From: Lachnospiraceae bacterium
GTDB lineage: Bacteria; Bacillota; Clostridia; Lachnospirales; Lachnospiraceae
DNA length: 64,000 bases
Assembly (NCBI GenBank): GCA_017431345.1
Contig: JAFRLH010000015.1
Coordinates: forward strand, 62,001 to 126,000
Direction of reading: 5' to 3'
Within the stretch, counting starts at the first letter, position 1. The number at the start of each line of letters is the position of its first letter. Under the pieces are notes generated by a model. That model worked only from the letters and a program-made list of their open reading frames with translations, was not told the origin of the DNA and searched no databases. Below are positions 1 through 64,000 of this stretch, in pieces. A program made the translations under genes and the position numbers.

Positions 1-29
1 ACATATCTTCATATAAAATTATGTAAGTC

Positions 30-46
30 TACGCCATTTAGGCGTA
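30..46. other. short inverted repeat
   Basis: TACGCC (30-35) and GGCGTA (41-46) form a six-base inverted repeat around a five-base loop, and a third GGCGTAA follows at 52-58. No gene is visible upstream in the window, so this could be the end of an off-window transcript or a small binding site. Function unknown. Confidence 0.3.
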
Positions 47-135
47 AGAATGGGCGTAAAGGGCTTATCTCTGTTATATTTAAAAAGAAGAGGGTTCAGC
101 GCAATCTCATCACTGATCAATTCAGAAAAATGTTT

Positions 136-161
136 ACCCGGCCTGCCAGCCGGGTTTATTC
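136..161 (+). terminator. rho-independent terminator of an off-window gene
   Basis: ACCCGGC (136-142) pairs with GCCGGGT (149-155) around a six-base loop and is followed by TTATT. It most likely ends a plus-strand gene lying left of the window. It separates that gene from the module starting at 444. Confidence 0.6.
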
Positions 162-225
162 ATTTATCTCACTTTTCCATGAGATAATATGTAGCTATTC
201 GGGACAATCCGCAAATAGTGATTTT

Positions 226-255
226 GACAACATTTCGACCGATCGAAATGTTGTC
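226..255. promoter_or_regulatory. perfect 13-bp palindrome, likely operator
   Basis: Bases 226-238 are the exact reverse complement of 243-255, with a four-base centre at 239-242. The arm contains TTTCGA, and the right arm shares the 15-mer CGATCGAAATGTTGT with a second palindrome 133 bases downstream. The long perfect arms, short centre and lack of a T-run favour a protein-binding site over a terminator. It probably binds a regulator of the 444-4859 genes. Confidence 0.6.
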
Positions 256-357
256 GAAATGTACTTAAATGATTGATCGAATATTTCTTTTTACGCTTCT
301 ATCATTCGTTGCCTTAATCTTTGAAAACGAATACAATGCATCCGGCAATCAACATTG

Positions 358-389
358 CAACAACATTACAATCGATCGAAATGTTGTTG
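358..389. promoter_or_regulatory. second related palindrome over the promoter
   Basis: CAACAACATT (358-367) is the reverse complement of AATGTTGTTG (380-389), with a 12-base centre. It repeats the 15-mer of the 226-255 palindrome at 373-387. It directly abuts and overlaps the predicted -35 element at 387-392, as a repressor site would. Confidence 0.55.
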
Positions 390-415
390 TAATATTTCAA
401 AATGTTTGATATAAA
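387..415 (+). promoter_or_regulatory. predicted promoter of the AlbA_2/primase-helicase operon
   Basis: TTGTAA (387-392) and TATAAA (410-415) are separated by 17 bases, 28 bases before the first ATG. The -35 overlaps the palindrome at 358-389. Prediction by eye. Confidence 0.45.
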
Positions 416-443
416 TAAACCATCACAGGCGGAGGTTTAAAAT

Positions 444-1835
444 ATGCATATTCGAGAATTGTTTCCAGATGTAATAACCGAAGATTTGGACTATGAATTC
501 AAAGCGGTTTTGAATTCTGACAAACCGGTCAAATGGGCAAAAACGATTGTTGCTTATGCAAATGGAAAGGGCGGCGTGATGTTTGTCGGTGTCTCAAACA
601 GCGGGGAAGCTTTTGGGATTGATCTTGATGAGATAGACAAGACAAAAAATCTAATAGCAGTCATTAACGATCGGCATATCCTTCCCCATGCAAGAATACA
701 GTATATGATGCGAAGTGTAGACGAAAAGGCAGAACATTTTGTTTTAGCTGTTCGCGTTATTTCAGCGGATTCTATAGTCAGATATCGCGAAGGTGATTTT
801 AACGAAACGGTTTATATAAAGGGCGATGGGAATACTCCTCCGGCAACACCTGAAGAAATAATAACTCTTCATAAAAGAAAGTTCGGCATCGATAACGAAA
901 CAAGCGAAATACGATACGATGAGAACAAGTGGACCGAATACATCGCAATGTGCCGTGAATACCGGGATGATTCTTCTGCTCCATCACTAAAAGATCTTCA
1001 AAACGAGGAAGTTGTTTCTAAAGAAGGCTTCGCAAAATCGGGTTTTCTTATGTTTAGCGACGAATATGAAAGGGACGATTCTCTTGTCTGCTGTCGTCTT
1101 TGGAATGGCAAACAGAAAACAGGAACGGTTTTAGATCACGACAGATTTAAAGGATCCTTGGCAAAGGTTTTTCAGGATGCCTTTCATTTTATTGAAAGAA
1201 ATACAAGAACAGGATGGAAAAAAACGCAGCACGGCGGACGTGTAGAGTTACGCGCATATCCCAAAGAGGCAGTCCGTGAGGCATTGGTAAATGCGATCGC
1301 TCATAGAGACTACTCGATCGCGGGGACCCAGATTGACGTGGATATATATAGTGATCGTATAGAGATCGTTTCGCCAGGCTCATGGCTTCTGCCAAAAAGC
1401 TATAAAGAATACCCTGTCGGCTCCATACCTTCCATTCGCAGGAACACCATTATTGCAGCCTGTCTGGATATTGCCAATCTTATGGAACGAGGAGGAACCG
1501 GATTCCAAGCAATGGTTGAAAGCTACAAGGATAGTGAAGAACATTTACAGCCCGTTGTTTCAATATACCCTGGATTCCTGAATCTACGTCTGTTTGACAG
1601 ACTGTATGATGAGCACATGGAAGAAACAAAGGATCCTATTGCAGAAGAAAAAGATAAGCTTGTTTATGTATTAAAAACAGAAGGTCCCAAAAGCATGAAA
1701 GAACTGCAGGCTTATTCAAAGTATAGAAGCAGAAGTCAGTTCTTAAGAGAGATCATTAATCCGCTTATCGAATCAAATATTATCTTCAGGGACGGAAAGG
1801 TAAGATCTCCGAGAACACTGATCAGACTGAGATAA
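444..1835 (+). CDS. AlbA_2 (Schlafen-like) DNA/RNA-binding protein with GHKL ATPase domain
   Basis: The 463-residue protein has an AlbA_2 domain at about residues 15-130, with the typical block WAKTIVAYANGKGG near 31-44. Around residues 273-292 it has the RecG-like HATPase_c_4 signature EALVNAIAHRDYS, and a probable winged helix ends the protein (about 400-463). Family members are usually annotated as putative transcriptional regulators or ATP-binding proteins, and often sit in mobile or defence loci. The start follows GGCGGAGG. A 69-base gap leads to the primase-helicase gene, so the two are probably co-transcribed. It is the obvious candidate to bind the two upstream palindromes and control its own operon, but that is inference. 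Confidence 0.8.
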   Translation: MHIRELFPDVITEDLDYEFKAVLNSDKPVKWAKTIVAYANGKGGVMFVGVSNSGEAFGIDLDEIDKTKNLIAVINDRHILPHARIQYMMRSVDEKAEHFVLAVRVISADSIVRYREGDFNETVYIKGDGNTPPATPEEIITLHKRKFGIDNETSEIRYDENKWTEYIAMCREYRDDSSAPSLKDLQNEEVVSKEGFAKSGFLMFSDEYERDDSLVCCRLWNGKQKTGTVLDHDRFKGSLAKVFQDAFHFIERNTRTGWKKTQHGGRVELRAYPKEAVREALVNAIAHRDYSIAGTQIDVDIYSDRIEIVSPGSWLLPKSYKEYPVGSIPSIRRNTIIAACLDIANLMERGGTGFQAMVESYKDSEEHLQPVVSIYPGFLNLRLFDRLYDEHMEETKDPIAEEKDKLVYVLKTEGPKSMKELQAYSKYRSRSQFLREIINPLIESNIIFRDGKVRSPRTLIRLR

Positions 1836-1904
1836 TGTATATTTAGAACTGACAATCACTCATGCTCTCTGGTTTCTAATCATATTTATCCTGAGGAGTT
1901 TGAT

Positions 1905-4859
1905 ATGCGCATCAATGAACACAATCTGGATTCGCTTCGTAAGCTTATCCGAGATCTCCAACAGGAGAACGAATCTCTGAAAACGCTTCTCTCAGAACAT
2001 AACATTCCCTATGAAGAGAGAAATGTACTTGATGAACAATTCGTCCCGGATGAATATGACGAGGATCAGGGTGCCCGTATTCTTCCTCATGCCCCCACAG
2101 AGAACGATGCCAAAGAATTTTACAGTTACTTCTGGGGACGTACGGATGTTTATGCGAAACGTGGAAAGAACGGCGGCTATTTTCCCCAGTGCGCAGGTCG
2201 CTGGGATAATCCGCTGTGTCCAAAAGCGAAGGATTCCAAAGTCTTCTGTGATGAGGACTGCAAGTATAAATCCTGGAAACCGCTCACTCCATATATAGTC
2301 CGGCAGCATCTCCTTGGGTTTAAAGACGATTGTTCTGATGTAATAGGCGTTTATCCTCTCTTTCCTGACAGCACCTGCCGTTTTCTTGTCTTCGATTTTG
2401 ACAACCACGAAAAAGACGCCTATAAAAATGATGATGCAAATACAGACGACCTTTGGAGAAGCGAAGTCGATGCTCTGCGCAAAATCTGTGAGCTGAATCA
2501 TATTGATGCTTTGGTCGAGAGATCCCGGTCCGGCAGAGGCGCTCATCTGTGGATTTTTTTCAAAGGACCGGTACCGGCTGCTTTGGCAAGGGCATTTGGC
2601 TTTGCTCTTCTTGATCGCGGCGCATCATCCATCAATCTCCCATCCTTCAAATATTATGACCGTATGTATCCATCCCAGGATGTTCTCAGTAAGCTGGGGA
2701 ATCTGGTTGCCCTTCCACTGCAGGGACAGGCGTTAAAGCAGGGGAACAGTGCTTTCATCGATGCTTCATGGAATGCATACCCAGATCAATGGAAAACGCT
2801 CCATTCCGTTCGGAAGCTATCCGCAGAGGAAGTAAAGGATTACTTACAAAGATGGGGCTCAGAGGCATCACCAACACTATCCTCAACCATTTATGCAAAA
2901 GGCGGGCAGCAGGTACGGCCATGGAAAAAGGATGACCGTTTTCACCCGGAAGATGTCATCGGGAAAGCCCTTCATGTTGTCCTGGATAATGGTGTATTTG
3001 TAGATACGCTGAATCTTCTTCCTCGCCTGCAAAACCAGATCAAAGGCCTGGCCACGATCGATAACCCCGAGTTTTTCAGGAACAAGGCTGCCGGGCGGTC
3101 CAATTATTATAATCTTCGGACCATTTCCACCTGGAGCGAAACAAACGGCTATATCAGAGTACCTCTCGGACTGCTGGAAACGATTCGAGACAAAGCAAAA
3201 ACGACTGGAATCTATGTGGATATTCATGACAAAAGATGCCACGGAACTCCGATTCGGGTAAGTTTCAAAGGAGAATTACGTGAGCAGCAGGAATTTGCTG
3301 CAGCAAAACTGGAAAGATACGAAAATGGAGTATTGAATGCTCCGACCGCTTTCGGGAAAACGGTTCTGGCAGCATATATGGTCTCGCAGAGAAAAGTCAA
3401 TACGCTTGTTTTACTCGAAAGCACTGATCTTCTTCCTCAGTGGATTCGGGAATTCGAACATTTTCTGGAAATCGATGAGGCACCGCCTGTTTACTACACA
3501 CCCACAGGGAGAAAGAAGACCCGGGACAGTGTCATCGGCACTTTAAAGGCTGGTCAGGATAAGACGACCGGTATCATTGATTTTGCCCTGATTGGGTCTG
3601 CCTACCATAAGGGGAAGTTTTTCCCGAATATTAACTCTTATGGAATGGTATTGATTGATGAATGTCATCATATCGCTTCCGCACAGGGACAGGCATTGAT
3701 GAAGAGGATCCGGGCGAAGTATGTGTACGGCTTATCTGCCACACCGAGCCGGAGTGACCGTCTCGATGAGATCATCACCATGCTTCTCGGATCTGTCAGA
3801 CACAAGTATACAGCAAAAGAGCAGGCGGATGAACAAGGCCTTGATCGATTCGTGATTCCCCGATTCACAAGAGTGGTCAACATCAGCGGGGAACAGCTGG
3901 ATATCCATAAGGCGGATGAGCTCATTTCCTCAAGCGAGAACCGTAATGAGCAGATTGTCCGGGATACCATTCATGCTGTTTCGAATGGACGTACGCCGGT
4001 AATTCTTACAAAACGCAAAAAACATGCGGAAGTTCTGAAAAAACTTTTGGAAGGCAGTGCAGACCATGTTTTTCTGATATATGGCGGTCAAAGTGAAAAG
4101 CTGAACCAGGAAATGAAGGATGAGATGCTGTCGCTGCCCCGTGACAAAAGCATGATCCTGATTGCAACCGGTCAGAAAGTAGGCGAAGGGTTTAATTTTC
4201 CCAGACTGGATACACTGATGCTGGCCGCACCAATTAAGTTTGAGGGAAGGCTGACCCAATATGTCGGCAGACTGAACCGTGTTTATGAGGGGAAGCAGGA
4301 TGTGGTGGTCTATGATTATGTTGACACACACATCGGGTTCTTTGACCGACAATACAAAAACCGCCTGACGGCATACAGGAAACTCGGATACAAAGTATTG
4401 TCGAAGCCGCTTGGAACAAAGCAGCAGGTGAATGCCATCTTCGACCGTCGGGATTACATGGAGACATTTGAGCGTGATCTGGTAGAAGCCGATCAGGAAA
4501 TTGTGATCGCAAGCCCGGGAATTCGTCGAAACAAGGTGGAACGTCTCATACGACTGGTAAAAGCACGTCAGGAAGCGGGTGTTTCCGTCACGGTCATCAC
4601 CATGAATCCGGAAAGCCAGGGATTTGAGGATACGATAGAGCTTCACATCCTGATGGAGGAAATGAAGAAGAACGGTATCATGGTGCGGTTAACCGCTGAA
4701 GATACAGAACACTATGCTGTCATAGACCGTCATCTTGTCTGGCACGGAGGAATGAATCTGTTGGGAAAAGCCGATGCATGGGACAATCTGATCCGGGTGG
4801 AAAACACGCAGGCAGCGGCTGAACTTCTAGAAATATCAGATATGGCTGTAAATGAATAG
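1905..4859 (+). CDS. TOTE-type primase - SF2 helicase - PLD-like protein
   Basis: This 984-residue multidomain protein starts with a short coiled coil (about 5-32). A cysteine cluster follows (C96, C105, C115, C119), then an archaeo-eukaryotic primase core with DFD at 164-166 and SGRGAH at 209-214. The superfamily-2 helicase has Walker A APTAFGKT at 479-486, DECH at 585-588, SATP from 611 and QYVGRLNR at 785-792. The last 120 residues resemble a phospholipase-D-like domain: D941 and GGMN are kept, but the usual HxK positions appear to be T934 and H936. TOTE-type primase-helicases are proposed counter-invader enzymes. It may prime, unwind or process foreign nucleic acid with the AlbA_2 partner. 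The nuclease may be inactive. SD is GAGGAG. Confidence 0.82.
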   Translation: MRINEHNLDSLRKLIRDLQQENESLKTLLSEHNIPYEERNVLDEQFVPDEYDEDQGARILPHAPTENDAKEFYSYFWGRTDVYAKRGKNGGYFPQCAGRWDNPLCPKAKDSKVFCDEDCKYKSWKPLTPYIVRQHLLGFKDDCSDVIGVYPLFPDSTCRFLVFDFDNHEKDAYKNDDANTDDLWRSEVDALRKICELNHIDALVERSRSGRGAHLWIFFKGPVPAALARAFGFALLDRGASSINLPSFKYYDRMYPSQDVLSKLGNLVALPLQGQALKQGNSAFIDASWNAYPDQWKTLHSVRKLSAEEVKDYLQRWGSEASPTLSSTIYAKGGQQVRPWKKDDRFHPEDVIGKALHVVLDNGVFVDTLNLLPRLQNQIKGLATIDNPEFFRNKAAGRSNYYNLRTISTWSETNGYIRVPLGLLETIRDKAKTTGIYVDIHDKRCHGTPIRVSFKGELREQQEFAAAKLERYENGVLNAPTAFGKTVLAAYMVSQRKVNTLVLLESTDLLPQWIREFEHFLEIDEAPPVYYTPTGRKKTRDSVIGTLKAGQDKTTGIIDFALIGSAYHKGKFFPNINSYGMVLIDECHHIASAQGQALMKRIRAKYVYGLSATPSRSDRLDEIITMLLGSVRHKYTAKEQADEQGLDRFVIPRFTRVVNISGEQLDIHKADELISSSENRNEQIVRDTIHAVSNGRTPVILTKRKKHAEVLKKLLEGSADHVFLIYGGQSEKLNQEMKDEMLSLPRDKSMILIATGQKVGEGFNFPRLDTLMLAAPIKFEGRLTQYVGRLNRVYEGKQDVVVYDYVDTHIGFFDRQYKNRLTAYRKLGYKVLSKPLGTKQQVNAIFDRRDYMETFERDLVEADQEIVIASPGIRRNKVERLIRLVKARQEAGVSVTVITMNPESQGFEDTIELHILMEEMKKNGIMVRLTAEDTEHYAVIDRHLVWHGGMNLLGKADAWDNLIRVENTQAAAELLEISDMAVNE

Positions 4860-4896
4860 GTTTATACTTTACCTTCTTTCTCTAAATCACTGAAAA

Positions 4897-4941
4897 GCAA
4901 AATGGCTCCTCACCTCCGGAATCAAACGGCGGCGGGGAGCC
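4897..4941 (-). terminator. terminator of the ABC cassette
   Basis: GGCTCCTC (4904-4911) pairs with GGGGAGCC (4934-4941). On the minus strand the hairpin is followed by ATTTTGCTTTT. It lies 18 bases past the permease stop, between two converging genes. Confidence 0.55.
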
Positions 4942-4958
4942 TGCTGATCGTTTCAGCA

Positions 4959-6092
4959 TCAATTGCCAACCTGCAATCTCCGGTAACACCACCCAGCCAT
5001 CACAAATGCCGAAGCGGCAATGGATGTATAGATCACAGGTGCAGCCTGCCAGTTCATGAAGAATCTGCCTGCAAAATGAATCAGTCGATAATTTACAAAT
5101 CCAGTATTCCTCAGAATCTCGTTCGGTCTGAAACTCCAGATCATCTGCAGCAGTGGAAAACGATCCGGAACCACTGCGAACAGATCCACGATCAGATAGC
5201 CCAAAAGGCCGCAGGTCACGGCAAGGGCATTTTGCGTGATGACGGACAGCAGCATGGTCACCGCCGCGATAAGGACAGCGGCCAACAGATAGATACCCAG
5301 ACAGACTGCCAGCATCTGACCGATCGTATACGGAAGCATGGACAATGGCTTCACCAGCTGAAGCATTTCGCCGGTTCCTTCCATGCCGTAAATCAGGCTG
5401 TATGGAATGAGCAATGCCAGGATAACAAGCACTGCTGCCGTCAAAATCCATGTGATTCCGGCAGCGAACTTGATCAGATACAATTTTTTCTTTCCATGCC
5501 GGCTGCACAGCAGGAGCTGGTTCATTCTATCCGCTGTTTCCCTGGCATACACACCGGAGAGTCCGACTGCGGACAGCAGCAGGATAAAGAACCCGAGCGC
5601 CTGAAAAGATCTGAGCAGGTTCGCCGGCCCGCTGTGATAATGATACGGGAACGGCTTCCGCACGTCCGCTTCCTTTGCATCCCAATATGCCATCTCAGCA
5701 TCCGACAGTCCCTGCTTCTCCATGCGCTGCAGAATCCTTTGTCTGCGCAGCTCATAAAAGCCGATACTCTGAAAATGTGAAAAATCGAACTCATCGCCGC
5801 TTACAGGCCTGATCATCTGCAAAACCGGAGCATACTTTTCATATCCCTCTTTCAACTGCAATATTGTCAGTCCATTCACATCCTTCAGTGCCGGCTTCAG
5901 TTCTTCGAAAAGCAATTCGTCGACCGACCTGCCATCCAGCTCTTTTGCGCTTTCCCGGGATGCAGGCTGGTCCTGGGTATCAGAAGCGGTCGCAAGGAAT
6001 ACGACGATCACGACAACGCCAGCCATGGCAATCATGTTGACCCTCGAAAAGAACAACTTTTTCAGTTCAAACAGATAGATCGTTTTCAGCAT
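4959..6092 (-). CDS. ABC-2 type permease
   Basis: This 377-residue integral membrane protein has one N-terminal membrane segment (about 18-36), a long extracytoplasmic region, then five or so further hydrophobic spans. This is the layout of an ABC-2 permease. The start is placed at the ATG giving MLKTIYLFELKKL, preceded by GGAG; the longer reading upstream lies inside the ATPase gene. It overlaps the ATPase gene by seven bases, so translation is probably coupled. It should form the membrane half of an exporter with the ATPase at 6086. The substrate cannot be read from sequence; such sigma-linked exporters often deal with envelope stress or antimicrobial peptides. Confidence 0.82.
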   Translation of the reverse strand: MLKTIYLFELKKLFFSRVNMIAMAGVVVIVVFLATASDTQDQPASRESAKELDGRSVDELLFEELKPALKDVNGLTILQLKEGYEKYAPVLQMIRPVSGDEFDFSHFQSIGFYELRRQRILQRMEKQGLSDAEMAYWDAKEADVRKPFPYHYHSGPANLLRSFQALGFFILLLSAVGLSGVYARETADRMNQLLLCSRHGKKKLYLIKFAAGITWILTAAVLVILALLIPYSLIYGMEGTGEMLQLVKPLSMLPYTIGQMLAVCLGIYLLAAVLIAAVTMLLSVITQNALAVTCGLLGYLIVDLFAVVPDRFPLLQMIWSFRPNEILRNTGFVNYRLIHFAGRFFMNWQAAPVIYTSIAASAFVMAGWCYRRLQVGN

Positions 6093-6790
6093 GCCTGTTC
6101 TCCTTTGATGGCGGAAATATAGAACTCTTCCAGATCCTCTTTTCCTGCCTCCCATTTGCCCCGCCAGATAAGCCTCCCCTCTTTCATGATCATCAGCCGG
6201 TCAGCGATATGTTCCAGATCCGAAACAATATGCGTGGAGAGCAGTACGATCCTGTCCCTGCCCAGTCCTGCGATCAGCTCCCGGAAACGGATTCTCTCCT
6301 GCGGGTCCAGTCCTGCGGTTGGCTCATCCATAATCAGGACCTGGGGATTGTTCAGGAGAGCCTGTGCGATTCCCAGTCTCTGCTTCATCCCGCCGGAGTA
6401 GGTGCGGACCTTTTTCCGGGCTGCTTCTCTCAATCCGACAAGCGCAATCAGTTCTTCTGTCTTACATTTTGCTTCCGTCTTCGGCAAGCCCTTTAATGCA
6501 GACATATACAGGAGGAAATCTCTCCCGGTGAACTCCGGATAATAGCCAAACTCCTGGGGCAGATATCCCAGGATATCCCGGTATTCCTCCGTTTCCACAT
6601 CCATTCCATCACAGGTCACCGTCCCGCTTGTCGGGATGAGGATACCGCAGAGGAGGCGCATCAATGTTGTTTTTCCTGCCCCGTTTGCACCAAGCAGTCC
6701 CGTCACCCCGTTCGTGAGGGTAAAGGACATCCGATCAACGGCGATCTTGTTCTTATATTGTTTGGTGATCCTGTCAGCTGTCAGTTCCAT
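6086..6790 (-). CDS. ABC transporter ATP-binding protein
   Basis: This 234-residue ATPase drives the adjacent permease. Walker A is GANGAGKT (34-41), the signature is YSGGMKQR (131-138), Walker B runs through MDEPTAGLD (154-162) and the switch histidine is H187. The start giving MELTADRITK follows GGAGGAGCC. The upstream reading is rejected because it lies in the neighbouring membrane-protein gene. It overlaps that gene by ten bases and the permease by seven, forming a tightly coupled four-gene unit under the ECF sigma factor gene. Confidence 0.92.
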   Translation of the reverse strand: MELTADRITKQYKNKIAVDRMSFTLTNGVTGLLGANGAGKTTLMRLLCGILIPTSGTVTCDGMDVETEEYRDILGYLPQEFGYYPEFTGRDFLLYMSALKGLPKTEAKCKTEELIALVGLREAARKKVRTYSGGMKQRLGIAQALLNNPQVLIMDEPTAGLDPQERIRFRELIAGLGRDRIVLLSTHIVSDLEHIADRLMIMKEGRLIWRGKWEAGKEDLEEFYISAIKGEQAC

Positions 6791-7506
6791 ACCGGCTCCT
6801 CCCTCTCGGAAATACTTTTCCGTATACAGAATGTCAGGCCGCAAACCGTCACGATAAATGCAGCCGCCCAGAGAACGATCAGACGTTCTTCATATAACTG
6901 CCGGAAAAACAACGGCACTGATCCAAAAACGACAGATGACATAATACAGATCAGTACGCTTCCCCATCCCTGATCTGTCCTGTGTCTTCTTTCATAGACT
7001 GATCCCAGCAATGCAGCTGTCAGATACGGCACGATCATATACAGGAACACCCGTATCACAGGATAAGAATAGAAAGGCCTGACCGCCAGAATAATAATCA
7101 CCAGCCCTGCAGTATTTATTGCGCCGAGCAGAAAAGCTCTTGCCAGCAAGACGCTTCGTGCAGAGAATCTGGCGGCCTGCTCAAGTTCTGTCATGTTGTA
7201 TCTTCCCGATCTTCCGGTCTCATAAAGAATCCCTGCCGCAAGAAGCGAAGTCAGTGCAAAAGGACAGTTCCCTGCATTGCGGCTGCAGACCCATGCAATA
7301 AACAACAGCAATGATCCGGACAGCACCCAGGTACATTTTCCGATATGGAATAACTGTATCGCGAGAAACTCTTTGTGACTGATCACAGCAGGCTGGCGAT
7401 TCAGTAATCCATTCCCTCTGACGCGCAGAAAAAACGCCTCTTTTTCTGCCGGTTCCAGGGTAATCCAATATTTTCTCATCTGTTCGATCATATCTTCTTT
7501 ATTCAT
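6781..7506 (-). CDS. membrane protein of the sigma/ABC cassette
   Basis: This 241-residue protein has a cytoplasmic N-terminal helix of about 50 residues and then roughly six hydrophobic segments. The family is not recognised. It overlaps the sigma factor gene on one side and the ATPase gene on the other. It could be a second permease subunit, or a membrane sensor or anti-sigma partner. Starting at MNKEDMIEQ (SD GGAGG) gives the expected coupled overlap with the sigma gene stop. Confidence 0.7.
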   Translation of the reverse strand: MNKEDMIEQMRKYWITLEPAEKEAFFLRVRGNGLLNRQPAVISHKEFLAIQLFHIGKCTWVLSGSLLLFIAWVCSRNAGNCPFALTSLLAAGILYETGRSGRYNMTELEQAARFSARSVLLARAFLLGAINTAGLVIIILAVRPFYSYPVIRVFLYMIVPYLTAALLGSVYERRHRTDQGWGSVLICIMSSVVFGSVPLFFRQLYEERLIVLWAAAFIVTVCGLTFCIRKSISEREEPVWN

Positions 7507-7963
7507 TCTCCGGCACCTCCAGTTCAAATCTGATCCTTTTCAGGATAGTCTTCAGTTTTCTGTACACTGCGAACCGGGATATTTTATACATGCCGCTGAT
7601 CACAGGTACAGGAACCTCATTCACATAGCGCAGAAAAAGCAGTTCCTTCTCTTCCGGGGAGAGTTTTTGCATAACATCCCGCAGCGCGATCTGTTCCAGC
7701 AGCGGCTGTTCAAAATTATCTGACAGTAAAGTATCTCTCTGTTCTTCCAACGTATATGTAATTGTCTGATCCCTGTAATGCTGAAGAAAAAGATTCCGGG
7801 CAATGGTGTACAGGTACTGCAGCTGCCGGTCCTCATCGTGATACGTCCTGCTTTTCAGAAACCGGAGGAAGGTTTCCTGCGTCAGATCTTCCGCAGTATG
7901 CTTGTCATGAAGATGAAAATACAGATACCTGAAGATCTTGTCATATTGGTCTTCCAGATGCAA
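7499..7963 (-). CDS. ECF-type RNA polymerase sigma factor
   Basis: This protein of about 154 residues has sigma region 2 (about residues 3-65, with HTAEDLTQETFLRFLKS) and a region-4 helix-turn-helix (about 95-150, with SPEEKELLFLRYV). The start is the TTG at 7963, which sits five bases after a very strong SD, GGAAGGAGGGGG at 7968-7979. An ATG 30 bases further upstream lacks this. A rare start codon behind a strong SD suggests controlled low expression. No anti-sigma gene is obvious, so the membrane protein next in the operon is the candidate partner. Confidence 0.85.
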   Translation of the reverse strand: MHLEDQYDKIFRYLYFHLHDKHTAEDLTQETFLRFLKSRTYHDEDRQLQYLYTIARNLFLQHYRDQTITYTLEEQRDTLLSDNFEQPLLEQIALRDVMQKLSPEEKELLFLRYVNEVPVPVISGMYKISRFAVYRKLKTILKRIRFELEVPENE

Positions 7964-8132
7964 TATACCCCCTCCTTCCCATGGTCTTTTCATAATGTAT
8001 AACGTACATTTCCCCTGTTTGTGCGCTTTCATGATTAATATTTCTGCTATCATTATATCCCGATGATCTGTCACGGTATATCGAAGAACTGAACTGTCCC
8101 TGCAAAAGTCGCGATATTTCCGCCGAAAATGA

Positions 8133-8161
8133 TTGAGCGAACAAGCCCCGCATGATATAAT
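8133..8161 (+). promoter_or_regulatory. promoter of ychF
   Basis: TTGAGC (8133-8138) and a perfect TATAAT (8156-8161) are separated by 17 bases. Transcription would start near 8168, giving a leader of about 85 bases before ychF. Confidence 0.65.
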
Positions 8162-8171
8162 TGGATGTCGT

Positions 8172-8203
8172 GTTGGGCTCGTTCTCACAAGAAGAGACCC
8201 AAC
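8172..8203 (+). promoter_or_regulatory. leader hairpin before ychF
   Basis: GTTGGG (8172-8177) pairs with CCCAAC (8198-8203), and TTCT (8182-8185) pairs inside with AGAA (8190-8193). It lies near the predicted 5' end of the ychF transcript. It may stabilise the RNA or bind a protein. It is not a terminator, as no T-run follows. Confidence 0.35.
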
Positions 8204-8252
8204 CGTTATGTGCAGGGCTCCTGTCCTGTTTTTCAAAGGAGATTACACAGAA

Positions 8253-9353
8253 ATGAAATTAGGTATCGTGGGGCTTCCGAATGTCGGCAAGAGCACCCTT
8301 TTCAACTCTCTCACCAAAGCCGGTGCGGAATCGGCCAACTATCCGTTCTGCACGATCGATCCGAACGTCGGTATCGTGCCCGTGCCGGATCCCCGGCTGA
8401 AACTGCTGGGCGATTTCTACAAGTCCCGGAAAGTCACGCCGGCTGTCGTGGAATTTGTCGATATCGCCGGCCTGGTCAAAGGCGCCAGCAAAGGCGAAGG
8501 CCTGGGCAACCAGTTCCTGGCGAACATCCGCGAGTGCGACGCGATCGTCCACGTCGTCCGATGCTTCGAAGATTCCAATGTCATCCATGTCGACGGCAGC
8601 GTGGATCCTGCGAGAGATATTGAGACGATCAATCTGGAACTGATCTTTGCGGATCTGGAAGTGCTGGAGCGCAGGATGAGCAAGACAGCAAGAAGCGTAA
8701 AGGTCGGCGACAAAAAAGCAGCCAGAGAACTGGCCATGGAAGAAAAACTCAAAGCGCATCTCGAAGACGGGAAACCAGCCAAGACCTTTGATCCCGGCGG
8801 AGAGGATGAGGAAAAATGGTTCTCCGAGATCAGTCTCCTGACGGCAAAGCCGGTGATCTACGCTGCAAATGTTGCCGAAGATGATCTGGCTGATGACGGA
8901 GAAGGCAATGCTTATGTCGCTGCAGTCAGAGAACTTGCCGCTGCGGAAGGTTCGGAAGTATTCGTGATCTGCGCTCAGATCGAAGCGGAAATGGCGGAAC
9001 TGGACGATGAAGAGCGCGAAGAGTTCCTGGCGGATCTCGGGATCACGTCCTCCGGTCTGGACAAGCTGATCGATGCCAGCTACAGAACGCTCGGTCTGAT
9101 GAGCTTCCTGACCTCCGGCGAAGACGAGACACGCGCCTGGACCATTAAGATCGGTACAAAGGCACCTCAGGCGGCGGGAAAGATCCATACTGATTTTGAA
9201 AGAGGCTTTATTAAAGCAGAAGTCGTGAATTACAAAGATCTGCTGGATGCCGGTTCCTATGCGGCCGCCAGGGACAAAGGGCAGATCCGGATCGAAGGCA
9301 AGGAATATGTTGTACAGGACGGCGATGTGATCCTGTTCAGGTTCAATGTATAA
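8253..9353 (+). CDS. ychF: ribosome-binding ATPase YchF
   Basis: This 366-residue Obg-family P-loop protein has the usual family length. G1 is GLPNVGKST at residues 7-15, an acidic coiled-coil insertion follows, and a TGS domain covers about the last 85 residues. YchF/OLA1 proteins hydrolyse ATP, bind ribosomes and take part in translation and stress responses in the cytoplasm. The start is the ATG after AAAGGAG at 8236-8242; the open frame continues 120 bases upstream through the promoter and is not used. The DUF1292 gene follows after 20 bases. Confidence 0.97.
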   Translation: MKLGIVGLPNVGKSTLFNSLTKAGAESANYPFCTIDPNVGIVPVPDPRLKLLGDFYKSRKVTPAVVEFVDIAGLVKGASKGEGLGNQFLANIRECDAIVHVVRCFEDSNVIHVDGSVDPARDIETINLELIFADLEVLERRMSKTARSVKVGDKKAARELAMEEKLKAHLEDGKPAKTFDPGGEDEEKWFSEISLLTAKPVIYAANVAEDDLADDGEGNAYVAAVRELAAAEGSEVFVICAQIEAEMAELDDEEREEFLADLGITSSGLDKLIDASYRTLGLMSFLTSGEDETRAWTIKIGTKAPQAAGKIHTDFERGFIKAEVVNYKDLLDAGSYAAARDKGQIRIEGKEYVVQDGDVILFRFNV

Positions 9354-9373
9354 ATACCAGGGAGGTTTAACAA

Positions 9374-9688
9374 ATGAGCGTTTTTGAAAGCTACACAGAA
9401 CCCGAAGATGTTATGATCGATCTTGAATTTGAAGACGGTGAGACCGAACAGTGCGTGGTACTTCTCCGGTTCCCGATCGAGGAGCAGCAGTATATCGCTC
9501 TCATGCCCGTAGCCCAGATCGATGATGAAGAAGGCGAGGTCTATTTCTATCGTTTCGCAGAGGACGAAGACGGCGAAGTCCAGCTTACCGATATCAAGAC
9601 CGACGAGGAATTCGAGATGGTCGCGGACAGATACGAAGAGATCCTGGATGATATGGATTTTGACGAACTGGAGAAAGAGGAAGACTGA
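9374..9688 (+). CDS. DUF1292 protein
   Basis: This 104-residue, very acidic cytoplasmic protein matches the DUF1292 family (YrzB type), which is widespread in Bacillota and has no settled function. The pattern is a strongly acidic beta-rich body with a Glu/Asp-rich tail. It follows ychF with an AGGGAGG ribosome binding site and probably shares its transcript. A terminator hairpin lies 30 bases after its stop. Confidence 0.88.
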   Translation: MSVFESYTEPEDVMIDLEFEDGETEQCVVLLRFPIEEQQYIALMPVAQIDDEEGEVYFYRFAEDEDGEVQLTDIKTDEEFEMVADRYEEILDDMDFDELEKEED

Positions 9689-9717
9689 GCGAATTCTCCC
9701 AATCTGACAGAATATTA

Positions 9718-9744
9718 AGAAGCGGCTCTCCCCGAGCCGCTTCT
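9718..9744. terminator. terminator between converging genes (copy 1 of a repeated hairpin)
   Basis: An 11-bp perfect stem, AGAAGCGGCTC (9718-9728) with GAGCCGCTTCT (9734-9744), closes a TCCCC loop. It can serve ychF/DUF1292 on the plus strand and the secreted-protein gene on the minus strand. The same 27 bases recur exactly at 10461-10487. Confidence 0.7.
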
Positions 9745-9803
9745 ATTGTTTGCTTATCCCGCTGCCTTTACACAGAGTTCTTCGCTGTCCGGAAAAGCAT
9801 GGA

Positions 9804-10334
9804 TTATTTAATGTTGAGTGTACAGGTTGTTTTTTCAGGGGCATTTCTAACCTGTAAATAAAGTACATCTCCCTTTTTCAGTTTAATTGTTGCTGTTCTT
9901 TTGGTTAAATACCAATCAACTTTCTTCTTACTCTTAATGGTTTTTCCATTTAAGCCAATATTGAGAAAATCAGTCTTTCCTCCAGCCGTTTTCGCTTTCG
10001 TATACCATGCATAAGCCGGACTTGTTCTATCTTTAAGTTGAATACCCACCGCAGTAAGGATTCCTTTTTTACTTTTCATATTCGAAAATGTAAATTTATA
10101 TTTTTTCCCCTTTGGTGCTGTAAACTTTACATAACCATCGCCGCCCTTAAAAGTGAGTTTTGTTGTTCCTTTTTTTACAGTAGCAGCCTTTTTATTCAGT
10201 ATACTTACATCTGACGTATAAGATTGTTTCTTCACCGTCTTTTTCTTCGTCGCTGCCTGTGCCGGTACGGCAAATGTCCCAAGTACCAACGCTGCCACAA
10301 GCATCAGTGACAATACTTTTGTAAACTTCTTCAT
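9804..10334 (-). CDS. secreted lysine-rich protein
   Basis: This 176-residue protein has a classic signal peptide (about 1-27, cleavage near PAQA-A). The mature part is rich in Lys, Thr and Tyr and predicted to be beta-rich. No catalytic motif is visible. The start is the ATG after AAAGGAGGAG rather than 39 bases upstream. A strong promoter lies just upstream. It belongs to a recurring class of basic secreted proteins in this window; a role in cell-surface or extracellular binding is only a guess. Confidence 0.8.
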   Translation of the reverse strand: MKKFTKVLSLMLVAALVLGTFAVPAQAATKKKTVKKQSYTSDVSILNKKAATVKKGTTKLTFKGGDGYVKFTAPKGKKYKFTFSNMKSKKGILTAVGIQLKDRTSPAYAWYTKAKTAGGKTDFLNIGLNGKTIKSKKKVDWYLTKRTATIKLKKGDVLYLQVRNAPEKTTCTLNIK

Positions 10335-10388
10335 GGTTGATGACTCCTCCTTTGCATGTGCCTTCAGCGGCATTACTTAAACGTTTAA

Positions 10389-10417
10389 ATTATAACAAAT
10401 TTTTTTACCCTGTGCAA
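10389..10417 (-). promoter_or_regulatory. promoter of the 9804-10334 gene
   Basis: On the minus strand, TTGCAC (10412-10417) and a perfect TATAAT (10389-10394) are 17 bases apart. A palindrome TTAAACGTTTAA lies right at the predicted transcription start (10378-10389) and may be an operator. Confidence 0.7.
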
Positions 10418-10460
10418 GTATTCTGACGACAAATCGGAGAAAAAAAGAATATTTGCAAAG

Positions 10461-10487
10461 AGAAGCGGCTCTCCCCGAGCCGCTTCT
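10461..10487 (-). terminator. terminator (copy 2 of a repeated hairpin)
   Basis: The 27 bases are identical to 9718-9744, with an 11-bp stem and TCCCC loop. It lies 17 bases after the stop of the BspA-like gene. On the minus strand a T-rich stretch follows about 12 bases later. Confidence 0.7.
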
Positions 10488-10503
10488 CCTGCAGTCTGTG
10501 ATC

Positions 10504-11814
10504 TTATTTGATAATGACCTTTTCTCCCTGTCCCTTTTTGGCGAACAGTTCCGTATATTCCTTCCGTTTCTTTTTCGGCACCTTGATGACCGCCTTCTTG
10601 TTGATGCCCTTAAAGACATTCCTGCCGACTTTGCTGATCTTTACAGATTTGAACCGGATGCTCTTCAGCCTCTTATCGCCATTAAAGACATTGCCTTTCA
10701 ACGTCGTCAGACCCTTCCCGGTCTTTACTTTTTCAAGTCTCTTACAGTCTGCGAAAGACCTTCCGCCGAGCTTTTTGACATTGTCGGAAATTGTAACGGT
10801 CTTGAGCTTCTTACAGCCTGCAAAAGCCTCTCTTGCAACAGCAATGATCTTGAACCGGACGCCGCCTATACTTGCTGTTTTCGGGATCTTCAGCTCTTTG
10901 ATCTTTTTATTTGCAGGGCCGATCACTTTGACGGCACCTTTTCCGTTCAGTTTCGGATCAGTAATTCTCACTCTGAAGTTTTTCTCTGTATACACAGCGC
11001 CTTTTTTCACGCGAATGACCAGTTTCGCGGTCTTTTTCGAGGCATTTTTCAGCTTGTCTTTTTTATTGGCAGCCTTGAATTCAGCTGTGACAGAGTATAC
11101 ACCGATATACTTAAACCTTTTTGTCGTATTATATGTAACCTTTACATCCTTGGGAAGTCCTTTTACCTTCGGAAGAGAATGATATCTTCCGTCATAGTAA
11201 ACATACGTATCCTCAAACTTTACCCTCTTCAGATCGATCGTCTTGGCAGGCTGTTCTTTTTTCTTATTGGTTTTCTTCTTCTCCTCCTTCTTAGGCTTCT
11301 CCTTGCTGAGATACTGAGCAGACGCATAGCCGGTCTTTCCGTCATAATTGACCTCGAACCATTCCCTCGAAGTGCGTTCTACGACTTCGACTTTCGATCC
11401 GAATGGCATCCTCTTGAGGATCCTGCCGGATGTTCCCGCTTCAGCGCGCAGCATCAGGCTGGAGGCTGTCGTATACATGATATCCGTATTATCGACCAGC
11501 ATAATCCCTTTCACATAGCCGGTATCATCCTTGTAACTGATCTTGTACCAGTTGTTGGATTCGCGGGATAAGATGGTTACGATCTTCCCGTTCGGTACTT
11601 TGATCCCGGTACCGTCTTTGGTATTCATGCTGTTCTTGATTTCCAGACCGCCCGGTGCGGTTACTTTAGCTGTGTTAACATCTTTGGATGGATAACCTGC
11701 ACTGATCACAGGCTTTGTATCCTTTCCCGGTGCTGCCTGCACAGTGCCCGCAAAGGACATAAGCATTGCTGCAAAGAGTACAAGCACAAAACTTATCGTT
11801 CCTCTTCCTTTCAT
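10504..11814 (-). CDS. secreted SH3 / leucine-rich repeat (BspA-like) protein
   Basis: This 436-residue exported protein has a signal peptide (about 1-27) and two bacterial SH3-like domains (about 45-110 and 110-170). A Lys/Glu linker (about 172-195), an Ig/MBG-like segment (about 200-275) and LRR_5-type repeats (about 310-400, with AFAGCKKLKTV and RSFADCKRLEKV) follow. BspA-like LRRs are surface-binding modules, and SH3b domains often bind peptidoglycan, so it probably sits in the cell wall. The ATG at 11814 is preferred because AGGAGGT lies seven bases before it; the ATG six bases earlier is too close to the SD. Confidence 0.87.
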   Translation of the reverse strand: MKGRGTISFVLVLFAAMLMSFAGTVQAAPGKDTKPVISAGYPSKDVNTAKVTAPGGLEIKNSMNTKDGTGIKVPNGKIVTILSRESNNWYKISYKDDTGYVKGIMLVDNTDIMYTTASSLMLRAEAGTSGRILKRMPFGSKVEVVERTSREWFEVNYDGKTGYASAQYLSKEKPKKEEKKKTNKKKEQPAKTIDLKRVKFEDTYVYYDGRYHSLPKVKGLPKDVKVTYNTTKRFKYIGVYSVTAEFKAANKKDKLKNASKKTAKLVIRVKKGAVYTEKNFRVRITDPKLNGKGAVKVIGPANKKIKELKIPKTASIGGVRFKIIAVAREAFAGCKKLKTVTISDNVKKLGGRSFADCKRLEKVKTGKGLTTLKGNVFNGDKRLKSIRFKSVKISKVGRNVFKGINKKAVIKVPKKKRKEYTELFAKKGQGEKVIIK

Positions 11815-11877
11815 GATCATACCTCCTGCATAGAATTACTAAGTGCCCAAAACGCCGAAGACCTTTCAGACATTTTT

Positions 11878-11907
11878 ATTTTATCACTATCATATGACCA
11901 ATAGCAA
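11878..11907 (-). promoter_or_regulatory. predicted promoter of the SH3/LRR gene
   Basis: TTGCTA (11902-11907) and TAAAAT (11878-11883) on the minus strand have an 18-base spacer, about 65 bases before the start codon. Confidence 0.4.
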
Positions 11908-11936
11908 CCTTACAAGTTTTATTTTTTTATTAAATT

Positions 11937-13769
11937 TCACATCTTTTCTGCCTTCAGACCAGCCTCAGCCACAAAAGGGGACGGTTTCAGCTTTCTGTCA
12001 AACCTTTGTCTGACATAAGAGATATACAGTCTCTTTTTGGCGCGTGTCATGGCAACGTAAAAAAGCCTTCTTTCCTCTTCCCTGTCTGCCTCTTTTACAG
12101 CCCGTTTGTGCGGAATGATCTCAGTATTTGCATCCGGAATAAAAACGATATCATACTCCAGGCCTTTTGCCCTGTGCATGGTCATAATGGACACGCCGGC
12201 AGCCGTTCCGTGTTCCTGCCTTCCTTTCTCCCGGATCTCCCGTTCTTCCCGGATCCGTTCCATCCATTTCTTCAGCGTCCTGCAGGAAGAAGCGCTTTCC
12301 ATAACATCGTCCAGCACAGCCATCAGACTGTCCTCGGAGATCCCGTTATCCGCCGCATACTCCCGCAGAAAAGAATCATATCCGACAAACTTACGTATAT
12401 ACCGGATCGCTTCATACGGGCTCAGTCCGGAGATCACATAGATATCATGGGCCAGCTGGTCCACCCGCTCCGCCAGCCATTCTTTGTCTGCCAGTTCCTC
12501 GATCACGGAATCCAGATCGATCTCCGGATCAGAGAACAGTTCTCTTTTCAGATATCTCACCGGACGGTTGATGATCCGCAGGAAATCTCCGCGTCTTCTG
12601 CTGCCTGCACCGATCATCAGATAAGTGATGATATCCTGCGCGATCCAGTGGGAATAGACGTCGGGGATCAGGTCAGACAGATTAAAGGGTATATTCAGCC
12701 GGTTCAGCTTTTCCACGATCCCTCTCGGACCGGTGTTCGTCCGGTACAGGACCGCGATATCCTCATATGGAATGCCATTTTTTGCCATGGCTGCGATCAT
12801 ATTCGCGATATGCTGATTCTCCCGGGAAAAATCGGAGAACTCCCATACTTTTACAGGGATATGCGTTTTCTCAAATGCTTCCAGATTTTTGGCATAGCGC
12901 TTCCTGTTCTTCCCAATCAGCCGGACGGAAGTCTCTACCACATCCGGCACAGAGCGGTAATTGACCGAAAGCTTCAGGATCTTTGCGTCTTTAAAATCTT
13001 TTCCGAATCCGAGCATGATCTCCGGCCTTGCGCCCCTGAAGCGATAGATCGACTGATCGTCGTCACCCACCACGAACAGGTTCCCGTCTGCGGCCAGAAG
13101 CTTTACGATATCATACTGCATCGGATTGATATCCTGGAATTCATCGACCAGGATGTGCGTGTATTTCCGCTGCCATCCGGCCAGGATATCCGGCCGGGCT
13201 TTAAAGAGCTCGTACACGAGCTTTACCATATCTTCAAAGTCCAGCAGCCCTGACGCCCTTAAGTATTCCTCATACCCTTTATACACTGCCCGGAAGATGT
13301 TCTCCGGGCAGACATTTGAGTAGAAAAGATCCGGATCCTGCCCGTTTTCCTTGATATAAGCGATCTCATCTGACACATGTGTGACGGCATCCTCGTCTCC
13401 TTTTACCGAATACCCGGCCCGGACCAGTTCCTCGCGGATCTTCTTCCTGCGGATATCCGGTGCGATTATATCCTTTGCGGAATACCCGTAAGCATATTTC
13501 AGGATATTAAAAAAGACAGAATGAAAAGTACCGAAAGTGACGGGAAGTTTCCTCCCCGCCATCTTCGTAAATCTGTCTTTCATTTCATCGGCAGCCGCGC
13601 GTGTAAAGGTAACTACCAGGATATTTTCCGGCAGGATCCCGCGCACAGAGATCATATGGTCCAGTCTCCGGGTTATGACAAAGGTTTTTCCCGAACCCGG
13701 CCCGGCTATGACCATTACCGGGCCGTCCGGCGCAGTCACCGCAGCTTCCTGTTCTTTATTCAGCCGCAT
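11937..13769 (-). CDS. UvrD/PcrA-family ATP-dependent DNA helicase
   Basis: This 610-residue superfamily-1 helicase has Walker A AGPGSGKT (22-29), motif Ia [10 protein letters not shown], Walker B DEFQD (209-213), motif [16 protein letters not shown] (235-247) and a C-terminal motif [13 protein letters not shown]. It is shorter than PcrA/UvrD (about 720), so it belongs to the compact UvrD-like helicases of Clostridia. It probably works 3'-5' in repair or in clearing protein roadblocks. Its start overlaps the end of gltX by ten bases, so the two genes are co-transcribed and probably translationally coupled. Confidence 0.93.
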
Positions 13770-15223
13770 GCAGCCTCCAGTAATTCTATTCCCTTATTGA
13801 TCCTGCGGAGAGACTCCTCCTTTCCGAGGATCGCCATGATCTCATACGCACCGCCCGGCGTCATCTGCTTTCCGGATACAGCGGTTCTCAGCGGCCACAG
13901 GACACGGCCGTTCTTCAGTTCTTTCTCCGCAACATAAGCCGATACAAGTTCCTTCAGGCCGTCCATGGAATAATCGTCACAGGCTTCCAGACGGGGCAGG
14001 ATGTCTTTCAGGACTTCCAGGGAATTCTCCGTATTGGTCTTCATCTTCTTATGGGTATACATCGCGACATCATATGCCGGCAGTTCTTCAAAGAAATCAA
14101 TCGCGGGAATAATATCCGGGAAGATCTCGATGCGCGTCTTCATCAGTTCTGCGATCATCTTCTTATCGCAGTCTCTTTTGATCACGGAATCAATGACCGG
14201 CATGGCTTTCTCAAGATATGCGTCCTCATCCATCGCCTTGATATACTCTCCGTTCATCCATTTCAGCTTCTGAACGTCGAATACGGCGGGGGATTTGCTC
14301 ATATGGGTGTAATCAAAGGCCGCGACCAGTTCCTCCAGACTCATGATCTCGCGGTTGTCTTCCGGGCTCCAGCCGAGAAGCGCGACGAAATTGACGACAG
14401 CTTCATTCAGGAATCCCTGCTCGATCAGATCCTCATAGGAGGCATGTCCGCTGCGCTTGCTGAGCTTCTGATGGTTCTCATCCGTGATCAGCGGGCAGTG
14501 CACATAGACCGGTTCATCCCACCCGAAAGCCATATACAGTCTGGTGTACTTCGGGGAGGAGGATAAATACTCGTTTCCGCGGACAACGTGCGTAATGCCC
14601 ATCAGATGATCGTCAACAACGTTGGCGAAATTGTAGGTCGGATAACCGTCTGATTTGATCAGGATCATATCGTCCAGTTCTGCATTCGGGACCGTGATAT
14701 CTCCATAGATCTCATCATGGAACGTGGTCTCCCCTTCATTCGGAATATTCTGGCGGATCACATAAGGCTTCCCGGCTGCAAGATTTGCTTCGACCTCTTC
14801 CTTTGTCAGGCTCAGGCAGTGCTTGTCGTACATCGACACTTCCTTGTCGCCGATCGTCTGCCGCAGTCCTGCGAGACGCTCCGCGTCGCAAAAGCAATAA
14901 TAAGCCTCGCCTTTTTCGACCAGTTTTTTGGCATATTCCAGATAAATGCCGGAAGCCTGGCGCTCACTCTGGACATACGGACCGCAGCCGCCGTCCTTAT
15001 CCGGTCCTTCATCGTGCGTGAGCCCGGTCGCTTTCATCGTTCGGTAAATGATATCGACGGCACCTTCCACATAGCGCTCCTGATCGGTATCTTCTATTCT
15101 TAAAATGAATTCGCCTCCCGCATGCCGTGCGATCAGCCATGCATAAAGGGCGGTCCTTAAATTGCCTACATGCATCCTGCCGGTAGGGCTGGGAGCAAAA
15201 CGTGTTCTGATCTTCTGTGTCAT
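13760..15223 (-). CDS. gltX: glutamyl-tRNA synthetase
   Basis: This 487-residue class-I aminoacyl-tRNA synthetase charges tRNA(Glu). The HIGH-type motif lies in [12 protein letters not shown] (10-21) and the KMSKS equivalent is KLSKRSG (253-259). Zinc-site cysteines C110, C112 and C136 are present. Length fits the family. The start ATG follows AAGGAGATC. Overlap with the downstream helicase gene is unusual for gltX and suggests a lineage-specific operon. Confidence 0.97.
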
Positions 15224-15302
15224 GATGATCTCCTTATTCTTTGTGCTGGCATAGATAATACCATCTTTTCAGCCAGAAGAAAAGAGCCGCGGCTCTTCTC
15301 TG

Positions 15303-15752
15303 TCAGTGCAGAACGCGCTCCAATATTGCTGCAAAGTTTTCCAGTCCGGCTGCATCTTCCGGGGAAAAACGGTCCTTCACCGGGCTGTCAATATCCAGCA
15401 CGCCGAAAAGCTGTCCGTCCGCATGCAGCGGGATCACGATCTCTGAAGCCGATTCGGCATCGCAGGCAATGTGTCCCGGAAATGCATGCACATCGGGCAC
15501 AACGACCGTCTCATCACGTTCTGCAGCTGTTCCGCAGACGCCTTTTCCGATCATGATCTTTACGCAGGCGGGCTTTCCCATAAAAGGTCCCAGTTTCAGC
15601 AGACCGTCCTTCAGGATATAAAATCCGGCCCAGTTAATGTTATCCAGAGACATAAAAAGCAGCGCCGCTGCATTAGCCAGATTGGATATGGTGTCCTCTA
15701 CACCGTCAGTCAGCGCTTCCAGCTGCGCTGTAAGTATTTTATAATCCGTCAT
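15303..15752 (-). CDS. msrC: free methionine-(R)-sulfoxide reductase (GAF domain)
   Basis: This 149-residue single GAF-domain protein should reduce free methionine-R-sulfoxide in the cytoplasm using thioredoxin. The three fRMsr cysteines are present in the patterns PACVK, GVCG and HIACD. The start giving MTDYKILT follows CGGAG; the open frame extends 105 bases further without an SD. It is transcribed alone upstream of gltX. Confidence 0.9.
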   Translation of the reverse strand: MTDYKILTAQLEALTDGVEDTISNLANAAALLFMSLDNINWAGFYILKDGLLKLGPFMGKPACVKIMIGKGVCGTAAERDETVVVPDVHAFPGHIACDAESASEIVIPLHADGQLFGVLDIDSPVKDRFSPEDAAGLENFAAILERVLH

Positions 15753-16081
15753 GTTCTTCGACTCCGTTTCATCAAGCTTTCGGGAACAGATGCTCTCCTG
15801 CCGATGCATTCTTCCCGGTTTTTCCTGCTGACGGAATAGTCCTCCCGCCGTTACCATGATATATTATTCGTTATACAGATGTCAAAGCAAATGATTATGC
15901 CCGCAGCATTTATAAAAACTTTCAGAACTGCTGTTCATTTCTTTTTCGCCAATTCCAATATATTATTCATACATTCTTCAGGAAGCGTTCGTTGCATCAT
16001 TTTACTTCCTTTAGTACAATGATACAGGCAGAAGCCCCGGTACGTCCTTCGTCCGGGAGCAAACAACGAGGAGGTATTTTC

Positions 16082-16858
16082 ATGAACGAAATGCAGATTC
16101 GCCCGCGTCCGGATGAACTGGAACTCGCAGGTCTTACGCATGAACAGATTTCTTCGCTGGCAGAACAGGGCGCCTTTTTCATGGATGAGCTGGTACAGTA
16201 TCAGGAACTGATGATGATGTATAACTGCGCCATCCGGGAAGTGCGCACCAAACTGGAAGTACTGAACGCCGATCTTTCTGTCCGGTACAAACGAAACCCG
16301 ATCGAATTCCTGAGCTACCGGATCAAAAAGCCGGCCAGCATCATAGCAAAAATGGAACGCAAGGGGATCCCTGTCTCCGTTGCGAATATCGAAGCCAATC
16401 TGAATGATATTGCGGGGATCAGAGTGATCTGTTCCTTTATCGATGACATCTACGCTGTCGCCGGTATGCTGACGCAGCAGGATGACATCACCCTGATCGA
16501 GACCAAAGACTATATCAAGAATCCCAAGCCCAACGGATACCGCAGTCTCCACCTGATCGTGGAGATCCCGGTCTTCTTCTCTGACCGCAAAAAGATCATG
16601 CGCGTAGAGATCCAGATCCGCACAATTGCCATGGACTTCTGGGCCAGTGTCGAGCATCAGCTCAAGTACAAGAAATCCATTCCGAACGAATCCGAGATCG
16701 TGCAGGAACTGACCGAGTGCGCTGATATCATTTCCCAGACAGACCGGAAAATGATGGAGCTGCGCGATAAAATAGACGCAGCGGAACACACTGCGCCTGA
16801 AGGAACTGTTGATTCCATTATGGATAAACTTGCCAAGTTCGCCATCCCGACGATCTAG
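16082..16858 (+). CDS. small alarmone synthetase (GTP pyrophosphokinase family)
   Basis: This 258-residue single-domain RelA/SpoT-type synthetase lacks the hydrolase and regulatory domains. The nucleotide-binding block includes RIKKPASIIAKM, NPKPNGYRSLHL and EIQIRTIAMDFWASVEH. Enzymes of this type make (p)ppGpp from ATP and GDP/GTP. The ATG at 16082 follows GAGGAGG. It converges with larC, with only four bases between the stop codons and no room for a separate terminator. Confidence 0.93.
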   Translation: MNEMQIRPRPDELELAGLTHEQISSLAEQGAFFMDELVQYQELMMMYNCAIREVRTKLEVLNADLSVRYKRNPIEFLSYRIKKPASIIAKMERKGIPVSVANIEANLNDIAGIRVICSFIDDIYAVAGMLTQQDDITLIETKDYIKNPKPNGYRSLHLIVEIPVFFSDRKKIMRVEIQIRTIAMDFWASVEHQLKYKKSIPNESEIVQELTECADIISQTDRKMMELRDKIDAAEHTAPEGTVDSIMDKLAKFAIPTI

Positions 16859-16862
16859 CCGT

Positions 16863-18185
16863 TCATTTTGCCAGCATTCTGTACAGCTCCTGCACAGGGA
16901 GCTGTTCTTTTTTTGCGATCGCCTTTACATCTTCATATTCCGGATAGGATTTCTCTGTCCCGTTTATGCTGCTGATCTTCATCCGAACCGGACCGTAAGG
17001 CGTATCCACGCTTTCCATTCTGCGCTCCATGACCGTCCGCTCCATCGTTATTCTGCGGATCCCGATCGTAGTCGTCTCGGCAAAAATGATGTTTTCCAGC
17101 ATATCGCGGTTCTCTTCATCACAGATCACGTTGATCTGGTATCCCGGGCGGTTCTTTTTCATGAACACCGGTGTGAAATGCACGTCCCTGGCGCCGGCTT
17201 CCATGAGTTTTTCCATCAGATAGCCCAGAAATTCCCCGGGACAGTCATCCAGATTGCTCTCCAGCTTGACGATCGTATCTTTTCCGGCTGCTTCTGATTC
17301 ATCGTCATCTGCTTCGATGATGAAAGCCCGCACAAATCCGGGTCTGTTATACGCCCGCTTACCCGCGCCGAGCCCGGTCTTCAGGATCCTGAAGGCGGAC
17401 GGAAGCTTATCTTCTGTTCTGACCGCCGCGGCAATGGCTGCGCCTGTCGGCGTCACCAGTTCGCCCTTCACATTGACAGGGATCAGTGTGAGCCCCTCCG
17501 CTTCGGCAATATGAACGACAGCCGGCACCGGTACGGGGATGATCCCGTGCTGGCATCTGACCGTTCCGTGTCCTTCGCAGAGTCCCGTGACAACGGCGTC
17601 CTTCATTCCCAGATCATCGAACAGAACGGCTGCCGAGACCACGTCAACGATCGAATCTACCGCGCCCACTTCGTGGAAATGGACTTCTTCGACCGGTACT
17701 CCGTGCGCTTTGCTCTCTGCTTTCGCAACGATCATGAAAGTTTTCTTAGCCAGTGCGTTCGCACCGGGTGTGAGATCGCCGGCGTCGATTATACTGAAGA
17801 TCTCTTTGATGCCGCGGTGGTCATGATGATGGTCGTGATCATGATGGTGCTCGTGGTCGTGATCATGCGCATGGTCATGATGATGGTCATGGTCGTGTTG
17901 ATGCTCGTGATCGTGATCAGTATCATCCTCTTTATGCTCATGCCCATACAGATAGTCCATGTCATGATCATGATTGTCATGTTCATGATCCAGCAGCACA
18001 AAGAAGTCACAGCAATCCAATCCGGCTTTTGTCTTCCTGCTGATCTTTATCTCATATCCTTCAAGCGGCAATGATGCAAGCGCTGCCCTCAGTTTTTTCT
18101 CATCTCCGCCAAGATCCAGCAGTGCTGCCACAGTCATATCTCCGCTGATTCCCGATTCGCATTCAAGGTATAATTTTCTTCCCAT
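16863..18185 (-). CDS. larC: nickel pincer cofactor biosynthesis protein LarC
   Basis: This 440-residue protein inserts nickel into the pincer cofactor (CTP-dependent nickel insertase) used by lactate racemase and related LarA enzymes. The N-terminus YLECESGISGDMT is diagnostic. A long His/Asp-rich segment at about 65-127 (HDHDH-type repeats) should bind nickel. In lactobacilli larC is read through a programmed frameshift joining larC1 and larC2, whereas here it is one uninterrupted frame. The start follows CCGGAGGATGAT. No larA, larB or larE is in the window, so the partner enzymes must lie elsewhere. Confidence 0.94.
   Translation of the reverse strand: MGRKLYLECESGISGDMTVAALLDLGGDEKKLRAALASLPLEGYEIKISRKTKAGLDCCDFFVLLDHEHDNHDHDMDYLYGHEHKEDDTDHDHEHQHDHDHHHDHAHDHDHEHHHDHDHHHDHRGIKEIFSIIDAGDLTPGANALAKKTFMIVAKAESKAHGVPVEEVHFHEVGAVDSIVDVVSAAVLFDDLGMKDAVVTGLCEGHGTVRCQHGIIPVPVPAVVHIAEAEGLTLIPVNVKGELVTPTGAAIAAAVRTEDKLPSAFRILKTGLGAGKRAYNRPGFVRAFIIEADDDESEAAGKDTIVKLESNLDDCPGEFLGYLMEKLMEAGARDVHFTPVFMKKNRPGYQINVICDEENRDMLENIIFAETTTIGIRRITMERTVMERRMESVDTPYGPVRMKISSINGTEKSYPEYEDVKAIAKKEQLPVQELYRMLAK
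17815..17990 (-). repeat. His/Asp codon repeat inside larC
   Basis: A low-complexity tract of CAT/CAC and GAT codons encodes the histidine-rich metal-binding insert of LarC. It gives spurious open frames on both strands. Confidence 0.85.
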
Positions 18186-18243
18186 ATCATCCTCCGGAAG
18201 TGTTTGTGTTATTTTACACTCCCAACGGACAATACGCAAGCAA

Positions 18244-18270
18244 AAAGACTGCCGGCTGACGGCAGTCTTT
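18244..18270 (-). terminator. terminator of the DUF2325 gene
   Basis: AAAGACTGCCG (18244-18254) pairs perfectly with CGGCAGTCTTT (18260-18270). On the minus strand it continues into a T-run. It separates DUF2325 from larC. Confidence 0.75.
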
Positions 18271-18388
18271 TGGGGGAATACAACATCTGTTCGCATTCCG
18301 CTTCACTGCATCCCCCTGTACCATGCCTGATGACGCTGTGTCATTGAAGGCGGAGAATGCTTGTTCCCGGTTCAATTTCATCCGCAGA

Positions 18389-18676
18389 TCATACTGCCTG
18401 CAGCGCCTCCTCCAGGATCTCGGTAAGCGCCGTACCGCTGCTGGTATGACATCTGACTATATTTGTGCGGGTCTTATCCATATCCGACAGCGCGCATTTG
18501 ACCATCTTGTGGGAAACTGTATTTGTGAACAGGATCAGCAGATCCGGTGTGCCGATCTGTGCAGACAGATTGGCAGCCATCTGCGTGAAGACCTTTGCCT
18601 TGCAGTTGTGCGACTTGCAGATCTTTTTATACTGACTGACCATCCTGTCATGGCCGCCGACGATTACTACGCTCAT
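18389..18676 (-). CDS. DUF2325 protein
   Basis: This 95-residue protein is typical of DUF2325, with a small Rossmann-like fold starting SVVIVGGHDRM and conserved cysteines (KICKSHNC, VRCHTSS). Its function is not established. The start follows GGAGG. Its upstream region carries two AT-rich operator-like repeats that bracket a -10 element, so it may respond to a metal or redox signal. It is transcribed alone and ended by the hairpin at 18244. Confidence 0.82.
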   Translation of the reverse strand: MSVVIVGGHDRMVSQYKKICKSHNCKAKVFTQMAANLSAQIGTPDLLILFTNTVSHKMVKCALSDMDKTRTNIVRCHTSSGTALTEILEEALQAV

Positions 18677-18737
18677 ATATACCTCCGTACTCTATGTGCA
18701 TCCATTCTGCAATAATTGCTATTACAAATAAGCGTGA

Positions 18738-18770
18738 TTAGCTTTCACTATTTTATATTAGTTTTAACTA
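18738..18770. promoter_or_regulatory. tandem operator-like repeats upstream of DUF2325
   Basis: Two 13-base sites, TTAGCTTTCACTA (18738-18750) and TTAGTTTTAACTA (18758-18770), lie exactly 20 bases apart. The second extends to TTAGTTTTAACTAA, a near-perfect palindrome resembling DtxR/Fur-type boxes. A minus-strand -10 TATAAA (18752-18757) lies between them. No regulator gene is nearby. Confidence 0.45.
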
Positions 18771-18883
18771 ACTGCCATGCATTATACATTCTTTTTGACC
18801 ATCTGTCAACACCTATCTTTCTGCCGTTCATTTCCCTGTTCTGACAGTCTGATTCGGAAATCCTGAAATGCCCCTATAAAAAC

Positions 18884-18911
18884 TTGTCATTTCCGCAGGC
18901 TTCTGTATAAT
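18884..18911 (+). promoter_or_regulatory. promoter of the SR-repeat protein gene
   Basis: TTGTCA (18884-18889) and TATAAT (18906-18911) have a 16-base spacer. The transcript would have a leader of about 95 bases before the ATG at 19013. Confidence 0.6.
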
Positions 18912-19012
18912 TAGAACAAACAGGATTGCTGCAGCATGGCTGCACGAAATCTGACATTTTGTTTATCCGACTGACCATGGATTCTCATTTAAAGAAAGGA
19001 ACAGGTAATACC

Positions 19013-20128
19013 ATGCCGCCCAGAGGACACAGTTCCAGTTCAAGAAGTTCCAGCTCGAGGAGCTCCAGTTCGAGAAGTTCCAGTTCGAGGAGCTCCAGTT
19101 CGAGAAGTTCATCTTCGAGGAGTTCATCTTCCCGAAGTTCTTTCAGTTCATCCAGAAGTTCCTCTTCCCGTTCATCCGGCGGTTTCTCCCGCGCTTCCCG
19201 TGCTGCGGGTACCGGACTGACCGGCGGAGCTCTCCTGTCGCGCGGACCGTCCGGACATTCCTCGACCAGCAGGAACAGCCGTCCCGTCAATAAATCCATG
19301 AAGCCGAGGTTCAACCAGCCTTCCGGCTATCGCCCGACAGGCGCGGAAAGGCCTTCCTACCATTACGGGCGCAGACATGATTATGTCTTCTATCCCGTTT
19401 CCTGGACGGATCCTGATTCCGGCACCTATTACGAGAAAGGATATTATGACGAGAACGGGCACAGATATGACAATGTCTCCTTTGAGAACAACGGACGTTT
19501 TGAAAATGTCGTATGCAAGTGCCAGTACTGCGGACAGGAGACCGTTCTGGATCTGACTGCGGATGAGACTGCAAACAAGGCGATCCAGTGCCCTGCCTGC
19601 GGCGCACCCATGTCGATCACCTCAGAACTGGATGAATATGACAATACGGAATATTATGCCAGGGGACGTTCCTATGATGACGGCGGCACCCGTAAACGGA
19701 ATCCCCTGAAAATGATCCTGCTCGTCATTGTCGCTGTATTCGGCATCAGCCTCGTAAACACTTTCCTGTCGGGCGGCGGATCATCGGATTCCGGGAATGA
19801 GCTCGTTTCTTCCGAGGAGAGTATCCAGCTCACCAAAACGTCAGATCATTCCTATGCAGAGGGAGGTTCTTCTGTCGACAAGGAACTGGCATGGGATAAT
19901 GAATTCGGCAGCTATTACGACGCTGATACCGAATGCTGGGTCTGGTTCAATACCGATGTCGAACCGGCGGTCTGGCAGTACTGGTATGAAGGGATTTCCT
20001 CTGATTACGGCGATTACGGATGGATGGAGCATGATTCGGAAGGATGGTGGATCGAAGAATCTTCCGGAAAGTGGATCGCACTGCCTGACAAGTACGACAC
20101 TTCGCGTCTCTGGTATATCGAAAACTGA
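19013..20128 (+). CDS. Ser/Arg-repeat zinc-ribbon membrane protein
   Basis: This protein of about 371 residues is of a kind not recognised. Residues 6-55 are near-perfect Ser-Ser-Ser-Ser-Arg pentads, followed by a Gly/Ser/Arg-rich region. A zinc ribbon with two CxxC pairs (CQYCG and CPACG) lies near 170-205. One membrane segment (about 233-255) follows, then a Trp/Tyr-rich acidic domain at 285-371. The topology suggests a basic, disordered cytoplasmic head with the ribbon and an extracellular aromatic domain. The start at 19013 follows AAAGGAA; an in-frame ATG at 18977 lacks an SD. The basic repeat could bind nucleic acid or acidic polymers, but this is speculation. Confidence 0.72.
   Translation: MPPRGHSSSSRSSSSRSSSSRSSSSRSSSSRSSSSRSSSSRSSFSSSRSSSSRSSGGFSRASRAAGTGLTGGALLSRGPSGHSSTSRNSRPVNKSMKPRFNQPSGYRPTGAERPSYHYGRRHDYVFYPVSWTDPDSGTYYEKGYYDENGHRYDNVSFENNGRFENVVCKCQYCGQETVLDLTADETANKAIQCPACGAPMSITSELDEYDNTEYYARGRSYDDGGTRKRNPLKMILLVIVAVFGISLVNTFLSGGGSSDSGNELVSSEESIQLTKTSDHSYAEGGSSVDKELAWDNEFGSYYDADTECWVWFNTDVEPAVWQYWYEGISSDYGDYGWMEHDSEGWWIEESSGKWIALPDKYDTSRLWYIEN
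19028..19170 (+). repeat. 15-bp tandem repeats coding for SSSSR
   Basis: About nine tandem units alternate around TCCAGTTCGAGAAGT and TCCAGTTCGAGGAGC. The DNA is nearly identical from unit to unit, so the array can change length by slippage or recombination. Confidence 0.85.
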
Positions 20129-20141
20129 ACAGAAAACACTT

Positions 20142-20169
20142 ACGGCGGGCTCAGCAGCCCGCCGTTTTC
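20142..20169 (+). terminator. terminator of the SR-repeat gene
   Basis: ACGGCGGGCT (20142-20151) pairs perfectly with AGCCCGCCGT (20156-20165) around CAGC, then TTTTC. It can also act for the converging radical SAM gene, whose stop overlaps its end. Confidence 0.75.
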
Positions 20170-21073
20170 ATATTCCCTGCAGATCGAAAGCCGGTATGAA
20201 GCTTTCCCCGATCGTTCCGCCTTCCTGACGGAAGCCGTTCTCCACGCCTATTCTTGCCGCGAAATCCAGTACCCGCTCATATTCTTCCGGACTGCACTGC
20301 CGGTCCAGTTCCGGCCAGCGCTCTCCTATGCCAGACATAGGCGTATATTGATTCATGATGCTGATCCAGATCTCATTTCCATAGGTTTCATGCAGATACC
20401 GGATCACCCTTTTCGCATTTCCGGTCTGTCCGGGCAGCAGCAGATGCCGGACGATCACCCCGCGTTTCATCATCCCCTGCTCATCAAACACCGGCGCTCC
20501 TGCCTGCCGTACCATTTCCGCCAGCGCTTCCTTCGCCCGTTCCGGATAATCTGCGCGGCGGGAATACCGTGCCGCCGGTTCCGCATCAAAATATTTAAAA
20601 TCCGGGAGCCATACATCGACAAGCCCTTCCAGCATCTTCAGCGTTCTTACCGATTCATAACCGCTGCTGTTGTATACAACAGGAATGATCAGTCCGCGAG
20701 CCTTTGCCGTTTCCAAAGCATTTACTACTGAAGGAACAAAATGTACTGCGGTTACCAGATTAATGTTATTGGCTTTCTGCCCCTGCAGCTCCAGAAAGAT
20801 CTCCGCCAGCCTTTCGGTACTGATCGTCTTTCCCGCATGCATTTTCGAGATCTCCCTGTTCTGACAGAAAACACAGCCCAGCGGACAGCCGCTGAAAAAA
20901 ACAGTTCCGGAACCTTCTTTTCCGGAAATGCACGGTTCTTCCCAGAAATGCAGCGCTGCACGGGCAGCCGTGACCGCTGCTCCCATGCCGCATGCGCCGT
21001 ATTTTCCGCTGATCCTGTCCGCCCCGCAATTTGCCGGGCACAGACGGCAGCAGCGATATTCCTCTTCCATCAT
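20168..21073 (-). CDS. radical SAM protein (PflA-like activase family)
   Basis: This 301-residue enzyme has a [4Fe-4S] SAM motif CPLGCVFC (CX3CX2C) near residue 52. Extra N-terminal cysteines (CCRLCPANC, ACG) could bind a second cluster. It resembles the PflA/AmmeMemo-like group of uncharacterised radical SAM proteins, whose N-terminal cysteine block suggests a role in activation or modification. The substrate cannot be told. The start at 21073 (MMEEEYRCC) follows AAAGGCGAG; the frame continues 324 bases upstream without coding character. It is divergent from the EutQ-like cupin gene. Confidence 0.82.
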   Translation of the reverse strand: MMEEEYRCCRLCPANCGADRISGKYGACGMGAAVTAARAALHFWEEPCISGKEGSGTVFFSGCPLGCVFCQNREISKMHAGKTISTERLAEIFLELQGQKANNINLVTAVHFVPSVVNALETAKARGLIIPVVYNSSGYESVRTLKMLEGLVDVWLPDFKYFDAEPAARYSRRADYPERAKEALAEMVRQAGAPVFDEQGMMKRGVIVRHLLLPGQTGNAKRVIRYLHETYGNEIWISIMNQYTPMSGIGERWPELDRQCSPEEYERVLDFAARIGVENGFRQEGGTIGESFIPAFDLQGI

Positions 21074-21274
21074 CGGACTCGCCTTTCTATGAAAAACTGA
21101 CGCTGTTATCAGCGTGTATGCTGTCATTATATCTTTGGGGAATCGATCAGGCAACATTTCCCGCAGGAAGAAAAAGATTCGCAGGCAGCAGTCCGTTTCC
21201 ACTGGATTTTTCGCTGCTTTCGTTATAAAATACTGGTATGTGTCCCGGATCATTCCGGAGAAAGGAAGGAACGG

Positions 21275-21319
21275 ATGTCCTGCGGATCTCCGTCCCATAG
21301 ATATTGCAATGGCACTTGA
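21275..21319 (+). other. possible leader ORF overlapping the cupin start
   Basis: A 14-codon frame starts at ATG 21275, right after AGGAAGGAACGG, and stops at TGA 21317-21319, overlapping the cupin ATG at 21309 in another frame. The cupin start itself has no good SD. The short frame may feed ribosomes to it by coupling, or mark a sequencing frameshift at the gene's 5' end. Confidence 0.35.
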
Positions 21320-21752
21320 TAATAAAGAAATGGAACAACTGATCCAGGCAGTCACAAGATCCGTCATGCAGCGTCTTGCAGAGGGCAGTCCGATCAAAGA
21401 AAAAGATCCCAGCGGCGTGCTGAAAATCGCAGCGAAGGCCGTTGAATGCGAACCGTTTCAGAGAAGGAACGATGTGCGTCTGAAGGATATTGTCACACTT
21501 GAGGAGTCTCCCCGCATCGGCGCCGGCATCATGGAAGTCGACCATGCGGATTTCCCCTGGACGCTTACTTATGATGAATTTGATTACATTATCGAAGGTA
21601 CGCTTGAGATCGTGGTCGACGGACGCGTAATTTCCGGAAGCGCAGGAGACATCCTGCATATACCGAAGAATACTGCGATCCATTTCCGTTCCCCCGGCTT
21701 TACGAGATTTGCTTATTTCGTCTATCCGGCTGACTGGGAAAGCCAGTCTTGA
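21309..21752 (+). CDS. EutQ-like cupin protein
   Basis: This 147-residue protein has a helical N-terminus (about 1-60) and a C-terminal cupin barrel. The barrel includes DYIIEGTLEIVVDGR and GDILHIPKNTAIHF, as in EutQ of ethanolamine utilisation (acetate kinase activity reported for some members). No other eut gene is here, so an independent role is likely. The start is the in-frame ATG at 21309, but its SD is weak. An SD-led ATG 34 bases upstream is in another frame. A terminator follows at 21786. Confidence 0.78.
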   Translation: MALDNKEMEQLIQAVTRSVMQRLAEGSPIKEKDPSGVLKIAAKAVECEPFQRRNDVRLKDIVTLEESPRIGAGIMEVDHADFPWTLTYDEFDYIIEGTLEIVVDGRVISGSAGDILHIPKNTAIHFRSPGFTRFAYFVYPADWESQS

Positions 21753-21785
21753 ACAGCCCTGTGAAAATCACTCTGAAAGACAGCA

Positions 21786-21833
21786 AAAGACACCGTTTCG
21801 GGTATTCTCTCCCGTAAACAGTGTCTTTGTTTT
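21786..21833 (+). terminator. terminator after the cupin gene
   Basis: AAAGACAC (21786-21793) pairs with GTGTCTTT (21821-21828), extended inside by CGTTT/AAAC(A) and GGG/CCC. GTTTTA follows. Confidence 0.75.
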
Positions 21834-21876
21834 ATCTGCCAAAGACCAGACACCGCAGCATGAGCCGCCAGGAATC

Positions 21877-22788
21877 TCAGGACAGATATTGTTCCATTGT
21901 TTTAAAAAGCTTATCAATAAACAGGGGTTTTTCCGTAAACGCATTCATCCCGGCTTCCAGTGCGGCGCGTCTGTCCTTAGTATGTACATTTGCGCTCATG
22001 GCGATGATCGGCACAGACGCTTTCTGTTTATCTTCCAGCTGTCTGATCCTGCGCGCGGCTTCTATGCCATCCATCTCCGGCATCATGATATCCATCAGGA
22101 CCAGATCATAATATCCTGCTGCAGCCGTTTCCACCATCTGCACACAGACCGCTCCGTTCTCGGCAAACTCTACCTTCGCGCCTGTCTGCTGCAGGATCTC
22201 TCCCGCGATCTCCCGGTTCAGCCTGATATCTTCTGCTACCAGGATACGTTTCCCGCGAAAAACATATCCTGATGCGATATCATTGCAATTTCCTGTCCGT
22301 TCACCGAGATATTCTCCCAGTTCCTGCACATTGGCCGGATATCCTCTTACGTAGTTCTCTTCCTCTTCATCATTTTTATAGGTAACGCGCATCAGCTCGT
22401 CGACTGAGCGCAGAAGATACTCTCCCGAAATACGGATGCTTTCCAGATATCGGCAAAGCTTCTCATCATCCTTTCTGTGAAGCTTTGCCATGTCCACACA
22501 TCCGAGGATCATATGCAGCGGCGTACGGATATCGTGTGACATTTCGTAGATTTTTAAAAGCCTTGAAGGCCGTCCGTCATCTACGCTCTCACTGAACAGA
22601 TCATCCGCCGTCACACCAAGGATATCCGCCAGTTTCGGTATAAGGGTTACGTCCGGATAAGAAACGTCACGCTCCCATTTCGAGACAGCTTTGTCAGTGA
22701 CGCCAAGCCTCTGTGCAAGCGCAGCCTGTGTCATCCCGTTCTGTCTCCTGAGGGAGCGTATATAGGTTCCAAATGATGATTTTTTCAC
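21877..22788 (-). CDS. HTH - HisKA - receiver protein without kinase ATPase domain
   Basis: This 303-residue protein has a rare architecture. An XRE-type helix-turn-helix lies at about 6-62. A histidine-kinase dimerisation/H-box segment MSHDIRTP (83-90, H85) follows. The C-terminal receiver (about 180-302) has acidic D187, phospho-acceptor D233 in VLMDIMMPEMDG, S265 and K287. No HATPase_c domain lies between H-box and receiver, so it cannot phosphorylate itself. It could be a DNA-binding phosphorelay partner served by a separate kinase, or a decayed hybrid kinase. No adjacent kinase gene exists. The terminal domains look intact, which argues against random decay. Confidence 0.85.
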   Translation of the reverse strand: MKKSSFGTYIRSLRRQNGMTQAALAQRLGVTDKAVSKWERDVSYPDVTLIPKLADILGVTADDLFSESVDDGRPSRLLKIYEMSHDIRTPLHMILGCVDMAKLHRKDDEKLCRYLESIRISGEYLLRSVDELMRVTYKNDEEEENYVRGYPANVQELGEYLGERTGNCNDIASGYVFRGKRILVAEDIRLNREIAGEILQQTGAKVEFAENGAVCVQMVETAAAGYYDLVLMDIMMPEMDGIEAARRIRQLEDKQKASVPIIAMSANVHTKDRRAALEAGMNAFTEKPLFIDKLFKTMEQYLS

Positions 22789-22862
22789 CTGTATGCACCT
22801 CCCGCATTAAGATACCACGCATCAAGTAGGGAAGCAATCTACAGTTGGTTTACATAGTCTGA

Positions 22863-23519
22863 TCAGCCGACTGCCAGTCTCCGGACCTGGGCAAGCGCAT
22901 TTTTCATCGCGGGAATATTGATCACGATCAGGGTAAGAACGGCTTCCAGACCAAGATACATGAAGTTGTATACGATCGGGTATACCGGCGCCAGAGATTT
23001 CGGGAAACTCTCCGGCATATACGACATCCAGTAGAAATATCCGGCCATGCTGGCGAATACACCGCGGCCGATCACGCCGGCAATGTATCCGATCGTCAGG
23101 CCGTTTTTCCTGTTGGCAAAGAAACCGGCGATCCCGAGTGCGCCGAACGCCAGCAGATAATCACAGCATACCTGGAAAAAGGTCAGGAAATACGGTTCCT
23201 GGATGAACTGGAGAATACCGTAGGCCAGACCGACCAGGATACCGGTCCCTGCACCGTACCAATTCGCGATCAGAACGATGAACAGCATCGACATCAGCGT
23301 TACTGCTCCGCCAAACGGCAGCTTGAACAGCTGAATATAGGATGTCACGAAGGCAAGTGCGATGCCCATGCCGCAGAAAGCGAGCTGTTTGGGTGTGAAT
23401 CTTTTCTTATTCGTGAACTTTCCGGCCAGAACAGATCCGATAATCACGGCTGCGATCCCTGCGATAATAAAAGCAGCATAGCCGGCAGTCGTAAGACCGC
23501 CATCAGGTGTTACAAACAT
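22863..23519 (-). CDS. thiT: energy-coupled thiamine transporter ThiT
   Basis: This 218-residue S-component of an ECF transporter brings thiamine into the cell together with a shared EcfA/A'/T module encoded elsewhere. About six membrane helices are visible, and the region SYMPESFP fits the family. The TPP riboswitch directly upstream supports thiamine as substrate. The start ATG at 23519 follows a hairpin containing AAGGAGG and a U-run, so the SD itself lies inside the regulatory stem. Confidence 0.92.
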   Translation of the reverse strand: MFVTPDGGLTTAGYAAFIIAGIAAVIIGSVLAGKFTNKKRFTPKQLAFCGMGIALAFVTSYIQLFKLPFGGAVTLMSMLFIVLIANWYGAGTGILVGLAYGILQFIQEPYFLTFFQVCCDYLLAFGALGIAGFFANRKNGLTIGYIAGVIGRGVFASMAGYFYWMSYMPESFPKSLAPVYPIVYNFMYLGLEAVLTLIVINIPAMKNALAQVRRLAVG

Positions 23520-23548
23520 AAAAAAGCCTCCTTTTTCTGCAAGGAGGC
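23520..23548 (-). terminator. riboswitch expression platform: terminator hairpin holding the thiT SD
   Basis: On the minus strand GCCTCCTT pairs with AAGGAGGC (plus positions 23541-23548 and 23526-23533) across a seven-base loop. TTTTTT follows, ending at the base before the thiT ATG. The descending arm is the ribosome binding site. The same stem can therefore end transcription and hide the SD. Confidence 0.8.
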
Positions 23549-23602
23549 AATCATCTTTCCGGATCTGTCCGCCGCATGAAAAAACATGTGACAAAGACAG
23601 TA

Positions 23603-23690
23603 CTCTGCGTCCCTATCGCCGGTATTACCCGGATCAGGTTCAAAGGGTCTGCGGCTTTCTGCCGCACTCTCAGCAATTGCTCCCCTGCTT
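23603..23690 (-). ncRNA. TPP riboswitch
   Basis: The minus strand shows the TPP aptamer landmarks in order: GGGGAGC, CTGAGAG, a variable GC stem, ACCCTTTGAACCTGATC, GGGTAATACCGGC and TAGGGA. It lies about 55 bases before the regulatory hairpin of thiT and should turn the transporter off when thiamine pyrophosphate is plentiful. Confidence 0.95.
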
Positions 23691-23742
23691 TGGTTTTCAT
23701 CATTATAATTCGTCGGATACATAATGTCAAGCAGCGGCGGGA

Positions 23743-24654
23743 TCATTCCGCGTAGGTGTCAACGATTTCAGACTCGATCGGCGGCTCCTCTTCCTGTTCG
23801 GGATCTTTCCCGTCAAACGGATTTCCCTGCGGATTGTCATTCTCATCCAGCGTTTCCGCCCAATCCATCAGTTTGCCGTAATCGTCTGCCTGTGTTTTGT
23901 CGTTCCAGTCGAACTGTACGTCCGTCGGATAAATTGCTATGAACTTCTTCGCTGCACTCAGCCCGCATACCTTCCAGGAAGGATACTCTTCATATTCCGT
24001 ATTATCCCAGTCAAAGGCACAAATGGAAACAACATGTCCGCCGAAACCGGCGTCCCTTGCAGGCTTGTAATAGATCTCGAAGCTGTATCTGTCGAGCTGG
24101 ATATAGGACCACTGCGGAGAGACGGGCAGCAGCAGGCTGAAATTGTCTGCGTCCATGATGGCCGTTCCGGAGGTCGCATATACTTCCAGTCCGGACATGA
24201 TGTTGTAATCATCGCTGAAATACTTCGTGACTGCCTCGTCAATATTATATCCCGGCTGATCCAGTTCATATCCCTTTCCGTCCCAGGAGAGCGCTGCTTC
24301 GCGGTCAGCAAGAAGTTTTACATTCTGTCTTTCGATCTCGTTAAGTTCGGAATCCTTAAAAGCGGAAGGTTCTATCGTGCCCTTGTACCAGGGCTGCTGA
24401 TTGAAATACGCTGTCAATTCCTTTGAAACGAATTTCCTGCCGTGCTTCGCATAGATCTCATTCTTGGCATAATTCGTTACCTGAAGATCCATCGCGCCGA
24501 TATCCAGATCTGTATAAATCTTTGTATCCGAATCCGGGACAAGATATTCAACAAAAGCCGTTGGTTCCGCCTTTACGGACATCCCCTGAACCAGCAGTCC
24601 GGCTGTAATAAGAACAGCTGCAAGCAGGATGCCTGAGAGTGTCGTTTTTCTCAT
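23743..24654 (-). CDS. secreted YARHG-domain protein
   Basis: This 303-residue exported protein has a signal peptide (about 1-29). A YARHG domain (about 55-105) contains the family core NEIYAKHGRKF and the downstream block YFNQQPWYKG. The rest (about 125-265) is an unrecognised beta-rich domain, and the tail is Glu/Pro-rich. YARHG domains occur in extracellular and surface proteins of Bacillota with unknown function. SD is GGAGG. It is transcribed upstream of the riboswitch unit on the same strand. Confidence 0.85.
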   Translation of the reverse strand: MRKTTLSGILLAAVLITAGLLVQGMSVKAEPTAFVEYLVPDSDTKIYTDLDIGAMDLQVTNYAKNEIYAKHGRKFVSKELTAYFNQQPWYKGTIEPSAFKDSELNEIERQNVKLLADREAALSWDGKGYELDQPGYNIDEAVTKYFSDDYNIMSGLEVYATSGTAIMDADNFSLLLPVSPQWSYIQLDRYSFEIYYKPARDAGFGGHVVSICAFDWDNTEYEEYPSWKVCGLSAAKKFIAIYPTDVQFDWNDKTQADDYGKLMDWAETLDENDNPQGNPFDGKDPEQEEEPPIESEIVDTYAE

Positions 24655-24687
24655 GATTACTGATCCTCCATAAATCTTCTTATTTAT

Positions 24688-25506
24688 TCAGAATCCGGCC
24701 GGGAATTTCGACGCGTCCAGACCGTCTTTGACGCCTGTTTCAAGGGCGTCAATGGCTTCCATATCGTCTGCTGACAATTCGAAGTCAAACAGCGAAATAT
24801 TCTCTGTTATCCTGTCCCTGTTCCCTGATTTCGGGATCGGGATCTGGTCATGCTGTACATGCCACCGTAGCACGATCTGCGCGGGGGTCTTTCCGTATTT
24901 CTCCGCGAGCATCGAAACTGCGGGAAGCGACAGATCTTTTGTACGGTTCAGCGGCTCATAGGAAATGATCTGGATCTGCCTTTCTCTGCACCAGTCGATC
25001 AGTTCCCGCTGCTGATAGCTGGGATGGCATTCGATCTCATGCACTGCGGGATACACGCCGAACTCATCTTTGATCTGCTGCAGCTGCGTTATATTGAAAT
25101 TAGAAACACCGGGTGCGCGGACATATCCTTTTTCCGTCAGTCTGAGAAGCTGTTCATAGGCGGAAAGGCGTCTCTTATCATTTGTCCCGGGCCAGTGAAT
25201 GATGTAGGCATCCAGATACTCCAGCCGCAGGTCTTTTGCAGTGCATCCAAAAGCAGCTTCCATATCCTCAAATGCAGACGGCCATGCTTTCGACAGGACA
25301 AACAGGTCTTCCCTGGCACCGCTGTAAGAACTGAGCCCTTCTCCGACAGCCGGTTCATTCTTATAAAACGCAGCGGAATCAATATATCGATAACCTGCCT
25401 CCAGTGCCATACGCACTGCTGAAGTGATCACATCATCAAATGCGTTATAGCATCCGAATCCCATGCAGGGGATCGCAATTCCGTTTGAAAGTGTAAGCTT
25501 ATCCAT
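24688..25506 (-). CDS. aldo/keto reductase
   Basis: This 272-residue NADPH-dependent oxidoreductase has a TIM-barrel fold. The catalytic tetrad is visible: Asp in YIDSA, Tyr in FYKNE, Lys in VLSKAW and His in IIHWPG. The C-terminal IPKSGNRDRI binds NADPH phosphate. It resembles the 2,5-diketo-D-gluconate reductase-like group, but the natural carbonyl substrate is unknown. SD TAGGAG. It lies 23 bases downstream of the HAD gene and may be co-transcribed. Confidence 0.92.
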   Translation of the reverse strand: MDKLTLSNGIAIPCMGFGCYNAFDDVITSAVRMALEAGYRYIDSAAFYKNEPAVGEGLSSYSGAREDLFVLSKAWPSAFEDMEAAFGCTAKDLRLEYLDAYIIHWPGTNDKRRLSAYEQLLRLTEKGYVRAPGVSNFNITQLQQIKDEFGVYPAVHEIECHPSYQQRELIDWCRERQIQIISYEPLNRTKDLSLPAVSMLAEKYGKTPAQIVLRWHVQHDQIPIPKSGNRDRITENISLFDFELSADDMEAIDALETGVKDGLDASKFPAGF

Positions 25507-25528
25507 ATTATTTATCTCCTATGCTCTT

Positions 25529-26026
25529 TTATATACTGGCGTTCCTTTTCCTGATCTCCTCCGCCTGTCGGATGATTTTTTCCTTCCACTGATCATCCTC
25601 TGCATTCAGCTGGTATACATCGTATCCGTAGATCCGTCCCATGGAACAGACAATCGCTTCATCATCGATATGAAGGGAAATCCTGTACCGGTTGGGCAGC
25701 TTCTGCGGCAGTGTCTCCGAATGGCCCCGCTGCACCTCCTTCAGATGCCGGTCGGCATTGACGATTCCGTCAAATACCACGCCATAACAGCGGAACAGGT
25801 GCTTTATATAATTTTCCGTCCGGAAAGAGGAGGTGTAGACCCATACTTCATAGCCCATCTCCTGCAGCGACCGGATCAATTCCGGCGTTCCGAGGCGAAG
25901 CCGTTCTTTGTATATCTTATTGAACGGAAACGGCAGCGGCGGCTCTGTCTTATGGGTGGCCGGCGATACGAACAGGACTTCATCCAGGTCAAAGGAGACA
26001 CGCATCTTATGATCCTGTTGTTCCAT
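25529..26026 (-). CDS. HAD-like hydrolase (stand-alone paralogue)
   Basis: This protein of about 165 residues has HAD motif I SFDLDEVLF near residue 11, motif II VWVYTSS and a C-terminal acidic block LHIDDE. It is clearly related to the C-terminal half of the gene just upstream: both share DLDEV, the YKERLRLG/YKEKLRLG block and GYEVWVYT/GYDIWVYT. The open frame extends far upstream in a shadow of that gene; the true start is the ATG at 26026 behind GGAGATGGAG, overlapping the upstream gene by 20 bases. Substrate unknown. Confidence 0.8.
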   Translation of the reverse strand: MEQQDHKMRVSFDLDEVLFVSPATHKTEPPLPFPFNKIYKERLRLGTPELIRSLQEMGYEVWVYTSSFRTENYIKHLFRCYGVVFDGIVNADRHLKEVQRGHSETLPQKLPNRYRISLHIDDEAIVCSMGRIYGYDVYQLNAEDDQWKEKIIRQAEEIRKRNASI

Positions 26027-26909
26027 TTTTCTCCATCTCCCTGAGGACCGCCAGCACAGCCCGCGCCCAATCGGCACCGGATCCGCCGACCGGATAATCT
26101 TCAAAGTCTTTCGTATCTGCGAAAGTCCGCAGCACCATATCCCTGTCAATATGCAGCGTCTGGACATATTTCTCGGCAAAAAGATGCTCCACTCTTTTCT
26201 TTGATTCCGTCTGTCCTTTCGTCTTGCGGCCGGTTCCCGTAATGATGCCGTCCACTTTGACGGTATACTGTTTAAACAGATCCCGGATATCGTCCATCGA
26301 ATAATACTTTGCCGTATACACCCAGATATCATAGCCCTGTTTGGAAAGCGTGTGCAGGATCCGCGGGATTCCGAGCCGGAGTTTTTCTTTATATTTCCTG
26401 CCGAAGCGGCTGCTGCGCATTTTCTCCGCAGGCTCATCCCCCCGGCAGAAAACGACCTCGTCCAGATCCAGCGTCGCTCTCCTGTCGTGCTTTGATTCGC
26501 GGATCATCTGTTCGATATCCGTTTCCTGTGTCAGATTCACGATCGAGACCGGCACCAGCTTCACACCCAGCGTCCAGTAAGCAGCCCATCTGTGATGACC
26601 GTTCAGAAGCATGTATCCGTCCGGATGCACTTTCTCGACCATGAGCGGCTCCTGCCCGAGATCCTCCGGTCTGTACATCGCCCCGTACTGTTTGTACAGG
26701 GAAATGTACTTATTGATAATGCTGCTGCTCGGTCCGACCTCAGGCCAGCAGAATTCATCATCCGGATTCGGATGCAGCTTTGAGACCAGCGCCTTCTTTA
26801 CGAGAAGACGTTCCGGGAGTCCTGCCTTTACAGGGACCATGATGTCTCCGTATTTTTTCAGTTCTTCCTGCAGATGTACAGAAAAACCGCCCTTATTGTC
26901 CGCCATCAT
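26007..26909 (-). CDS. ParB-like domain fused to HAD-like hydrolase
   Basis: This 300-residue protein has an N-terminal ParB/sulfiredoxin-like domain (about 25-130) with the hallmark LLNGHHRWAAYW. A HAD-type domain (about 145-290) follows, with motif I ATLDLDEVVF and downstream block HIDRD. ParB-like folds can bind nucleotides (CTPases), phosphorylate small molecules or cleave DNA; the HAD domain would be a phosphatase or transferase. The next gene overlaps it and encodes a second HAD copy, so the two products may form a complex. Role unknown. Confidence 0.78.
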   Translation of the reverse strand: MMADNKGGFSVHLQEELKKYGDIMVPVKAGLPERLLVKKALVSKLHPNPDDEFCWPEVGPSSSIINKYISLYKQYGAMYRPEDLGQEPLMVEKVHPDGYMLLNGHHRWAAYWTLGVKLVPVSIVNLTQETDIEQMIRESKHDRRATLDLDEVVFCRGDEPAEKMRSSRFGRKYKEKLRLGIPRILHTLSKQGYDIWVYTAKYYSMDDIRDLFKQYTVKVDGIITGTGRKTKGQTESKKRVEHLFAEKYVQTLHIDRDMVLRTFADTKDFEDYPVGGSGADWARAVLAVLREMEKNGTTGS

Positions 26910-26941
26910 TCTACCGCCTTTTCTTCATGATCTTCCCTCTG

Positions 26942-28714
26942 TTACAGAAGGATCGTCAGTACATTCAGTCCCAGCACGTTGCTGTAGGACATTTCCTTTG
27001 CAAAACGCTGCACCATACGGAGTCCGATATTGTGCGTCACATCTTCCGGATCGATCATTGCCAGCTTTTCGTTCGGATCAAAGGCACGGCAGTCATCCTT
27101 GATCCGCAGCAGCAGTCCGTCCGCCCGGTTCACGACCCGGACGTCTACCAGATGGCGTTTTCCATCCGGAAATCCATGTTCCACGATATTGCCGGCCATT
27201 TCCTCCATGCAGAGGCCTGCATACATCGCATGCTTTGCATCGATCCCGACTTTCCTGCAGAACTCCATGACAAGCTGTGCAGTATCCGTTACTTCCTTTT
27301 CATTATGGATGGATATATCCAGCCGCTGGTCCTCCGCCACGCCGAAGTCATCGGGGATCGCGAGCAGTTTTTCAAGCGTAACAGGGAACCTGATGTTGAC
27401 TATGTAGGCATATACAACGACCGCGATAATTGCATAAACACCGTTCAGTACATGAGCGATCCAGATTCCCACTGCTCCCATAATCGGTGCCAGGATCAGC
27501 GAAGACAGCACCGTTCCGGCTACACCGTCCATGAAAGAAAGAACATGGACGATCTTCATGCGGGAAGAGCTCTGGAAATAGTTGATCATGATCACGGTGA
27601 TTGCGGACAACGGCATGCAGAACGGGTAAATTCTGAACAAAAGAACCGTCAGCCGGTATACATTGGAAGCGGGATCGTCAAAAAAGATTCCCGAGATCGG
27701 TCTTGCCAGAACGAATACCAGTACTGCTGCCGCGCAGACCATGGCAACGCCTTTCACAAGTGCTGTCCGCATGACAGCAATCAGGCTTGCTCTGTCCTCC
27801 TCGCCGATATAGATGCTGACCAGCAGTCTGGTTGCCGCAGCAAGTCCGGCCGAAATGGCAAAGAGCAGGCCGCCGCAGGTATTCAGTGCAGAGAGTGCGC
27901 TCACACCGTCATTGCCGGCATAATGAAGCAGCAATGCGTTCAGGATGATTCCCCGGACAGCCAGGCAGAACGTAACGATCGCGCCGGGAAATCCGATCTT
28001 CAGGATATCTTTTATATCGCTCCATACGATACCCTGTCTTCTGTATTTTATCGTGGCTTTCTTTGTAAAATAGTAGGAACCCATTACAAAGAAGACCGCC
28101 CAATAACTTACGGATGTGGCAAGTCCAAGCCCGAGCATGCCCATATGCAGTACGCAGATGAGCAGATAATCCAGTCCGAGATTGACCACGGCCATAACTG
28201 CCATACCGGCATAGATCCGGTTCTGCTGCTGTTCAATCTGCAGGAATGCTGTCAGCTGCATCGTCATGATCCAGGGCAGAATACCGGGCGCCATGCCGAG
28301 AATGTACGCCGACAGCCCCTGCTTCGTTTCGATATCTGCACCGAGCATTCCCGCGATCAAATGCGGCATAGACACACACATCACTGTAAGCACCACCGAC
28401 AGCAGGATCAGTACAGTCATGTCAAGGGAAAAAACACTGCGCGTTCTGTCGATCTGGTTTTTCCCCAGGAACTGACCGCACAGGATCTGTGAGCCTCCGA
28501 GCAGGACCCCGTTGATCGTTTCAATGATCTTTATAGCCGGTGCATAAAGTCCGATCATCGCCATGGCGATCGGACCGATATAATTGCCGGCTATGGCGCC
28601 GTCGATCAGCGAGTTGATACTGCCGATTGCCACGAGCATGATCTGCACAGGCAGCAGTTTGAAGAATAGATTGGAAATCATTTTGGAATCAGTTTTCATA
28701 GATACAGCCTTCAT
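26942..28714 (-). CDS. MATE-family transporter with C-terminal GHKL ATPase domain (twin 1)
   Basis: This 590-residue protein has about twelve membrane helices (to about 450), typical of MATE/polysaccharide-exporter-like flippases. A cytoplasmic HATPase_c_2 domain like RsbW/SpoIIAB follows (about 464-590). The N-box is EEMAGNIVEH (504-513), the G1-like segment is DDCRAFDP (from 540) and the G2 region is near NIGLRM (562-567). The usual G1 glycine is Cys, so ATP binding may be altered. The start may be the ATG at 28714 or the one at 28699, which has better SD spacing. A homologue with the same fusion lies at 31018-32793. Confidence 0.85.
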   Translation of the reverse strand: MKAVSMKTDSKMISNLFFKLLPVQIMLVAIGSINSLIDGAIAGNYIGPIAMAMIGLYAPAIKIIETINGVLLGGSQILCGQFLGKNQIDRTRSVFSLDMTVLILLSVVLTVMCVSMPHLIAGMLGADIETKQGLSAYILGMAPGILPWIMTMQLTAFLQIEQQQNRIYAGMAVMAVVNLGLDYLLICVLHMGMLGLGLATSVSYWAVFFVMGSYYFTKKATIKYRRQGIVWSDIKDILKIGFPGAIVTFCLAVRGIILNALLLHYAGNDGVSALSALNTCGGLLFAISAGLAAATRLLVSIYIGEEDRASLIAVMRTALVKGVAMVCAAAVLVFVLARPISGIFFDDPASNVYRLTVLLFRIYPFCMPLSAITVIMINYFQSSSRMKIVHVLSFMDGVAGTVLSSLILAPIMGAVGIWIAHVLNGVYAIIAVVVYAYIVNIRFPVTLEKLLAIPDDFGVAEDQRLDISIHNEKEVTDTAQLVMEFCRKVGIDAKHAMYAGLCMEEMAGNIVEHGFPDGKRHLVDVRVVNRADGLLLRIKDDCRAFDPNEKLAMIDPEDVTHNIGLRMVQRFAKEMSYSNVLGLNVLTILL

Positions 28715-28770
28715 CCTCTTTGCTGCAGTATACTAAAGCAGCACCGTACACTGCCAGGGACCGGTCTGCT

Positions 28771-29214
28771 TTACCGCAGCATACCCTCCCTGTCCATCAG
28801 TTCCCTCAGATGATCCATGTATGTACGCATGATGCCATCTGCCACCGTATTCATCTCCTGGTTAAGTTCTTTCGCATTTTTTGCATCCCTGATCTTCTCT
28901 CCCGTGGTCTCATAATGACCTATCTTCGCGCCGTGTTCTGTCAGCTTCCCGGCTCCTGCGGAAGTGTAGGTGCAGGCAGCCTTGATCTGGCTCTTCTTTT
29001 TAAACAGGCCTCCTGATTTCGGATAGATGATCACGCACCACGATTCACTGGCCGGAAGAATGATATACTTTGTTTTCGGATCCGGATTCGAACTCGCAGG
29101 ATCCCCGATCACAAAATCGCCATACTCCTCCCTGTTCCAGTTTGCCTGCATAAATGCGGCAAGTTCCTCCAGTGTGATCTCCCGGTTGATCTCAAAAGAA
29201 TCCATTCCTTTCAT
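28771..29214 (-). CDS. hypothetical protein between the MATE twins
   Basis: This 147-residue soluble protein is not recognised. It starts ITLEELAAFMQANWN, carries a central beta-rich block with SWCVIIYPK, and ends in a helical region (about 100-147). A good SD (GGGAG) precedes the ATG. The block resembles small substrate-binding or effector domains rather than a known enzyme. It lies just upstream of MATE twin 1 and may share its transcript. Confidence 0.62.
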   Translation of the reverse strand: MKGMDSFEINREITLEELAAFMQANWNREEYGDFVIGDPASSNPDPKTKYIILPASESWCVIIYPKSGGLFKKKSQIKAACTYTSAGAGKLTEHGAKIGHYETTGEKIRDAKNAKELNQEMNTVADGIMRTYMDHLRELMDREGMLR

Positions 29215-29304
29215 ACTGTTCTCCCTTCAGAGCATACTCATCCGTGATCTATAATTATAATACCAAAGGAACGCCTCCAATACAACAGAAACACCGCCAA
29301 ACAG

Positions 29305-29333
29305 AAAAAAGGGGCGGCCGAAGCCATCCCTTT
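29305..29333 (-). terminator. terminator with UUCG loop
   Basis: On the minus strand AAAGGG..GGC, TTCG, GCC..CCCTTT form a stem with a stable UUCG tetraloop, followed by TTT. It lies just after the stop of the 29340-30110 gene. Confidence 0.7.
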
Positions 29334-29339
29334 GTCCGT

Positions 29340-30110
29340 TTATTTTCCCGCTTTTCCGAGCAGCAGATCTATGGCTCTTGCGTCGAGGGTCAGCACATTT
29401 GCGGAAAAGATCGTCTTTACAAGCCATACAAGGATCACGAAAACGAGGATCGGTATGATGCATGCCGTAACGATCATTACAGCCAGCGACTCCAGCAGGC
29501 TCTCAAGGAACGAGGTGATCTTATCCACGGTACCGCTTGTGATCGTCGTCAGCTCATTCAGGAGTCCGCCCTGTGATTCATCCCCGATTTCAAGATCATT
29601 GTACTCTTCAACTGCCGTATCTACCTTTGCCGCCTGTGTCTGATATACAAGATCGGATAGTTTGACGCTTGCAGGAACGATCAGGAAAATGATCATTCCG
29701 ATCAGCGCGATCTTTCCTGCTGTCTCTCCCCATCTCCTTTTTCCGGTCAGTATCCAGCCGCACAGAAGAATACATGCGATCGGGATCAGCATGCCGAACA
29801 CGGAATACCCCGACAGGCTGATCATGAACTTCTCCAGATACAGTGCGCTCAGGATGAGCAGAAAATAGGTGGACAGCTCTGCCAGCTGGTCTGCGATCGG
29901 CGTGCACATGTCACCCGGAAGGAGCGATAAAGTCGCGGAAGTTGCTGCAGCCCCGCCGGAAAGGAGCATTACAGAATCGATTTTATTCTCTGTCTGCTCT
30001 ATGGTATGTTTATGGTTTTCCGGATTTCCCGCCCACGGTGCGACCTTCGTAAAAGAGATGACTGCAATCAGAACCAATACGGCCACTGCCGTGATTTTCT
30101 TTAATTCCAT
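29340..30110 (-). CDS. multi-span membrane protein, unknown
   Basis: This 256-residue protein has about six hydrophobic segments. The N-terminal one (about 5-24) looks like a signal anchor, followed by an extracytoplasmic loop. Others lie at about 70-120, 130-150 and 215-240. No family is recognised. The start ATG follows AAGGAGGAG. It lies ten bases downstream of the DUF4230 gene, so they form an operon and may act as a complex at the membrane. Confidence 0.72.
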   Translation of the reverse strand: MELKKITAVAVLVLIAVISFTKVAPWAGNPENHKHTIEQTENKIDSVMLLSGGAAATSATLSLLPGDMCTPIADQLAELSTYFLLILSALYLEKFMISLSGYSVFGMLIPIACILLCGWILTGKRRWGETAGKIALIGMIIFLIVPASVKLSDLVYQTQAAKVDTAVEEYNDLEIGDESQGGLLNELTTITSGTVDKITSFLESLLESLAVMIVTACIIPILVFVILVWLVKTIFSANVLTLDARAIDLLLGKAGK

Positions 30111-30120
30111 ACTCTCCTCC

Positions 30121-30783
30121 TTATCCGAAAATGATCTCATAGTCCGCAGCAGCAGGGAAATTGCTGATGAAATTCCCGACAAGGATCTTCGCCTGCGCAT
30201 CCGATCTTTCCAGAATTCCGCTATCCAGCGCTTTCTGCCTGGCTGTATCTTCAAACTCCGCAAGTGACATGTTGTAATCCTCGAGCTTCAGGGGATTCCA
30301 CAGAGAATCTTTTTCCGAATAGAGTTTAAAGGTGTTCTTGTCGATCGTGACCGTCTGAATCTCGGATTCCGGCAGCGTGATCGTGATCGTTTTTGCGCTG
30401 TCGTCCTTTTCTATCCCGATCTTCTCAAAATCTATCCCTGCCTGAACAGATCCGTCGTAGCTGTACAGCATTTCCGAGGAGGTGGACAGCACTTTCAGGA
30501 AGGTCTTTTCCTTGGTGTACCTTTCGACCTGTGTGAAGTAGTACTCCTGTGTGATAAGCAAGCCCATATTGGCAAGGCCGTCTCGGATCGTCTCCGTGCT
30601 CACAGACACCAGGACTTTCTCATCCTTCGGTTTGACCGCCGCAGCCGTCTCGTCAACAGTAAGTTCGGCCGGCGCATTCTTTCGTTTCGTATGATAATCG
30701 AATCCGAGCACGATCATCGCGACGATGCAGACTGCAATGACTGCAAGATAGATTTTCTTCTTTGTCTTTTCTGTCATTTTCAT
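30121..30783 (-). CDS. DUF4230 membrane-anchored protein
   Basis: This 220-residue protein has an N-terminal membrane anchor (about 10-30) and an extracytoplasmic domain that fits DUF4230. Within it are LGLITQEYYFTQVE-like and ITITLPESEI blocks and a C-terminal region ending NFPAAADYEIIFG. DUF4230 proteins are widespread and uncharacterised. The start at 30783 follows AGGAAAGGAG; the reading further upstream is not supported. It is the first gene of a two-gene unit. Confidence 0.8.
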   Translation of the reverse strand: MKMTEKTKKKIYLAVIAVCIVAMIVLGFDYHTKRKNAPAELTVDETAAAVKPKDEKVLVSVSTETIRDGLANMGLLITQEYYFTQVERYTKEKTFLKVLSTSSEMLYSYDGSVQAGIDFEKIGIEKDDSAKTITITLPESEIQTVTIDKNTFKLYSEKDSLWNPLKLEDYNMSLAEFEDTARQKALDSGILERSDAQAKILVGNFISNFPAAADYEIIFG

Positions 30784-31017
30784 ACCGGGGTCTCCTTTCC
30801 TCCTTCGTCTGCCGTTCTTCTCTGGCCGGTTTCCGTTCCGCCGGGAACAGAAGGGCTGCAAAATCGCCCATGCTCAGTTTTTCTCATTCTGCTGTTATCA
30901 TAAACGATATTTGTGATCGTTTTTTGTTTGCGTCTTTACGAAGGGATTAAATAAGCTGAATTATTTGTGAGAAATGTTACGAATTCGTAAAGCGGATTGT
31001 CACCCGCACTGTTCAGG

Positions 31018-32793
31018 TCATACCTTTATGATCGTTGTATTCATCCCGTATGTCCGGTAATAACTGACAGATTTTGCCGAATGCAGCAGGATCTTAAGGC
31101 CGGTGCCTTTCCCGACGGTCTCCTCTTCCGCCAGACGGTCCGCATGGTTCTTCAGGTTGAAAGCAGCCCCGCTGTCCCTGACACGAAGGATCACATCGCC
31201 GTCATCGATGACTGCACGGATATCCGCACTTCTGATCTCCTGCCCCGGTCTTAGTCCGTGTTCGAACACGTTCGTTGTCAGTTCCTCCATGCAGAGGCCG
31301 GCAAGCATTCCCTTTCGCTCATCCAGTTTATGACCGCGGCAGAACAGAATGATCTGTTCACTTGCAAGGGCACAGTCTTCCATGGTTTTGATGGGATAGG
31401 TGATCACATCCCCCGGCAGGGCATTGAAGCTTTCATCCACTGCAAGATAATCAGCGGCGGAAGGTATTGTTTTCCCTGTCCGTTTTTTATGGAAGAGCCA
31501 GCTGGCCATCAGCGTCATCACCTGTGCAGCCGGAAAAGCGATAAACACGCCCCGGATGCCGAAAGGAACTGCAAGCAGGAAGGCCAGGACGAGAGGAAAT
31601 ACCAGATTGGAGGCGATTGCCATCCATTGTGCAGCACGGATCTGCCCCACTGCCTGCAGATAACTGATCCTGGCGTTTATCAGGATAGAGAACGGAACCA
31701 TAAAGATCACACATCGGAGCGCAAAGACCAGCAATTCTGCCGTGGTGCCGGTTTCCGTAAGCGCTGCAGCCAGCGGACGGGCGCAAACCGCCAGAACAGC
31801 GGCGGTTCCCGCAGAAAGGAACAGGCAGTATCGATGTGCCAATATACCGGTCCCCTCCAGTTCTTCTCCGTTTTTCTCTCCGCAGCAGATCCCGGTCAGG
31901 ATACCGACAGCGCCGGCAACGCCCGTGGCGAGGATCGCGGTCGTATAAACGACTGTTTCATGGATGGAATAAACACATGTCCCGACGACACCTCCTGTGA
32001 CGGTGACAATGGAGATCAGCAATGCAGAACGCATCGCATTAGCCATCGAAAACACTGCCTTTGGCACTGCTGCATGGAATATCTCTTTCAGTTCACGCAG
32101 AGAGATCCGGACCGGCCGCAGCCGGATGACCCTGTTCCTGTTCAGAAAATGCGTCATTGCTGCCAGGAAGTAGACAGCGGCCGAGGCGGAAGATGCAAGG
32201 CCGATTCCAAAAAGGCCCCACCCGAATCTGACACTCAGCAGATCCAATACAATGTCTGTCAGACAGCCGCATACGGAAACGATGGAGATGAGCTTTCCCC
32301 CATTGTCCATAATGACGATGGGCGTCATGATACAAAACAGTACATAGGGCAGGATCTCAAAGGATAACCCGTACAGATACTGCGCTGCATACGGCTGCAG
32401 TGCTGCGGTCTTCCCTCTGGCCCCAAACAGGATCGCCATCTGCGGTACGCAGAGAAAACTGATGGCAGTCAGAACAGTCAGCACAATGGCGGAAAGGAAG
32501 AAAATCTGATTGAACCGCCTGTTCACGCTGTCGATCTCTCCGCTGCCGAGTTCTTTTGCGCAGACCGTCTGAATCCCTGCTGCCAGACCTGCCGCAGGGA
32601 TCTCCAGCAGATAAAAAAACGGATCTGCCAGGACGACGGCTGCGATCTCTGTCTCCCCATAAAATGCACAGATGATCACTTTATCGATCAGGACTGCAAG
32701 AGTCTGCGTGGCTGCTGCAGTAAATGCCGTCGCAAAAGCGAGGAAGAACATACGGCTCTGTATTCTGCTGATATAAGTGCGGTTTCCTTTCAC
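31018..32793 (-). CDS. MATE-family transporter with C-terminal GHKL ATPase domain (twin 2)
   Basis: This 591-residue protein has the same architecture as the 26942 gene: about twelve membrane helices, then an RsbW/SpoIIAB-like domain (about 463-591). The N-box is EELTTNVFEH (503-512), G1 is RVRDSGAAF with D540 and G542, and G2 is GKGTGLK (561-567). Here the ATP-binding motifs look intact. It starts with GTG behind AGGAGA. The sequences differ widely outside the motifs, so this is an old duplication or two related acquisitions rather than a recent copy. Confidence 0.86.
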   Translation of the reverse strand: MKGNRTYISRIQSRMFFLAFATAFTAAATQTLAVLIDKVIICAFYGETEIAAVVLADPFFYLLEIPAAGLAAGIQTVCAKELGSGEIDSVNRRFNQIFFLSAIVLTVLTAISFLCVPQMAILFGARGKTAALQPYAAQYLYGLSFEILPYVLFCIMTPIVIMDNGGKLISIVSVCGCLTDIVLDLLSVRFGWGLFGIGLASSASAAVYFLAAMTHFLNRNRVIRLRPVRISLRELKEIFHAAVPKAVFSMANAMRSALLISIVTVTGGVVGTCVYSIHETVVYTTAILATGVAGAVGILTGICCGEKNGEELEGTGILAHRYCLFLSAGTAAVLAVCARPLAAALTETGTTAELLVFALRCVIFMVPFSILINARISYLQAVGQIRAAQWMAIASNLVFPLVLAFLLAVPFGIRGVFIAFPAAQVMTLMASWLFHKKRTGKTIPSAADYLAVDESFNALPGDVITYPIKTMEDCALASEQIILFCRGHKLDERKGMLAGLCMEELTTNVFEHGLRPGQEIRSADIRAVIDDGDVILRVRDSGAAFNLKNHADRLAEEETVGKGTGLKILLHSAKSVSYYRTYGMNTTIIKV

Positions 32794-32927
32794 TGCGCTT
32801 CTCCTGCCGAATCATTTCAGTGTTTGCAATAGAATTATAATATCACAATACGGTTATCTGCACAAAACAAACATGCAGGTTTTCAGTCATAAAATAACCG
32901 GGGAAAGTGCCCCTTTAACCGTGCAAA

Positions 32928-32962
32928 CAAAACGGAGGACAGTTCATTGTGAACTGCCCTCC
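32928..32962 (-). terminator. terminator of the small membrane protein gene
   Basis: GGAGG-A-CAGTTCA (32934-32946) pairs with TGAACTG-C-CCTCC (32950-32962) around TTG. On the minus strand GTTTTG follows. Confidence 0.75.
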
Positions 32963-32987
32963 ATCTAAGATTCTCTCTCCCATTTTC

Positions 32988-33188
32988 TCATTTCCGAAGA
33001 ATATACTGGATGCCGTAGGAAACGAGATCGCTCTGCGCCTGATCCGCTGTTTTCTCTGAACCGGTCATCGTCTTCCTGTCTTTGCTCGGATCATCATACA
33101 GGTTCTTCATCAGCCAGTACGCGCCGTATAAACCTCCGGTGATGACCGACAGGAATACCACTTTAAAAAACTTCAGAACATTCTTCAT
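32988..33188 (-). CDS. small membrane protein
   Basis: This 66-residue protein has one membrane segment (about 6-26, ending in a GGLYGAYW turn) and a hydrophilic tail. The ATG at 33188 is preferred because AAGGGGGG stands seven bases before it; an ATG six bases earlier abuts the SD. No family is recognised. It has its own terminator. Confidence 0.62.
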   Translation of the reverse strand: MKNVLKFFKVVFLSVITGGLYGAYWLMKNLYDDPSKDRKTMTGSEKTADQAQSDLVSYGIQYILRK

Positions 33189-33286
33189 TCCCATCCCCCC
33201 TTACTGCAACTATTATTATAATCCGAAATACAGGATATTGCAAATCATTTCCTTCGAAAATGAAAACAGAGGGATGCTCTTCTCAT

Positions 33287-34039
33287 TCAGAGTTTCTGGT
33301 AATTCTTAAAATAGTTTATCAACGTCACCTTTTTCGCGCTGTTGAACCAGAACCGGATGCGGTACTTCTTCTTGTATTTATAATCTATATAGTATTTTAT
33401 ATTTCGTGAAAAGAATCCAGGCCCACCCGATATTTTGCTTGCAATATTTTTATAATACCGCTCGGTTTTTTTGAATTTCTTCAGGGACTTCTTCCCGTAA
33501 AGCATACAGACCCGGCTGTACGAATCCAGAAGCTTCGCCGTTCTGCAGGTTTCAAAATATCCGCTTGAATTTGATGAGGTGATATTATTAGAGAGAGCTA
33601 TACGCATCCCTAAGCTATTGCGGCTTGCCGCTGCATAATCAATCCAGTTGCTCCCGTTTTTCCAGCCAAATTGATCCGTAATCACACTGCCGTAACACTG
33701 AAAGTCCATTTTGTTCAGTTTTCCGGAAGGCATTACATAGACAATAATGTCCATTTTCTGCGAAGGATTGTACTTGTTGTAGGCAGTCAGTGTAGTCTTG
33801 CCGACTTTTTTCCCGGTATAGACAGCTTTTTTTGACGTACTGCTCTTCAGTTTCAGAATCGAGGATTTCTTTACTTTCCATTTCGCGTTCGGTACAGGCG
33901 CGCTGTTGAAAGTGATATTGCCTGTCACGCCCTTACGGACATAGATGACTGTGGCTGCATCAGCCCTGGAGGGACACAGCAGCACGGCCATCATAAGTAC
34001 GGCTGCCAGCAGGATGCCTGAAAATATCTTTCTGTTCAT
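33287..34039 (-). CDS. secreted protein with Ig-like N-terminal domain
   Basis: This 250-residue protein has a signal peptide (about 1-28). A Big_2-like segment (about 30-105, with KKVGKTTLTAYNKYN) and a Lys/Tyr/Ser-rich C-terminal half follow, with no visible catalytic motif. The start is the ATG behind CGGAGG. It resembles the other basic secreted proteins of the window in composition, especially the Tyr/Lys-rich end. Confidence 0.78.
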   Translation of the reverse strand: MNRKIFSGILLAAVLMMAVLLCPSRADAATVIYVRKGVTGNITFNSAPVPNAKWKVKKSSILKLKSSTSKKAVYTGKKVGKTTLTAYNKYNPSQKMDIIVYVMPSGKLNKMDFQCYGSVITDQFGWKNGSNWIDYAAASRNSLGMRIALSNNITSSNSSGYFETCRTAKLLDSYSRVCMLYGKKSLKKFKKTERYYKNIASKISGGPGFFSRNIKYYIDYKYKKKYRIRFWFNSAKKVTLINYFKNYQKL

Positions 34040-34210
34040 GATTGTTTCCTCCGATCCGGCCGGAAAGCCGGTCTGTGGCTGTAAGTGTAATCGCATTTTT
34101 TTGTTGTTTCTTGTACATATATGATAATTGCAGTGGCGGATTTTGTCAATCTGCAACAGGGCTGCAAGGGCTGGTTCTTTTACCTCCGTTCCCCTGTGTC
34201 CCGGTCTTCT

Positions 34211-34654
34211 TTACTGCTGTTCATGCAATTGCTGAAACCTGACCAGATCATCATTCAGTTTTCTGGCTTCTGAAGAATCCCGCAGCCATGAGAGGAACCG
34301 GGACAGTAAATAGACCCCCAGCACACTGCCGGCGATCGTAAATACAACAGAGAGCCTGCCTGTATCGATTGCCGGGCTTGAGAAGGCAATGCCCAGAATG
34401 ACCGCTTCGATCAGCAGCAGTTCCAAAGCCATGCGCAGCATCATTTCCTTTGTTTTCAGTTCATGCCTCGAAAATGTCACGAACGTTGGAATCACGCAAT
34501 ATGCGGCATACCGGACAGGCGTCAGCATAGCATCATATCCGAAGCGGGCACCCGGATCAAAAACAGAACCGATCGCGCAGACAGCAACCGTGATCAGCGT
34601 CGTAAGCATAAAAAACAGTGTCAGTTTACGAATAATAAATTGTTTGAAACTCAT
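34211..34654 (-). CDS. DUF3021 membrane protein
   Basis: This 147-residue protein has four membrane helices and a cytoplasmic C-terminal coiled stretch, as in DUF3021. Such genes almost always follow a LytTR regulator gene, as here after seven bases. The pair is thought to form a membrane-linked autoregulatory switch. SD GAGG. Confidence 0.88.
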   Translation of the reverse strand: MSFKQFIIRKLTLFFMLTTLITVAVCAIGSVFDPGARFGYDAMLTPVRYAAYCVIPTFVTFSRHELKTKEMMLRMALELLLIEAVILGIAFSSPAIDTGRLSVVFTIAGSVLGVYLLSRFLSWLRDSSEARKLNDDLVRFQQLHEQQ

Positions 34655-34661
34655 CTGCCGG

Positions 34662-35102
34662 TCATCCTCTCTTCAGCGCTGCTTTAAGCCCTTTCACATA
34701 GCTTCGTGATATGATCACTTCCTCGCCCGACTGAAGAACGGCTGTAAAACGTCCGTTCAGCGCCGGCCGGATCGAGCTGATCTTCATCAGATTCAGCAGC
34801 ATGGATTTGGAGATCCGCAGGAAGTTTTTCTCTTCAAGCCTGCTCTCCAGTTCATAAATCCGGTTAGGAGTCTCATAGATCTGCTTTTTCGTATAGATAA
34901 AAGTCCTGCCGTCCACCGACTCAATATAATAGATATCGGAAGTGGCTATTTCGTATTGATTGCTGTCTTTTATGCCCGTAAGACTGCCCTGACGGGATTT
35001 GACATACGCAGCAATCTCCCGGACTTCGTCTGTGACCGCATGACAGCGGATCAGAACAAGTTCTTTTTTCTCTCTGCCTACCTGCTCGATTTCAACTTCC
35101 AT
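34662..35102 (-). CDS. LytTR-family transcriptional regulator
   Basis: This 146-residue protein has a C-terminal LytTR DNA-binding domain (about 50-145: YEIATSDIYYIES, FLRISKSMLLNL and EEVIISRSYV). It has a short N-terminal part instead of a receiver domain, the usual form paired with DUF3021. Start MEVEIEQVG at 35102 is chosen from family form; the SD is weak, and the gene begins 18 bases after the hydrolase stop, so coupled translation is likely. Confidence 0.88.
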   Translation of the reverse strand: MEVEIEQVGREKKELVLIRCHAVTDEVREIAAYVKSRQGSLTGIKDSNQYEIATSDIYYIESVDGRTFIYTKKQIYETPNRIYELESRLEEKNFLRISKSMLLNLMKISSIRPALNGRFTAVLQSGEEVIISRSYVKGLKAALKRG

Positions 35103-35119
35103 TCTTTCCATGAGGGCGT

Positions 35120-36502
35120 TCAGTAAGTATCTTCTGCCGTGAACGTGCCCTCCCCTTTCAGATAACAATCATAAAACTGCAGGATAAGTCTGTTGACGAT
35201 CGTCATCGTTTCTGCATTATCCCGCTCACCGCTGCCAAGCAAGTCTCCCAGGAATGGAGACAGAAGAGGCAGATCGGTAAAATCCATGTGCCGGGTATCA
35301 CGTATTGTGGTGGAGAAACCTGCAGCTGCATGCTGCATCAGTTCATCGTTGGGATACCGGCGGCCTTTTGCGCGGTATTCCTCCATCCCGGCTGCCAGCT
35401 CGTTATAGGTATCCCAGTTTACAAATTCAAGCACCGGCACTTCATAAGGCTGCTCATTGACGGTAAGCATACCGTCTTCCACACCAGTGTATTCCGAAAG
35501 CATCGTACCGTCAATGTCAATGACAGCAGCGATATCATCCCGTTGACGGCCGAGCGCTATGCTCGTGGCGCCGCCCATAGAGTGCCCCATCAGGCCAATG
35601 CTGGTAAGATCCGCCCTGTTCAGAATGGCGGAGATGGTATCACCGGCATTGCCCGTCAGGAACCAGTTGTCATTGATTGCCTTTTCCTGACCGGCGCGCT
35701 TCAGTTCATCCAGCACAAAGCCCATATCCGCCGTACGCAGATCCATCCACTCCCGGTAAATATCCAGCTGCTTTTCTGCATTGCCATCCATGGGCTCTCC
35801 GCTCATCTGCAATGCTGTATTTAAAAAGCCCTGATCCACCAGGACCATTTTTCCGTCTGTATCCTCTGCAAAGAATGCGTGATGCGGATGATCCAGCGCC
35901 GCGACCACATATCCATTGCTTGCAAGCTCCATGTATGTGGAAGTGTTGCTCTGATAAAATCCGAATGCGCCGTGGGAAAATACAAGCAACGGAAACTTCC
36001 CGGTATCATTTTCCATATCTTCCGGATAGTAGAAATGGACCGGCACTTCCCGAAAACTGCCATCCGTTTCAAATGGATCTGTCCGGGATCTGTCGATCAG
36101 GATTGCGGAAGTCTCTCCGATTTGATATTTCCCGGATACCGGCAGGCCTTTATAACCCGTAAACAGGAAAGCCGGAAGCAGAAAAATACCAATCGCTATA
36201 ATACACAGCACGCAGGAAACGACGGCTCCTGCCGGTTTCTTTATCCCATGAACCTTTTCCCCTCTGATCAGCAGAACAAGTGCCGAAACAGCGAGAAGGA
36301 TCAGAAGAAAACCAAGTCCCGGAACAAAACGCCATCTCTGTCCAAAGGGAAGCAGGAATGCAATTCCTGCAGCCAGGACCTGAACCGCATGAATCAGCAC
36401 ACGGTTCTTACAGAATACACTCTTCTCTTTCCCTTTTGTGCAGGTCAGCACTGCGAGAACGATCTCCAGCCCGGCCAGAATTAAAAATACAATGAAACCC
36501 AT
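35120..36502 (-). CDS. membrane-anchored alpha/beta hydrolase
   Basis: This protein of about 460 residues has three N-terminal membrane helices (about 1-110) and a lipase/PAF-acetylhydrolase-like domain. The domain shows VFSHG oxyanion region, nucleophile GHSMGG and a C-terminal histidine in TRHMDF. The domain faces outside if the third helix exits. The ATG at 36502 has AAGG eight bases upstream; a GTG nine bases earlier is also in frame. It heads an operon with LytTR and DUF3021, so its level may be autoregulated. Confidence 0.85.
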   Translation of the reverse strand: MGFIVFLILAGLEIVLAVLTCTKGKEKSVFCKNRVLIHAVQVLAAGIAFLLPFGQRWRFVPGLGFLLILLAVSALVLLIRGEKVHGIKKPAGAVVSCVLCIIAIGIFLLPAFLFTGYKGLPVSGKYQIGETSAILIDRSRTDPFETDGSFREVPVHFYYPEDMENDTGKFPLLVFSHGAFGFYQSNTSTYMELASNGYVVAALDHPHHAFFAEDTDGKMVLVDQGFLNTALQMSGEPMDGNAEKQLDIYREWMDLRTADMGFVLDELKRAGQEKAINDNWFLTGNAGDTISAILNRADLTSIGLMGHSMGGATSIALGRQRDDIAAVIDIDGTMLSEYTGVEDGMLTVNEQPYEVPVLEFVNWDTYNELAAGMEEYRAKGRRYPNDELMQHAAAGFSTTIRDTRHMDFTDLPLLSPFLGDLLGSGERDNAETMTIVNRLILQFYDCYLKGEGTFTAEDTY

Positions 36503-36623
36503 TTCCGTCACCTTTCTTTTCTATGATGGTTCCATTGTATCCGACGAAACATATCTTTCAAGCGTTCAGACGGTAAGATGCATAATAACGTGACAAGATG
36601 CACAGGAACCTGCTTTGATAAAA

Positions 36624-36677
36624 CAGGAACAGCTTCCCCTTCGGATCCTATTGATTCTCCGGTATGGAAGCTGTCCT
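36624..36677 (-). terminator. terminator of the 36696 gene
   Basis: Bases 36625-36637 and 36666-36677 pair over twelve positions with one bulge (AGGaACAGCTTCC with GGAAGCTGTCCT). On the minus strand TGTTTTATC follows. Confidence 0.6.
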
Positions 36678-36695
36678 GCTTTTAAAGAAATATTT

Positions 36696-37121
36696 TTAAT
36701 TCTGTCTGCTGTATTGTTTCAGTGTTCTGACCAGGTCCTCCACACGCCGGATCGCATCGTCTACCTGCTCTTTCGCTTTCGCGATCCTGCTCTGCACCAG
36801 AACATCGACCAGAAAGCTGTCAAAGAAGAAATCGGCAAACGTCAGGAAGCCGTCCATATCAAATCCGGACTGCACGTGATCGACATCCTGCAGTTCCCTG
36901 CTGAAGGACTGCAGCGCGTTCCTGGCGCTGGTCATGGCCCGCTTCGCTTCATCGATCCGGCTGTGCTTCATGAAACCGGAAATGAGTCCGCCGCCGAACA
37001 TGTCGAGCAGCCCCCAGTTCCCGGCGCTGTTCAGTTTATCTTTTGCTTCATACAGGCAGGAGAGCGCATACTCTCCCGCATCAATTGCTTCACGAATTTC
37101 CTGTTCTCTGCTTTTATACAA
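36696..37121 (-). CDS. hypothetical helical protein
   Basis: This 141-residue, mostly helical cytoplasmic protein starts with TTG (MYKSREQEIREAI), eight bases after GGAG. It has a glycine-rich turn (DMFGGGLISGF) in the middle, and long amphipathic helices at each end suggest a coiled-coil dimer. I have seen similar uncharacterised proteins in Clostridia but cannot name the family. It is transcribed alone with its own terminator. Confidence 0.7.
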   Translation of the reverse strand: MYKSREQEIREAIDAGEYALSCLYEAKDKLNSAGNWGLLDMFGGGLISGFMKHSRIDEAKRAMTSARNALQSFSRELQDVDHVQSGFDMDGFLTFADFFFDSFLVDVLVQSRIAKAKEQVDDAIRRVEDLVRTLKQYSRQN

Positions 37122-37266
37122 TGTAGTACTCCTTCAGTATGTTTTCGGGTTTCTGACGATGATCCCGAAAATTTATCCTGTCCATCCTTTGGCAGCGATC
37201 CATTCTGCATGATTACGTTTTTTATTTTATCATATACTGCCTCTAAAATACATAATGATCTCAAAT

Positions 37267-37308
37267 AAAACAGTTCCCCGCTGCCATCTGACAGTGAGGA
37301 ACTGTTTT
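37267..37308 (-). terminator. terminator of the OYE/SDR operon
   Basis: AAAACAGTTCC (37267-37277) pairs perfectly with GGAACTGTTTT (37298-37308), leaving a 20-base partly paired loop. It lies 27 bases after the SDR stop. Confidence 0.75.
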
Positions 37309-37334
37309 CGTAATTCTGCCCGGCTGCCGATGCC

Positions 37335-38528
37335 TTACCTGGCCATGATATCCGCAGCTTTCATCATGATCAGTTCAGGGTCCGGTCCTTTCCCGTGGGA
37401 AGCGCCGCCATCCAGGATAAATTCCAGTCCTGTTACAAATTTGGCTTCATCGGAGCAAAGGAAGGTTACCGCATGAGCAGTCTCTTCCACCGTTTTTCTG
37501 CCGCCCTTAAGCATAACAGCAAGATCCCCGATCTTATCTGCTGCTTCAGCACTGATACCGCCCATTAATCCCTGCAGATCGCTGATGCCCATCACACTTC
37601 TTACCGGACCGAGGACCAGTGTATTGATACGGACGCCCATAGGTGCGTAGTATCTTGCACTGATATCTCCCCATTTATTCATACCTGCCTTGGAAAGCGC
37701 ATACATGGCAAATCCCAGATTGATGCCTGTTCCGTTCTGTTTGCTGGCAATCGAAGAAACATTCACGATGGAACCACCGCTCTCCTGTGCTGCCATAATC
37801 GGCGCGCATTCCAGCGTACACCATACACAGCCTACCATGTCAACATCGATCAGGCGGTTTACGGCTTCCAGGGTAGCTGTATTGGCCTGCTGATCAAATT
37901 CAAGGCTGACGCCGACGTTATAGACCATAATATCCACGCTGCCGAACTTTTCCTTTGTTGCTTTGAACAGGCCTTCGCACTGCGCTCTGTCTACCACATC
38001 CAGTTCATACGCCCAGGCTTTTCCGCCCTCGCTTTCAATCATATCAACCGTCGCCTGCGCACGCTCAAGATGCCTTGCCGCGACGACTACCGTGGCACCG
38101 TGTCTTGCCAGATCAAGACAGATCATACGGCCATTGCCGATCCCGGGACCCGGTTTCTGGCCGCCGCCGACAACAACGGCCACTTTACCGGCCATGTTGT
38201 GCTCAATACCGCCGGTTTTCGGTGCGGGAACAGTTGCTGCAGCGGGTTCCGGTTCCTTCTCAGCAGCCGGCTCTTCGGCAGGCGCCGCTTCACACACCGC
38301 TTCTTCAGACGGTCCCTCACCGAGTGCCTGCAGTTCTGCATCCAGCGCTTCCGTCTTCTCTTTGGTCATGCCGCTCTGCGGGAATCCGCAGATCTGACTG
38401 AGCTTCATGGAATAGGCGATTTTCAGCATCGGACTTTCCGCAGCACCCGGGAAATACTTATCCATGATCTTCGCTACTGCAGCATCAGCCATTACATCCT
38501 TCAATGTACTCTTGATTGAGAATCCCAT
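37335..38528 (-). CDS. SDR oxidoreductase with N-terminal helical domain
   Basis: This 397-residue protein has a small helical domain at residues 1-70. It resembles the helical tail found at the C-terminus of some glycoside hydrolases and esterases (pattern KYFPG..SPML..SLKQI-like, here MKLSQICGFPQ). An Ala/Glu/Pro-rich linker (about 75-107) follows, then a classical SDR domain. The SDR has a glycine-rich NAD(P) site VVGGGQKPGPGIG, Ser in NVSSIASK and YxxxK in YALSKAG. It follows the OYE gene by 17 bases and probably acts on the same pathway. The substrate is unknown; steroids, bile acids or unsaturated acids are possibilities. Confidence 0.87.
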   Translation of the reverse strand: MGFSIKSTLKDVMADAAVAKIMDKYFPGAAESPMLKIAYSMKLSQICGFPQSGMTKEKTEALDAELQALGEGPSEEAVCEAAPAEEPAAEKEPEPAAATVPAPKTGGIEHNMAGKVAVVVGGGQKPGPGIGNGRMICLDLARHGATVVVAARHLERAQATVDMIESEGGKAWAYELDVVDRAQCEGLFKATKEKFGSVDIMVYNVGVSLEFDQQANTATLEAVNRLIDVDMVGCVWCTLECAPIMAAQESGGSIVNVSSIASKQNGTGINLGFAMYALSKAGMNKWGDISARYYAPMGVRINTLVLGPVRSVMGISDLQGLMGGISAEAADKIGDLAVMLKGGRKTVEETAHAVTFLCSDEAKFVTGLEFILDGGASHGKGPDPELIMMKAADIMAR

Positions 38529-38545
38529 TTCTTTTCCTCCTTTAA

Positions 38546-40510
38546 TCAGATTCTGTTTCCGATCACAAAACCTTCTTCAATTGCGTTATGAATGATACGC
38601 GGTTCTTTGCTGTCTCCGATATTATAGATTTCCGGCACCTGTCCTTTCAGTTCCCGGTACAGCTCCGTATTCTTTTTATAACCTCTGCAGAGCAGAATGC
38701 TGTCACATTCTATTTCGACAGGATCCTCTTCCCCGATCTCCCGGAATATGGCGCTGTGATCGGTCGCTTCCTGATAGATCACCATCAGTTTCAGTTCAAT
38801 ATCATATTCTGTCATCAGCGAAAGAAGTCTCATTTTCTGCGGAACGCTGTTCTCATCAGCCAGGTCCATGGGCCCCATGGTCCCGCCTCGTGTCGTTGCA
38901 ATAATGGGATGCTTGCCTTTCTTTGCCAGACTGAGCGCAATCTCACAGGCTACAAATCCTCCGCCGACGATCACGACCCTGTCTCCGACATCCTGCATGC
39001 CCGAACAGTAATCCCAGACCGAACGGACGATCGGTGAGTACATCTCCGTTTTCTTTGATACGACCGGTGAAGTACCGGCTGCGACAATGACTGCATCGTA
39101 GTTTCCGGCAAGCACTTTTTCGGCGGTTGCTTCCTCGTTTATCACCGTGATGCCGGGTTTGGTCATCTGCACGCAGTAATAAGCGATCAGGTTCTTAATA
39201 TCTCCCTTCAGTTCATCATCAAAAGCTGCCTCATGCATCGTTCCCCCGAGTTTTCTCTTTTCATACAGCGTTACCGAATGGCCGCGAAGTGACGCCACTC
39301 TGGCCGCCTCCATCCCTGCAGGGCCGCCGCCGATGATACAGATCCTCTTTTTCTTCTCCGCCGGTTCTATTTTCCGGATCGCTGTAAGATTGCATCTGGG
39401 ATTAACGGAGCATCGGAGTCCTACCGCATAATCAAGCTTATCCTGGTAGCCTGTACATCCCATAAGGCACCGGATACAGGGAACGATATCCTCCGGCCGG
39501 CCTTCCTTTACCTTTTTCGCCCAGTACGGATCCGCCAGCGTCGGTCTTCCCAGGCCGATAAAATCGCACACACCGTCTGCCAGGGCTTTTTCGGCAATAT
39601 CCGGGGTGGTAAATCCGCCATCCAGAATAATCGATATCTTTATACCGGCATCTTTCATGGCTTTCGCGATCCCGATAAAATCCCCCCGCGGATCGTACTG
39701 TCCGTTGATCACCCGAATATTCCGGTTGGAGCCACCGACCACATGCAGTGCCTTGACACCGGCCTGCTCCAGCAGTTTTGCCTGAATAACGCCATCCTCC
39801 AGGCTCAGACTGTTCTCATCATAGTCACATCCTGTCACTCTGGCGATGATCGGGAAGTTCCTTCCGCATCTCTCCTTTACTGCTTCCACAATCTCGATCA
39901 TATAGCGGATCCGGTTTTCTGCGGAACCGCCGTATTCGTCGGTACGCCGGTTATAGTAAGAGGAGCAGAACATGCTGAGCAGATGATCTATGGCGCCATG
40001 GATCTGCACGCCGTCAAAGCTGGCCATTTTGGCCCGGAAAGAGCACTCGGCAAAATCTTCCTTTATCTGTTCCATCTCTTCTCTTGTGATGCCCCGGATG
40101 GGAAACGGCATAATGCCTCCCATCATTTCAGTCATTTCCGAAGGCCCGAGCGATTCGACACCGTGAAGCTGCACCTGATGACCGATGTGGCAGAGTTGCA
40201 GAACAATTTTGGCGCCCTGATCGTGAACAGATGTAACCAGCCTTGCCCATCCTGTAACATGCTCATTACTCCAGATCCCCAGCTGATTGGTCTCTGCCTT
40301 GCTCAGGATCGTGTCGATATAGGTTCCCTCCACGATGATCAGTCCAATGCCGCCTTTTGCTTCCTCCGTATAGAAGTCGATCGGCACCTGTGTGACAAAG
40401 CCATCATGTGTCCCGTTCATGGTTCCCATCGGTGCAGAAACAATACGGTTATTCAGCTCAATATTTCCGATTTTTCCCGGTTTCAGCAATCCGGGAAATT
40501 GTACACTCAC
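38546..40510 (-). CDS. Old Yellow Enzyme-family FMN/FAD/4Fe-4S reductase
   Basis: This 654-residue enzyme has the layout of 2,4-dienoyl-CoA reductase, enoate reductase and BaiCD/BaiH. An FMN TIM barrel (about 5-335) has HIGHQ at 108-112 and IHGAIDHLL at 170-178. A 4Fe-4S site is C345, C348, C352 and C367, followed by FAD and NAD(P) domains with GGGPAG (394-399) and VIVGGG. It should pass electrons from NAD(P)H to reduce an activated C=C bond. GTG start. The SDR gene follows immediately and the LysR gene at 40673 is upstream. Confidence 0.92.
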   Translation of the reverse strand: MSVQFPGLLKPGKIGNIELNNRIVSAPMGTMNGTHDGFVTQVPIDFYTEEAKGGIGLIIVEGTYIDTILSKAETNQLGIWSNEHVTGWARLVTSVHDQGAKIVLQLCHIGHQVQLHGVESLGPSEMTEMMGGIMPFPIRGITREEMEQIKEDFAECSFRAKMASFDGVQIHGAIDHLLSMFCSSYYNRRTDEYGGSAENRIRYMIEIVEAVKERCGRNFPIIARVTGCDYDENSLSLEDGVIQAKLLEQAGVKALHVVGGSNRNIRVINGQYDPRGDFIGIAKAMKDAGIKISIILDGGFTTPDIAEKALADGVCDFIGLGRPTLADPYWAKKVKEGRPEDIVPCIRCLMGCTGYQDKLDYAVGLRCSVNPRCNLTAIRKIEPAEKKKRICIIGGGPAGMEAARVASLRGHSVTLYEKRKLGGTMHEAAFDDELKGDIKNLIAYYCVQMTKPGITVINEEATAEKVLAGNYDAVIVAAGTSPVVSKKTEMYSPIVRSVWDYCSGMQDVGDRVVIVGGGFVACEIALSLAKKGKHPIIATTRGGTMGPMDLADENSVPQKMRLLSLMTEYDIELKLMVIYQEATDHSAIFREIGEEDPVEIECDSILLCRGYKKNTELYRELKGQVPEIYNIGDSKEPRIIHNAIEEGFVIGNRI

Positions 40511-40539
40511 AGAATCACCCCTTCCTTTGTTCGTAAATA

Positions 40540-40554
40540 ATTGCCAATTTCAAT
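40540..40554. promoter_or_regulatory. LysR-type box candidate before the OYE gene
   Basis: ATTG (40540-40543) and CAAT (40551-40554) form a dyad with the spacing of a LysR T-N11-A site, 30 bases before the OYE start. The LysR gene next door is the likely regulator. Confidence 0.35.
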
Positions 40555-40608
40555 ATAAAGCAACAACATATTCTGAGGAAGGACCTATTAGTGCATTCTC
40601 TCCGCACT

Positions 40609-40635
40609 AAAAATGCGCACTGCAGAGAGTGCGCA
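40609..40635 (-). terminator. terminator of the LysR gene
   Basis: TGCGCACT (40614-40621) pairs perfectly with AGTGCGCA (40628-40635). On the minus strand TTTTT follows. It lies 38 bases after the LysR stop. Confidence 0.75.
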
Positions 40636-40672
40636 TCATACCGGAGCAAAAACTCCTTTCAGGAACCATCTT

Positions 40673-41572
40673 TTATTGGCAGGCTGCCTGAGCGATCATG
40701 GACAGTTTATTGGCCCTGGTTATTATTTTTTCGGTTGCTTTCTGGGAAAAATAGATTCCGAAAGGCACATGGAACCCGCCGTCAAGCGGAAGAAATGTCA
40801 GGAACGGATAGATATCCTTCCAGTCTTCTGTCAGCAGAAAAACCACATTCTTATCCAGATAATTACAGAACAGCCTTGGGGTATAGCTGTCTATTTCCAG
40901 CACCTCACTGTCAGGGCAGATTTCTGCGATCCTCTGATGAAGTTCCTGCCATGCTCCGGAAAGAGAACGGTTCGGAATAACAAGCGCCCTGCCATTCAGA
41001 TCTTTCATGGAAACACGTTCTTTTTCCGCGAGGGGATGCTGGTTCTGCACTGCGCAGCAGATCGGCAGGTCATCAATGAGTTCACAGCAAATATTGTATT
41101 TTTCCGCCATGGCAGAGTCATAAATATCCACCGCAACATCCAGATCTGTTCCGATCGCGCTCAGCATGTTATGGAGGCCGTCCGCCCGCGTCGGATAAAA
41201 CAGGGAGGAATAGCTGATGCCGAAGAACTGCTCTCTGGCATCAAATTTCCTTGCCAGAAGGAACTCATCCGCATAATGCTCCATCATACCGATCCGCATG
41301 AACTCGCTGTCATCATAGCGGATCTGTTCTATTCTGGCCAGCGCCGCTTCATATTCCTGCACGATCCTGCAGGCGTCTTTATAAAAGCTGACGCCGGCCC
41401 TTGTCATCCGTACCCCTTTAGTAGTTCTCTGGAAAAGTGCACACCCAACCTGATCTTCTATATAATCGATTCTCTTCTTAACGGCATTAGGGGAGAGAAA
41501 AAGGTGATCTGCGGCTTTGGAAAAACTTCCGTCATCTGCCACGCAGATAAATGTCCTGATATTCGTGATCAC
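40673..41572 (-). CDS. LysR-family transcriptional regulator
   Basis: This 299-residue regulator has an N-terminal winged helix (about 1-60, with DDGSFSKAADHLFLSPNAVKKRI) and a periplasmic-binding-like effector domain. GTG start nine bases after AAGGAAGG. It lies directly upstream of the OYE/SDR operon on the same strand and is separated by its own terminator, so it probably senses that pathway's substrate. Confidence 0.9.
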   Translation of the reverse strand: MITNIRTFICVADDGSFSKAADHLFLSPNAVKKRIDYIEDQVGCALFQRTTKGVRMTRAGVSFYKDACRIVQEYEAALARIEQIRYDDSEFMRIGMMEHYADEFLLARKFDAREQFFGISYSSLFYPTRADGLHNMLSAIGTDLDVAVDIYDSAMAEKYNICCELIDDLPICCAVQNQHPLAEKERVSMKDLNGRALVIPNRSLSGAWQELHQRIAEICPDSEVLEIDSYTPRLFCNYLDKNVVFLLTEDWKDIYPFLTFLPLDGGFHVPFGIYFSQKATEKIITRANKLSMIAQAACQ

Positions 41573-41642
41573 GATGCATCACCTTCCTTTTCCAAATCTG
41601 TATTTTGGCAGAGATTCAATGCTGCACCTGCGCAGACGCACC

Positions 41643-42551
41643 TTACTTTTTTATTTTTACCTTCTTCCCGATGCCTTTCTTCTTCAGGAATTTTTTATAA
41701 GCAGCCAACTTCTTTTTCGGGACCTTGAATACCGCTTTCTTATAGATCCCTTTGAATGCGTTTTTACCGACTTTCCCGGAAGTCAGCTTAGTGGTCTTGA
41801 TCGTGATCTTTTTCAGTTTTGCGCAATTCAGGAACGCCTTTTTGCCTATTCTTTTCACCTTCGAATACAGCGTAATTTTGTTCAGACTCCTGCATCCGCT
41901 GAATGCGGCTTCACCAATCGATACCAGCGCCTTTCCGCCGGTAATCGTTTTGAGTTTTCTGCAGTTCAGGAAGGCGTTTTTTTCGATTACAGAAACATTT
42001 TCGCCGATCACAACGGTCTTCAGTTTCTTCATGTCTTTGAAAGCCTCTGCATAAACCGATGTAACCGGAATACGTTTTCCGTTATATGTGATCGCTGCCG
42101 GAATCGTTATCTTTGTCAAATTCTCATTCTTGCGGTAAAAGAAGGATGCTTTGCCGTTTCTCACCGCGTATACCAGATCGCCCTTCAGGACATAATCCGT
42201 GTCTGCTGTATTGTTGTTTGTTTCCTCATTGGATTCATGTTTTTCAAGCCTGTACCGCCACTCGCACTGATCAAAACTCGTACGGAGATAGATCGCTATC
42301 TCATCTCCTTCGCTGTAGCCGCCGCTGCTCATATAACGGGAGACGACAGTCTCCCTGTCACTGAAACCGCCTGTTGTATAATTGCCCCACGAAAGTGCAT
42401 TATAATCATCCGGCATCATGGAATAACCGGCATTTAGTGTTGCATCCCGGTCAAGGCCGGGTTCAGCAACGATTATATCGCAGCTTTCGTAGATCCCGCG
42501 GCCGCGGTCGTTCCGCTGTACATCTCCATACAGTTTAAACTTTAATGACAA
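41643..42551 (-). CDS. BspA-like leucine-rich repeat protein, C-terminal part of a frameshifted gene
   Basis: This 302-codon frame opens with TTG and has no SD or signal peptide. It holds an N-terminal unknown domain (about 1-105), then LRR_5 repeats (about 150-265, with KNAFLNCRKLKTI and EAAFSGCRSLNKI) and a Lys-rich tail like that of the 10504 gene. Its reading continues upstream of the TTG into the sequence overlapping the signal-peptide frame at 42542-42802. A one-base shift near 42560-42600 would join them into one secreted protein of about 390 residues. So it is a broken gene, a phase-variable one or a sequencing error. Confidence 0.75.
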   Translation of the reverse strand: MSLKFKLYGDVQRNDRGRGIYESCDIIVAEPGLDRDATLNAGYSMMPDDYNALSWGNYTTGGFSDRETVVSRYMSSGGYSEGDEIAIYLRTSFDQCEWRYRLEKHESNEETNNNTADTDYVLKGDLVYAVRNGKASFFYRKNENLTKITIPAAITYNGKRIPVTSVYAEAFKDMKKLKTVVIGENVSVIEKNAFLNCRKLKTITGGKALVSIGEAAFSGCRSLNKITLYSKVKRIGKKAFLNCAKLKKITIKTTKLTSGKVGKNAFKGIYKKAVFKVPKKKLAAYKKFLKKKGIGKKVKIKK

Positions 42552-42802
42552 TTCCTGATCTGCCGGAATGATTCCGGAGGAATCTCCAGCGAAACGTAAA
42601 CATCCGCATAATTGGTCTCACCGTCAGCATGACTGGAATTGATATTATTATGCATGATCTGACAGCCATTCTCCTGTGTGCCGATCGTATAACTGGACGT
42701 ACGTTTCCATGTATAGGTTGTCTCAGCGTGAACAGCAGATACGGGGAAATACAGTATCAGAAGCATAAATGTTGCCAGAAACAGGAATTTGTACTTCTTC
42801 AT
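42542..42802 (-). CDS. signal-peptide part of the frameshifted BspA-like gene
   Basis: This 86-codon frame starts with ATG behind GGAGG. It encodes a signal peptide (about 1-26) and 60 residues of a beta-rich domain (TYTWKRTSSYTIGTQ). It then runs out of frame near SLEIPPESF and stops inside the next frame. The downstream frame carries the rest of the expected domain and the LRRs. Alone it would give a short useless secreted fragment. Confidence 0.7.
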   Translation of the reverse strand: MKKYKFLFLATFMLLILYFPVSAVHAETTYTWKRTSSYTIGTQENGCQIMHNNINSSHADGETNYADVYVSLEIPPESFRQIRNCH

Positions 42803-42880
42803 GATGGTCCCTCCTTCCATTATGACAGATTACAAGTTTCTGAAGACAAATCGCTATATCAATGGAATAGTACCATAGCT

Positions 42881-43486
42881 TCATTCTGCAAGGCAATGGA
42901 TTTTTTCAAAAAGAGCTAAATTTGTGCCAAGCCCTAATCCTCCGGCAAGATAATCTCTCAGCACCTGCATGCCCACTGACGGGACGCAGAAACGATTCCT
43001 GCAAGTCTGTATTTCCCGGTATACCTCTTCCAGATCGAACCATCTGACTTCCTCAACCTCGCTTGCCTGCAATGTAAGATCTTCAATCTCTACCGGTTTC
43101 TGATAAACATAGACCCTGGCCACTTCATTATCCCGGAACCGCTTTCCGTGAAAGTTCTTATCATACTGAATCCGGAACATTCCGGCATAAGACAGTTCCT
43201 GCGGCTGCGCGATGATGCCGAGTTCTTCCGCCAGTTCCCTGAGTGCAGACGGCAATGATTCTTCCCCCGCCGGTATGTGTCCTGCAGACGAAGTGTCATA
43301 TAATCCGGGAAAAGAATCTTTCTCCATGCTCCTTTTCTGCAGCAGGATATCATAACCGGTGTCTTTCTTTCTCACCACCCATACATGCGCTGTTCTATGC
43401 AGAATACCATCTCTGTGCGCAATCTCCCTGCTGACCGTTTCCCCTGTGGGAAATCCCTCTTCATTACAAATATCCAATAATTCCAT
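42881..43486 (-). CDS. NUDIX hydrolase
   Basis: This 201-residue protein has a complete Nudix box from GHIPAGEE through ALRELAEELGI (about 69-91). The N-terminus ELLDICNEEGFPTGE and its length resemble the isopentenyl-diphosphate-isomerase-like/YfcD subgroup. The enzyme should hydrolyse a nucleoside diphosphate derivative with Mg2+. The substrate cannot be told. It is a single gene. Confidence 0.92.
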   Translation of the reverse strand: MELLDICNEEGFPTGETVSREIAHRDGILHRTAHVWVVRKKDTGYDILLQKRSMEKDSFPGLYDTSSAGHIPAGEESLPSALRELAEELGIIAQPQELSYAGMFRIQYDKNFHGKRFRDNEVARVYVYQKPVEIEDLTLQASEVEEVRWFDLEEVYREIQTCRNRFCVPSVGMQVLRDYLAGGLGLGTNLALFEKIHCLAE

Positions 43487-43528
43487 TTTTACACTCTTCT
43501 CCAGTATGTCCGGCTTTTCCCGGCGGTC

Positions 43529-44134
43529 TTAATCCTTCTGAAAGATCCTGACAAATCCGCCCTTCCTTTTCCTGCCGGTATCCCAAAGATATCTCAGATC
43601 CATCCATATTTTCCTGCCATAGGATACGACACTGACCAGAAATGTACCGTCAGAATCATCATATCCGTTCAGCAGGAACCAGTGCCACATATAGTCATCC
43701 AGTTCCTTGTCTTTGTGCAGCAGCATCAGATAGGGGACCGGAAATCCTCTGTCAATCTGATCTTTCACCAGTTCCACAGCTTTCTCAACATCCTCATTCC
43801 CGGATATATTTTCCATCCCCAGCGAATGGACCCCTATATCGTTCAGATATTCATTGAATCCGTCCACATAGATGGAAGTCTTGTGGATCCCTGTCATACG
43901 GGGACTTAAGTATTTCTTCATCTGCATGCCGAATTCCAGATATTGTTCCAGCGAAACAGTTTCCGGATCAAAAGGACAGAGACGTTTCATATCTTTATAT
44001 TTTGCCAGACAGATACACAGATCGCATGCTGTGACTGCTCCGCATCCCCCGATCTTCATCCAGGAATCAGAGAACCACTCCTGATTTCCTCCTATGCTCC
44101 CATCGATCAGAAAATGATCCAGTTCTTTTTTCAT
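43529..44134 (-). CDS. putative papain-like cysteine peptidase fold protein
   Basis: This 201-residue protein has GGNQEWF and KIGGCGAVTACD near its start (the Cys after two Gly is a candidate nucleophile) and WHWFLLNGYDD later, which would supply the His. This spacing fits a papain-like/C39-like fold. No signal peptide is seen, so it would act in the cytoplasm. Such proteins are common in Clostridia and uncharacterised. SD GAAGGA. Confidence 0.68.
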   Translation of the reverse strand: MKKELDHFLIDGSIGGNQEWFSDSWMKIGGCGAVTACDLCICLAKYKDMKRLCPFDPETVSLEQYLEFGMQMKKYLSPRMTGIHKTSIYVDGFNEYLNDIGVHSLGMENISGNEDVEKAVELVKDQIDRGFPVPYLMLLHKDKELDDYMWHWFLLNGYDDSDGTFLVSVVSYGRKIWMDLRYLWDTGRKRKGGFVRIFQKD

Positions 44135-44212
44135 TGTTTATCCTTCTTAAGCCTGTGCTTCCCCGCTGTAAATATCCGATATTTTCAATTTCAAATTATA
44201 AACCGTTACCTC

Positions 44213-44938
44213 TCAGAACGACCACGGTATATACGCGGCTGCTACAGCCAGCAGAACAGCCGGCAGCATTTTTGCCACGCGCACCTTCTTCCCCCATACC
44301 AGGTTTAACCCGACGCAGAAGATCAGAATAGAGCCGATCAGGGACAGATAAGCGGTCGCCAGATCCGTCATGATCGGGGAGATCTGCTTTGCAAGCAAGG
44401 TAATGGTTCCCTGAAACAGGAACACGGGAATCGCAGAAAAAACACATCCCTTTCCCATGGAAGAAGTCATTACTGCTATGATAATGAAATCCAGCACAGA
44501 TTTCACTGCAAGCGTTGAATAGTCTCCTGTAATCCCATCCTGAATCGCACCTACGATAGCCATTGCTCCTATGCAGACTGTAAGCGAAGAAACAACAAAC
44601 GCATTTACGAACTGCCGGTCTCCGCTGTTCCCGGATTTCTTCTTCAGCCACTCGCCGAATCTCTCAAATCCGTTTTCGATGCCGATCATCTCTCCGATGA
44701 CCGTTCCCAGCGCCAGACAAAGGACGATCAGCATGGACTTCCCGCTGACCAGCCCGTTCCCGTCAATATGCAGCATCCCTTGCATCGCACCGGCAATGGC
44801 AATAAACAGCACACTAATCCCGCAGGTAACTGTTAAGGCCTTCTGCTGTTCCTCCCGGAAGAATTTCCCGGTAAAATGTCCGACCAATCCACCGGCTAAA
44901 ATGGCAGCGCTGTTGATAATAGTGCCTAATCCCGTCAT
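44213..44938 (-). CDS. DUF554 membrane protein
   Basis: This 241-residue integral membrane protein starts MTGLGTIINSAAILAGGLVG, the typical DUF554 opening, with about seven helices. Function is unknown; a transport role is assumed for the family. ATG behind AAGGAGATG; the frame 60 bases further upstream is not used. Confidence 0.9.
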   Translation of the reverse strand: MTGLGTIINSAAILAGGLVGHFTGKFFREEQQKALTVTCGISVLFIAIAGAMQGMLHIDGNGLVSGKSMLIVLCLALGTVIGEMIGIENGFERFGEWLKKKSGNSGDRQFVNAFVVSSLTVCIGAMAIVGAIQDGITGDYSTLAVKSVLDFIIIAVMTSSMGKGCVFSAIPVFLFQGTITLLAKQISPIMTDLATAYLSLIGSILIFCVGLNLVWGKKVRVAKMLPAVLLAVAAAYIPWSF

Positions 44939-45066
44939 TCGGCATCTCCTTCGCAAAATCCGCTTCAGAATTATTTTGACCAAAATATATTCTATCATAT
45001 CACAGGATCCCGGGAAGCAGAAACGAAACTTTTCCAGGCTGGTCAGAACACTTCAGTTCCAGTAAA

Positions 45067-45099
45067 AAAGAGTGCCTGCAATTAAGCCAGGCACTCTTT
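45067..45099 (-). terminator. terminator of the esterase gene
   Basis: AAAGAGTGCCTG (45067-45078) pairs perfectly with CAGGCACTCTTT (45088-45099). On the minus strand it runs on into TTTACTGG. Confidence 0.8.
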
Positions 45100-45121
45100 C
45101 GTTCCATATTTTTTCGATCTT

Positions 45122-46045
45122 CTAAAAATACTTCCTCATCAGCTCCGTCAGATAATCTTCGCCTTCCTTCCACTCATCGTACAGATTCACGAGAAAGCCG
45201 TGTCTGCTGTTCTCAAAGCAGCGATACGATGACGGATCGCCTGCTTCTTTCAGCTTCTTATAATAGGCCTCTCCTTCTTCTTTCAGATTATCCAGCCCGG
45301 CCGTGATTATATCTGTCTGCGGAAGCTCTTTCAGTTCTTCCAGATCCGCGAACAGGATCGACACATCATGATTCTTTCTCTCCTCAAACACACGGTTATA
45401 GAAGAATCCGTAATATTCCGTTGACTGACCGCGTTCATCCAGTTCTCCGCCATGGAAATGATCATTATAATTATCCGTCGGCAGATAACAGAGGATCTGG
45501 GCTTTGATTCCGGGAAGCGCTTTGAATTTCCGCCGCTGCATTACCGCGCCGGCCAGGTTTCCTCCTGCGCTCTGTCCGCAAACCACGATCCTGTTCTCAT
45601 CGCCGTTCCATTTCCCCATGAGTTCCGGAAGCCTGTCAAACAAAGCTTCGATCTCTTCGAGGGCAGCGGGATAAGGGTATTCCGGAGCAAGCACATAATC
45701 GATATCGATCACAAGTGCCTGCAAACGGTGCGCAAGCCGTCTTGAAAAGTAAATATCCCTTTCGGTATGATCCAGGCTCCATCCGCCTCCGTGGATATTG
45801 ATGATTACCGGCCGCTTTTCTTTTTCGTCACGGTTCACCGGCTCTACAAAAAACACATGTGTTTTCCCGAAAGCTGTTTCTATATATTCTTCCTGCACGG
45901 ACGTAACATCGTCCAGAGAACGGAACTGTTTTGTTACTGCTTCGGGAATCCTCCCGGATGCACGTTTTCTGCTCATTTCCGCAATTGCAGCGAGTTCCTG
46001 TTCAGAAAGGCCTTTGCATTTTTCTATAAATTCAGATCTGTTCAT
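45122..46045 (-). CDS. alpha/beta hydrolase, acetyl-esterase (HSL) family
   Basis: This 307-residue esterase has the hormone-sensitive-lipase family oxyanion motif NIHGGGW, nucleophile elbow CGQSAGGN, a catalytic Asp in TAGLDNL and His in SRHGF. No signal peptide, so cytoplasmic. It starts 17 bases after the enolase-superfamily gene stop and shares its transcript. It may deacetylate or deesterify the sugar-derived substrate of that enzyme. Confidence 0.9.
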   Translation of the reverse strand: MNRSEFIEKCKGLSEQELAAIAEMSRKRASGRIPEAVTKQFRSLDDVTSVQEEYIETAFGKTHVFFVEPVNRDEKEKRPVIINIHGGGWSLDHTERDIYFSRRLAHRLQALVIDIDYVLAPEYPYPAALEEIEALFDRLPELMGKWNGDENRIVVCGQSAGGNLAGAVMQRRKFKALPGIKAQILCYLPTDNYNDHFHGGELDERGQSTEYYGFFYNRVFEERKNHDVSILFADLEELKELPQTDIITAGLDNLKEEGEAYYKKLKEAGDPSSYRCFENSRHGFLVNLYDEWKEGEDYLTELMRKYF

Positions 46046-46062
46046 CCTGCTTCTCCTTCTCT

Positions 46063-47205
46063 TTACACATCATAAACAGATCCGTCGTACGCAGTCTGTG
46101 CGGAAATGCTGCGCTGCGCCTCAGGAAATCTCTCGCAGATATCGTCAACAAGTTCAATGCCGATGCCGGGCGCATCCGGAATAATAATGTATCCGCCGTC
46201 TTCCTTTAAAGGCTCTTTCGTCATCTGCGCTTCACTGCCCTGATGATAGAAGGACGGGAATTCCTGGATGGCAAAATTCGGGATCGCGGCATCAAGCTGC
46301 AGACAGGCGGCAGTCGATACCGGGCCGAGCGGATTGTGCGGAACGATCTTGCAGTAATTTGCTTCCGCCATGGCAGCGATCTTTTTGCTCGGTGTCAGGC
46401 CGCCGACGGCGCACACATCAGGACGCACATATTTTGCAGCCTGTTTGCGGAAGATCGTCTCAAATTCCTGAATATTGATAAAGCGCTCGCCGGTCGCGAT
46501 CGGGATATTTGTCCGTTTCGCGATATCCGCCATTGCTTCAGGGCTGTCCGGCGGAATCGGATCTTCCAGGAAGAGCGGCCGGTATTCCTCCACGCCCTTC
46601 GCAAAAGCGATGGCTTCCATGGGATCCATACTGCGGTGGCATTCCAGGATCATGTCAAAATCATCTCCGACGGCTTCTCTGACAGCTTTAATGATCTTTA
46701 TGTAATCTGAAACTTTTGCATTGTATACGCTGCTTCTTCTTGCAGCCTGTTTCAGTCTGATATCCCCGGTGATCATGATGCGCGCCGCATCCCATCCGCT
46801 GTTCTTCAGTTCAACGCATCTTGCAGCAATATCCTCAGGAGTAAATTTAAAAACAGCTTCGTAAGAACGGACTTTGTCACGGCATTTGCCGCCGAGCAGT
46901 TCATATACAGGTACGCCGAGTGCCTTGCCCTTAATATCCCACAGCGCGATATCAACTGCCGCCAGCGCACTCATGATGATCTGGCCCCTGAAATACATGC
47001 TGCGGTAAATATACTGCCAGTGATGCTCGATCTTAAAAGGATCCTGGCCGATCAGATATTTCTCCAGTTTCTTCAGAATACCGACGCAGCCGTCAAGATA
47101 TCCCCATGCACCCACTTCCCCGGTTCCATGAATTCCTGCATCCGTATGCACTTTAATGAACAGATATTTGCTTGCAGGCAGCAGTTCGATTCCGGTGATC
47201 TTCAT
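46063..47205 (-). CDS. mandelate racemase/muconate lactonizing enzyme family (sugar-acid dehydratase-like)
   Basis: This 380-residue enolase-superfamily enzyme has an N-terminal capping domain and barrel. The metal-ligand strands show ILECHRSMD, FLEDPIPP and ATGERF, and a C-terminal HNPLGP. The His after the first ligand and HNPLGP resemble the D-galactonate dehydratase subgroup, so an acid-sugar dehydratase is likely. The ATG at 47205 has AAGGAGG at the right distance. The LysR gene just upstream is its probable regulator. Confidence 0.9.
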   Translation of the reverse strand: MKITGIELLPASKYLFIKVHTDAGIHGTGEVGAWGYLDGCVGILKKLEKYLIGQDPFKIEHHWQYIYRSMYFRGQIIMSALAAVDIALWDIKGKALGVPVYELLGGKCRDKVRSYEAVFKFTPEDIAARCVELKNSGWDAARIMITGDIRLKQAARRSSVYNAKVSDYIKIIKAVREAVGDDFDMILECHRSMDPMEAIAFAKGVEEYRPLFLEDPIPPDSPEAMADIAKRTNIPIATGERFINIQEFETIFRKQAAKYVRPDVCAVGGLTPSKKIAAMAEANYCKIVPHNPLGPVSTAACLQLDAAIPNFAIQEFPSFYHQGSEAQMTKEPLKEDGGYIIIPDAPGIGIELVDDICERFPEAQRSISAQTAYDGSVYDV

Positions 47206-47298
47206 CATTACCTCCTTTACGAAGAGCCAAATCATTCGTTCTGTATTGATTATATCCGTCATCGAAACTGTTGTAAATGTTTATATTTTCAATGTTCG

Positions 47299-48222
47299 TC
47301 AACTTCCAGGTTGAAAAAAGTCGCTTTCCCGGACAGCCTGTGCAAAAACCTGTATCTCCTTTTTTACTGCCGAATGGGGATCAGACAATACTGATAAATA
47401 AGTCCATTGTTCTTCCTCTCCGAACGAGTATAATTCGACCTCATCCGAAAAGTTCAGCGACATAACAAGAAACGCAGGCAGCACAATGATCCCCAGATCC
47501 TGCGCGACACACATAAGAGCAGTCCTGGCGTTGGATACGGTGATCTCTTCCCGCAGGAAGTCCGGCGATCTTTCAACGAGGTATCCGGCATATTTTCTGA
47601 AGCTTCTGCCGCCTTCATCAAGGACTGCCTTCTCGGCAAGGATATCGTCGTCAGAAAGCCAGGGATAAGAAAAACCGTCTTTCTGCAAAGCCTTTTTCCG
47701 GAGCGGGCTGCCTTTCGCCGCGGCGATCACCACCGGGCTTTTGCAGATCTTTTCGCAGCACAGGCTTTCCGGCTCCTCTGAAACAAGCAGCAGGACTGCA
47801 TCAAGGAGATCTTCCTTCAGCATTTTTTCAAGTTCCCGTCCACCGGCTTCTTTAAGGTATAGTTTTATATCAGGATACTGATCCTGCATTTCAGGCACGA
47901 TCCTGCGTGTCATATACTCCGCAAGAGACATCTGAAAGCCTATCCTGAGACGTCCGTTGTACAGATCCGCCAGCCGTTTCATTTCCGTGTCTATTGACAG
48001 CTTCTTATCTTTCAGTTCCTCCAGCATCTCAATGTATCGCTCACCGGGATGCGTGAGTGTGAACCTGTTCCCGGTACGGTTGAAAATGCTGATCCCTAAT
48101 TCCCGTTCTTTCTGAATAATATATTTGCTGAGTGCGGATGGCGTGATATGGAGATTTCCCGCCGCTTTTGAAATGCCTCCGCAGCGCGCGACTTCAAGCA
48201 CGTAATCGATCGTTTTATCCAT
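47299..48222 (-). CDS. LysR-family transcriptional regulator
   Basis: This 307-residue regulator has an N-terminal winged helix (about 1-60: GGISKAAGNLHITPSALSKYI) and an effector domain. It precedes the dehydratase and esterase genes on the same strand by 93 bases, so it should control them in response to a sugar acid. ATG behind AAAGGG. Confidence 0.9.
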   Translation of the reverse strand: MDKTIDYVLEVARCGGISKAAGNLHITPSALSKYIIQKERELGISIFNRTGNRFTLTHPGERYIEMLEELKDKKLSIDTEMKRLADLYNGRLRIGFQMSLAEYMTRRIVPEMQDQYPDIKLYLKEAGGRELEKMLKEDLLDAVLLLVSEEPESLCCEKICKSPVVIAAAKGSPLRKKALQKDGFSYPWLSDDDILAEKAVLDEGGRSFRKYAGYLVERSPDFLREEITVSNARTALMCVAQDLGIIVLPAFLVMSLNFSDEVELYSFGEEEQWTYLSVLSDPHSAVKKEIQVFAQAVRESDFFQPGS

Positions 48223-48270
48223 AGAACCCTTTCCTGATATCAGTCAGTTCTGCTTCTCCATCACGTTAAA

Positions 48271-48798
48271 TTATTCCTCCGACAGAGCCAGTGCACCATC
48301 CGTGAGCCGGAGGATACATTGTCCCTCGGCATCATGCGAATAATAATCGCCCATGGCATAGCCGATCTGCAGATACGGACCTTCCGCATCCTCTTTTGCC
48401 AGGATCCAGTTCAATCCGTATGCTCTGTCGATCATAGTCTGCAGCTCATCATTTTTCAGATACAGTGTGACTTCTATTATACTCGGCGCCTCATCGCCGT
48501 TATCATGATATTCAAAAAACAGTTCTTCCTCTGTGCCGTCTCCATCCGCATCCCAATTGATCGAATTCCATTTGGGATTGGAGACATCAAAGTCTCCTTC
48601 TGAATGATCGTTTTCCGCCGCTGTTGTATTTTCCGGGACCACGGTTTCCATTGTTTGCGCTGTTGATAGTTCCGTTGATTCAACTACCGTTGTCTGAACC
48701 TCTGTCTCCTGTGTTTTCTGCCCGCACCCTGAAACGGCAAAAGAAAGTACCATCAGGATAAGACACGCCATACAGCTATTTTTTAAATTATTTTCCAT
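48271..48798 (-). CDS. small lipoprotein
   Basis: This 175-residue protein has a lipoprotein signal with lipobox AVSGC (Cys near 25) and a Thr/Glu-rich linker (about 27-70). A compact acidic domain with DADGDGTEEELFFEY, a calcium-loop-like FG-GAP pattern, follows. It sits on the outer face of the membrane. Function is unknown. SD GGGGGTC. Confidence 0.8.
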   Translation of the reverse strand: MENNLKNSCMACLILMVLSFAVSGCGQKTQETEVQTTVVESTELSTAQTMETVVPENTTAAENDHSEGDFDVSNPKWNSINWDADGDGTEEELFFEYHDNGDEAPSIIEVTLYLKNDELQTMIDRAYGLNWILAKEDAEGPYLQIGYAMGDYYSHDAEGQCILRLTDGALALSEE

Positions 48799-48999
48799 AA
48801 AATGACCCCCGCTTGTGTTCTCTTATTTCCGGCACCGGGAAATAATCCCCCGACTATACGAAATTATATCATGGAGCAGAAACCTGCACAACAAATGCTC
48901 CTGTAATTGTTTCGGCAATCCGCGCAGAAGCCGGCAGAGGAGTATATTGCATTTTTACAAATAATTAACTATAAATATAATGTACAGGAGGTCGACAAA

Positions 49000-49548
49000 A
49001 TGACAGACAATTCCCCCGAAGCGATCCTTAAAAGACGCACACAGAACACCCTGATCATTGTGGGAAATGGGATTATCGTTTTTGGCTTATGGACTCTTAT
49101 AAAAACAGTCGGCATCTTCCTTATGTACCGGACAGAGCTCATAAGAGACATCCGTACATTAGGGGAACTGAACAGTACGGATTATTCTGATTTCACTATT
49201 TTCAGCGTCATGTTCATCACGACACTGATTCTGTTATCCTTCATTATCTTCATCCGGTCGTATGTGGGGCTGTCCGCCATATCCGAAGGGCGGGGCAGAC
49301 GCCGCAGTATTCTCTATATTCTGATCACGCTCGTCATGATCTGGCTCAACTGCATGTCTTTCATACAGCTGACGATCAATCTGATCCTTGGTGAAGAGGG
49401 CGAACGTGCAGTCTACAGTCTGTCTGAGGATCCCTCTGTTTCTTCCGTGATCATCGAACTGACCTCCATCATCATGATGATCCAGATGGTCCGGGCAGCA
49501 ATACGGATACGCAGGCTCAGAAAAGCCGAAGCCGGAAAGGAGGAATAG
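49000..49548 (+). CDS. membrane protein, unknown
   Basis: This 182-residue protein has four hydrophobic helices (about 18-40, 65-88, 100-125 and 145-165) and basic ends. The start follows AGGAGGTCG. It is the first gene of a three-gene plus-strand operon with DUF6765 and an HdeD-like protein, with gaps of three and minus four bases. Confidence 0.75.
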   Translation: MTDNSPEAILKRRTQNTLIIVGNGIIVFGLWTLIKTVGIFLMYRTELIRDIRTLGELNSTDYSDFTIFSVMFITTLILLSFIIFIRSYVGLSAISEGRGRRRSILYILITLVMIWLNCMSFIQLTINLILGEEGERAVYSLSEDPSVSSVIIELTSIIMMIQMVRAAIRIRRLRKAEAGKEE

Positions 49549-49551
49549 ACC

Positions 49552-50742
49552 ATGCAGCTGGACTTCCATTATTATGCTACCTACTGCGCGGCTATCCTGG
49601 CCGGGTATTCGCATGAAGACAGTCTTTCCGCCGCCTGGAGCGCCCAGTTCGTCGACTGCTGTTCCGAAACAGTGCTGAAACACATCGGCGGCCCTGTCTC
49701 GGCAGCCACTACACAGCTGCAGCTGGAACTGATGGATTCTGACACGGACATCCTCGGCCTTCAGAAAATCACCAGGATCTGGTCGTCCTTTCATTTTCTG
49801 CCCGGTGATCTTTATGCGGAGCGAAAGAAATGCAGCAAACGCTTTCTGCGGAAATACCGTCTGATCTGCAATCCGAACGGAAAGCTCCTTGTTGACACCG
49901 TAGAACTCGCCCGTGGCCAGGGAATACAGGCAGCAGGCGTGGCAATGCATATCCTTGCGGATACATGGGCGCATCGTTATTTTGCCGGGACGCCTTCGCT
50001 GGTCATCAACAGTACCAATTACTATTTCTATGAGCTGATTCCGGTGGGAGATCATTTTTTTGAGCGCCCGGTCAGGTTCAACCACAATCCTGCTTCTGCC
50101 GATGATCCCGAAACAGGACTGTATACCGGAACGATCCAGCAGGGCGGTGAAAATTCTATTATGAATCTCGGGCATGGAAGAGCCGGCCATCTGCCGGACT
50201 ACAGCTATGCACGCTACCGGTATCTGCCGTCATGGGGAGATTATCAGGAGGTGATAAAGGACAATCCATCTGATTATGAACATGCGTTCCGACAGATGGT
50301 ATACGCCCTGAAGAGCTTGAGAACACCCGGAGACCGCTTTGAGACCGGTCACTATGACGAAGAGGCTGTTCTCCCATGGCTTGAGCAGATCAGGGAGATC
50401 ATAAACCGCCGGCAGACGGATGCCAGTGCGGATTGGAAGGCACTTGCGGAAAAGATCTCCGGACATGAAGTGGAGGATTTCGACGCGGAAAAGTATCACC
50501 GCGAGTACATTGATACGGATAAGGAACACCGGGATGACACCTATCTTGGGAGATTTATTATTGCTGCACTCTCTCAGAAAAGCATGGTGACGAACAGAAT
50601 CTTCTCTTCCGGGAACATGCTGGCAGGATTCTCAGTGGACTTTCAGGAGAAAGGATTCCGGGGAATCCGTGATTACAGAAGGCTATTGAAGAAACTGCAG
50701 CAGGAAGACAGCGCCGGATCAGAAAAGGAGGAAACGAAATGA
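49552..50742 (+). CDS. DUF6765 protein
   Basis: This 396-residue soluble protein starts QLDFHYYATYCAAILAGYS, which I recognise as DUF6765. It carries a run of His residues (HILADTWAHRYF and NLGHGRAGHLPDYSY) that look like a phospholipase-C/P1-nuclease-type zinc site. Activity is unproven. It overlaps the next gene by four bases (ATGA) and follows the first by three, so the trio is a tight operon. Confidence 0.8.
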   Translation: MQLDFHYYATYCAAILAGYSHEDSLSAAWSAQFVDCCSETVLKHIGGPVSAATTQLQLELMDSDTDILGLQKITRIWSSFHFLPGDLYAERKKCSKRFLRKYRLICNPNGKLLVDTVELARGQGIQAAGVAMHILADTWAHRYFAGTPSLVINSTNYYFYELIPVGDHFFERPVRFNHNPASADDPETGLYTGTIQQGGENSIMNLGHGRAGHLPDYSYARYRYLPSWGDYQEVIKDNPSDYEHAFRQMVYALKSLRTPGDRFETGHYDEEAVLPWLEQIREIINRRQTDASADWKALAEKISGHEVEDFDAEKYHREYIDTDKEHRDDTYLGRFIIAALSQKSMVTNRIFSSGNMLAGFSVDFQEKGFRGIRDYRRLLKKLQQEDSAGSEKEETK

Positions 50743-51281
50743 CAGGTTCAAGACGTATCCTGAATATTTTCTCCGGGCTTCTGCTGCTTGTTTTCAGTGC
50801 GGCGCTGTTCATGTTCCCGGAAGATGCCATACCGGTCGTGCTGCTGGTCATCGGTCTCGGGATCACCTTCCGCGGGCTGCAGACACTGATCTACTATTTT
50901 TCCATGGCAAGATATATGGTCGGCGGAAAGCGGATCCTTTTTCGTACGATCATACTGCTCGATTTCGGCCTGTTTACTTCCGCTCTGGCAGACCATCCTG
51001 CAATCTATATCATTCTGTTTATCGCCGGGATCCATCTGTTCAGCGGACTTGTAACAGCCCTTCGGGCAAACGAAGCCAGACAGGAAGGCTCTTCGAAGTG
51101 GATATTCACAGCCTTTTATGCGCTGATTGATGTTGTTCTTTTCGCACTGGTAATCTATTTCGGCCTGTTCAGGAACTCGATTTCAATGGCCGTATATGTT
51201 TACGCGACCGGGCTGATCGGCACGGCGTTCAACAGGATCGCACAGGCGTTCAGACGTACAGCGATCGTTTATATCCAGTAA
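50739..51281 (+). CDS. HdeD/DUF308-like membrane protein
   Basis: This 180-residue protein has six regularly spaced membrane helices, the fold seen in HdeD/DUF308 proteins. The start ATG overlaps the DUF6765 stop. A bidirectional terminator lies at 51338. No specific role can be assigned. Confidence 0.78.
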   Translation: MTGSRRILNIFSGLLLLVFSAALFMFPEDAIPVVLLVIGLGITFRGLQTLIYYFSMARYMVGGKRILFRTIILLDFGLFTSALADHPAIYIILFIAGIHLFSGLVTALRANEARQEGSSKWIFTAFYALIDVVLFALVIYFGLFRNSISMAVYVYATGLIGTAFNRIAQAFRRTAIVYIQ

Positions 51282-51337
51282 AAATATGCAGGGAGCCTTC
51301 CATAAGGTAAAATGCATTTCCGGACAGCAAACTGCAC

Positions 51338-51368
51338 AAAAAAGGATACCGTCCCCGGTATCCTTTTT
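51338..51368. terminator. bidirectional terminator
   Basis: GGATACCG (51344-51351) pairs perfectly with CGGTATCC (51356-51363), flanked by AAAAAA and TTTTT. It ends the DUF6765 operon and the converging DUF1002 gene. Confidence 0.88.
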
Positions 51369-51391
51369 ATAGTTTCTGATCCATTTACAGT

Positions 51392-53233
51392 TCAGTTTCC
51401 TGCAAAGAGTTCCAGCTCTGCCGCCTGTACCTGCTCTCCTTCTGCGTTGAAACGGATGATCTCCACAACTGCTTTTCCGGTCTCAGGAACTGTCAGGCTG
51501 AATTCCCGTGTGTTTTCTGCAAGATCAATGACCTGCTGTTCTTCTCCATCGATCTTCACTGCCACAGTCCCCTCTGTCTCTTCCGAATAGAGAATACAGT
51601 TCACGACTTCTCCTACTGCCAGTTCGGAAGCATCAGAAAGCTGTAAAGATACGCCGAAGCTTTCCGCTGCGAACACCTGATCAGCCACTGCGTGGAATTG
51701 CTGTCCGTCAGCGTTTTCAGCTACAAGATCAACATGGATACTGCGCTCTTCGTTGAAATACATATCCTCATTCCGGCCGGTGATGATCAGGAACCTGGTA
51801 CCAACCGTAGATTCGGAAGCCTCCGGGTCTGCAGTCGGATCTGCAGCCGGATCTGCAGCTTCAGCAGGGGCAGCGATGACTTTTGCTGAATCAGACAGAT
51901 CGATCTCCATTTCTTCTGTATCGGTGATCGTCACAGTTCCGCTTACCGGAACAACATTCTCTGCCTCCACCAGAATTTCCAGAATGCCTTCGACAGCACC
52001 GGAACTGAGGATCTCTCCTTTTGCCTCCATGACCGCTTCGCTTTTATCCCCTTCAGGCGATTCTTCCTGATCCGCAGGAGCCGCACTGTCCTGGTCTTTT
52101 TCCGATTCCGCAGGAGCCGCACTGTCCTGATCTTTTTCCGGTTCCGCAGCAGCCGCGCTGTCCTGTTCTTCCGGTTCCGCAGCAGCTGCGCTGTCCTGAT
52201 CTTCTTCCGGTTCTGCAGCAGCTGCGCTGTCCTGATCTTCTTCCGGTTCTGCAGCAGCCGGTGCAGGCAGATTGTCTTCCTGGTCGGTGGAATCGCTGAT
52301 TACATCGTCTCCCAGCGCGGAATCATTGGTATCATTCAGAATGCTGTCCTCAGCAATCTCTTCCTGTTCACTGACAGAAGGCTCATCCTCCTCCGGTTCA
52401 GCATCCGTCACTGTGTCTGCGGCATCTTCCTGCTTAACGTTCTCTTCCACACGTTCCAGCGTATCCTTTACTGCCTCATACTCAAAATCTTCAGCGGCAA
52501 TTCCTTTTGCCAGTTCCACAAGCTTCTCTTTATCGATCTCTTTGCGCTCCCCAACCGCAGGAACCTGGTCGTTGCTGCTTTGGTATTTCTCGATCACTTC
52601 ATCTACGATGTCTTCGACTTCATCATCATCGACCACTTCGTTTTCAATAATCTGTATTTTGATCTCATTGACGATTTCCACTGCTTCCACCTGCCCGATC
52701 TCCTCCGCCAGCTCTCCGGTAATGATCAGCTCCTCGGTGGCCAGTTTCTTTTTGTCCTCATCAAGCACAGTTCCGCTGGCTTCCTCATAAGCCATCATCA
52801 CACCGGTCAGAGCGCCTGTTCCCGAGACCCGGAAAGGAGAGGCCGCTATCACATCACAGTTCCTGATTCCGGAAGTAGACAGCGTGGTGGCGATCATATT
52901 GCTGGTGACCCAGCTCAGATTCGCTGTCTTAACCCGGATCCCGCCGGATCTGGTCGGACATACATATGCGCAGCTGTAAGTATGGGTCCCGATCTGTTCC
53001 AGCGGAACGAACGAGCTCAAATGCTCTCTCTCATCATCATTGGTGATCGTAAGGATCTCTACAGAACTCCTGTCCCTGATCCCGAAATACTTCAGCATCA
53101 TTTTTTCCTGTTCATTACTGAGATCCGCTCCCAGGGTCACCACACGCCGGCTGTCAGCCATGACCTGTCCCGGGCAGGCGAGTGAAAAAACCGTGATAAG
53201 CGCCAGTAATGCAATACTCAGCCTCCTCTTCAT
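51392..53233 (-). CDS. DUF1002 secreted protein with Glu/Ala-rich repeats
   Basis: This 613-residue exported protein has a signal peptide (about 1-26) and a DUF1002 domain (about 30-265, with VVTLGADLSNEQ and CDVIAASPFRVSGTGAL). A long acidic low-complexity stretch (about 270-410) includes tandem 12-residue repeats of the type EPEEDQDSAAAA, and two beta-rich segments (about 415-610) end it. Classical DUF1002 proteins are about 280-300 residues, so the C-terminal half is an added stalk and head. Probably surface-exposed. SD AAAGGAG. Confidence 0.87.
   Translation of the reverse strand: MKRRLSIALLALITVFSLACPGQVMADSRRVVTLGADLSNEQEKMMLKYFGIRDRSSVEILTITNDDEREHLSSFVPLEQIGTHTYSCAYVCPTRSGGIRVKTANLSWVTSNMIATTLSTSGIRNCDVIAASPFRVSGTGALTGVMMAYEEASGTVLDEDKKKLATEELIITGELAEEIGQVEAVEIVNEIKIQIIENEVVDDDEVEDIVDEVIEKYQSSNDQVPAVGERKEIDKEKLVELAKGIAAEDFEYEAVKDTLERVEENVKQEDAADTVTDAEPEEDEPSVSEQEEIAEDSILNDTNDSALGDDVISDSTDQEDNLPAPAAAEPEEDQDSAAAAEPEEDQDSAAAAEPEEQDSAAAAEPEKDQDSAAPAESEKDQDSAAPADQEESPEGDKSEAVMEAKGEILSSGAVEGILEILVEAENVVPVSGTVTITDTEEMEIDLSDSAKVIAAPAEAADPAADPTADPEASESTVGTRFLIITGRNEDMYFNEERSIHVDLVAENADGQQFHAVADQVFAAESFGVSLQLSDASELAVGEVVNCILYSEETEGTVAVKIDGEEQQVIDLAENTREFSLTVPETGKAVVEIIRFNAEGEQVQAAELELFAGN
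52075..52262 (-). repeat. 36-bp tandem repeats in the DUF1002 gene
   Basis: About five units of 33-36 bases code for AAAEPEEDQDSA and close variants. One unit lacks a codon. Near-identity at DNA level suggests recent expansion and possible length variation between strains. Confidence 0.85.
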
Positions 53234-53349
53234 AAACCGCTCCTTTCATATCTGTTTTTACAACAGTCTCCTGCACTTATACATTAATCATGAAATCAAG
53301 TATAAACTGTGATCAATTTCTATATTTTTCATGAACTTTATGATATTTG

Positions 53350-53385
53350 ATAAAAATATTGGGGAGGCTGTTTGACAGGCCTCCC
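53350..53385 (-). terminator. terminator of the 53405 gene
   Basis: GGGAGGC (53362-53368) pairs with GCCTCCC (53379-53385). On the minus strand CAATATTTTTA follows. Confidence 0.65.
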
Positions 53386-53404
53386 TTCTGCCCAGTTTAT
53401 TCCC

Positions 53405-53731
53405 TCAGGCGTAAGAATGGAAATCATATTGAATCCCATAGATTTCGCAGATTTCCCGAAGTTTTCTGCACCCGCCTTCTCCGCCAAAATTCCGCATCAG
53501 TGCCTCCTCCGGCACTTCTTCTCCATGAATTACGGAGAACAGTTTTTCTGTATTCTCCCTGTCGAAGCTGTACCAGTACTCATAATCCAGGTCTCCCCAC
53601 ACTTCCTGCACATACGGGCCGAGATCCTGTCCGGCCAGTGTCAGACAGCCATTCAGAAGATCCGCTCTGACATGCACTTCTACGCGCTGACTGTACCAAT
53701 TGCAAAGAACCAGATCCTTAAAATTTTTCAT
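53405..53731 (-). CDS. hypothetical acidic protein
   Basis: This 108-residue soluble protein is not recognised. It starts MKNFKDLVLCNWYSQ and has an aromatic centre (WGDLDYEYWYSF). The start is chosen by AGGAGGG nine bases upstream. It is a single gene with its own terminator. Confidence 0.65.
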   Translation of the reverse strand: MKNFKDLVLCNWYSQRVEVHVRADLLNGCLTLAGQDLGPYVQEVWGDLDYEYWYSFDRENTEKLFSVIHGEEVPEEALMRNFGGEGGCRKLREICEIYGIQYDFHSYA

Positions 53732-53837
53732 CTCTGTCACCCCTCCTGTCATCCATTCTGTTCCTGCAGCTTTAATATACCATTTGATGGTTTCAGGATG
53801 GTCACTTTGCCGGCGACATCTCCGCTTCCAATAAGCA

Positions 53838-53887
53838 AGGACAGCCTCCTTTCAGATTCTTCAATCCTCTGACATGGATGCTGTCCT
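53838..53887 (-). terminator. weak terminator candidate
   Basis: AGGACAGC (53838-53845) pairs with GCTGTCCT (53880-53887) across a long loop just after the 53899 gene stop. The T-run is poor, so confidence is low. Confidence 0.4.
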
Positions 53888-53898
53888 CTTTCAAAAAA

Positions 53899-54609
53899 TT
53901 ATTGTACTTTTTTAAAGTGCGCGATCTTTTTATTCTTTTTACTGAAGTACGAAGTCTTTCCAAACGGCTTCTTTCCGTTTGCGAATTTCCTGTCTCCGCC
54001 GGTCGGTTTAAGAGCGGTGCTTCCCGCGACACCGACTGCAAGAACATCACCGGGATAATAGGTTACCGTTACATCAGTATAGTAAGTGTTCAGTTTGACT
54101 TTGTGTCCATGATTGTCACGGTATGTTTTCGACTTCTTCACATGCCATCCTGAATCATATACTTCAACGCCGGCGGAATTGCCGATCACCTCCAGATTCT
54201 CACCTGTATCATAATCCACTATATAATATCCGCATAATCCGCCGATTTCTCCGGTCGATTTGTAATGACCGGATTTCACGATTTTATGGACCTGGGATTT
54301 GGTCATTTTCCATTGCGGATCCAATGTGATCCGGAATGAGAGAACCTTGGCATCTGTAGGGGTGAGCTGGTTTTTCCATTTTGTGATCTTTACCTTACAG
54401 CTATGCATGCCTATACCGGCATACTTTGTCTTAAAAGTGGTTGTCTTGCCGTTCGTTTTCAGATCCCAGCTGATGCCTTTTAATTTCTTCATATATTGTT
54501 TCGTTCCCGCCATGGCGGGTCTTGCACCGGGGATAACAAGCAGGCACAGCAAAAGGATCATAACAGGGAACAGTTGTGCTCCCGATCTCCGCAGGGTTAC
54601 TCTTTTCAT
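53899..54609 (-). CDS. secreted lysine-rich protein
   Basis: This 236-residue protein has a signal peptide (about 1-34, ending ARPAMA-G) and a basic, beta-rich mature part with many Lys-Tyr-Thr clusters and one GLCGYY segment. No catalytic motif. SD AAGGAGG. It belongs to the same compositional class as the 9804, 33287 and 62121 products. Confidence 0.78.
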   Translation of the reverse strand: MKRVTLRRSGAQLFPVMILLLCLLVIPGARPAMAGTKQYMKKLKGISWDLKTNGKTTTFKTKYAGIGMHSCKVKITKWKNQLTPTDAKVLSFRITLDPQWKMTKSQVHKIVKSGHYKSTGEIGGLCGYYIVDYDTGENLEVIGNSAGVEVYDSGWHVKKSKTYRDNHGHKVKLNTYYTDVTVTYYPGDVLAVGVAGSTALKPTGGDRKFANGKKPFGKTSYFSKKNKKIAHFKKVQ

Positions 54610-54746
54610 TCAGATTCCTCCTTTAGTCTGGCGATTATTGCAGCAGTAAAAACATATTATAATAATAGCATTAACACGAATGATCCTCAACTGGTTTGAC
54701 ATATTCCGTCCAACAGAAATCTCTGGTCTCAATACCCACTGACAGA

Positions 54747-55289
54747 TCAAAGGCATATCGCCTTCGCGATCCTTTCTGCTGTCTCTTTTCCGACAAGATC
54801 TGTTACCAGTGTCAATGCAAAAGCAAAGGTCGCCCCCAGCCCCTGACCGGTAGTGATATTTCCATCCACTGCAACACTGCCGCCGGTCAGATCAGCGCCT
54901 GCCATTTTGTTTTCAAAATCGGGATGACAGGTCGCCTTTTTCCCTTCAAGCAGACCCAGTTCTGCCAGCACACTCGGTGCCGCGCAGATGGCTGCGACCC
55001 GGCGGTCAGCAGCGAATTCAATACACTTCCGTCTTACAAATTCACTTCCCTGAAGGTTCTCCGTTCCAACACGGCCTCCCGGCAGAACAATCAGATCCAC
55101 GTCTGTATAATCCACATCCTCTGCCAATGCATCCGCCTGAATTACAATATTCCGGGAAGATGTCACAGGCAGTCTCTCCATGACCGATGCCGTGATCACC
55201 TCGATTCCTGCCCTGCGCAGAATATCCACTGTTATGAGCGCTTCACACTCTTCCATTCCATCTGCAAAGAAAACAACTGCTTTTTTCAT
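54747..55289 (-). CDS. DJ-1/PfpI family protein
   Basis: This 180-residue protein has the nucleophile elbow AAICAAPSV (Cys near 107), an acidic E in DGMEECEA near 14-18 and PGGR in the core, as in DJ-1/ThiJ/YajL proteins. Members act as glyoxalases, deglycases or chaperones; which applies here is unknown. It lies 57 bases after the esterase gene on the same strand. Confidence 0.93.
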   Translation of the reverse strand: MKKAVVFFADGMEECEALITVDILRRAGIEVITASVMERLPVTSSRNIVIQADALAEDVDYTDVDLIVLPGGRVGTENLQGSEFVRRKCIEFAADRRVAAICAAPSVLAELGLLEGKKATCHPDFENKMAGADLTGGSVAVDGNITTGQGLGATFAFALTLVTDLVGKETAERIAKAICL

Positions 55290-55345
55290 ATCTTATGAAT
55301 CCCCCTTCTCTATCAAATTCATTGTTCTTTTCCGTCTTTCCGGAA

Positions 55346-57328
55346 TTATTTCCAGAGAACGAACCCGATAAGGATGATCTGCGCCAGCAGGATCAATGGC
55401 AATCCGATCCGGAAATACCAATGTTTCGTCTTATGGTGAAAAAGATGCATTCCTGCGATCGCTCCGATACTGCCTCCGAGCAGTGCGATCAGGAACAACG
55501 CTTTTTCAGAAATCCGCCATTTCCCTCGTTTTGCCCTGGATTTGTCCAGACCGTACATCACAAATGCAATGAGGTTGATTCCTGCAAGCAGCAGACCCGC
55601 CATAAAGTATACATGCGGCACATTGTAACTGAGCTGTGTATAGCATCCGTTGAAATAGTGATCCAGGATCGGTTCGATCTCTTTTCTCTGCTCTGCTTTT
55701 ATATCGCTTTCCATATGAATATCACTGCCGAGCACCATCGTTTCTCTTGCGGCAGAATCATACGGTTTCCAGGTGTGACCATCCACGCCCGGATCGCCGG
55801 TCCTTGCAAAATTCACCCACATATCCTGTACGGTATCCGCCAGTTCCTGATCGTATTTCCCGCCGGTATAAATCGCCTCTTCAGGATTATTGAAGACATA
55901 GGCCAGTTCTACCGCATGACAGGCGCCGATCTTTTCGTCTGCGCATGGATATGTCCAGTAATAAGTGTAGGTGTTATTCCCCTGCTCCGCGTGATAAGCC
56001 GCCTGCTGCATCGCCGGAATCCGGAATAATGTCTCCGTATAGAATTCAGACAGCTTTTCTGCACTGCTGCCGTCCTGCATGGCCAGAAATGCTTTAACAT
56101 GCGCCTTTTCCTCTCCAGACAATACACGCAGATTATTCTCATACATAATGGGGATCATTAGCTTGTAAAGAAGTGTCCCGGGCACCGGCGGCGCGGTATA
56201 GCCCATTTCCCAGACCCAGTATTTCACTTCATCCGCATTGGTGCCGATCATCATATCAACACCGCTGCTTTTACCAAACTGATAAGCACCGTATAGATCC
56301 TCCGGCAGAATGACGCCGTCTCGCTCCGGAAAGTTGGCATAGTCATTCAGCTTTTCATTGACCGCTTTCAGTTCCTCTTCGGAAAGTGCTGTAAGCGCCT
56401 CCATATTGGTGCATCCAGTTTCTTCCAACAGCATATTGGTCAGATTCTGACACTCTTCCCTGCTGTAGGTCAGCGTGACAGACCCGCTCTGTGCGATCAC
56501 GCGCCGGAACAGGCCTTTTGTCCCATCCATAAGCGGAAGCAGAGATATGCTGCCGGCTCCCGACGACTCTCCGAAAACAGTCACATTTTCAGGATTCCCG
56601 CCAAATGCGGAGATGTTTTTCTGCACCCATTCCAGGGCGCATTTCTGATCGAGCAGCCCCAGGTTCCCGCTCTCTCTGTATGCCTCTCCGCCTTCGACCG
56701 AGGACAGATCGATAAACCCGAGAAGTCCGGATCGGAACTCAACGGAGACCAGTATGAGATCATCATATTTGCTGACAAGATTGTGTCCGTCATAGATCGG
56801 ATCAGAAGTGGCTCCCCAGGCATAGGATCCTCCGTGAAAAAAGACCATGACCGGTTTGTCCGAAGAGTCATTGCTGCTGTTCACCCATACATTAAGCTTC
56901 AGGCAGTCTTCGCTCTGCGGATAATAGGAGCCCGGTTCAGAAGGCCACTCCGTCTGTATAGGGGAACAGCCGAAATAATACGCCTCATAAATGCCCTCGC
57001 TGTCCTCTGCAGGTACCGGCGGTTTCCATCTGAGGCTGTCAATTGGAGATTCAGCGTACGGAATCCCCTTATAAGATACGACATCGCTGTCTGCCAGACC
57101 GACAAACGTTCCGTTTCTGCATTTCACAGAATGCTGCTTATCAAAACTGCCTGTAATTTCATGGTTCTCCCCATACATTCCGGCTACACGTTTCTTCATA
57201 TCCGAAGATGAATTTCCGCAGCCGACAGACAGCAGCAAGACAGCAAGTATAAAAACAAAAGCCAGGATCCGATTGGATCTGGATACAGGCTTTTTGTTAT
57301 TCGAATGTTCAGTTATATGCTTTTCCAT
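55346..57328 (-). CDS. lipoprotein carboxylesterase fused to DUF1294
   Basis: This 660-residue protein has a lipoprotein signal (lipobox LLSVGC near 34-39). A type-B carboxylesterase domain (about 65-560) shows oxyanion VFFHGGS, nucleophile FGESSGAGS and a catalytic His in GACHAVELA. The last 90 residues are a two- to three-helix DUF1294 membrane domain (MYGLDKSRAKRGKWRISE and GAIAGMHLFHHKTKH). DUF1294 is normally a separate small protein, so this fusion would hold the enzyme to the membrane at both ends. The substrate is unknown. Confidence 0.87.
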   Translation of the reverse strand: MEKHITEHSNNKKPVSRSNRILAFVFILAVLLLSVGCGNSSSDMKKRVAGMYGENHEITGSFDKQHSVKCRNGTFVGLADSDVVSYKGIPYAESPIDSLRWKPPVPAEDSEGIYEAYYFGCSPIQTEWPSEPGSYYPQSEDCLKLNVWVNSSNDSSDKPVMVFFHGGSYAWGATSDPIYDGHNLVSKYDDLILVSVEFRSGLLGFIDLSSVEGGEAYRESGNLGLLDQKCALEWVQKNISAFGGNPENVTVFGESSGAGSISLLPLMDGTKGLFRRVIAQSGSVTLTYSREECQNLTNMLLEETGCTNMEALTALSEEELKAVNEKLNDYANFPERDGVILPEDLYGAYQFGKSSGVDMMIGTNADEVKYWVWEMGYTAPPVPGTLLYKLMIPIMYENNLRVLSGEEKAHVKAFLAMQDGSSAEKLSEFYTETLFRIPAMQQAAYHAEQGNNTYTYYWTYPCADEKIGACHAVELAYVFNNPEEAIYTGGKYDQELADTVQDMWVNFARTGDPGVDGHTWKPYDSAARETMVLGSDIHMESDIKAEQRKEIEPILDHYFNGCYTQLSYNVPHVYFMAGLLLAGINLIAFVMYGLDKSRAKRGKWRISEKALFLIALLGGSIGAIAGMHLFHHKTKHWYFRIGLPLILLAQIILIGFVLWK

Positions 57329-57403
57329 TTGGTGATCTTCACCTTCTTACAGGTTCGCAGGCAGCAGCCAGACATTTTTTTCTTTTAATCTTTGTTTTTT
57401 CTG

Positions 57404-57612
57404 AGACAATACCCCAGTTTGCCAACGTGCAGCATCTAACCGGAACGCTCTCTGGGGGAATTCACATGATTTTGAATCTGGCGATACCCTTTTCACTGCT
57501 ATCCGACTGAAATATCAAACCAGTATAGGGTAGCGTCAGAGGCAATAATCAACGTAATTGCCCAAATCAATAGATGCAGCACTTACTGCAGGCGTCGAAA
57601 GGGGTATCGTCT
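57404..57612 (+). repeat. four-site non-coding element, copy A
   Basis: This intergenic element has four ordered sites: AGACAATACCCCAGT (57404), GGCGATACCCTTTT (57480), GTATAGGGTAGCGTCAGA (57523) and AAAGGGGTATCGTCT (57598). The first two are forward and the last two reversed copies of a core GACGnTACCCTTT. The outer and inner pairs are inverted repeats, so it looks like a miniature inverted-repeat element or a structured binding region. The same four sites with almost the same spacing recur at 61703-61909 in the same orientation. No clear target duplication. It fills most of the gap 57329-57669. Confidence 0.75.
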
Positions 57613-57669
57613 TCTATTAACAGGCGTTTTTCTCACCAGTTCTTTATTCACCAGACAGTGTCAGGATCC

Positions 57670-58143
57670 TTACGGAAGTTCCACATCCTTTCCGGTATAA
57701 AGGTATCTCAGATGAAACCCTGCCGGAACATCATGGATATCAGAAAAGGCGATCGTAACGCCATATTTTTCGGAAATATCCAGGCCTTTATCACCGAAGC
57801 CGTATACGTAGTGATAATGCGGATGCGCATCTTCGATCAGTTTCCCTTTTCTGCCGCTGACCCACTTTTCCTCCTGCATGAAATACGCTTTTTCAGCAAT
57901 GCGTTTGATCGTGCTCCCGGCAGGCATGGGTTTTGTTTTGGCACCCTTGGTAAAGGTATCTTCCCAGACGTCACCATTCCGTTTCCCGATGTACGTCTCA
58001 GCTGCTTTTCCTTTTTTAATGATAATATACCAATAGGTATTCTCTTTGCCGCCGAGAATGTGATCCACATCATTTTGATAGGCCTGATATAATTCAAACC
58101 CATCATTTTCCTCCACAAGCTTAATAAACTGTTCTGATGACAT
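57670..58143 (-). CDS. hypothetical protein inside the repeat-bounded segment
   Basis: This 157-residue soluble protein is not recognised. It starts MSSEQFIKLVEENDGF and contains YWYIIIKKGKAAETYIG and a His-rich HPHYHYVYGFGD block that could bind metal. The start follows GAAGGGAG. It lies between the two four-site elements. Confidence 0.68.
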   Translation of the reverse strand: MSSEQFIKLVEENDGFELYQAYQNDVDHILGGKENTYWYIIIKKGKAAETYIGKRNGDVWEDTFTKGAKTKPMPAGSTIKRIAEKAYFMQEEKWVSGRKGKLIEDAHPHYHYVYGFGDKGLDISEKYGVTIAFSDIHDVPAGFHLRYLYTGKDVELP

Positions 58144-58262
58144 GATGTATTCTCCCTTCCCTCAAATCACGCCAAAGGTTTACAGCACTCTTCTGATAGC
58201 AAGGACAGGTGCTCAGCAAACAGATCCCATGTCTTCTTCCGCTCATAAAACCATGACGGCAC

Positions 58263-58457
58263 TTATTCGTCCCACTCATCGAAGATTTCGTCATACATTA
58301 TCATCTCATCAATACTGTATGGCTGTTTTTTCTTTTCTCTCTGCATTTTCCTGAAGGTCCTGTCATCTACGGTAATGACACGCTCTTCATATACTTTCTT
58401 TTTACCAAAGAAAGTATTCTTTTCCGTTTCGACCATGACTTTGATTTTGTGCTTCAT
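58263..58457 (-). CDS. small charged protein
   Basis: This 64-residue protein starts MKHKIKVMVETEKNTFFG, has a Lys/Arg-rich middle and an acidic tail. Its ATG overlaps the stop of the RHS-like gene (ATGA), so it is translated by coupling. Not recognised; an adaptor or antitoxin-like role is only a guess. Confidence 0.6.
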   Translation of the reverse strand: MKHKIKVMVETEKNTFFGKKKVYEERVITVDDRTFRKMQREKKKQPYSIDEMIMYDEIFDEWDE

Positions 58458-59548
58458 TTGCCCAGCCTGTACACATTTGCCAATACGTCTAAATAATCAT
58501 CAGCGTATAATCTGGCCGAGGCTTTCTTAACCGTTTTATATCCGCCGTATTCATATTTTTCCAGTTTTTCAAATTCTGTTTGGCCATCTTCCTTACGATA
58601 ACTCACAAGAGACACCAGATTGCCATTTTTGTAGGTGTGTTCAAATTTGTATTCATCAACGCTGCCGTCACTGCACACCTCAGTATAGGCTGCCGGGTTT
58701 CCTTTCTGATCCCATTGTGTAATGGTAGTTTTCCACGTGTAATTGCTGTCGTTATCTTTTTTCACTGTAATAACGCCGGTTATTCTGCCTTTCGAATCAT
58801 AGGAATAAGTTACTGTATGGACCTCACCATTTCCGGTCCATTCTATTTTTGTAATTTTCCCTTTCGTATTATAGGATTCATTCCGGACAGACCGTCCCTC
58901 CGCATCCTTTACAGTATAACGATGACCGGTCATTCTGCCTTTTCTGTCATAAGTATATTGTTCTGTTTCGCGATAGGATTCCTTCCCCGTATCGGAATCA
59001 TAACCTATGTACGTTTCCGAAGTACATTTTCCCTTTTTATTATATTTATATTTCACAACAGCAACTGTCTTCTTTTTTTTCTTAACGTATGCCTTGCACG
59101 TCTCTTTAATAAGTCTGCCGGATCTGTATTTGTAATAGGTGATCCAGTCCAGTTTATTCTTATCATCATAATAGGCTTTTGATTTTCGAAGCCCTTTCTT
59201 ATTATATTTGTATACTGTTTTGTCTTCCTGTTTCAAATTACCATTTTTAAGGGCAAACAATGTTTTGTCTTCAAGCAAATGGTTCTTTTTATATTTTAAT
59301 TGCTCGACAACGGTGTTACTCACTTTATTACCCGAATAATTTTTTGTGGTTACTTTAACAACGTTCCCCTTTTTCACCTTATATTTTGTAGAAAACTGTT
59401 TTTCCCAATAGGATCCCCACCAGCTGGACTCACTTTTCGATGTCGGTATTTTTTTACCGGATGCTGCAAACACCGGTGCGGCGAACAGCGACACTGCCAT
59501 ACAGACAGCAACTGCTAAGGATGCAGCAGTTATAAATGGTTTTTTCAT
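58454..59548 (-). CDS. secreted YD/RHS-repeat-like protein
   Basis: This 364-residue exported protein has a signal peptide (about 1-29). Its body is built of YD-like repeats: YKYNKKGKCTSE, YTYDRKGRMTGH, YSYDSKGRITGV and similar units about 20-25 residues apart. Full RHS toxins are far larger and carry a cage and toxin tip, so this is a repeat-only shell or binding protein. SD GAGGAGG. It forms an operon with the small protein that follows. Confidence 0.8.
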   Translation of the reverse strand: MKKPFITAASLAVAVCMAVSLFAAPVFAASGKKIPTSKSESSWWGSYWEKQFSTKYKVKKGNVVKVTTKNYSGNKVSNTVVEQLKYKKNHLLEDKTLFALKNGNLKQEDKTVYKYNKKGLRKSKAYYDDKNKLDWITYYKYRSGRLIKETCKAYVKKKKKTVAVVKYKYNKKGKCTSETYIGYDSDTGKESYRETEQYTYDRKGRMTGHRYTVKDAEGRSVRNESYNTKGKITKIEWTGNGEVHTVTYSYDSKGRITGVITVKKDNDSNYTWKTTITQWDQKGNPAAYTEVCSDGSVDEYKFEHTYKNGNLVSLVSYRKEDGQTEFEKLEKYEYGGYKTVKKASARLYADDYLDVLANVYRLGK

Positions 59549-59639
59549 ATTAAAACTTCCCTCCTCATTGCATTTTTTTGATTATACCATATTTAAAGCC
59601 AACGGAATACCACTGGCAGGATCGATTCAGCCGCTTTCT

Positions 59640-61454
59640 TTAAACACCTGTCCCCAATGCATTCAAAAAAGACCGTACGGCAACAGCTTTCATGGGCTGG
59701 CCGCTGCGCTCCGCATTTCCTTCCCTCTCCCGGAGCAGCTCTGCCAGCTTCCTCGTTCCTTCCAGTTCTCTCCCAGCACTGCCCTGCAGTTTCCGCCGGC
59801 TGGCAGCAAGGATCTTCCCGATCAGATCAGCGAAACCGATCCGTTGATGGTTGCTCTCCAGAGAATCATAATAATCCAGGATGGCCATGATCAGTTCCTC
59901 GTCGAGGGAGGACAGTACTCCGTTGCGGCAGGCACGAACAGCTTTTTCATCACAGCTGCGGCAGGCTGCCAGCAGCTGATTCCGGTCGGCGCGCCGGCGG
60001 TATTCTCCGCTTTCCATATAGGATTGGATCCGCTCACAGATCTCCCGCTCGGCAGGGCTGCATGCTGCAAGCTCTTCATCATCCATAGGATCTGACGCGA
60101 ACTCAGGCGCTGTTTCCGCATTACCGGCTTTCGCAAGTGATCTCTCAAGCCCGCTCCGCATTTTCTTCATGTCCGGTACAGAAGGCCAGCAAAATCCGGG
60201 ATATGATCTGGCTGCGGCTAGGTTTCGGATCAGCAGCAGATATTCATCCGGCGCCAGCAATCCTTCTTCAGCCATATGCAGATAGGCTTCCCATCCCTCT
60301 GTCAGAATGGTATCGTCAATTTCGGCAAACGGCAATGTGCGAAGACGGTTCTCAGGCCGTGACATTCCCTGAAGATTCTCTTTCATCCGGTGAACCTGAA
60401 GACGCAGAATGGCATCATCCCAGTTGCCGGAATTGATGCTGTCCTTCAGGCAAAGAGGCAGAAAACGGTCGTGGTAGAATTCGGGATATTTCTGCTGCAG
60501 TCTGTTCAGGCCATAGCCATAGAGACTGCTGCGGGAGATCCTCCCGTTTTTAGCCAGCATGGTAAACAGAACGAAGGAAGTAAAGATCCGGCGGATATCG
60601 CCGTCCGGCATCTGCTCCTCCTGACAGAATTCGTAGATGCGCTCAAAATCCTGCAGCCCGCTGCGGAGACTGCGGATATTTTGGATCTCACATTGTGACA
60701 GCAGCGCACATAATTCTCTGCGGCTGTTCTGCAGAAAAACCGTATATCCTGTCAGGGAGGTACGGTATTGTTTCAGAATGCTGTCGATCACGGCCGTTTC
60801 ATCCACATGCAGCCGGACAGTCCGTTCGATCAGCTTCTCTTTCATTTCTGAATAGTTCAGAAATTCTCTTTTCCGATCCGCGGAATTTCTCTCTTCGGAA
60901 ACACTGCGGTTTTCTATCTTTTCCTCATTCGCCACAATAATCGTCTTGATATGGAGATTTTCACAGTACTCATTGATGCACCCCAGCAGCTCTACCTGTG
61001 AAAGATTCGTACGCTCCAGATCATCGAAGACCAGGATCACACACCGCCCGGCCATTACCGGTTCCGGCTGAATATACTCATAAGGATCCCGAAGATACAT
61101 ATTCATCCGGGGACTTTCTTCTCCGATTTGATAGACCCAGTCATTGGCTGAAGGTTCCGCAGCATCCCCTTCAGGGCTTCCCGGGACAGTGCCCGGCAGC
61201 TCCGAAGCATCTTTCCGCAGGATCATAAGAAAATGATCCAGGTATTCCCGTCGGATCTTTTTCCGGATTTCCTCCAGCGATTCCTCACCGAACAGAGAGA
61301 TTCTCAACAGAACATAGGAAGGACCAAGTTCGGCGGGAAGATCATTCTCCAGCAGATAGGTCTTGCCGGAGCCCCATTCTCCGCAGAGGAGCAGGGCTCC
61401 AAAGGTATTTTTACTCCGGCAGTACCGGGCGATTTCTTTTAATGCAGCAGACAT
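59640..61454 (-). CDS. KAP-like P-loop NTPase
   Basis: This 604-residue protein has an N-terminal P-loop domain with Walker A GEWGSGKT (25-32) and Walker B VFDDLER (142-148), as in KAP/STAND-like NTPases. An all-helical C-terminal half (about 250-604) has no recognised motif or membrane segment. Proteins of this build often sense invaders or act as regulatory ATPases in defence and membrane-linked systems. It starts behind GGAGG. It lies between the two four-site elements, after the RHS-like operon in gene order on the minus strand. Confidence 0.75.
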   Translation of the reverse strand: MSAALKEIARYCRSKNTFGALLLCGEWGSGKTYLLENDLPAELGPSYVLLRISLFGEESLEEIRKKIRREYLDHFLMILRKDASELPGTVPGSPEGDAAEPSANDWVYQIGEESPRMNMYLRDPYEYIQPEPVMAGRCVILVFDDLERTNLSQVELLGCINEYCENLHIKTIIVANEEKIENRSVSEERNSADRKREFLNYSEMKEKLIERTVRLHVDETAVIDSILKQYRTSLTGYTVFLQNSRRELCALLSQCEIQNIRSLRSGLQDFERIYEFCQEEQMPDGDIRRIFTSFVLFTMLAKNGRISRSSLYGYGLNRLQQKYPEFYHDRFLPLCLKDSINSGNWDDAILRLQVHRMKENLQGMSRPENRLRTLPFAEIDDTILTEGWEAYLHMAEEGLLAPDEYLLLIRNLAAARSYPGFCWPSVPDMKKMRSGLERSLAKAGNAETAPEFASDPMDDEELAACSPAEREICERIQSYMESGEYRRRADRNQLLAACRSCDEKAVRACRNGVLSSLDEELIMAILDYYDSLESNHQRIGFADLIGKILAASRRKLQGSAGRELEGTRKLAELLREREGNAERSGQPMKAVAVRSFLNALGTGV

Positions 61455-61702
61455 ACAGATTCCTCCTGCTTCCTTTTGCTTAACACTTTGATGCTGATAT
61501 TTTATAACTTGCTTATTTTACCAGAATCATCAGCAGCATTCAATCAATCATACATAACCTGATCTCCTTTCAGCCTTCCTTGATCTGCTTCTGAGTCAAA
61601 CATCGGCTGATAACCGGATATTGCGGATCATAGTTCCCTTCTTACTGTCATCAATATATTCTGTCATCAATACATTTTTTCTTTTTCAAACGTCTTTCCA
61701 AA

Positions 61703-61909
61703 AGACACTACCCCAGTATTCTGACGAATGACCACAAACCGAAACGCGATTGGGTGATATTAGTACATATTTGCCAGACGATACCCTTCTAGCTTCTTAA
61801 TAATCATGTTTTCCTGCTGGTAAAGGGTAGCATCAGATGATTCTAACAATTAAAAAACCCAGATCCTTCAAATGTTCCGCTTCTGACGCCTGCTAAAAGG
61901 GTATCGTCT
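61703..61909 (+). repeat. four-site non-coding element, copy B
   Basis: This is the second copy of the element at 57404: AGACACTACCCCAGT (61703), AGACGATACCCTT (61776), GTAAAGGGTAGCATCAGA (61820) and AAAAGGGTATCGTCT (61895). Site-to-site steps are 73, 44 and 75 bases against 76, 43 and 75 in copy A. The second and fourth sites form a perfect 12-base inverted repeat. The DNA between sites is not conserved, so selection or the origin acts on the sites themselves. It lies in the 665-base gap before the 62121 gene; no other feature is seen there. Confidence 0.75.
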
Positions 61910-62120
61910 GTGTAATGTTTCATGGTTATGGATAATCACACTCCTCCGTAGCAAAACAAATTGGAAGCGCCGGCCAAGGAGAATGCCGTACTGTAACAAT
62001 AACATTACTATCCCGGCAGTCAATATGTATCCTGTTGTACCACCCTGCAATGTATGTTAAACTTAATATTAAAGAATATCATTTCAGCCGGACAGCCGGC
62101 AGAAAGGACAGGAATTTCCT

Positions 62121-62693
62121 ATGAAAACAAAAGCGCTCAAAATCATTATCGCTGTATTTTGTCTCATTTCCGCGTTTGCAATAATAAACAATGTGCAGGC
62201 AGCGTCAAAAGCAACCAAAAATAAGAAAGCAAAGGCGGCATTCTCGAAGAAACTGGGGAATGCGGAAGGACTTGAGGTGCTGAAATATAAGGATGTTACC
62301 GGAGATGGTATTGTTGAAGCATTATTGGAATGCCATCCTGAAGGTCATGGCAGCGGACGGACGTTCAGAATATACAAGTATTCCGGAAAGAAGCTGAAAA
62401 AGATAATGTCTATATCGGAATATGGACTGTCGCGCCTGTATTATTACAAAAAAAGCAAATCCCTTATCCTGTACGGCTCCGGTCACGGTGCAGAATGGTA
62501 TTCCTATTTCACCATGAAAAACGGAAAATACAAACACCTGGCGCAGCGTACCCGTAATGCGATCAAAGGCGGCGGCATGGAGGACGGCCCCTGGTATTAT
62601 TCCAAGTATACAAAAGATTTGACGAAATCCGAGTTTAAAAAACTGGTCAAAAACGTCAAAAAAGGGAAGTCAAAAAAGATAAAACTGTGGTGA
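62121..62693 (+). CDS. secreted lysine-rich protein
   Basis: This 190-residue protein has a signal peptide (about 1-28) and one VCBS/FG-GAP-like loop DVTGDGIVEALLE (about 59-71). A basic Tyr/Lys/Gly-rich body ends in a Lys-rich tail. Probably extracellular and calcium-binding at the loop. SD AAAGGAC. It ends at a bidirectional terminator. Confidence 0.78.
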   Translation: MKTKALKIIIAVFCLISAFAIINNVQAASKATKNKKAKAAFSKKLGNAEGLEVLKYKDVTGDGIVEALLECHPEGHGSGRTFRIYKYSGKKLKKIMSISEYGLSRLYYYKKSKSLILYGSGHGAEWYSYFTMKNGKYKHLAQRTRNAIKGGGMEDGPWYYSKYTKDLTKSEFKKLVKNVKKGKSKKIKLW

Positions 62694-62703
62694 ATATAGC
62701 CTG

Positions 62704-62735
62704 AACAGCCTCGTTGGAATCAACGAGGCTGTTTT
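62704..62735. terminator. bidirectional terminator
   Basis: AACAGCCTCGTTG (62704-62716) pairs perfectly with CAACGAGGCTGTT (62721-62733) around GAAT, then TT. It serves the converging genes at 62121 and 62767. Confidence 0.82.
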
Positions 62736-62766
62736 AAAACGGCTGAAAATCGGCTTTGTTCTGTAA

Positions 62767-63447
62767 TTACGCTTCCGTCTTTCCCTTCAGAAGAATACAG
62801 CCGCATACAGTACAGTAATCGTACCTCGGATCCATCATGGTCCCGCAGGCTGCGCACGGAATTCTGTCATCTTCAGATTTATCGTATTTCTCGTAGGCGT
62901 ACTGAGTGCCCAGATTCCCGAGGAAGCGGACTCTGTCGCCTTCCTGCAGGTAATCATAGATACCGCTGTGAGATTTCCATACCTGACTCTTTTTCTTTCC
63001 CGAATCTGTCCGGAAAAAAATGGTGTAGGTATCATCATCCGCTCCGTCATCCCTGCGTCTCCGATGATAGCTCTTCCTGATGACGGTACCATCCCAGCCC
63101 GGCTTTTTCCGGCCGATCATCAGGCCGACGATCAGCATGATAATAAAAACAACAACACCTGCAAGCAAGCCAACCGTCAGCCCGGCGCCCGTGAACATAC
63201 TGGCAAGAATGACAATGATCGTAATGACAGGAATAGAGATGGCCCAAATCTTTCCCGTGAATTTTTTATAAGCCTTAAAGCTCTCGTGGTCTGTGATCTC
63301 AGAATAGCCGATGCCTCCGGCGCCGATCCGCCGGGTGTTCCCATATAACATCTCATCATTGATCGGTTTCCCACAGGAAGGACAGATTTCATCATCCTTC
63401 CTGACCTTCGCGCCGCAGCTGGAACAATAGTTTTTTCTGATGCTCAT
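62767..63447 (-). CDS. zinc-ribbon membrane protein
   Basis: This 226-residue protein has zinc ribbons at both ends: CSSCG/CPSCG (about 8-26) and CAACG/CTVCG (about 199-217). Two membrane helices (about 66-110) lie in a hairpin, followed by a basic soluble domain (about 120-190). It is probably a membrane-bound cytoplasmic-facing scaffold; function unknown. SD AGAAAGGAG. Confidence 0.8.
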   Translation of the reverse strand: MSIRKNYCSSCGAKVRKDDEICPSCGKPINDEMLYGNTRRIGAGGIGYSEITDHESFKAYKKFTGKIWAISIPVITIIVILASMFTGAGLTVGLLAGVVVFIIMLIVGLMIGRKKPGWDGTVIRKSYHRRRRDDGADDDTYTIFFRTDSGKKKSQVWKSHSGIYDYLQEGDRVRFLGNLGTQYAYEKYDKSEDDRIPCAACGTMMDPRYDYCTVCGCILLKGKTEA

Positions 63448-64000
63448 GTTTCTCCTTTCTCCTCATAACAAGGATGCATTATCACATTTACAGATCCTTT
63501 AATGCCCCGATACATACAAGTTAAATCATTTACCTCATTTCCAGACACACCTTCGAATCCGATCTGTCATGACTGCGCCCGGTCATCTTTCTTCTTATCG
63601 GTTTTCAGCCGTTCGTACAGCGCAGGCACGAATTTTTCCGGTTCATTCCTGTAAGCAGACACTTTCGACTTTTATTGTCCGTCAATCCATTCATGCAGCG
63701 GAAGTCCATGCCAGATAAATGACAAGGCGAAAGCAGAGTAAAATTGTTTTATTATTGGATTCTTTAGATATTTTTATTATATACATTGTCCATCTTTCGT
63801 CAAGTTTTCCAACTATGTTCGTTGTTTGCTGCTTACCGGATCACTTATTCCCGGATTATTTTTTATTAATGTGTGAAGTGTGCTGCAGCGCTTGCTGATA
63901 CTTGAAAACGATCATCCTTATTTTCCTGAGATTTTCCGACTAAACGCCCTGAAGTTCCCGTTCAATACCAGCCTTTTCTGAACTTTGGCTCGTATCCTTC
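63448..64000. other. gene-free end of window
   Basis: No frame longer than about 60 codons with an SD is visible on either strand in these 553 bases. It should hold the promoter of the zinc-ribbon gene and perhaps the end of an off-window gene; no element can be named with confidence. Confidence 0.5.

Follow-up and report, generated by a model that had tools for sequence, protein, structure and literature searches.

A dispersed family of mirror-symmetric four-site arrays in Lachnospiraceae, putative landing sites for a DNA-binding protein

Two intergenic arrays of short repeated sites, elements A and B, lie 4.3 kb apart in the window, that is, the whole stretch of 64,000 nucleotides analysed from a Lachnospiraceae genome (G000). 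Called genes at 57328 and 57670 flank element A, and called genes at 61454 and 62121 flank element B. The segment between the arrays encodes a KAP-family NTPase and a protein with an RHS repeat. The features are as follows.

57404 to 57612, no strand: element A, mirror-symmetric four-site array, intergenic (E 3.7e-19; in the training set of the model)
57405 to 57417, + strand: outer site 1 of A, GACAATACCCCAG
57450 to 57462, + strand: weak partner motif of site 2 of A, CTCTGGGGGAATT (by position and sequence; motif from 60 arms)
57480 to 57492, + strand: inner site 2 of A, GGCGATACCCTTT
57525 to 57537, - strand: inner site 3 of A, GACGCTACCCTAT
57558 to 57568, - strand: weak partner motif of site 3 of A, written on the + strand, TTGCCCAAATC (by position and sequence; motif from 60 arms)
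57599 to 57611, - strand: outer site 4 of A, GACGATACCCCTT
58454 to 59548, - strand: protein with one RHS repeat, context only (Pfam PF05593, E 7.4e-7)
59640 to 61454, - strand: KAP-family NTPase gene, context only, outside the arrays (Pfam PF07693, E 5.6e-10)
61703 to 61909, no strand: element B, mirror-symmetric four-site array, intergenic (E 2.6e-19; in the training set of the model)
61704 to 61716, + strand: outer site 1 of B, GACACTACCCCAG
61749 to 61760, + strand: weak partner motif of site 2 of B, ATTGGGTGATAT (motif from 60 arms)
61777 to 61789, + strand: inner site 2 of B, GACGATACCCTTC
61822 to 61834, - strand: inner site 3 of B, GATGCTACCCTTT
61852 to 61863, - strand: weak partner motif of site 3 of B, written on the + strand, AAAAAACCCAGA (motif from 60 arms)
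61896 to 61908, - strand: outer site 4 of B, GACGATACCCTTT

The site starts give steps of 75/45/74 bases in A and 73/45/74 in B. An earlier sequence-only reading of this DNA had reported 76/43/75 and 73/44/75, and the difference reflects the choice of anchor base. The twin four-site arrays of that reading are confirmed by a composite score of 81.9 for B and 69.5 for A, against 42.0 for the next best place in the window and a largest maximum of 52.5 in 200 windows simulated with an order-1 Markov model, a comparison that is not blind, since these same elements supplied the consensus behind the hand-set site weights. The core that the reading had named, GACGNTACCCTTT, occurs in its exact form at only one of the eight sites; with up to two mismatches it matches 14 times in the window, compared with a mean of 3.1 and a maximum of 8 in 100 shuffles. 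A and B had also been given the same orientation, a distinction that a mirror-symmetric plan does not allow.

The inner sites follow the consensus GACG[A/C]TACCC[T/C]TTTT (60 arms) and the outer sites are looser; loci L009 and L024 fall below the score threshold of the 30-element consensus set. About 28 bp outward of each site lies a weaker partner motif, TTTGGGTTTTT and variants, that was absent from the earlier reading; in A and B it can be recognised for the inner sites but not for the outer ones. The plan consists of four blocks, in each of which a strong half-site, GACG[A/C]TACCC, has its weaker partner 28 bp away, and the block centres are about 73 bp apart, or about seven helical turns. 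Strong sites face inward with the weak motifs outside them, each arm holds two to three repeats, and the mirror symmetry of the arms makes them terminal inverted repeats. In variants, a whole block is displaced by 11 bp, one helical turn; at L009 and L019, block 2 has moved by this distance together with its partner (partner read by eye). T-tracts in the linkers show a period peak at 10.5 bp that none of 2000 shuffles equalled, using the 18 of 30 elements kept as independent for the pairing and linker tests once 12 ortholog copies were left out.

The arrays belong to a family. A sequence-only model detects 23 loci in the genome at E<1e-4, 13 of which were in its training set; the weak loci C88:24181 (E 7.8e-4) and C88:14186 (E 1.1e-3), among the matches listed, stand outside the 23. 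The site pattern matches the genome 61 times against 29 for a reversed control pattern, and a three-site pattern 15 times against 0. All 23 loci lie between called genes (12 tandem, 6 divergent, 5 convergent), with no clear orientation preference over background gaps (58/21/13 in the same order). The family is thus dispersed, intergenic and independent of gene direction, as looked for in a chromosome organiser. Paralogues have only background identity in the DNA between sites (mean 0.276 over 630 arm pairs, this clade), and copies in this clade lack the whole-length homology expected of MITEs. The genes next to the arrays, with names read from translations, seem unrelated (CoaBC, CoaX, ThiI, FeoB, TypA, CysS and others).

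Further copies and presence in orthologous intergenic regions had been named by the sequence-only reading as its check, and both were found (23 genome loci; orthologues in G200 and G209). Among ten other genomes of the genus that were searched, the pattern matched 17 times in G200 and 14 times in G209, both related Lachnospiraceae MAGs, with 0 matches for controls, and it had no match in the other eight. The sequence-only model later detected the family in G207, one of these eight, and arrays built to this plan occur in other lineages of Lachnospiraceae (G207, G086, G230). A search of a viral collection with the site pattern gave no match in phages. The absence by pattern from eight of ten genus genomes is more in keeping with a lineage-specific repeat than with an essential organiser. 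All seven G209 loci fetched around pattern matches, and five of the eight from G200, align to G000 loci that carry an element, and the neighbouring proteins pair one more G200 locus, L097, with L022. Identity between G000 and G200 is 176/220 in sites, 111/180 in partner motifs and 320/700 in between. For G000 and G209 it is 285/308 in sites, 215/252 in partner motifs, 766/980 in between and 547/875 in the outer flank, a contrast of sites with their near surroundings only, because the DNA between sites is more alike than the outer flank. This comparison left out element A, because G209 has lost it, together with the G209 elements on C9, C33, C166 and C181. At orthologous places, sites are thus 80-93% identical versus 46-78% for intervening DNA, which is partly ascertainment because elements are recognised by their own sites in each genome. 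An element lies in the coaBC-coaX gap of G000, G209 and G200, and by eye there is none in that of seven other genomes (the G206 locus is not readable); the gap is too diverged in the other genomes to show an empty site.

Several explanations compete for these arrays. The occurrence of two copies 4.3 kb apart might suggest a composite mobile segment with a miniature element at each end, and the sequence-only reading had seen A and B as bracketing an accessory segment. This fails as a unit: G209 has lost most of element A through a deletion leaving site 1, yet the segment and its neighbours keep their place and order. The segment is therefore not a cassette, and single copies of the array are dispensable. 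Moreover, DNA matches to the KAP gene occur in five of ten other genus genomes (G209, G200, G208, G205, G207), and the stretches read near it in G200, G208 and G207 show no array. For a family of about 23 copies in 3.27 Mb, a single pair at this distance is roughly what would be expected (an estimated 0.7 pairs or so). Such a composite origin is exceedingly improbable. A structured RNA with TACCC/GGGTA stems, the other suggestion of that reading, is very unlikely because the paired sites do not covary and no Rfam match is convincing. The inverted sites could pair, and fold z-scores are low for element A (-4.6) and for pieces of L021 (-4.4) and L085 (-4.7), with negative values in all eight 146-148 nt pieces taken from elements other than A and B (-0.9 to -4.7). 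However, inverted sites alone would produce better-than-shuffled folding, and element B reaches only -1.7. Pairing between sites 2 and 3 is 0.815 as observed and 0.817 in re-paired elements (P 0.60, 18 independent elements), sites 1 and 4 show no excess over re-paired elements (P 0.98), and a rerun on all 30 elements had the same outcome. For the outer palindromes of G207, of which 15 of 18 were located, an ungapped test gave P 0.41. Pointing the other way, the only variable A/C position in G207 agrees between the two inner sites in 9 of 9 copies (P 0.012, from one of five stretches examined). Rfam had no match to the stretch in the window at E up to 1; six related loci yielded 11 matches, all below the gathering score, with microRNA or snoRNA families accounting for 10. 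The arrays also occur alike in convergent, divergent and tandem gaps.

DNA-looping repressors usually act through multi-site operators spaced by whole helical turns, and the layout of the arrays could be read as operators through which a transcription factor controls adjacent genes in an ordinary scattered regulon. At least one gene start faces the element in 18 of 23 loci (6 divergent, 12 tandem). The remaining five lie between convergent genes, where L020, a copy without recognisable site 1, nearly fills the gap from stop codon to stop codon, and the lack of a clear orientation preference likewise speaks against operators. Because gene direction is ignored and neighbours appear unrelated, the arrays are probably not the switch of one regulon, and we consider the operator explanation improbable. 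Somewhat less improbable, though still doubtful, is that the arrays are old copies of a miniature non-autonomous transposon, with the sites as transposase-binding ends and no present host function. Dispersed copies, two to three repeats per arm and a lineage-specific gain at the coaBC-coaX gap are consistent with this, as are the G207 copies, whose DNA between sites looks alike from copy to copy and which lie in either orientation (by eye), and triple tandem copies in G200. A GGGG-like tip and a 39-bp bipartite end had suggested a Tn3/TIME origin. Against a neutral relic, paralogues are at background identity between sites while the sites persist at orthologous places, where neutral relics would not retain them. 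The sole absence inspected, element A in G209, is the deletion described above and offers neither a clean empty site nor a target duplication. Tn3-family transposase, the only family searched, was found in none of the 11 genus genomes (several incomplete), with the control search giving hits in 2 of 14 named genomes; a Tn3/TIME origin was rejected on this basis. A two-site pattern for an autonomous partner with two sites per end, a reading that was rejected, matched 19 times in G000, G200 and G209, always inside arrays seen otherwise; the counts do not exceed the reversed control in G000 (8 vs 10) or G209 (4 vs 5), and in G200 they are 7 vs 2. What stands of the sequence-only reading is a dispersed, protein-binding-like four-site family that possibly derives from a non-autonomous element; its bracketed segment and structured RNA do not.

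We suggest that A and B are members of a dispersed family of mirror-symmetric arrays serving as landing sites for a putative sequence-specific protein on double-stranded DNA, an explanation with about an even chance of being right. The protein may help organise the chromosome. It could be dimeric or two-domain, with its copies aligned along the same face of the helix. The resulting bent, wrapped or looped complex might act as a chromosome-organising or insulating anchor. The family would have dispersed as a miniature mobile element in the clade's ancestor and then been retained for its binding sites. More tentatively, and with a better chance of being wrong than right, the arrays could represent a new kind of chromosome-architecture element of Lachnospiraceae, in which inverted TACCC half-site blocks at approximately whole helical turns (periods near 51, 62, 73 and 84 bp) keep their plan across genera while the outer recognition letters change by lineage, wrapped by a putative coevolving DNA-binding protein. 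One candidate binder, a 258-aa protein encoded beside the 83-bp array G207:C40, has no Pfam match, is absent from 11 other genomes searched and was rejected.

The arrays provide a handle on a putative DNA-binding protein of a major bacterial family, with a site, a spacing rule and about two dozen places. If their role lies in chromosome organisation, they would constitute a multi-block anchor type whose recognition sequence and plan evolve separately; a literature search at the level of titles and abstract openings found no anchor of this type and no description of these arrays. If they are mobile relics, they would document strong retention of protein-binding sites after amplification.

The arrays share traits with several known systems. 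REP/BIME repeats are short palindromic modules between genes that alternate in orientation, are dispersed and lineage-specific, and are proposed to bind architectural proteins. The arrays share these traits, but they consist of four blocks at about seven-turn spacing, each combining a 13-bp site with a weaker motif, and it is mainly the sites that are conserved, with no covarying stem and hence no palindrome conserved for pairing. The RepRanger paper (PMC12306157) bears on such repeats. Like MITEs, including the TIMEs from Tn3-family transposons (compare PMC4133298, PMC13367494), the arrays are about 200-260 bp long, mirror-symmetric, gene-free inside and dispersed; they differ in that no outward tip or target duplication was found, sites repeat within each arm, the 11 genus genomes have no Tn3 transposase, and array sites are kept while the rest diverges. 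The matS sites of MatP, Noc sites and RacA clusters comprise tens of sequence-specific chromosomal sites irrespective of gene direction. The arrays are also dispersed over the chromosome regardless of gene direction, whereas those systems use single short palindromes or loose clusters and the arrays have multiple blocks, fixed spacing and a putative binder. CsoR-type operators have the form TACCCC-N-GGGGTA, with a few bases separating the half-sites and a single operator for each target gene. The TACCC/GGGTA half-site is common to both, but the half-sites of the present family are 28 and 45 bp apart and set in arrays. One CsoR-like TACCCC-N-GGGGTA pair was met in passing.

The two four-site intergenic arrays proposed by the sequence-only reading, each mirror-symmetric in plan, were confirmed at their places in the window when the sequence was re-read. 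They have the following oriented site starts:

Element A, 57404..57612: sites at 57405, 57480, 57525 and 57599 (steps 75/45/74)
Element B, 61703..61909: sites at 61704, 61777, 61822 and 61896 (steps 73/45/74)

Composite four-site scores, with hand-set weights taken from the elements' own consensus, were 81.9 for B and 69.5 for A versus 42.0 at the next-best place in the window, and the largest maximum among 200 Markov simulations was 52.5. The core first proposed, GACGNTACCCTTT, is exact at one of the eight sites of A and B but inexact at the others, and the outer left site of each element is three bases off it. A single reading frame at 55346-57328 of the window encodes a carboxylesterase domain and, C-terminal to it, a DUF1294 domain, to our knowledge an unusual pairing.

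Elements A and B belong to a dispersed family. The genome (G000) is a 3.27-Mb draft of 94 contigs, in which the window is G000:C16:62001-126000. A three-site pattern matched it 15 times and the reversed control not once. A sequence-only model trained on 24 elements recovered 23 loci at E<1e-4, including 13 from the training set. All 23 lie between called genes, in 12 tandem, 6 divergent and 5 convergent gaps; background gaps longer than 100 bp in these stretches number 58, 21 and 13, respectively. Gene calls used a home-made coding score and these counts are approximate. Between-site DNA of paralogous copies in this clade is at background identity (mean 0.276 over 630 arm pairs; highest pair 0.46).

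Across 60 arms, or half elements, the strong site reads GACG[A/C]TACCC[T/C]TTTT, and 28 bp further out lies a weak partner, most often TTTGGGTTTTT and in some arms TTCTTCCGT. The four partner-site blocks have centres about 73 bp apart. At two loci (L009, L019) block 2 and its partner are displaced by 11 bp (84/34-35), and site 4 is weak or missing in both. Arrays also occur in two family genomes of other lineages, scanned over 0.41 Mb (G086) and 0.33 Mb (G230): ten half-sites at 28/44/28/44/29/44/28/44/28 in G086, and two arrays of six half-sites each in G230, at 29/42/29/23/28 and 28/23/29/43/28. The gaps left between blocks measure 23, 34-35 and 42-45 bp and so fall in steps of roughly one turn of the helix. 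Over the 62 bases that precede the inner site, which take in the partner motif, the periodicity of T and A/T content is strongest at 10-10.5 bp and exceeds that in each of 2000 shuffles. The congeneric genome G207 has inner sites 42 apart, outer sites about 84 away that form short palindromes, and the partner word TGTGCAA. It also holds four tandem units of about 83 bp each (G207:C40:15826-16125; L161 ~3327-3626; core GTGCAAAATCCGGGG...TACCCCGG), directly upstream of the gene for a 258-aa protein that matches nothing in Pfam.

Arrays are retained at orthologous positions. Element-bearing G000 loci aligned with 7 of 7 fetched loci of G209 and 5 of 8 of G200, both from the same genus. Among other loci, L085 aligns to a G000 contig that lacks the stretch, beside a possible assembly join, and L081 and L088 found no partner among the G000 loci compared, nor did L098 by protein. 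L097 of G200, which matches L022 by its neighbours, consists of three tandem copies of 574 bp. Identity between G000 and G200 (5 pairs) was 176/220 at sites, 111/180 at partner motifs, 320/700 between sites and 290/625 in the outer flank; with G209 (7 pairs) it was 285/308, 215/252, 766/980 and 547/875, part of the site excess being ascertainment. Against G209, the DNA between sites is more alike than the outer flank. Elements kept in the same place with nearly saturated between-site DNA, as in G200, are difficult to account for without constraint. At L035 (G000:C4), positions 1-1416 are first 98% and then 90% identical to G200 and the rest about 79%, possibly a chimeric contig or a recent transfer.

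A structured RNA with TACCC/GGGTA stems, as initially suggested, would predict better letter matches within elements than between them. Pairing showed no such excess among 18 independent elements, either at sites 2/3 (0.815 within, 0.817 between) or at sites 1/4 (0.444 and 0.521), which argues against the RNA. One A/C position matches in G207 (P 0.012; five stretches tested), and no covariation was seen in its outer palindromes. Single folds of some elements are strong, as inverted sites alone would make them. Conservation concentrated at the sites, spacing by whole turns, phased T-tracts and placement regardless of gene direction are traces to be expected where proteins assemble along one face of bent DNA. 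We infer that proteins may assemble on one face of the bent DNA at the arrays, which would serve as chromosome anchors. The arrays may instead be operators of a regulon. They may also be transposon relics, a reading that may well hold for their origin.

Gain and loss can be followed at single loci. The gap between two genes that we take to be coaBC and coaX, named from their sequences without a family search, carries an element in G000, G209 and G200; none was seen by eye in this gap in seven other genomes (one further locus was unreadable). This distribution points to gain in the common ancestor of the three carriers. In G201 coaBC-coaX occurs twice, with about 35 kb between the copies (G201:C198 12840 and 48140; L141, L142), and their upstream DNA is nearly identical; this is either a duplication or an assembly artefact. 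The segment between A and B, with its RHS-like and KAP-like NTPase genes, had been read as an accessory unit bracketed by the elements. In G209 a deletion has left only the first site of A, and the segment's order is unchanged. Of the 10 other genomes of the genus, 5 match the KAP gene by DNA, and no array was found around it in G200, G208 or G207. The segment is therefore not a unit made by A and B. The species differ at the RHS-like gene, whose region has no DNA alignment in G209 (L091 7397-8977, 9216-9918).

In a pattern search of 11 genomes of the genus, G200 (17 matches) and G209 (14) carried arrays besides G000, and controls gave 0. The model added more distant elements of G207, and the remaining seven genomes had no model match at E up to 0.1. 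A stricter pattern matched 15 stretches in a species collection (84,980 genomes by its description), which may omit the window's own genome. Two Lachnospiraceae MAGs, apparently G209 and G200, supplied thirteen of them, 6 in CAMOZZ01 and 7 in DFKM01; the other two stand isolated and are such as chance would give. Viral contigs gave no match for the pattern. Among 200 family genomes, one per genus, the three-site pattern matched the own genome, G086 and G004; the single G004 match is at chance level, since 9 of the 200 had one or two matches to the reversed control. Under strict filters, and with nine candidates scored per listed genome, the model matched two of 250 family genomes, the own genome and G230. 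G086 was absent from that result, yet its array matched when the stretch was given directly (E 4.9e-5), and weak or differently spelled arrays would escape both family-wide searches. Searches of the open literature listed no account of such arrays. An identical 50-bp hairpin, TACCCGGTTTCAA...TTGAAACCGGGTA, stands at two places in G086 (C4:113856 and C7:83670; L114, L115). Two close TACCC-N-GGGGTA boxes, unrelated to the arrays and resembling CsoR-type copper operators, occur in G000 (C27:47448-47497; L111 ~2449-2498), and similar pairs in G200:C15, G205:C211, G207:C32 and G209:C4 bring the total to five genomes of the genus.
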